Source: a virus. Taken from it: 20,960 nucleotides of DNA. The notes under the pieces are model-generated. The model worked only from the letters and a program-made list of their open reading frames with translations. It was not told the DNA's origin and did not search any database. Every line of letters begins with the position of its first letter. Position 1 is the first letter of the stretch. Position numbers and translations under genes: made by a program. Location of the stretch: positions 1-20,960 of the IMG/VR virus record IMGVR_UViG_3300030328_003259; one strand, given 5' to 3'. This document shows positions 1 through 20,960 of the stretch, in pieces.

Positions 1-52
1 TGTTGTTATTTCCTTCTGTCCAATTTATAACGAACACTCCTTGTGCCGACAT
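1..52 (-). CDS. Partial leftward gene, N terminus only (17 codons)
   Basis: An ATG at 52-50 on the - strand opens a frame that runs off the left edge of the window, reading MSAQGVFVINWTEGNNN. It is preceded by AGGAGGCAAC, the same Shine-Dalgarno type used by the other leftward genes here. A hairpin module of the repeated intergenic family lies between it and the 37-residue gene upstream. Too little is visible to assign a family. Confidence 0.6.
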   Translation of the reverse strand, partial: MSAQGVFVINWTEGNNN

Positions 53-102
53 GTTGCCTCCTTTTAATTGTTTGGTAAAAATCCATCTGATAATTACCAC
101 AA

Positions 103-134
103 AGCCGTCTGTTCAAACAAACGGCTCTAGCTAA
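103..134 (-). repeat. Intergenic stop-linked hairpin module, copy 1
   Basis: On the - strand the stop of the 37-residue gene is followed by TTAGCTAGAGCC and a hairpin with arms AGCCGT and ACGGCT (121-126 and 103-108), an inner TGTT/AACA pairing and a two-base loop. Next come TTTGTGGT and, about 45 bases on, the AGGAGGCA ribosome binding site of the next gene. The same layout recurs at 286-330, 783-815 and 1577-1605. There is no U-tract after the stem, so it does not look like a classical intrinsic terminator; RNA processing, mRNA protection or a regulator site are alternatives. Confidence 0.75.
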
Positions 135-248
135 TTATTTAGTAAGTATATTTTCTATTCCATGACTAGCACAAAATGGCGTTTCAACTTCTCCAAAGGG
201 TGAAGAAAACTTATACACTTTATTTTTGCAATTTTTATAATCACACAT
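135..248 (-). CDS. 37-residue Cys/His-containing peptide
   Basis: A short frame starts at the ATG at 248-246, which follows AGGAGGCAGT, a strong and well-spaced ribosome binding site identical in type to its neighbours. The stop is TAA at 137-135. The peptide has Cys at residues 2, 7 and 26 and His at 29 (CDYKNC and CASH), a spacing that could bind one zinc ion. It is flanked by hairpin modules on both sides, like the other genes of this leftward operon. The evidence that it is translated is the ribosome binding site and the operon layout. The zinc idea is inference and no family is recognised. Confidence 0.6.
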   Translation of the reverse strand: MCDYKNCKNKVYKFSSPFGEVETPFCASHGIENILTK

Positions 249-285
249 ACTGCCTCCTTTTAATTGTTTGGTATAAATACCATAA

Positions 286-330
286 AGCCTTGTTCAAAAC
301 GGTTTGTTTAAACAAGGCTCTAGCTATTTA
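286..330 (-). repeat. Intergenic stop-linked hairpin module, copy 2
   Basis: This copy follows the stop of the 135-residue gene, with TAGCTAGAGCC leading into a 9-bp stem (AGCCTTGTT at 286-294 with AACAAGGCT at 311-319). The inner segment folds again as CAAA/TTTG around ACGG. It is followed by TTTATGGT and then AGGAGGCAGT ATG. The arm sequence differs from copies 1 and 3 but the pairing is kept, as expected for a structure under selection. Confidence 0.75.
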
Positions 331-333
331 TAT

Positions 334-741
334 TTAGAATGGGTTCTCTTTACACCATTCATTGTAATCTTCTTCCGAATCGAATCCGTTTTCCTCCCAG
401 GCTTTTGGCTCTAGGCTTTCCTCGTATATATCTCTTCGTTCTGATTTTTTAGCATGGCTCCATAAAACAAATTCATGTTCTCCTTCGCCTGTGTTAGATT
501 TCCCGTTATTAAGGCCGTTAGGGGTTAGAACTAATAACTGTTTGCACTTGTCAAAAGTTTCCCCGTCTAACACTTCAATTTTTTCACCGTATCTAGCCTC
601 AACATCAATTCCGAACTTTGAATTTTCATTTTTCCATTCTTCCTTTGCTGTCTCTTTGCTGTCTGCGATTACTATTTTTATGTCCTTGTACTTACTTTTT
701 AAGCAAGTTGCAACAACATAAAATTGTATTTTGGTACTCAT
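334..741 (-). CDS. Hypothetical phage protein, 135 residues
   Basis: I place the start at the ATG at 741-739 because it is preceded by GGAGGCAAT at normal spacing. The longer in-frame start at 780 has no such site and would run through the intergenic module. The protein opens MSTKIQFYVV, is acidic overall and rich in Lys and Glu, with aromatic residues near the C terminus (KAWEENGF, EDYNEWCKENPF). There is no signal peptide or membrane segment. It sits between the 37-residue gene and the SprT-like gene in the leftward operon, with a hairpin module on each side. I do not recognise the family; small, charged, operon-borne proteins in this position are often early or accessory phage proteins, but that is inference. 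Confidence 0.75.
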   Translation of the reverse strand: MSTKIQFYVVATCLKSKYKDIKIVIADSKETAKEEWKNENSKFGIDVEARYGEKIEVLDGETFDKCKQLLVLTPNGLNNGKSNTGEGEHEFVLWSHAKKSERRDIYEESLEPKAWEENGFDSEEDYNEWCKENPF

Positions 742-782
742 ATTGCCTCCATTTCTATTATGTCTTGGTTTGATTACCATAA

Positions 783-815
783 AGCCGTCTGTTTAAACAA
801 ACGGCTCTAGCTAAT
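783..815 (-). repeat. Intergenic stop-linked hairpin module, copy 3
   Basis: This is almost identical to copy 1. After the stop of the SprT-like gene the - strand reads TTAGCTAGAGCC and folds through AGCCGT (806-801) and ACGGCT (788-783), with the palindrome TGTTTAAACA at 790-799 forming the apical part. TTTATGGT and GGAGGCAATATG of the 135-residue gene follow. Confidence 0.75.
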
Positions 816-818
816 CAA

Positions 819-1538
819 TTATTTATAATCATCTCTCAATGATTTTGGTAATTCAACTATTGCATAACTTCCACAAGCTGAACATCTAAAATTTTCATGT
901 CCAACTTTCCTTGCACTAGCGATTGAAATTCGGGAACATAGTCCGAATCCTTCTGCTCTTGACTTATCGGAACCTCCGATACATTCATCATTCGTACATT
1001 TCAAGGAACAAGTTGTTCCTCCTGTCTGTCCGTATGTATCTTTTATCGGTGCATGGTCTAAGAGTCCTAATTCAAGGATAAATTCTTTTATCCATAATGT
1101 GAACTCCGGTCCTGCGACTGTTGCTGTAGGTTTTCCTGTAGCTCCTAAAAAATCAATTATGATTTTTCTGAACTTAGGGCCATGGCCTGTACCTTTCGGG
1201 CATATTGCATGGGTTACCTCATGGGCTACAACTTGTGCAGTCTCTATTGCACTAGCTAAATTGTTTGCACCTAGGGTTGGCTTTATAAAGATTTCTCTAA
1301 AATCTCCTTCGCTACTTCCTTCGTACAAACAAACTCCGATAGCATTGGCTCCGGCTCCTGTAGGCATAAAAGAAAGACTCAACTTAATTTTATCTCTACT
1401 TACAGCCGGTACAAACTCCTCGCTGATTCTGTCATAAACAAAATCTGCAACTTTGTTTAACCATTCTTCTCGGTTGCCTTTAAATATTTTATGTGGTCCG
1501 TGAACCACATCTTCTATTTTCGTAATTTGGTTTTTCAT
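819..1538 (-). CDS. SprT-like zinc metallopeptidase with C-terminal zinc ribbon
   Basis: The start is the ATG at 1538-1536, preceded by AGGAGGCAAT; the earlier in-frame ATG at 1574 lacks a site. In the resulting 239-residue protein the sequence HEVTH (106-110), an HExxH zinc-binding and catalytic motif, is followed by GHGPKFR (118-124), the spacing and second His typical of SprT-like peptidases. The C-terminal part has Cys at 177, 181, 186 and 201 and a CxxC at 219-222, consistent with one or two zinc ribbons. In cells, SprT/Spartan relatives act on DNA-bound proteins; a role in takeover or DNA-protein processing is inference here. A more general phage metallopeptidase is the main alternative. 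It is part of the leftward operon, with hairpin modules on both sides. Confidence 0.8.
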   Translation of the reverse strand: MKNQITKIEDVVHGPHKIFKGNREEWLNKVADFVYDRISEEFVPAVSRDKIKLSLSFMPTGAGANAIGVCLYEGSSEGDFREIFIKPTLGANNLASAIETAQVVAHEVTHAICPKGTGHGPKFRKIIIDFLGATGKPTATVAGPEFTLWIKEFILELGLLDHAPIKDTYGQTGGTTCSLKCTNDECIGGSDKSRAEGFGLCSRISIASARKVGHENFRCSACGSYAIVELPKSLRDDYK

Positions 1539-1576
1539 ATTGCCTCCTATTTTTTTGTTATATGTAATAACCATAA

Positions 1577-1605
1577 AGCCAACTCAATGAATTGGCTCTA
1601 GCTTA
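1577..1605 (-). repeat. Intergenic stop-linked hairpin module, copy 4
   Basis: After the stop of the 93-residue gene the - strand reads AAGCTAGAGCC and folds with AGCCAA (1597-1592) against TTGGCT (1582-1577), plus an inner TCA/TGA pairing. TTTATGGT follows, then AGGAGGCAATATG of the SprT-like gene. The arm sequence is unlike copies 1 to 3 but complementary to itself, so the stem is preserved while its sequence has changed. Confidence 0.7.
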
Positions 1606-1887
1606 TTAAATGTTATGGCAATAACTCCAATTAGTTTCAAGGTTTTCCTCTTTTCTAATTTTTGTTATTTCTTTATTTAAAGTGTGATAATTCGAATCTT
1701 CTAAAGCGACTTGAAGAACATCGAGAATGTCTACTCCATTCCATTCACAAACTTTTGAAACGGTAGAACCTAAGGAATTTTTTACATTCTCAAATTTTAC
1801 CTTTTCAATTATTTGTTGTTTTTCATAATCTAAAGAATCGATTATCTCTTTTTCAACTTTTTTACTTTGTTGATATTTTGCTGACAT
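1606..1887 (-). CDS. Hypothetical phage protein, 93 residues
   Basis: This is the first gene of the leftward operon. Its ATG (1887-1885) is preceded by TAGGAGGCAAAAA, the operon's usual ribosome binding site. The protein is highly charged and probably helical in its first half (KKVEKEIIDSLDYEKQQIIEKV), with a second helical stretch (DILDVLQVALED) and a C terminus NWSYCHNI. No signal peptide, membrane span or known motif is visible and I do not recognise the family. The 400 bases upstream form a structured leader or RNA, so its expression may be controlled there. Confidence 0.7.
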   Translation of the reverse strand: MSAKYQQSKKVEKEIIDSLDYEKQQIIEKVKFENVKNSLGSTVSKVCEWNGVDILDVLQVALEDSNYHTLNKEITKIRKEENLETNWSYCHNI

Positions 1888-1929
1888 TTTTTGCCTCCTA
1901 AAATGTTTCCTAAGAAATAACCGATTTGA

Positions 1930-2300
1930 TTATTTCTATAAGAGACACTTTTAATGAACGGGTTCTGTTGTTTCCGTCTTGCCTGCAGTCTAGTTGGCTC
2001 TCTATTTTCTAACCGTTGGTTGGTGATTTGGTTTTACGCTTAAATCCTCACCGTTTTAAATATCGTCAAGAGTTTCCTAATGGTAGGTTCGAAGAATACT
2101 TATCTTATTAATTTTTGATTCTTCCTATTTCGGTTCTAATTGTTGCATCTCTTTTAGTCTTTTGTCGCCTACGGTGAGAGATTGAAGTCCTGCGCTTATT
2201 CAGTGATTCCTCTCAAAAGTCCATTTCATGGATTGGGGTTCCGGTTAGCTTCTGCCCGATTCCTAGCGCTATTTTTCTTGCCGGCTAGTCAACAGTATTA
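1930..2300 (-). ncRNA. Candidate structured leader or noncoding RNA with nested long-range helices
   Basis: Read on the - strand, this gene-free stretch has helices nested inside one another. One pairs 2255-2262 (GAATCGGG, with one bulged U) with 1956-1962 (CCCGTTC). Inside it, 2242-2248 pairs with 2009-2015 (CTAACCG/CGGTTAG). Inside that, 2171-2183 pairs with 2043-2054, giving 12 bp with a single bulge (CTCACCGT/ACGGTGAG plus AATC/GATT). The innermost part has a GAAGAAT/ATTCTTC hairpin and a small UCCAU-GAA-AUGGA hairpin lies at 2220-2232. The outer helix resembles the P4 helix of RNase P RNA, and ACAGAA lies directly before its 3' strand, but other conserved RNase P parts are not convincing. 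It starts just after a promoter candidate and ends before the 93-residue gene, so a regulatory leader is equally possible. Confidence 0.5.
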
Positions 2301-2305
2301 CTTTT

Positions 2306-2334
2306 AGTATACAACATTTTCAATACATATTGAA
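2306..2334 (-). promoter_or_regulatory. Leftward promoter candidate overlapping a palindrome
   Basis: On the - strand TTCAAT (2334-2329) is followed after 17 bases by TATACT (2311-2306), a good -10 and a weak -35. The -35 lies inside an inverted repeat, TTCAATA and TATTGAA separated by two bases (2319-2334), which could be a repressor or activator site. It would start transcription near 2299 and drive the leftward operon through the structured leader. The weak -35 together with a dyad suggests regulation, but this rests on consensus matching only. Confidence 0.4.
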
Positions 2335-3090
2335 TAAATAAATAAAAAATGTTCTAGGATGAAATTTACTAGGGTGAATATCCTTAGTGTTTATAGGCTC
2401 TAAGCTCTCTGTTTTAACAGGGTGAAATTAATTTAAAAAACTTCAAAATATTTCCTATTTTTTACCTCTAAAATGGTCCAAGACTTTTTGTTTGTGCATC
2501 TTTTCACAAGCTCTAATTTGTACTAGGTTTGCTCTAGTGGGTATGTTTGTACTCTGTTTGATTAGGTGAGGATGTTGCTCGGCTCTACTATTTCCGTCTA
2601 GGTTTCTACTTGTATTAACTTCCTAGGGTACTTGTTCAATTTACTTGTATAGTCCTATTCATACCATATGTAGGTGGGTGCATAATGTGTCCATATGTGG
2701 TGTAGGTGTGTGCAAAACAGTTTGGTAAATCTTGCCAAAAGCCAAGAAATAAAGGGGTAGGGGTTCAACCAAGCTCTTTCTTTCTTATTATGTGTATCCC
2801 TCTAGGATATGCTGTTAACTGTAGTTAAACGAGGTTATTTAACCTCTGTTTAAACAATGTGTACCTCTTACTGATTTAAGTGTATAGTGGTTCTAACCCT
2901 GTGTCATCCCTCCCAACCGATAACAAATCTGTTTATGACTTATTTTATATATTATGAAGTAATAGCCTTTTACGCTAGTTACCATGGGCCGGCAAGTCCA
3001 CTTGATTAATGTTTAGTCTGATAGATACTTCTTAATGCCGGGTGTCTATCATGCTTGTGTAATTTCACTATAACAGAAAAAATTTTAAAT
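2335..3090. other. Gene-free region with scattered hairpins and short repeats
   Basis: About 750 bases hold no frame with a plausible start and ribosome binding site on either strand. The clearest structures are a hairpin at 2825-2853 (TTAAAC/GTTTAA outside GAGGTT/AACCTC) and a 10-bp hairpin at 3019-3051 (TGATAGATAC with GTGTCTATCA) whose single U-G wobble exists only on the + strand. There is an imperfect direct repeat beginning CCATATGT at 2664-2682 and 2691-2714. GCCGGCAAG at 2988-2996 is the exact complement of 2277-2285. With the terminator at 3091-3142 this could be a large rightward RNA, but the base composition of 2400-2800 (T-rich on +) would also suit a leftward leader. Confidence 0.4.
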
Positions 3091-3142
3091 GGGGGGAATA
3101 GTTTTTTGATAAGGAGGCCAACCAAAAAAAATCCCCTTTTTT
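3091..3142 (+). terminator. Rightward intrinsic terminator candidate
   Basis: GGGGA at 3093-3097 pairs with TCCCC at 3132-3136, and the T-run at 3102-3107 pairs with the A-run at 3124-3131. Six T residues follow directly at 3137-3142. On the - strand there is no matching T-tract after the stem. If it works, it implies a rightward transcript in the gene-free stretch to its left. An AAGGAGG sequence in the loop has no start codon at usable distance. Confidence 0.5.
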
Positions 3143-3165
3143 AGTTTAATATAAATTATTTAGAG

Positions 3166-3171
3166 TATAAT
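3166..3171 (+). promoter_or_regulatory. Perfect TATAAT -10 element, weak -35
   Basis: TATAAT lies at 3166-3171 just after the terminator at 3091-3142. No convincing -35 hexamer is found 16-18 bases upstream, where the sequence is AT-rich. It would start an RNA near 3178, immediately before the hairpins of the 3178-3345 candidate. In an AT-rich genome such a match is not strong evidence alone. Confidence 0.3.
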
Positions 3172-3177
3172 GATATT

Positions 3178-3345
3178 GCGGTTTTTCATAACCCCTTAAT
3201 TATTCATAGTTAAGACTCATGAATTGCCCTTTCTATTGTGCGTTTGGTAAGGTAAGGAATCAGGCAACTGATAACTTACCAAACCAACTAAGTGATAGTT
3301 AACAGTATTAGTTATTAGCCAGGAAACTGGCTTTTAACTTTCCTC
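3178..3345 (+). ncRNA. Candidate rightward structured RNA A
   Basis: Three hairpins follow one another. The first pairs ATTCAT with ATGAAT around 3202-3224. The second has a 10-bp stem, GTTTGGTAAG (3242-3251) with CTTACCAAAC (3275-3284), enclosing a second helix ATCAG/CTGAT capped by a GCAA tetraloop (3259-3272). The third is AGCCAG-GAAA-CTGGCT (3317-3332) followed by TTTTAACTTT, which could end the transcript. GCAA and GAAA are GNRA loops only when read on the + strand, which supports a rightward RNA. No frame with a start is present. Function unknown. Confidence 0.45.
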
Positions 3346-3360
3346 AAAAAAAAATAATTT

Positions 3361-3389
3361 TTTACACACTTATAAACCGAGTATATGTA
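3361..3389 (+). promoter_or_regulatory. Rightward promoter candidate for RNA B
   Basis: TTTACA at 3361-3366 matches the -35 consensus at five of six positions, and TATGTA follows after 17 bases at 3384-3389. An A- then T-rich tract directly upstream could act as an UP element. It would start an RNA near 3396, at the first hairpin of candidate RNA B. The -10 is poor, so confidence is limited. Confidence 0.3.
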
Positions 3390-3394
3390 TATTG

Positions 3395-3539
3395 GAAGTG
3401 TTAGTACTTCTACAAAAGAACTGACACCATTTTCTGAAAAAAATAAGAAAATAGACAAAAGGAAGTGGCTGGAGATGGAAGTCTCAACTTATTAGAAATA
3501 ATAAGACCTACCGGCCACAACCTTAGTCAGGGCTTTTTT
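3395..3539 (+). ncRNA. Candidate rightward small RNA B with a three-way junction
   Basis: A hairpin GAAGT/ACTTC (3395-3410) comes first. Then AAAAG-AA-CTGAC (3414-3425) pairs with GTCAG-GG-CTTTT (3526-3537), closing the whole element. Inside, GTGGCTGG (3465-3472) pairs with CCGGCCAC (3511-3518) using one U-G wobble. It encloses two hairpins, GAGA/TCTC (3472-3485) and CTTATTA-GAAA-TAATAAG (3488-3505). The wobble and the GAAA tetraloop both favour the + strand. Six T residues at 3534-3539 would end the RNA and also meet the 3' end of the convergent gene at 3538-3753. No known RNA family is recognised: the hammerhead core is absent and there is no tRNA cloverleaf. Confidence 0.5.
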
Positions 3540-3753
3540 ACCTAATTATGTTTCCATGTCTATCAATACCGATATTGACTTCACGAAGTTTAATTCTTTT
3601 TTTCTGTGGGGTTCCATCTTTAGCTCTCCACTCAACTACGGTACGCAACTGTTTAGGATGTTGTTGCTTGTATTCTCTAATAGCTTCCTTCAATCCTTTA
3701 CCGGGAACAGTTATTGTTTCTTTGTTGTCGAATGTATATTCATATTTTTCCAT
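3538..3753 (-). CDS. Hypothetical basic protein, 71 residues
   Basis: The frame starts MEKYEYTFDNKETITV and ends IDRHGNIIR; it is rich in Lys and Arg in its second half (VEWRAKDGTPQKKRIKLREV) and reads like a compact folded protein rather than a chance frame. No family is recognised. There is no well-spaced ribosome binding site; AGGG lies immediately against the ATG. TATGAT, a -10-like hexamer, lies 11 bases before the start, so a very short leader or leaderless mRNA is possible. It is divergent from the 62-residue zinc-ribbon gene with only 22 bases between their starts, and it converges on RNA B. The longer + strand frame over the same bases looks like low-complexity hydrophobic shadow sequence. 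Confidence 0.55.
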   Translation of the reverse strand: MEKYEYTFDNKETITVPGKGLKEAIREYKQQHPKQLRTVVEWRAKDGTPQKKRIKLREVNIGIDRHGNIIR

Positions 3754-3775
3754 CCCTACATACTATCATAAGAAA

Positions 3776-3964
3776 ATGAACAAGAAGATTAAACAGTGTG
3801 GGTCATGTAACGAACTCCTTAAGTTCTATCGAACCTTTAAAAAGTGTGTTAATCTAGGTTGTGTAGATTACAACAAACATTTGAGGAGATACGATGCCGT
3901 ACACAAAAAGCGGGAAGAAAAAAAGATACCCGGGCAAAAGAATAAAAACAAAGAAGTAGAATGA
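3776..3964 (+). CDS. Small zinc-ribbon-like protein, 62 residues
   Basis: I start it at the ATG at 3776, which gives a basic 62-residue protein with Cys at 8, 11, 24 and 29 (CGSC and CVNLGC), a likely single zinc site. A long Lys-rich tail follows (KKREEKKIPGQKNKNKEVE). The frame stays open upstream to 3548, but that part lies over the - strand gene and does not look like protein. The ribosome binding site is poor (AAGAAAATG). Its stop overlaps the start of the nuclease gene as ATGA, so the two are likely translationally coupled. The family is not known to me; nucleic-acid binding is inference from the charge and the zinc motif. Confidence 0.6.
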   Translation: MNKKIKQCGSCNELLKFYRTFKKCVNLGCVDYNKHLRRYDAVHKKREEKKIPGQKNKNKEVE

Positions 3965-4308
3965 AATTTTACTATCAAGTGGAAGTTCTCAAAGTTGTGG
4001 ATGGAGATACCATAGATGTCAGAATTGATTTGGGTTTTGATGTGTGGCATAAATGTCGTGTACGACTTATGGGCATCAATGCTCCTGAATCACGAACAAG
4101 AGATAAAGAAGAGAAGGTCAGAGGGTTGGCTGCAAAGGAATGGTTATCTAAAGAATTTTATGATGCAGTAGACCCAATAGAAATGCAATCACATGGCAAA
4201 GGTAAGTTCGGAAGAATACTTGGAGAAATATTTATTAACGGAGTTAATATTAATAAACAAATGGTCGAAGAAGGCCATGCCGTAGAGTACTACGGTGGAA
4301 AGAGATGA
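3961..4308 (+). CDS. Staphylococcal-nuclease-like (SNase/thermonuclease) protein
   Basis: This 115-residue protein carries the SNase signature: VVDGDTIDV at 12-20, VRLMGINAPES at 34-44 and KFGRILGEI at 82-90. Arg35, Glu43 and Arg85 sit where the catalytic Arg, Glu and second Arg are expected, and Asp14/Asp16 match the metal-binding start of the domain. Asn40 replaces the second metal-binding Asp of the Staphylococcus enzyme, as in many relatives with GINAPE. There is no signal peptide, so it probably acts inside the cell or virion rather than being secreted. SNases cut DNA or RNA with calcium. It overlaps both neighbours by 4 bases (ATGA), directly before the terminase; a role in DNA handling is inferred from that. 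Confidence 0.85.
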   Translation: MKFYYQVEVLKVVDGDTIDVRIDLGFDVWHKCRVRLMGINAPESRTRDKEEKVRGLAAKEWLSKEFYDAVDPIEMQSHGKGKFGRILGEIFINGVNINKQMVEEGHAVEYYGGKR

Positions 4309-6218
4309 CCGCCAAAGTCTGTTTTGCTAAAGGTTGTCACAACATACTAAGACCACCTAAAAGAAAATTCTGTTCGGAAAAATGTTCTAAGAATTATCAC
4401 AATGCTGTATATCATGCAAAACAAAACGGTGCAGTGTATGAAGTGGAACATGAAGGAAAACCAGTAGCTCAACCTAATGTTCAAAAAAGAAGAGGTAAAG
4501 TTTACGAACAACTTATAGAAAAGAAACTTGGACCAATAATTCTTAAAGGAGATATGGAAAAGAAAGATGCAGCTGAGATACTTGGATGTTCTAAAGCAGC
4601 ATTAAGTTATGCTTACGCAGCTTGGGTTGAAGATATGGACAATAAGTCAAAGGCAGAGAACTGGACTCTACCAGCTAAAGCAGAAAAATCTTTAAGAGAG
4701 TTTAAATTATTTAGAGATATGTATTTTGAAACCGAGACCGGGGAACTATATGAAACACCTGAGTTTCACATTAGATGGATTGAATCTATCTTACATGCTA
4801 TTGAACACGGTAATCAGCAAATGATTCTATCACCTCCTCGTCATGGAAAAACAGATTTACTTATACACTTTGCAGTATGGTTAATTATCCAAAACCCTAA
4901 CATAAGAATCTTATGGGTAGGAGGTAACGAAGAGATAGCTAAGAATGCAGTATCTTCTGTTATTGACCAGCTAGAGAATAATGAAAAATTAAATGATGAC
5001 CTTTGTCCTCCAGGAAAAAGTTTTAAACCAACATCAAGAACAGGTAAGGCTTGGTCACAAAGTGGATTTACTGTAGGAACTAGAACAGTTACTGGTATTA
5101 AAAGCCCTACAATGGTTGGTATTGGTAGAGGTGGTAAGATTCTATCAAGAGACTGTGACATAATTATTGCAGACGACCTTGAAGACCACGGTTCTACAAT
5201 GCAACCTGCATCAAGAGAAAACACAAGAAACTGGTGGACCACAACTCTTTCATCAAGAAAAGAGGAACATACAGCTATTGTTGTAATAGGTTCAAGACAA
5301 CACTATGACGATTTATATTCTCATCTTGTAGATAACGAATCCTGGAGTACCTTAGTAGAAGAAGCACACAGTACTGCATGTAATAAACCTGACTGGTCAG
5401 ATGATGAACATCTTGATTGTATGTTATGGCCTGGAAAAAGAACCTACAAATGGTTAATGGATAGAAAAAGAGCTGCTGAAACAACCGGTGGTAGAGCTAT
5501 CTATGAAATGGTTTATCTAAATGTTGCTATGCCTGATGGACTTTCCTTATTTGAAAGAGAAGAGATTGAAGAATGTAGAGACCAAAAAAGAGACATTGGA
5601 CATTTACCTCGAAATGTAAGACTTATTGCAGGACTAGACCCGGCATCAACAGGTTATCAAGCTGCAGTTCTTTGGGGATATAATGTTGATACAGGAGTCT
5701 TATATCTTATTGACCTACACAACAACTTAGGTGGAGGAATACCTCAAGCATTAGATATTATTAAACAATGGTGGGTTAAATATACTTGTAGTCACTGGGT
5801 AATAGAAGAGAATGGATTTCAAAAAGCAATAAGGCAAGATGAATCAATAAGGAAGTTTGCATCTGAACATGGTGTTTTCTTAGAAGGACATGAAACTAGG
5901 AATCAAAAGTTTGACCCTATTTTTGGTGTCACTGCTATGAGACCATTATTTCAAGAAAAGAAAATTAATTTGCCATATCTTAGCTATGAAGCTCAAGAAA
6001 AGGTAAACTTATATACAAGTCAGTTAGTTTATTTCAGTTCAGCTAGAACAAAAAGCAAAACTGTAGGAACTAAGACAGATATTGTTATGGCTAGTTGGTT
6101 TCCTATGAGGGCAATTAGGCGTATGCAGAAAGAAAGATTTGCAGAAGTAGGTCACGATTATAATCCTAGTTTTATGGGTTATAATCCTAGTGATGTAGAT
6201 TTAGATAATTGGAGATAA
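4305..6218 (+). CDS. terL: Terminase large subunit with N-terminal Cys cluster and helix-turn-helix-like segment
   Basis: The ATPase-nuclease motor that packages DNA into the prohead. Walker A is SPPRHGKTD (176-184), Walker B is DIIIADDLED (285-294), and the coupling motif GSRQHYDDL is at 329-337. The RNase H-like nuclease is seen in AGLDPA (Asp445), VIEENG (Glu501/502) and TKTDIVMAS (Asp592). At 637 residues it is longer than a typical TerL. The first 120 residues have a Cys cluster (Cys6, 11, 23, 27) and a helix-turn-helix-like segment around 86-105 (KKDAAEILGCSKAALSYAY) such as small terminase subunits use to bind DNA. No separate small subunit gene lies in the window, so a TerS function may be fused here; that is inference. 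The start overlaps the nuclease stop as ATGA and the portal gene abuts its stop. Confidence 0.95.
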   Translation: MTAKVCFAKGCHNILRPPKRKFCSEKCSKNYHNAVYHAKQNGAVYEVEHEGKPVAQPNVQKRRGKVYEQLIEKKLGPIILKGDMEKKDAAEILGCSKAALSYAYAAWVEDMDNKSKAENWTLPAKAEKSLREFKLFRDMYFETETGELYETPEFHIRWIESILHAIEHGNQQMILSPPRHGKTDLLIHFAVWLIIQNPNIRILWVGGNEEIAKNAVSSVIDQLENNEKLNDDLCPPGKSFKPTSRTGKAWSQSGFTVGTRTVTGIKSPTMVGIGRGGKILSRDCDIIIADDLEDHGSTMQPASRENTRNWWTTTLSSRKEEHTAIVVIGSRQHYDDLYSHLVDNESWSTLVEEAHSTACNKPDWSDDEHLDCMLWPGKRTYKWLMDRKRAAETTGGRAIYEMVYLNVAMPDGLSLFEREEIEECRDQKRDIGHLPRNVRLIAGLDPASTGYQAAVLWGYNVDTGVLYLIDLHNNLGGGIPQALDIIKQWWVKYTCSHWVIEENGFQKAIRQDESIRKFASEHGVFLEGHETRNQKFDPIFGVTAMRPLFQEKKINLPYLSYEAQEKVNLYTSQLVYFSSARTKSKTVGTKTDIVMASWFPMRAIRRMQKERFAEVGHDYNPSFMGYNPSDVDLDNWR

Positions 6219-7970
6219 ATGCCTTTAAATAGCGAAGAACTCAGTAAGAGAGTAGAGTACCTCAGAAGTATAAATAATGAACAGCTTGTAGATAGAGCCA
6301 GGATTCGAGATATTATGAATGGTGGACAGGCAGCAGTTACTGCACTTCTTGGTGATTCAGTTAATGTAGAATACCATGAGCTACCTGCACCTAACTTATT
6401 TTTAACAGCACTAGAAAGATTTGCACAGAAACTAGGTAGAACTCCTGATTTAAAAGTTGATATTTTTAATGAAAAGGATTCTGAAAGAGCTAGAAAGAAA
6501 TCAGAAAAACTAGAAAGAATTGTTACTTCTTATGATGGTTTTACAAAACTAAACATGCAGTTACCACAAGTTGGTAGATGGCTACCTGGTTATGGATTTG
6601 TAGCATGGACTATAGGACACAGAAGAGATAAGGAAGGAAATGCTTATCCTCATGCAAAACTACGAGACCCATTTGAATGTTTTCCTGGAAACTTTGGTAA
6701 TGACCAACAACCTTCAGAGTTAGCAATAATAAGCAGAGTTCCACATGATTCTCTTGCTAAACAATATCCAAATGCAAGAAAACATATTCTAAGTTCTGAA
6801 AATGATGAAAGTGCATTATTAAATCTTACTTTTAATGATAGAGATAAAGGTTGGGCTAACTCATCAGGTAAAGGAAAGGTAGTTGTCGAATACTTAGATG
6901 AAGACGGTACTTATGTATTTCTTCCTGAAAATAAAAAGATTATAGACTTTATGCCTAATCCAATTAAGTCAGGCCCTTGTTTTGTTGTGGCTAAAAGATA
7001 TGCTTTTGACCAACTGCAAAGTCAGTTCCAACACATTACAGGCCTTATGGCAAACATGGCAAAGATTAATATTCTTGGAACTATTGCTATGGAAGATGCT
7101 GTATTTACAGAAACTAACATTATTGGTGAAATTGAATCAGGTAAGTACAGAAAAGGTAGATTTGCTGTAAACTATTTAGCTCCCGGGTCTTCTGTGTCGA
7201 AGCCGGTCAACAATCTACCATACCAATTATTTCAACAAGTAGATAGACTTGAAAGACACTTAAGACTAGGAGCAGCTTATCCTGTATCTGATGATGGACA
7301 ATCTCCAAATTCATTTGTTACAGGTAGAGGATTAGAAGAACTAGGACAATCTGCATCACTTCATGTAAGAGAATATCAATCAGTAGTAGGTGACGCACTA
7401 CAGGAACTAGATGCTAAAAGATTAGAATATGATGAGGCAATGTTTCCAGGAGAAAGAAAACCTATTGCAGGAATGCATAAAGGAACAGCTTATAAAGAAA
7501 CTTATAATCCATCCTCAGATATTTCTGAAATGTATTCAACAAGAAGAGTTTATGGAGTAATGGCTGGATTTGATGAGCCACAAAAAATAATAACAGGGCT
7601 GCAATTAAGACAGCAAGGTATTATTGATACTCAAACATTACAAGAAAATATGGATGGGCTTGAAGATATAACTAAGATTCAACAAAGAGTAAATAGAGAA
7701 AAAGCAGAGAATGTTTTATTTGAATCTCTTATGGCACAAGCTGCTGAAGGAAATCCTAAAGCAACAATAGCTGCAATAGAGATAAGAAAGAATCCTCAAA
7801 ATATGTCTGAAATATTAGATAAGTTCTATACAGCGGAAGGAGAAGTACCGACAGAAGAGGAAGAGGCTTTATTAGCAGGACCTCCTCAAGCAGGACCTCA
7901 AGTACCTCAAGGACCACCACCTGGTTTGGCACAAGTATTAGCTCAAGCACAACAACAAGGAGGACAATAA
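6219..7970 (+). CDS. Portal protein
   Basis: The 583-residue protein directly follows terL, its ATG immediately after the terminase stop with GGAG as ribosome binding site. Portals form the dodecameric ring through which DNA enters and leaves the head. Sequence support is the N-terminal region (RDIMNGGQAAV, LFLTALERFAQKLGRTPDLKV), a central DP-F-rich part (KLRDPFECFPGNFG) and a helical region with VTGRGLEELGQSASLHVREY near 370-390 that fits the portal stem and wing. The length is usual for portals. The C terminus is a Pro/Gln/Gly-rich tail (GPPQAGPQVPQGPPPG) that is probably disordered. The assignment rests on position, length and overall resemblance to SPP1-type portals rather than one diagnostic motif. 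Confidence 0.85.
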   Translation: MPLNSEELSKRVEYLRSINNEQLVDRARIRDIMNGGQAAVTALLGDSVNVEYHELPAPNLFLTALERFAQKLGRTPDLKVDIFNEKDSERARKKSEKLERIVTSYDGFTKLNMQLPQVGRWLPGYGFVAWTIGHRRDKEGNAYPHAKLRDPFECFPGNFGNDQQPSELAIISRVPHDSLAKQYPNARKHILSSENDESALLNLTFNDRDKGWANSSGKGKVVVEYLDEDGTYVFLPENKKIIDFMPNPIKSGPCFVVAKRYAFDQLQSQFQHITGLMANMAKINILGTIAMEDAVFTETNIIGEIESGKYRKGRFAVNYLAPGSSVSKPVNNLPYQLFQQVDRLERHLRLGAAYPVSDDGQSPNSFVTGRGLEELGQSASLHVREYQSVVGDALQELDAKRLEYDEAMFPGERKPIAGMHKGTAYKETYNPSSDISEMYSTRRVYGVMAGFDEPQKIITGLQLRQQGIIDTQTLQENMDGLEDITKIQQRVNREKAENVLFESLMAQAAEGNPKATIAAIEIRKNPQNMSEILDKFYTAEGEVPTEEEEALLAGPPQAGPQVPQGPPPGLAQVLAQAQQQGGQ

Positions 7971-8248
7971 TGGCTGACGACCCAATGGCTGAAACAGATA
8001 AGTCATTCTATGACATCATAAATCAAGAAGACTGGCAATTTGATTTTGAAAGAGAATTTGAAATCGAAGACCAAGAAGTTGAAATGGAAAGCCCTATTAT
8101 GCAGTACTGGATTCCATCACCTATACCAGGAACATTTGTCCGTGTAGATTTTACAATGGAACAACATACATCAAAAAGAGAACTAATGGATTTCTTAAAT
8201 AATTTAAGTAATTTTATAAATGACGAGCTAGGAGAAAACTATGGTTAG
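7970..8248 (+). CDS. Hypothetical acidic protein, 92 residues
   Basis: The ATG shares one base with the portal stop (TAATG) and has a strong AAGGAGG ribosome binding site within the portal tail. The protein is very acidic (DWQFDFEREFEIEDQEVEMES), followed by a hydrophobic segment with prolines (YWIPSPIPGTFVRVDF) and a helical end. No membrane span or known motif is seen. The position after the portal suggests a head-associated or connector protein, but nothing in the sequence proves this. Confidence 0.75.
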   Translation: MADDPMAETDKSFYDIINQEDWQFDFEREFEIEDQEVEMESPIMQYWIPSPIPGTFVRVDFTMEQHTSKRELMDFLNNLSNFINDELGENYG

Positions 8249-8714
8249 AAAATCTAACACTAAACAAATTGTAGGTGCTGGAGGAGACCCAACAGATGGT
8301 AGAGACCCAGCTTATCAAGATTTATATATCCCTAGAAAAGAAGGAGATGAAACAGGTTCTTCACAGGAAGTTAATGATTTAGCTTCAGGTTTGTCTGCTC
8401 CCGGAGGAGAAAATGCTGCTATTGCAGAAGCCGTCAAACAACAAAGTGGTAGGCCTATTGCTTTAGGTGAATCAACTAAATTTATTAATGAAGCTAATAC
8501 TACAGGAATAACTTTAGGTGCAGGTGCAGGACCTCCTAACGAAAAACCAAAAGTAAGTTTACATGATTGGGTTACTGGAGCTTTAGATAAATATGATTCT
8601 CAAATCCTTGCTGAACTTAGAGAAAATCTAGGAGATATTGCACCAGTTGTAGAAGATGCTAAACAAGAAATTCAATTAACAGAAGATAATAGATACCCGA
8701 AATATCATGCGTAG
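8241..8714 (+). CDS. Hypothetical protein, 157 residues, probably partly disordered
   Basis: It overlaps the previous gene by 8 bases and has TAGGAG as ribosome binding site. The N-terminal two thirds are rich in Gly, Ala, Pro and Ser (AGGDPTDGRDPAYQD, LSAPGGENAAIAEA, LGAGAGPPNEKP), typical of a flexible chain. The C-terminal part (SLHDWVTGALDKYDSQILAE and on) is helical. Its end overlaps the giant virion protein gene by 8 bases. I do not recognise it; a scaffold-like or ejection-related accessory role would fit the setting only by inference. Confidence 0.75.
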   Translation: MVRKSNTKQIVGAGGDPTDGRDPAYQDLYIPRKEGDETGSSQEVNDLASGLSAPGGENAAIAEAVKQQSGRPIALGESTKFINEANTTGITLGAGAGPPNEKPKVSLHDWVTGALDKYDSQILAELRENLGDIAPVVEDAKQEIQLTEDNRYPKYHA

Positions 8715-11700
8715 TTATGGAATTAGGTTCTCTGCATCAGAAATAAGTGAAGCCTACGCAGCAGAGACACTCAATAGAATAAATAGTTACAACCAAGGAC
8801 AGGCTCAAGCTACTCCTGAATTTGTTGAAGGATTCCAAGGCATGATGAATGCATATCCAAATATGAATATGGAGGTTGCTGCTATAGCTACATTAGAAAA
8901 TATAAGTCCTGAAGATGAACTAGCTTTTCAGTTAGCTAACTCAATGCATGATTTAGCCGTAAAGAAGAATACTGAGAATATAGTTACAAATGTAGGTTGG
9001 GGAAAAAGAAGTTTTCAAATGGGTATGTTATGGCTTGATTCTATGTTTCAACCAGTATCAAGAGGTTTTAAATCTGCAGTATCTGCAGCACAAGAAACAG
9101 GAGCATCAGTTCCTGGAACAGTTGGTGCTGCTACATTAGGAGGTTTAGCAAGTTGGTTTCATCCTGGTCGTTCAACACAAAATTATATTGACTCAATGGT
9201 AGGTAGAAAAACAGGAAGAGCCTTTGAACAGAAAAGAGAGGCATACGGAGATACAGAATTTAGATTAGCTTTAGAAGAATCAAGAAAAGGTAAGCCTCTT
9301 AACTTAGGTGCAGGATTTTTACCTAAGTCGCTTGCTTTAACAGAGACACAAACTTATCTTGATGAGATTCGTTCAGGTAGTGACCAAAGAACATCTTATA
9401 GAAAAGCAGCAGAGAAATACGGTGTTCCTATTACTAAACAATTTGAACAAAAAGAAAATCAATTCAAATATAAAACTAATAAAGGAGAAGCAATAGATAT
9501 ATCTCCAGGAAGAATTGTTGCTGCACAAATGTTAGAACCTGGAACAGGAGGATATAGTGTTGTTTCCGGAATTATTGATGGAGTTTTCAGATTAGCTGCA
9601 GACCCTATGAACTTAGGGTTAATGTATGGAGCTGGTGTAAAAACTGCAATGAGAACATTAGTTCAATCTAATAGAAGAGCATTAACAGCAGGAGGTAAAA
9701 TGACTGCTTTGTTAAAAGGTTTTATGCCGGGAAAAACTGGTAAATATAATCGTGCTTTATATTATGGAAGAACTGTTGATGATGTAAGAGCTACTGGATG
9801 GGGAACAAAATTTGGTGAAGCTATTGCTGCTTTAAAAGGAGATGAGGGATTAGCTTTTCTTAATGATATAGCTGAATTTAGAAATATACCTGCTTCTGTT
9901 AAAAGAGTATTAATTGAACTAGACAACCCTACTGATGTATGGAATGTATTAGATGTAGTTGCTAAAGGTGGAAATTTAACAATGAAAGAATTTGATAATA
10001 TGTTTACCTTAATGAAAAACTCTGTAAAAGGAAGACCTGACGGAAAACAATTAGTAGTTGAGTTAGACAAAATGAGAGAGTTAAGTATGAATAATGTTAA
10101 CTTCGGTTTGAATGCAATACCAGCAAAACCTACAACAACAGGAGAGTTTTTTAATTTTGTGGCTGGCGTAGTATCAAAAGGACTTGGAGGAGGACCTATA
10201 GATTTTGCTCCACTAAGAAAATTTGTTGGAATGTTTGCAGTAGAAGGTAGACCAGTTAAAAGACTATTAGGCGTAGGCGCACAATTAAAACACTCATTAC
10301 CAAAACATATTGGTAGAGCTTTAAGCCTTAGACCTGAAACAACAATGATGATACTACAGCTTGATGCAGCAGCAAGAAATGCTGATGATATGTTGAAGTT
10401 GTCATTTGCAAGTCCAAAAGCTAGAGGAGCGTATCAAAGAGAAATTTTATCAGCAACAACTCAAAAAGAACTAAATGAGATTACAAATAGAATAAACCAA
10501 GTAATTGCTAAAAATGTAGGAAATCAAAATCCAAAGTTACAATTTGATGTTGAAGATTTAATAGCACAACAAGATGCATTTAACGCAGAGCTAGAAGAAT
10601 TGAGACAATTTTTTTCATCTACTACTGGAGGTTCTCTAGCTTTTAATGGTGTTAAAACAAAAATTCGTTATGAAAAATTAATTAAAGATTTAGAAGGTTA
10701 CATGAAATCAGTAGGTATAGAAGTTACTGAAGAGAGTGTTAAGCAAACTGTTATAGAAGCTGTACCTTCTTTGCACTTATTATCACAAGCTGCTGACAAT
10801 TTTTCTGCACAACTCTTAGACCCTAAAGATATAGTTAGAGCTACAAAAAAACATCAAAGTTTAATTGGACCTGAAGATTCTCTTTTAAGGGAATGGGTTA
10901 AAAAACCTAAAGAATTTTTAACAGGAGAATGGGGAGAAGCATTTGCAATACCAAGGAGAGCATTACAGCAAAATGCAAAATCAAATAGAATACAGTTAAA
11001 ACCAAAAGGACCAATAGATAACTTTCTTGATGAATTTCAGAATAGAGTATTAAAACCTGCTTGGATGCTGAGACTAGCTTTAATGTTAAGAATTGCACCT
11101 GAAGAAGGAGTAAGGGCTGCATTCGGTGGAAAAACTAACTTTATAACTACACCATTTAGGAGAGCAGCTTTAAATTCAAATAAACAACTTGGTTTTCTTG
11201 GTCCTGAAGTTAGAGATGCTGAGGTATTCCAGGCATGGAACAATTTAGGTGAACTTATCTTATCAACAAGAATGTCACCTGATGATGTGAAGTTCTTAAA
11301 AAACATGATAGATGTTGATGATTTAGATTCTTTTAAAGCAGTAGATTTTGAGAAGGCCCAACGAATACTCAAACATTCTATGCTTGAAACAAATGTTGCA
11401 GGTGTTGTATCTGAAGAGGTTATTGGTGCTGCTATTAAAGATGTTGATTTAAGAGACATGAGATTTATGGAGCTAACTGAACAGACTTTCAATATAAAAA
11501 GTAAACCAATAAATGCTAAAGCAAAAGGAAGTATCCAAGGTTATGACGAAAAAACTTATGATTCTATGGGAGAAGCACTTATTCATGGCGATGGATTCAC
11601 AACAGATTTAGATGCTGCTAGGTATGTAGATTTAAAAACAAGAAAACTTTCAGATGCAGATGCTTTCGTTTCACCTTATAAAGAAAAAGAATATACTTTT

Positions 11701-14700
11701 GGAAAATTAGCAGATGTTGAAGTTAAAGCTGCTGAACTTGGAATAACTCCTGCAGCTTATATAGATTCACAAATAGACAATATTTTTATGGATGATGAAA
11801 CTATAAAACTTTTACAAAAAGACAACCATGTATTAGGAAGTTACATGGATGAGGAAGGTAACCTTTTGATAGATGTTTCTATAGGATTAAAAGGTGATAA
11901 TGCAATTAGCAATGCAGTACACATGGGAGCTAATGCTTTCCAAGAATCTGTCTTTATTGCTAATAGAGCTTTAGCTGAAGCAAGTGGTTTTGGACATTTA
12001 GTAGATGAAGGAGGATTTCTAACTGTTTATAAATCAGTAGAAGGTAGAGCTGCTAAAGATATAAATATTGATTCTATTCTTTCTCAAGATGCTTTAGAAG
12101 CACTGTATAAATCTAATTTTGATGCTTTAAGATTATCTGTTGATGAAGTAAAAGGTGCTGCTAAAGGAATGCCCGGAGGAGGATTGTTTACTGCAGATGA
12201 AGCCTATCAAGCATCTATGGGTGAACAAGCTGTTGTTGGAGGATTCTTAGGTGGAAAAAAAGATGTAGCTGAAAATTCTTACATTATGGTTGACAAGTAT
12301 CTGCAGAATGGAGAAATCAATCCTAGATATTGGGAAGGTTTTTGGGAAGAAATGAGCTTACTAGCTTCTGACCCTAATGTTATAAAGTTAGCAAATATTG
12401 GTATTGATGAAATGATGGTTTATTTAAGAACTAATAAGATAGGAAAGAGAAACCTTGAAGAACTTGTTGCAAGAAGTTTTCATCCTGAAGATAAATTATA
12501 TTTAACTGATGATGATGCCTTAAGAGAGTTATTAGAATCTTATAACTATAGAATTGCAAAACTTACAGGAAATCCAACTGCTAAAATACTAGACCCAGTT
12601 ACAGGAAAAGAGTTGTCTGCTGAAGCAGCAGGAAGAGTAACTTTTAAAAATGGTAAAAAAATATATCCAAAGTTTGTAGCAGACATGAATGTAAGAACAG
12701 ATACTAAAACATTTCAGTTTATTAAAAATGGTGGTGTTATAGAAGGTAGAGATTGGATTAGATACCAAGGACACATACAGACAGTAAAGAGTTTTAAAGA
12801 TAAAGGAACAGCAAATGAAAATTTCTTTAAGCAGTTTATTAAAGTATTTAGAAAAGAAATTGACGAACAGAATGTAGGTCCTATGAGACTTCCAAGAAGG
12901 TTTGACCTTAAAAACAGAGTATCCGAAGCAGGAACTATTATTTCGGGTAAAGAAATAAAAGCTGCAGGTTTCATGGAGGCAGCTGAAACAGATGCTTGGT
13001 TTGGCATAAGCAATAACTTACTTGAAAAAGGTTATGGATTATTAATATCAAAACCATCTAACTGGTTAAATAGAGACCCATTATTTAGATATGCTTTTTA
13101 TGACAATGCCAAAGATGTTCTTAGATTTATGGATGAACCAACTAAGAGAAAGTTTATACAAGAATCAGAAGTGTGGATGGATGGAGACAAGATGTGGGAT
13201 GAGTTAGTACAGATTGCTAAAGAACCATCATTAGAGAATACAGTCACAAGTTTAGAACAAGCTAATAAGCTATTGAAATCTGCAGCTATGAATGAAGTTT
13301 TATCTTTGTTTTATTCAACATCAAAAAGACATGTTGCTTCAGATTTGTTTTCTAAATATATTCCATTCCCTGAAATATGGGCAGAGGTTGCAACAACTTG
13401 GGGTAAATTGTTAGTTGATAATCCACAGAAATTCAACAGGGCAAGAATTGCTATAGACAATGGAACAGAAGCCAAACCATGGGATGATGAAAATGGTTTC
13501 TTAAGCGTAGACCCTAAGACAGGGAAATTAATGTTTAATTACATGGATGTCTTTAATGTATTAAGTTTAGGAACTATTCCTTTAATATCAAAACTTATGA
13601 ACGATTATGATGTCGTAGATAATTTACCTGACATTATTAAAGCTCCATATCAAACAATAATGCTTGGTGAAGATTTAAGAGATGCTGGAGTTGAAGGAGA
13701 TTTTGAGGCTTCAAATGTTAGAGCTACTATGCCAGCTTATGCTGCAGGACTTAACTTAGTAGCACAGAATGGTTTTGCTCCAGGATTTGGACCTGTTGTT
13801 ACAATACCAATGAGAAGAATATTAAATGCTATGGGTTCTCCTAAGTGGTTAAGAAGATTTGTTCTAGGTGATTTTGAAAACTCAGGTACAGCATTTGACC
13901 AAATGCCAGCTTATGCAAAGAAATTTTTAGCTATTGGAGGAGAAGGCTCTTCTAATGAACAAGTTCAATCAATGTTTGGAGCAACACAAATGGATTTATA
14001 TACAGCTTATGTTCTTGCAGGATTAGTTGACCAGGAAGACCCTTTATCAGTACAACATTGGTTAGAGGAATCTATGAAACAAGCTAGATTTGTTTATGCA
14101 TTTAGAGGTATGGCACAGTTTTCTTTACCAACAGCTATTCAACCAAGAATAGAAATAGAAGATAAAAATGGTACTTGGTGGGCTACACAAACTTTAGTTA
14201 ACAAGTATGGAGAATTACTAATTAGAAATGGATATGACCACTTTCAAACACAACAAGATTTTATAGAGAAGTTTGGAATAAACCCAATGCCTTTGAAACA
14301 GCCTGGAGAATATAAAGTAGGTAAAAAACCTATCAAAGAAACTTCATATTTTTATTGGTATCAATCTGAGAATAAGAAGTTATTAGATGCATTACCTAAT
14401 ACAGCTTATTATATATTCCCGGATAGAGTCGAAGATGAGTTATATTATCCAGCTTATTATGAAATGACAACAGTTGATTTATCTCCTGAACAAGAAGCAG
14501 ATTTTATGAGACATAGCCAAGCAATCTTTGAATATGAAAAAGGAAAACAAGACATAAGAGACGATGAAGCGATAGGTGATGAGGAAAAACTAAGAAGGTT
14601 ATCTACATTGAAGTCAGAAATTGAAGATGATTATGGTGGTATGGATTTATTTAACTTTCAAGGAAAGCCTCAAAGTGTAAGTATTAAAACAACTATGGCT

Positions 14701-15069
14701 GAATTAGCAAGATGGAAAGATTATCCTCAAATGAAAAATAGTCCTGAATGGGAATATGTAGAAAAGTATCTAGGTTGGAGAGATGCTTTATTAGATGTAC
14801 TTACTAATGGTGGATATTTTTCTTACGGTGATTTTGAATGGGAATATGAGGGTAATACTTACACTGAGCTTTATGTTCCTCCTAATGATAAATATAAAGC
14901 AAGACTTTTAACAGGAACAAGTGATTATAAGAACCAAGCAAGGATAATAATGCAAAAAATATGGTTGGATATTATTAACGAATCAAAAGGTACAAACTTC
15001 CAACAACTAGCGAATGAAGTGCTATTCTTTGAGTTAAGCCCTAACAATGGTCAGAACAGTAAGGATTAA
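8707..15069 (+). CDS. Giant virion protein, 2120 residues, probable internal or ejection protein
   Basis: One uninterrupted frame covers 6.4 kb, about 30 percent of the window. It starts MRSYGIRFSASEISEAYAAE without a clear ribosome binding site, so it probably relies on coupling to the gene it overlaps by 8 bases. Glycine-rich hydrophobic patches lie near residues 132-157 (GASVPGTVGAATLGG), 280-312 (YSVVSGIIDGVFRLAADP) and 484-497 (FVAGVVSKGLGGG), which might insert in membranes. Much of the rest looks helical and charged. A conserved-looking aromatic stretch (FPEIWAEVATTWGKLL) is near 1554-1570 and the C terminus is rich in Tyr, Trp and acidic residues. The place between portal and scaffold, with a lysozyme-fold gene nearby, fits the huge internal virion proteins of podovirus-like phages that are injected with DNA. 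A tail protein is the alternative. I see no RNA polymerase motifs of the N4 virion enzyme. Confidence 0.7.
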   Translation: MRSYGIRFSASEISEAYAAETLNRINSYNQGQAQATPEFVEGFQGMMNAYPNMNMEVAAIATLENISPEDELAFQLANSMHDLAVKKNTENIVTNVGWGKRSFQMGMLWLDSMFQPVSRGFKSAVSAAQETGASVPGTVGAATLGGLASWFHPGRSTQNYIDSMVGRKTGRAFEQKREAYGDTEFRLALEESRKGKPLNLGAGFLPKSLALTETQTYLDEIRSGSDQRTSYRKAAEKYGVPITKQFEQKENQFKYKTNKGEAIDISPGRIVAAQMLEPGTGGYSVVSGIIDGVFRLAADPMNLGLMYGAGVKTAMRTLVQSNRRALTAGGKMTALLKGFMPGKTGKYNRALYYGRTVDDVRATGWGTKFGEAIAALKGDEGLAFLNDIAEFRNIPASVKRVLIELDNPTDVWNVLDVVAKGGNLTMKEFDNMFTLMKNSVKGRPDGKQLVVELDKMRELSMNNVNFGLNAIPAKPTTTGEFFNFVAGVVSKGLGGGPIDFAPLRKFVGMFAVEGRPVKRLLGVGAQLKHSLPKHIGRALSLRPETTMMILQLDAAARNADDMLKLSFASPKARGAYQREILSATTQKELNEITNRINQVIAKNVGNQNPKLQFDVEDLIAQQDAFNAELEELRQFFSSTTGGSLAFNGVKTKIRYEKLIKDLEGYMKSVGIEVTEESVKQTVIEAVPSLHLLSQAADNFSAQLLDPKDIVRATKKHQSLIGPEDSLLREWVKKPKEFLTGEWGEAFAIPRRALQQNAKSNRIQLKPKGPIDNFLDEFQNRVLKPAWMLRLALMLRIAPEEGVRAAFGGKTNFITTPFRRAALNSNKQLGFLGPEVRDAEVFQAWNNLGELILSTRMSPDDVKFLKNMIDVDDLDSFKAVDFEKAQRILKHSMLETNVAGVVSEEVIGAAIKDVDLRDMRFMELTEQTFNIKSKPINAKAKGSIQGYDEKTYDSMGEALIHGDGFTTDLDAARYVDLKTRKLSDADAFVSPYKEKEYTFGKLADVEVKAAELGITPAAYIDSQIDNIFMDDETIKLLQKDNHVLGSYMDEEGNLLIDVSIGLKGDNAISNAVHMGANAFQESVFIANRALAEASGFGHLVDEGGFLTVYKSVEGRAAKDINIDSILSQDALEALYKSNFDALRLSVDEVKGAAKGMPGGGLFTADEAYQASMGEQAVVGGFLGGKKDVAENSYIMVDKYLQNGEINPRYWEGFWEEMSLLASDPNVIKLANIGIDEMMVYLRTNKIGKRNLEELVARSFHPEDKLYLTDDDALRELLESYNYRIAKLTGNPTAKILDPVTGKELSAEAAGRVTFKNGKKIYPKFVADMNVRTDTKTFQFIKNGGVIEGRDWIRYQGHIQTVKSFKDKGTANENFFKQFIKVFRKEIDEQNVGPMRLPRRFDLKNRVSEAGTIISGKEIKAAGFMEAAETDAWFGISNNLLEKGYGLLISKPSNWLNRDPLFRYAFYDNAKDVLRFMDEPTKRKFIQESEVWMDGDKMWDELVQIAKEPSLENTVTSLEQANKLLKSAAMNEVLSLFYSTSKRHVASDLFSKYIPFPEIWAEVATTWGKLLVDNPQKFNRARIAIDNGTEAKPWDDENGFLSVDPKTGKLMFNYMDVFNVLSLGTIPLISKLMNDYDVVDNLPDIIKAPYQTIMLGEDLRDAGVEGDFEASNVRATMPAYAAGLNLVAQNGFAPGFGPVVTIPMRRILNAMGSPKWLRRFVLGDFENSGTAFDQMPAYAKKFLAIGGEGSSNEQVQSMFGATQMDLYTAYVLAGLVDQEDPLSVQHWLEESMKQARFVYAFRGMAQFSLPTAIQPRIEIEDKNGTWWATQTLVNKYGELLIRNGYDHFQTQQDFIEKFGINPMPLKQPGEYKVGKKPIKETSYFYWYQSENKKLLDALPNTAYYIFPDRVEDELYYPAYYEMTTVDLSPEQEADFMRHSQAIFEYEKGKQDIRDDEAIGDEEKLRRLSTLKSEIEDDYGGMDLFNFQGKPQSVSIKTTMAELARWKDYPQMKNSPEWEYVEKYLGWRDALLDVLTNGGYFSYGDFEWEYEGNTYTELYVPPNDKYKARLLTGTSDYKNQARIIMQKIWLDIINESKGTNFQQLANEVLFFELSPNNGQNSKD

Positions 15070-15071
15070 AC

Positions 15072-16664
15072 ATGTCCAATGGTGAAGAAGAAAAAGAATT
15101 AACGGAAGAGGAACTGTTACTAGGTTTAGATGGTACAGAAGATAATACAGTTCCTTCTGTAAATACAGTAAAACCTAGCCCTTCAGTTACAAATTCTGCT
15201 TTTCTTTTAGAGGAAATACAACAGTCATTAATGACACCCTTGTATTACTTTGAAATTGGGTATTTAACTAAAGATGAATCAGGAAGTGGTTACGATAATT
15301 ATGTAGCATCTATGGAAAGTTTCTATTCTATTAAAGATTTAATTAATGACGACTTGTTTTCAGGATTCTTATCTGAAGAACTTATAAACAAATATAATGA
15401 ATTAACAACTAATCCATCAGAAAATGCTCAAAACGAATTGGGAGATTTTATATACGATGTTGGTCAACATTTAATTAGTGGTACCAAACAAAGACAACAG
15501 GATATAACTACAACTGAAGCTGCAAATCAAAGAGATGCTTTAGGAACTGGAGTTTCTTTTCCACATGCTCTTCAAATTAAATTTAACAAAAAGGAAACTA
15601 AAAAAGGTGTTGTTGCAACAGAAGACGGTACAAGGGTTCCTTATGATTTCTTTGCTGACAGTATTAAAGATAGAGATTTTAACGCAGAACTTGAGGAAGA
15701 GTTACAAACAGAAGAAGAACAGGCAGCTAAAACTGCTGCTGCTGGCGCTCAAGAATGGTCCATTGATGCTAATGGAATTGTTAGAACATCAGCACCTGCT
15801 TGGGGTTACACAACAGATTCAGATGGTATGCAAACAATCGTTGATGCAGACGGTAAGAAGAGAAAAGTAAAAGCACCATTCTTTAAAGGTGCAGAAATGT
15901 ATTTATTTAATGATTTACCTGAATCTGAAAGATTTAGATTACAACAACAAATGGTAAGAGCCGGTATGAAAGCTCCACCAGTAGATGAATATGGAATGTG
16001 GACAGATAGAGAAGCAAACTTTATGGCTGCTTTATTTACAAAAGCTACAGACAGTGGCGATGCAAGAAGAGACATAGAAAATGGTTTACAAGGATGGGAG
16101 ACAACACTTACAACTATGGCAGAAGAATATTCTGCTACGGAATCTTTTATTAATCTATTAAATAAAACAGGTTACGGAAAACAAACTTCACAAAATGTAG
16201 CTCCTTCAACTATTCAAGCAATGTTAGATATTGGAGCAGCTACTAACGGTGTGGAGTTAAGTGCTAGAGATTATGTAAACTATGCTTATGTTGTAATAAA
16301 TGCTTTAGAAAAGCAAGGAAAACTACAAGACGAATTTGAAGATTCTTTACCTACTGATAGAGATATTATCTTAGGTTCACAATTTAAAGATGTTAGAAGC
16401 ATGTATACAGATGAAGAGACAAATTACAGATTTTTTAAAGGAAATAACATGCCTTTAGTTTTACCTTCTATGGAATTTCTTACCCAATCTAAAGGAGGAC
16501 CAGCACCTACAGTAGTGAGCGCTCAAGAGTTGGTTAATCAAGAACTAGCGAATCTAAAATCTAATCAAATTGCAGGTAATAAAACATTGAGAGATATTCA
16601 AAAAGTTACAAGATTATTTGAAGATTCAATGAGTAGTATTAATTACGGGAGTGAAGAAACATAA
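15072..16664 (+). CDS. Hypothetical virion protein, 530 residues
   Basis: It starts two bases after the giant protein's stop with AAGGA as a weak ribosome binding site. The N terminus is strongly acidic (NGEEEKELTEEELLLGLDG) and low in complexity, then a mixed helical body follows. An acidic Glu/Gln/Ala linker is near residue 205-225 (EEELQTEEEQAAKTAAAGAQ) and the C terminus is helical (ELVNQELANLKSNQ). No membrane segment or enzymatic motif is recognised. Its stop shares one base with the start of the lysozyme-fold gene (TAATG), placing it firmly in the virion operon. A partner of the giant protein in the internal core or ejection complex is a reasonable guess from position only. Confidence 0.7.
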   Translation: MSNGEEEKELTEEELLLGLDGTEDNTVPSVNTVKPSPSVTNSAFLLEEIQQSLMTPLYYFEIGYLTKDESGSGYDNYVASMESFYSIKDLINDDLFSGFLSEELINKYNELTTNPSENAQNELGDFIYDVGQHLISGTKQRQQDITTTEAANQRDALGTGVSFPHALQIKFNKKETKKGVVATEDGTRVPYDFFADSIKDRDFNAELEEELQTEEEQAAKTAAAGAQEWSIDANGIVRTSAPAWGYTTDSDGMQTIVDADGKKRKVKAPFFKGAEMYLFNDLPESERFRLQQQMVRAGMKAPPVDEYGMWTDREANFMAALFTKATDSGDARRDIENGLQGWETTLTTMAEEYSATESFINLLNKTGYGKQTSQNVAPSTIQAMLDIGAATNGVELSARDYVNYAYVVINALEKQGKLQDEFEDSLPTDRDIILGSQFKDVRSMYTDEETNYRFFKGNNMPLVLPSMEFLTQSKGGPAPTVVSAQELVNQELANLKSNQIAGNKTLRDIQKVTRLFEDSMSSINYGSEET

Positions 16665-17593
16665 TGGCAAAAGTTAATATTGAAGAACTTATAGAATATT
16701 TAAGAGTTGCAGGAGCTGAAGAAAAAGACATTCCGACATGGGTAATGACTGCTTATTACGAATCAAACTTTGACTCAGTAGCACAAAACGAAGATACTGA
16801 TGCATTAGGAATATTTCAAATAAATGCGGATAGGTTTTATGACGGTGATGAACCTGACAATACTCTTAAGAGTTGGTTTGGTGGTAATGAATTAACTCTT
16901 AAAGAATTTGAAACAGAATTAGAAGACCCACAATACAATACAAGTTTTGCTATACATTATTACAATATTATTAAAGAAGACATAGAACAAGATGGAACAA
17001 GCCAATTCCCTGATGTTGCAGCTAATGGGAACGACCCATTTGCACAATGGGAAGGTTATTTACTTTATGTTAAACCATACCTAGAAGATGGTGAATTACC
17101 AAAAGGTAGAGGAGAAAACGCAGCAGCACAACAAGAAGATATGATTGGTGGTATTAATTCTTATGTAAAGGCTTTTTATGGAGCAGGTCTTGACTCTCAA
17201 GAAGAAGAGCTTGTTATTCCTAAACCTGAAGTTAAAGCTCCAAGTCCTCAAACAGAATCTAAAACAGTAACTATATACAATCAATACAATCAACCTGAAC
17301 AAGTTTCAGAGAATGTTGCTGAGGAACTTGTAAACAATACTTATTACACATACGAACCTAAAGAAACAAACCCTCTTAAAGAAGGTGGAGCTTTAATAAA
17401 TAAGTTTCCTGATACGAACAGAAAACTTTCTGAGTTTGATGATAGGTTACAAGACAAAGTATATGGTGCTGTTGATGAAGTAAAAGAAAAGGCTTCTAAC
17501 TTATTTGGTCCAGCAAGGAATTTTTATGCTTTGCTTAAAGATTTAACAAGTGTAGGTCCTTCAGAAGCTGAAGCACCTGGGAAAGATAGATAA
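16664..17593 (+). CDS. Virion-associated lysozyme-fold murein hydrolase (transglycosylase-like)
   Basis: The first 60 residues carry the lysozyme/SLT signature: WVMTAYYESNFDSVAQNEDTD with Glu33 as the probable catalytic acid, then ALGIFQINADRF (47-58), the GxFQIN segment of lysozyme-fold enzymes. An aromatic stretch around 128-145 (FAQWEGYLLYVKPY) completes the domain. Residues from about 190 on are a Pro/Glu-rich linker and a helical tail ending SVGPSEAEAPGKDR. No signal peptide or holin is adjacent, so it is more likely a virion enzyme that cuts peptidoglycan during DNA entry than an endolysin for lysis. Location among virion genes, overlapping both neighbours by one base, supports that. 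The exact bond cleaved cannot be told from sequence. Confidence 0.8.
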   Translation: MAKVNIEELIEYLRVAGAEEKDIPTWVMTAYYESNFDSVAQNEDTDALGIFQINADRFYDGDEPDNTLKSWFGGNELTLKEFETELEDPQYNTSFAIHYYNIIKEDIEQDGTSQFPDVAANGNDPFAQWEGYLLYVKPYLEDGELPKGRGENAAAQQEDMIGGINSYVKAFYGAGLDSQEEELVIPKPEVKAPSPQTESKTVTIYNQYNQPEQVSENVAEELVNNTYYTYEPKETNPLKEGGALINKFPDTNRKLSEFDDRLQDKVYGAVDEVKEKASNLFGPARNFYALLKDLTSVGPSEAEAPGKDR

Positions 17594-18795
17594 TGGCTAT
17601 ATTAACGGATAATTTTAATTTTCAACCTGAAGAGTTAATAAGGATTGATGGAGTTTTATATGTAGTATTTTATGATACAGGTGAAGAGTTAGGTGATTTC
17701 CCAATATTAGCTGAAGTAGATGCTGATACATTCTTACAAGAAGGTGCGTTAAATAATGTTACAGATTTAGGTAGTGGTGATGAAGCACTAGAAGCATTCA
17801 CAGCTAAGTATGGATATGTTTTTAGAGGACATGCTGATTTCCTTGTATCAGATATAGAAATAGAAGGTGAAGGTCAGGACTATAGAGGCATTATGGATTT
17901 AGCAGAAGCTAAGTTGAATAAAGACGCTAAAGAAGCTGGTATGGAATGGTTGTTAGATGTTGATGTACAAGTTAAATTTCTATCGGCAGTTCTTACTGGT
18001 AAGCCAGTAACACAAGATGACTTGGCTGATACACAATGGTATTTAAATTCAACTCCTGCACAAAGAAATTTTATTTCTGAGTTTTATGCTGACCCTAAAG
18101 GTGTACAAGAAAAAATTTCTCAAAATCTTTCGGATATCTCCCAAGCATTATGGACAGCAGATTTTAAAGGTGATATAACAGGACTAGCAAAAGAGTTAGC
18201 ATTCGGAATAACTTCAGGTAAATACACAGATATGACAGAGGTGGATATGTATATAAGTTATTTAAGTGATGAATGGTATTTAGAATTAGTAGGTGGAGAA
18301 CAAATGTTACCTGAAGAATTAAGACCTTTTATAGGACAGTTTAATAACAGAAATGGTTATGCGACAGTAGATAGTTACATAACACAGCTGTTAGGAAAAG
18401 GTGCTATAGATGGTTATAAGTCCACTGGTCAATATAATCAATTTGCAGGAATGGTTAGAAACGGACAAGGAGATAAGGTGAAAGAAGATTTACAAAAAGT
18501 ACACGATACTTTATATCCGGCATTTGCAGGTTCTTCATTTTCCGTTTGGAATCCTTACTTCAGCAATAGAGCATCAAGGATGCTTTATGGAACAACAGGT
18601 TCTCAAGTTGTAGCTTTAACAACAAAGGACCAAGAAAAAATTAATGATTTAATTGTTGATGCTGGCGGAGATTACAATAAATTTGATGCATTAGTAAGGA
18701 AAGAGTTTCAAGATGCTCCGGGAATCAGTAATAGTTTCTTGGATGATTTAACTAGAGCTATACCACAATCATATTCAGGAGTGTTTGGAGGATGA
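17593..18795 (+). CDS. Hypothetical virion protein, 400 residues
   Basis: The ATG shares a base with the preceding stop (TAATG). The N-terminal 80 residues look beta-rich (ELIRIDGVLYVVFYDTG, KYGYVFRGHADFLV). A helical body contains DTQWYLNSTPAQRNFISEFY near 146-165, a W-x-x-S/T-x-x-x-R type stretch I associate with phage structural or ejection proteins, although I cannot name a family. It ends RAIPQSYSGVFGG and overlaps the next gene by 4 bases (ATGA). A role in the injected virion machinery with its neighbours is inferred from position. Confidence 0.7.
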   Translation: MAILTDNFNFQPEELIRIDGVLYVVFYDTGEELGDFPILAEVDADTFLQEGALNNVTDLGSGDEALEAFTAKYGYVFRGHADFLVSDIEIEGEGQDYRGIMDLAEAKLNKDAKEAGMEWLLDVDVQVKFLSAVLTGKPVTQDDLADTQWYLNSTPAQRNFISEFYADPKGVQEKISQNLSDISQALWTADFKGDITGLAKELAFGITSGKYTDMTEVDMYISYLSDEWYLELVGGEQMLPEELRPFIGQFNNRNGYATVDSYITQLLGKGAIDGYKSTGQYNQFAGMVRNGQGDKVKEDLQKVHDTLYPAFAGSSFSVWNPYFSNRASRMLYGTTGSQVVALTTKDQEKINDLIVDAGGDYNKFDALVRKEFQDAPGISNSFLDDLTRAIPQSYSGVFGG

Positions 18796-20021
18796 CAAAA
18801 GCAGAAATAATTGCATTACAAAAAGAATTAGGTGTTACAGCTGATGGAATCATTGGTCCTATAACTAGAGCTGCTGCTGAAGCAGCTAAAGCTGCATCTC
18901 CATTTGAAGAAACAAAATGGGATGATGTTGTTGAAACTACAGGATTGGTTTTCGGTACAGAATCTGAAGTTGTTGACGATGTTGTTCTTGATAATGATGA
19001 AGATAATGAAGACGACAATGATGAAGACAACGATGGTGGAGAATCAGGTGGAGAATCAGGTGGAGAATCAGGTGGAAGTTCCTCTGACCTCATAACAGAT
19101 GCAGAACAAAAGTTATTAGATTTAATAGCAGCATGGCAAGCAGAACAAGGTAAAAATAACTTGTATAATCCTCCTACAGCTAATAGTGCTATTTTTGAAG
19201 GAGCTGATGAAGACTACATACCTTCAATAGACCGAGCGCAAAATTTATATCCTTATTATCCTAAAATCCTTGTCCAAAAAATATTAGATGTGTGGACTGA
19301 AACTGGTGAAATAAGTATTGCTATATCAGAAGCAAGAGCATCAGATGAATTTAATAAAGAGTTCCCTGGAATTAAAAGACCTGATGGTTCTTTAAGAATG
19401 ACTGAAATAGAATATCTTGAAACAAAAGATTACATGCAAGATTCTTTAAGAAGATATAATTTAAATCCTGAGGTATTTGGTGAAGATATAGTAAGTGCCA
19501 TAGCAGGAGATGTTAGTGCTAAAGAGTTTAACGAAAGAGTAGCTTTAGGTTATGAACAAATAATTAATAATATCCCACAAGTGAAAGAGATTTATAAAGG
19601 AGAATTTGGAATGGACTTGACTGATGAAGCTATTATAGCAATGTTCATATCTCCTACTGTTGCAGAATCAGTATTAGAAAATAGAGTTTTAGTATCTGCA
19701 ATATCAGCAGAAGCTGAAGTTGCAGGAGTAAATTTAGGTATGTCAGCAGTTGACCAGTTTGTAAAAGCTGGATTATCTCAAAAAGAATCAAGAGAATTAT
19801 TTGGCCAAGTAGCACAAGTTGCTCCGGGAGTTCAATTTTCTGCAGCAGCACAAGGTATGAATGTGACCGATGCACAAGTAGCTAGAGGATTAGCAGGGTT
19901 AAGTTCTGAAGAATTAGAATCAATTAGAGGAATTACAACAAGAGCTGAGTCAGCATCATCAACTGAAATAGGTGCTAAACAAACACAAACTGGAGAAGTT
20001 ACCGGATTACTTGAGGGATAA
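18792..20021 (+). CDS. Virion protein with peptidoglycan-binding-like N terminus and acidic repeat linker, 409 residues
   Basis: The N-terminal 30 residues (IIALQKELGVTADGIIGPIT) match the core of a PG_binding_1 repeat, which in autolysins attaches to murein; it is shorter than a full domain. Residues about 62-92 are an Asp/Asn/Glu tract followed by three GESG units, a flexible linker encoded by a 12-bp tandem repeat. After it comes a conserved-looking domain (YPYYPKILVQKILDVWTETG, FPGIKRPDGSLRM, EYLETKDYM near 150-220) and a helical C-terminal half with VAPGVQF and AQGMNVT. The last gene of the virion block, it is followed by a 220-bp untranslated stretch. Together with the lysozyme-fold protein it may localise at the cell wall during entry; this is inference. 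Confidence 0.7.
   Translation: MTKAEIIALQKELGVTADGIIGPITRAAAEAAKAASPFEETKWDDVVETTGLVFGTESEVVDDVVLDNDEDNEDDNDEDNDGGESGGESGGESGGSSSDLITDAEQKLLDLIAAWQAEQGKNNLYNPPTANSAIFEGADEDYIPSIDRAQNLYPYYPKILVQKILDVWTETGEISIAISEARASDEFNKEFPGIKRPDGSLRMTEIEYLETKDYMQDSLRRYNLNPEVFGEDIVSAIAGDVSAKEFNERVALGYEQIINNIPQVKEIYKGEFGMDLTDEAIIAMFISPTVAESVLENRVLVSAISAEAEVAGVNLGMSAVDQFVKAGLSQKESRELFGQVAQVAPGVQFSAAAQGMNVTDAQVARGLAGLSSEELESIRGITTRAESASSTEIGAKQTQTGEVTGLLEG
19035..19076 (+). repeat. In-frame 12-bp tandem repeat in the acidic linker
   Basis: GGTGGAGAATCA occurs three times without interruption (19035-19070) and is followed by a partial fourth copy. It encodes repeating Gly-Gly-Glu-Ser units after an Asp/Asn-rich tract. 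Copy number in such tracts can vary by slippage and would change the linker length by four residues per unit. Confidence 0.9.
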
Positions 20022-20025
20022 CTCC

Positions 20026-20037
20026 CTGTTTAAACAG
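20026..20037. repeat. Palindrome CTGTTTAAACAG after the 409-residue gene
   Basis: A perfect 12-bp palindrome lies 5 bases after the stop. Its core TGTTTAAACA also occurs at 305-314, 790-799 and 2847-2856, all outside genes. It could be a short hairpin or a protein site; it has no T-tract. Confidence 0.6.
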
Positions 20038-20050
20038 CTTGATATAAACA

Positions 20051-20078
20051 TTACACATTCAAATATACCTGCTATAGT
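20051..20078 (+). promoter_or_regulatory. Promoter candidate upstream of scaffold and capsid genes
   Basis: TTACAC (20051-20056) and TATAGT (20073-20078) are separated by 16 bases, four and five of six consensus matches. Transcription would begin near 20085 and give a leader of about 155 bases. A separate promoter would let the scaffold and capsid genes be expressed more strongly than the large virion genes. No extra evidence beyond consensus matching. Confidence 0.35.
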
Positions 20079-20096
20079 TATTATTGACCCTGTACT

Positions 20097-20205
20097 TAGG
20101 TCCGGGGGTTAAACTCGACCTAGATTGTATTCGGTCTTGATGTCTACTTACAAGACCTGTCAAATTAAAAAAAGTAGCAAAAACAGAGGTAACTCATGCA
20201 CCTCT
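20097..20205 (+). promoter_or_regulatory. Structured leader before the scaffold gene (three hairpins)
   Basis: Three hairpins follow the promoter candidate: TAGGTC/GACCTA (20097-20122), GGTCTTG/CAAGACC (20133-20157) and AGAGGT/ACCTCT (20185-20205). Only weak T-tracts follow, so they are unlikely to be strong terminators, although read-through control from the upstream operon is possible. The leader is longer than any other junction in the rightward operon, where genes otherwise touch or overlap. Confidence 0.45.
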
Positions 20206-20241
20206 TGCAAAAATATCGTGTGAAGTAAGGACAAGTGAATA

Positions 20242-20703
20242 ATGACAGAAGAGCTTAAAAACTCAGAAGAAGCTAATAACAGCGACAAGAACTGGGCTGA
20301 AATTCGAAAAAAGAATGAGGCACTAGAAGAAAAAGTTGCAGTGTATGAAGCCAAAGAAAGAATAAACACCTTTCAGAAAGCAGGTCTTGATACAGAACAA
20401 GGTATTGGCAAAGCAGTAGAGAAATTGTACTCGGGAGAGATGGATGTAGATAGCATTCAACAATTTGCTACCGAAGAATTTGGAGTTAAGTTTGGACAAC
20501 AAGACGGAATACAATCAGAAGTACAACAGGTTGAAGAAAGTCAAACCAAACTAGATAATATTCAAAAGGATTCAGTAGTAGATGTTTTCGGAGATGACAT
20601 AGTGTCACAAATTCGAGAACTTGAATCTAAAGGTACAACCAAACAATCTATATCTGCTAAGTTATTTGCGATAGAAGAAGCTAAAAAGAACGACAAAAAG
20701 TAG
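20242..20703 (+). CDS. Probable head scaffolding protein, 153 residues
   Basis: The protein is charged and helical. Residues 17-45 (NWAEIRKKNEALEEKVAVYEA) form a likely coiled coil, followed by AGLDTEQGIGKAVEKLYSGE and a second helical acidic part (IQSEVQQVEESQTKLDNIQKD), with a Lys-rich C terminus (EEAKKNDKK). Such short coiled-coil proteins directly before the major capsid gene are typical prohead scaffolds, whose basic end contacts the capsid protein. AAGGA lies before the ATG. The next gene starts 57 bases after its stop. The assignment rests on position and composition. Confidence 0.75.
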   Translation: MTEELKNSEEANNSDKNWAEIRKKNEALEEKVAVYEAKERINTFQKAGLDTEQGIGKAVEKLYSGEMDVDSIQQFATEEFGVKFGQQDGIQSEVQQVEESQTKLDNIQKDSVVDVFGDDIVSQIRELESKGTTKQSISAKLFAIEEAKKNDKK

Positions 20704-20760
20704 CTTTTCAGTCTTCTTCAAAAAAGTAACAGTAAACAATTAAATTAGGAGAAGATTATT

Positions 20761-20960
20761 ATGGCAGATATATCGTTAACAAATAGTACGATTTATGCAC
20801 AAAATATAAATAACTTTACTGGTGAATTGTTTAAAGTTGGTGGTCAAAGAACACCTCTACTTTCCTCAGTCGGTGGTATGAACGGTGGTAAAGTATTAAA
20901 TTCTACATTTTGGCAAGTCCAAGTAGAAGATAATGCAATCATCTCATCCGAACCTACTAA
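20761..20960 (+). CDS. Major capsid protein, N-terminal part (66 codons)
   Basis: The gene begins with AGGAGAAG as a strong ribosome binding site and runs off the right edge. The visible part includes TGELFKVGGQRTPLLSSVGG and MNGGKVLNSTFWQVQVED, a pattern seen in phage major capsid proteins with the HK97 fold (DUF5309-like). Position directly after the scaffold supports this. The rest of the fold cannot be checked in this window. Confidence 0.75.
   Translation, partial: MADISLTNSTIYAQNINNFTGELFKVGGQRTPLLSSVGGMNGGKVLNSTFWQVQVEDNAIISSEPT

Follow-up and report, generated by a model that had tools for sequence, protein, structure and literature searches.

We analysed a virus sequence record of 20,960 bases, called the window below, in which minus-strand genes occupy the part left of 1888 and plus-strand genes follow from 3961 on, the latter encoding an SNase-like protein, a large terminase (TerL, of phrog_38) and a portal. 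The region 1888-3537, which makes up 7.9% of the window, holds no supportable reading frame, its longest ORFs being 40-47 aa, and so is gene-free as the original prediction had it. That prediction also placed the region between divergent operons, and here the arrangement is not strictly divergent because the neighbouring gene on the right (3538-3753) is on the minus strand. This gene of 71 aa, between the RNA described below and the late operon, has no match in the nearest relative, L001.

No tRNA gene was found in the window or in the 24 related loci scanned, several of which are only partial genomes, and a scan of the window proteins encoded between the RNA and TerL revealed no recognisable small terminase. 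On the early side, 819-1574 encodes on the minus strand a conserved early protein that weakly matches SprT-like metalloproteases; it was found in 54 RNA-bearing loci, each time on the minus strand. Three stretches at 90-147, 243-335 and 722-824 all have their matches at the same short sites in relatives (L069 1669-1767 is one example) and seem to represent a short repeated element between early genes. On the late side, 8707-15069 encodes a very large late protein of 2120 aa for which the bacterial genomes searched yielded no relative. The sign change of the GC skew coincides with the change of coding strand; gene direction alone explains it, so the skew is no evidence for a replication origin, and the proposal that the gap might contain one found no evidence.

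Several short elements lie in the gap on either side of the RNA. Positions 1888-2434 form the leader region of the leftward early genes (minus strand), where relatives have a TTGACA-N17-TATATT promoter; the window itself has no good match to this early promoter at 1888-2434. On the other side, a hairpin read directly from the sequence at 3091-3142 (GGGGGGAAT..AATCCCCTTTTTT) adjoins the RNA promoter and presents in its loop AAGGAGG, a strong ribosome-binding sequence, without a start codon. Its orientation differs between clades, with equivalents in L007 (1620-1690), L145 and L072; in the window it ends in T6 on the plus strand, and the T-run after the hairpin is missing in other clades. Towards the late genes follow two plus-strand hairpins, one of 10 bp at 3242-3285 with an inner CAG-GCAA-CTG, similar to GCAA hairpins in L005, L033 and L086, and a terminator-like one at 3317-3332 with a GAAA loop (AGCCAG-GAAA-CTGGCT) and a TTT tail. 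A terminator and hairpins with GNRA loops had both been predicted in the gap and are recovered in these two elements; three terminator-like sites were found against 1.3 expected. As a control region the gap qualifies in part, since it contains the promoter of the RNA and the late-side hairpins as well as, in relatives, an early promoter, whereas other parts encode RNA. The remainder of 1888-3537 outside the RNA is leader and promoter DNA.

A conserved domain beside the terminase gene

A terminase search gave 73 viral loci, which were aligned upstream of the late genes and have in common a conserved block corresponding to about 2868-3085 of the window. With further loci added by pattern scans, a domain of about 180 nt (window 2896-3075) was found in at least 171 fetched viral loci, a number that includes overlapping pieces and near-duplicates of the same contigs and comes down to 65 distinct domains at 97%. 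One locus, L117, matched the DNA pattern and not the covariance model, and was left out of the set. TerL has the same orientation and lies 0.3-2.1 kb from the domain in 150 of the 150 loci where it is in reach, and is never missing where the locus extends over more than 2.5 kb on the TerL side. Its identity falls to 54% in L087/L114, the most diverged copies examined closely, and 11 of 12 records of about 40 kb contain one copy of the domain. The constant orientation of TerL, its identity down to 54% and the one copy per record together point to vertical and syntenic inheritance of the domain. The domain was found neither in isolate phages by DNA search nor in the bacterial genomes searched; judging from the loci collected, the RNA is widespread in uncultured phages, beside a DNA-packaging gene.

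On the minus strand, 65 homologues define a conserved 5′ RNA domain (type A, 2896-3060) with five predicted covarying helices. Hairpin H5 (3020-3050) has 9 bp between arms 3020-3028 and 3042-3050 and shows 33 double compensatory events, while hairpin H3 (2985-3000) has 3 bp between arms 2985-2987 and 2998-3000, with pairs that vary between groups (CCG/CGG in the L045/L058/L122 group, UGG/CCA in the majority). The H3 loop (2989-2994) and the H5 loop (3036-3041) would form a 6-bp kissing helix with 17 double events and variants CCGGCA/UGCCGG, CAGGCA/UGCCUG, CAGACU/AGUCUG and CCUGCU/AGCAGG; every cell of this helix is paired among 26 distinct sequences, and only two are broken among the 65 non-redundant ones. 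Hairpin H2 (2963-2977, arms 2963-2966 and 2974-2977) has 18 double events and no broken pair, and none is broken in the long-range helix H1 (2904-2907 with 2954-2957; variants UCAU/AUGA, CUAC/GUAG and CCAC/GUGG). H1, H2 and the kissing helix were proposed by RNAalifold unprompted.

For the domain we used a model-based alignment (A2), because a MAFFT alignment of the minus strand misplaced H5 between clades; the covariance model was home-made, with rough E-values, and built on the plus strand. Over the five helices, 97.3% of cells are paired in 30 aligned sequences read on the plus strand. The same alignment has 109 double-change cells where shuffles have 30.9, and its covariation score is 0.442, compared with 0.157 when shuffled and at most 0.118 when partners were slid. 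A tree yielded 74 double compensatory events and 8 changes from Watson-Crick to pairs that are neither G.U nor A.C, both counted by parsimony on a short alignment. Since double compensatory changes far outnumber disruptive ones and neither shuffles nor slides ever reach the observed covariation, selection on the 5′ domain appears to act at the RNA level. An RNA in the gap, as originally predicted, thus finds covariation for about 2896-3060 only. Homologues might instead have kept a reading frame, and in the 180-nt domain any one frame is open in at most 4 of the 65. The impression from single-sequence folding that the region is packed with structure did not hold up: on both strands the domain is predicted to fold no more stably than its dinucleotide shuffles (mean z +0.38 and +0.14).

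A different 5′ sequence, with the downstream block described below kept, is found in L007 (1405-1602), L073/L123 (L073 4371-4562), L211 (4518-4715), L191/L136/L217 (L191 8698-8890), L173 (4765-4955) and L124 (1015-1204). We call this domain type B, and the terminase is its neighbour in all loci reaching that far (L124 is too short). In six aligned copies, two of them near-identical, three helices have 98.8% of cells paired and a covariation of 0.810 against 0.261 in shuffles, values obtained from few sequences and with helices picked from the same alignment used to score them. These few sequences suggest that one locus may hold either of two unrelated 5′ folds.

Strand, promoter and extent of the proposed RNA

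An A.C pair becomes G.U when the opposite strand is read, and of the two RNA tolerates only G.U well. Read on the plus strand, the imperfect pairs of the 65 sequences comprise 87 A.C and 5 G.U, and the tree events comprise 23 into A.C and 2 into G.U, with nearly all of this asymmetry within H5. The plus-strand model favours G.U on the plus strand, so that its bias works against the A.C excess. Furthermore, promoter scoring in 70 loci revealed an extended -10 element (TGTTATAGT) at 3067-3075 on the minus strand, upstream of the domain start ACAARCA, with a best score of 5.53 against 3.71 at background positions. Its consensus on the minus strand is TGnTATARt and its spacing to ACAARCA is mostly 6 nt. 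From the A.C excess on the plus strand and this element at the domain edge, we infer that the RNA is on the minus strand and starts near 3060, the 5′ end being well supported. Our initial reading of a plus-strand RNA with the domain as its 3′ end was overturned by the A.C excess.

Placing the 3′ end at a U-rich tract gives a proposed noncoding RNA of about 0.6 kb at 2435-3060 on the minus strand. On this strand, T-runs between about +503 and +660 are common to most close relatives, and several of these have a sigma-70 promoter (TTGACA-N16/17-TATAxT) after the T-runs, at about +600-655; terminator-like hairpins are present in L161 at +574 and in L171 at +552. Near the proposed 3′ end the window has a T6 run (minus, 2440-2435) and nothing more, a T7 run and a strong second promoter both being absent, and intrinsic terminators on the minus strand form no consistent set across loci, being present in few of them only. 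The gene next to the RNA in L161 is directed toward it, and hence no same-strand gene directly follows the RNA; plus-strand genes are immediately downstream, and minus-strand early genes come only about 1.3 kb beyond these. Leftward of the RNA, same-strand genes come next in the window and in many relatives. The U-tracts followed by a second promoter in close relatives and the gene arrangement of L161 suggest an RNA of about 0.55-0.63 kb (window about 3060-2435) that is separate from the early operon. A large noncoding RNA had been predicted, and a structured RNA is indeed present, with a domain of about 180 nt and a probable minus-strand transcript of about 0.6 kb, not 1.65 kb.

Within the RNA, about 260-330 nt from its start, lies a conserved downstream block (2761-2818, minus; GGGTTnAA-N38-ATATGCTGTTAA in plus reading) that is common to relatives with either 5′ domain, with conserved sequence and nearly constant spacing. 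A scan for its pattern returned at least 119 contigs, several of the matches being chance ones in unrelated sequence. Outside the 180-nt domain no convincing helix came from a symmetric helix scan or from RNAalifold applied to the middle block; this block folds better when read as plus strand and with G.U allowed, but with many broken cells.

Interpretation and alternative explanations

Collectively, these results suggest that the gap probably holds a stand-alone noncoding RNA gene on the minus strand whose product acts as a folded RNA. Transcription would begin at the conserved minus promoter near 3060, end near 2435 and be separate from that of the early genes, with the folded RNA and not a message as the working form. 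The RNA would most likely act in trans, its 5′ domain being a compact kissing-loop fold that may bind a putative phage or host partner, and the kissing could take place within one molecule or between molecules. In a bolder version, to which we give little credence, phage RNAs of a new class, found throughout one uncultured phage group and always next to the terminase, would share a common body carrying one or the other of two interchangeable 5′ folds, and would assemble via kissing loops for packaging or host takeover.

The main rival, which we consider rather unlikely, is a cis-acting role in which the 5′ domain would be the leader of the leftward early transcript and, like HK022 put, alter pausing or termination downstream. 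The domain begins within about 10 nt of the transcription start, much as putL closely follows PL (PMC9378689), its next leftward neighbours are same-strand genes both in the window and in many relatives, and two unrelated 5′ domains in one slot would be expected for exchangeable regulators. Evidence against such a leader comes from L161, where plus-strand genes intervene before the minus-strand early genes, and from the several relatives that have their own TTGACA/TATATT early promoter after the U-tracts, and a put-like role would not need the conserved block at about +260 to +330. Because of the missing same-strand gene downstream in L161, the separate early promoters and this conserved block, we favour the stand-alone noncoding RNA over an antitermination leader of the put type.

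A structured plus-strand RNA acting as upstream leader of the late operon would be consistent with the T6 that ends the hairpin at 3091-3142 and with the better plus-strand folding of the middle block, but it is very improbable given 87 A.C against 5 G.U in the covarying helices on that strand, a conserved minus promoter exactly at the domain edge and the missing T-run in other clades. We give marginally less weight still to a packaging RNA that, like phi29 pRNA, would form rings via kissing loops and serve the terminase: its fixed place beside TerL, two hairpins with complementary loops and the lack of a recognised small terminase between RNA and TerL fit this idea, whereas the phage pRNA family gave no Rfam match, the terminase is a phrog_38 large terminase and adjacency to TerL may just mark the early/late boundary. 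Just as improbable is an element acting at the DNA level, be it a replication origin, a packaging site or control DNA, that is conserved for reasons other than RNA. The middle block conserved without demonstrated structure, the divergent control region and the GC-skew change could be read in its favour, but a G.U-type asymmetry with strict compensatory change is possible only in a single strand that tolerates wobble pairs, hence in RNA, and gene direction explains the skew.

Large structured phage RNAs are few and their functions mysterious, so that a new example matters. The stand-alone RNA proposed here has a defined promoter and a clear domain accessible to mutational tests, and the two apparently exchangeable 5′ domains at one locus amount to a natural experiment. 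Given the covariance model and the strand assignment, infection or metatranscriptome data can be searched for the RNA directly.

Comparison with known RNAs

The structured RNA is absent from Rfam 15, and catalogued families do not match it. No family, GOLLD and ROOL included, matched the window at gathering score; at relaxed E-values the region and 11 relatives gave weak, implausible hits only. The phage pRNA family (phi29 pRNA) had no match, and there was no support for a group I intron or tRNA/tmRNA. Some published motifs, such as Ocean-VI (PMC2864571), have no Rfam entry and hence fall outside this comparison.

The RNA, which the original prediction had compared in size with GOLLD and ROOL, is neither of them by any test run, with no Rfam 15 match at the thresholds used. 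Like them, it would be a large phage noncoding RNA with kissing loops, whereas its conserved part is at the 5′ end and its covarying domain is just about 180 nt. GOLLD consists of one universally conserved and one variable part (PMC12286853), a division to which the present RNA can be likened by analogy only. Furthermore, GOLLD is often near tRNA genes, in contrast to the loci scanned here.

With phi29 pRNA it has in common the complementary loops of a noncoding phage RNA; unlike pRNA, type A shows no closing helix around the whole domain, and its neighbour is a phrog_38 large terminase and not a phi29-type packaging ATPase. Large terminases of the phrog_38 kind are not known to use RNA.

GOLLD forms an RNA-only oligomeric cage and HK022 put makes RNA polymerase read through terminators. 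Put is about 70 nt long with two stem-loops, and putL lies just downstream of the early promoter PL (PMC9378689). The present domain differs from it in its length of about 180 nt, its kissing loops, the extra conserved block and the lack of a relative in the phage records searched; it resembles put in being a structured stem-loop element directly after a promoter, a position that fits.
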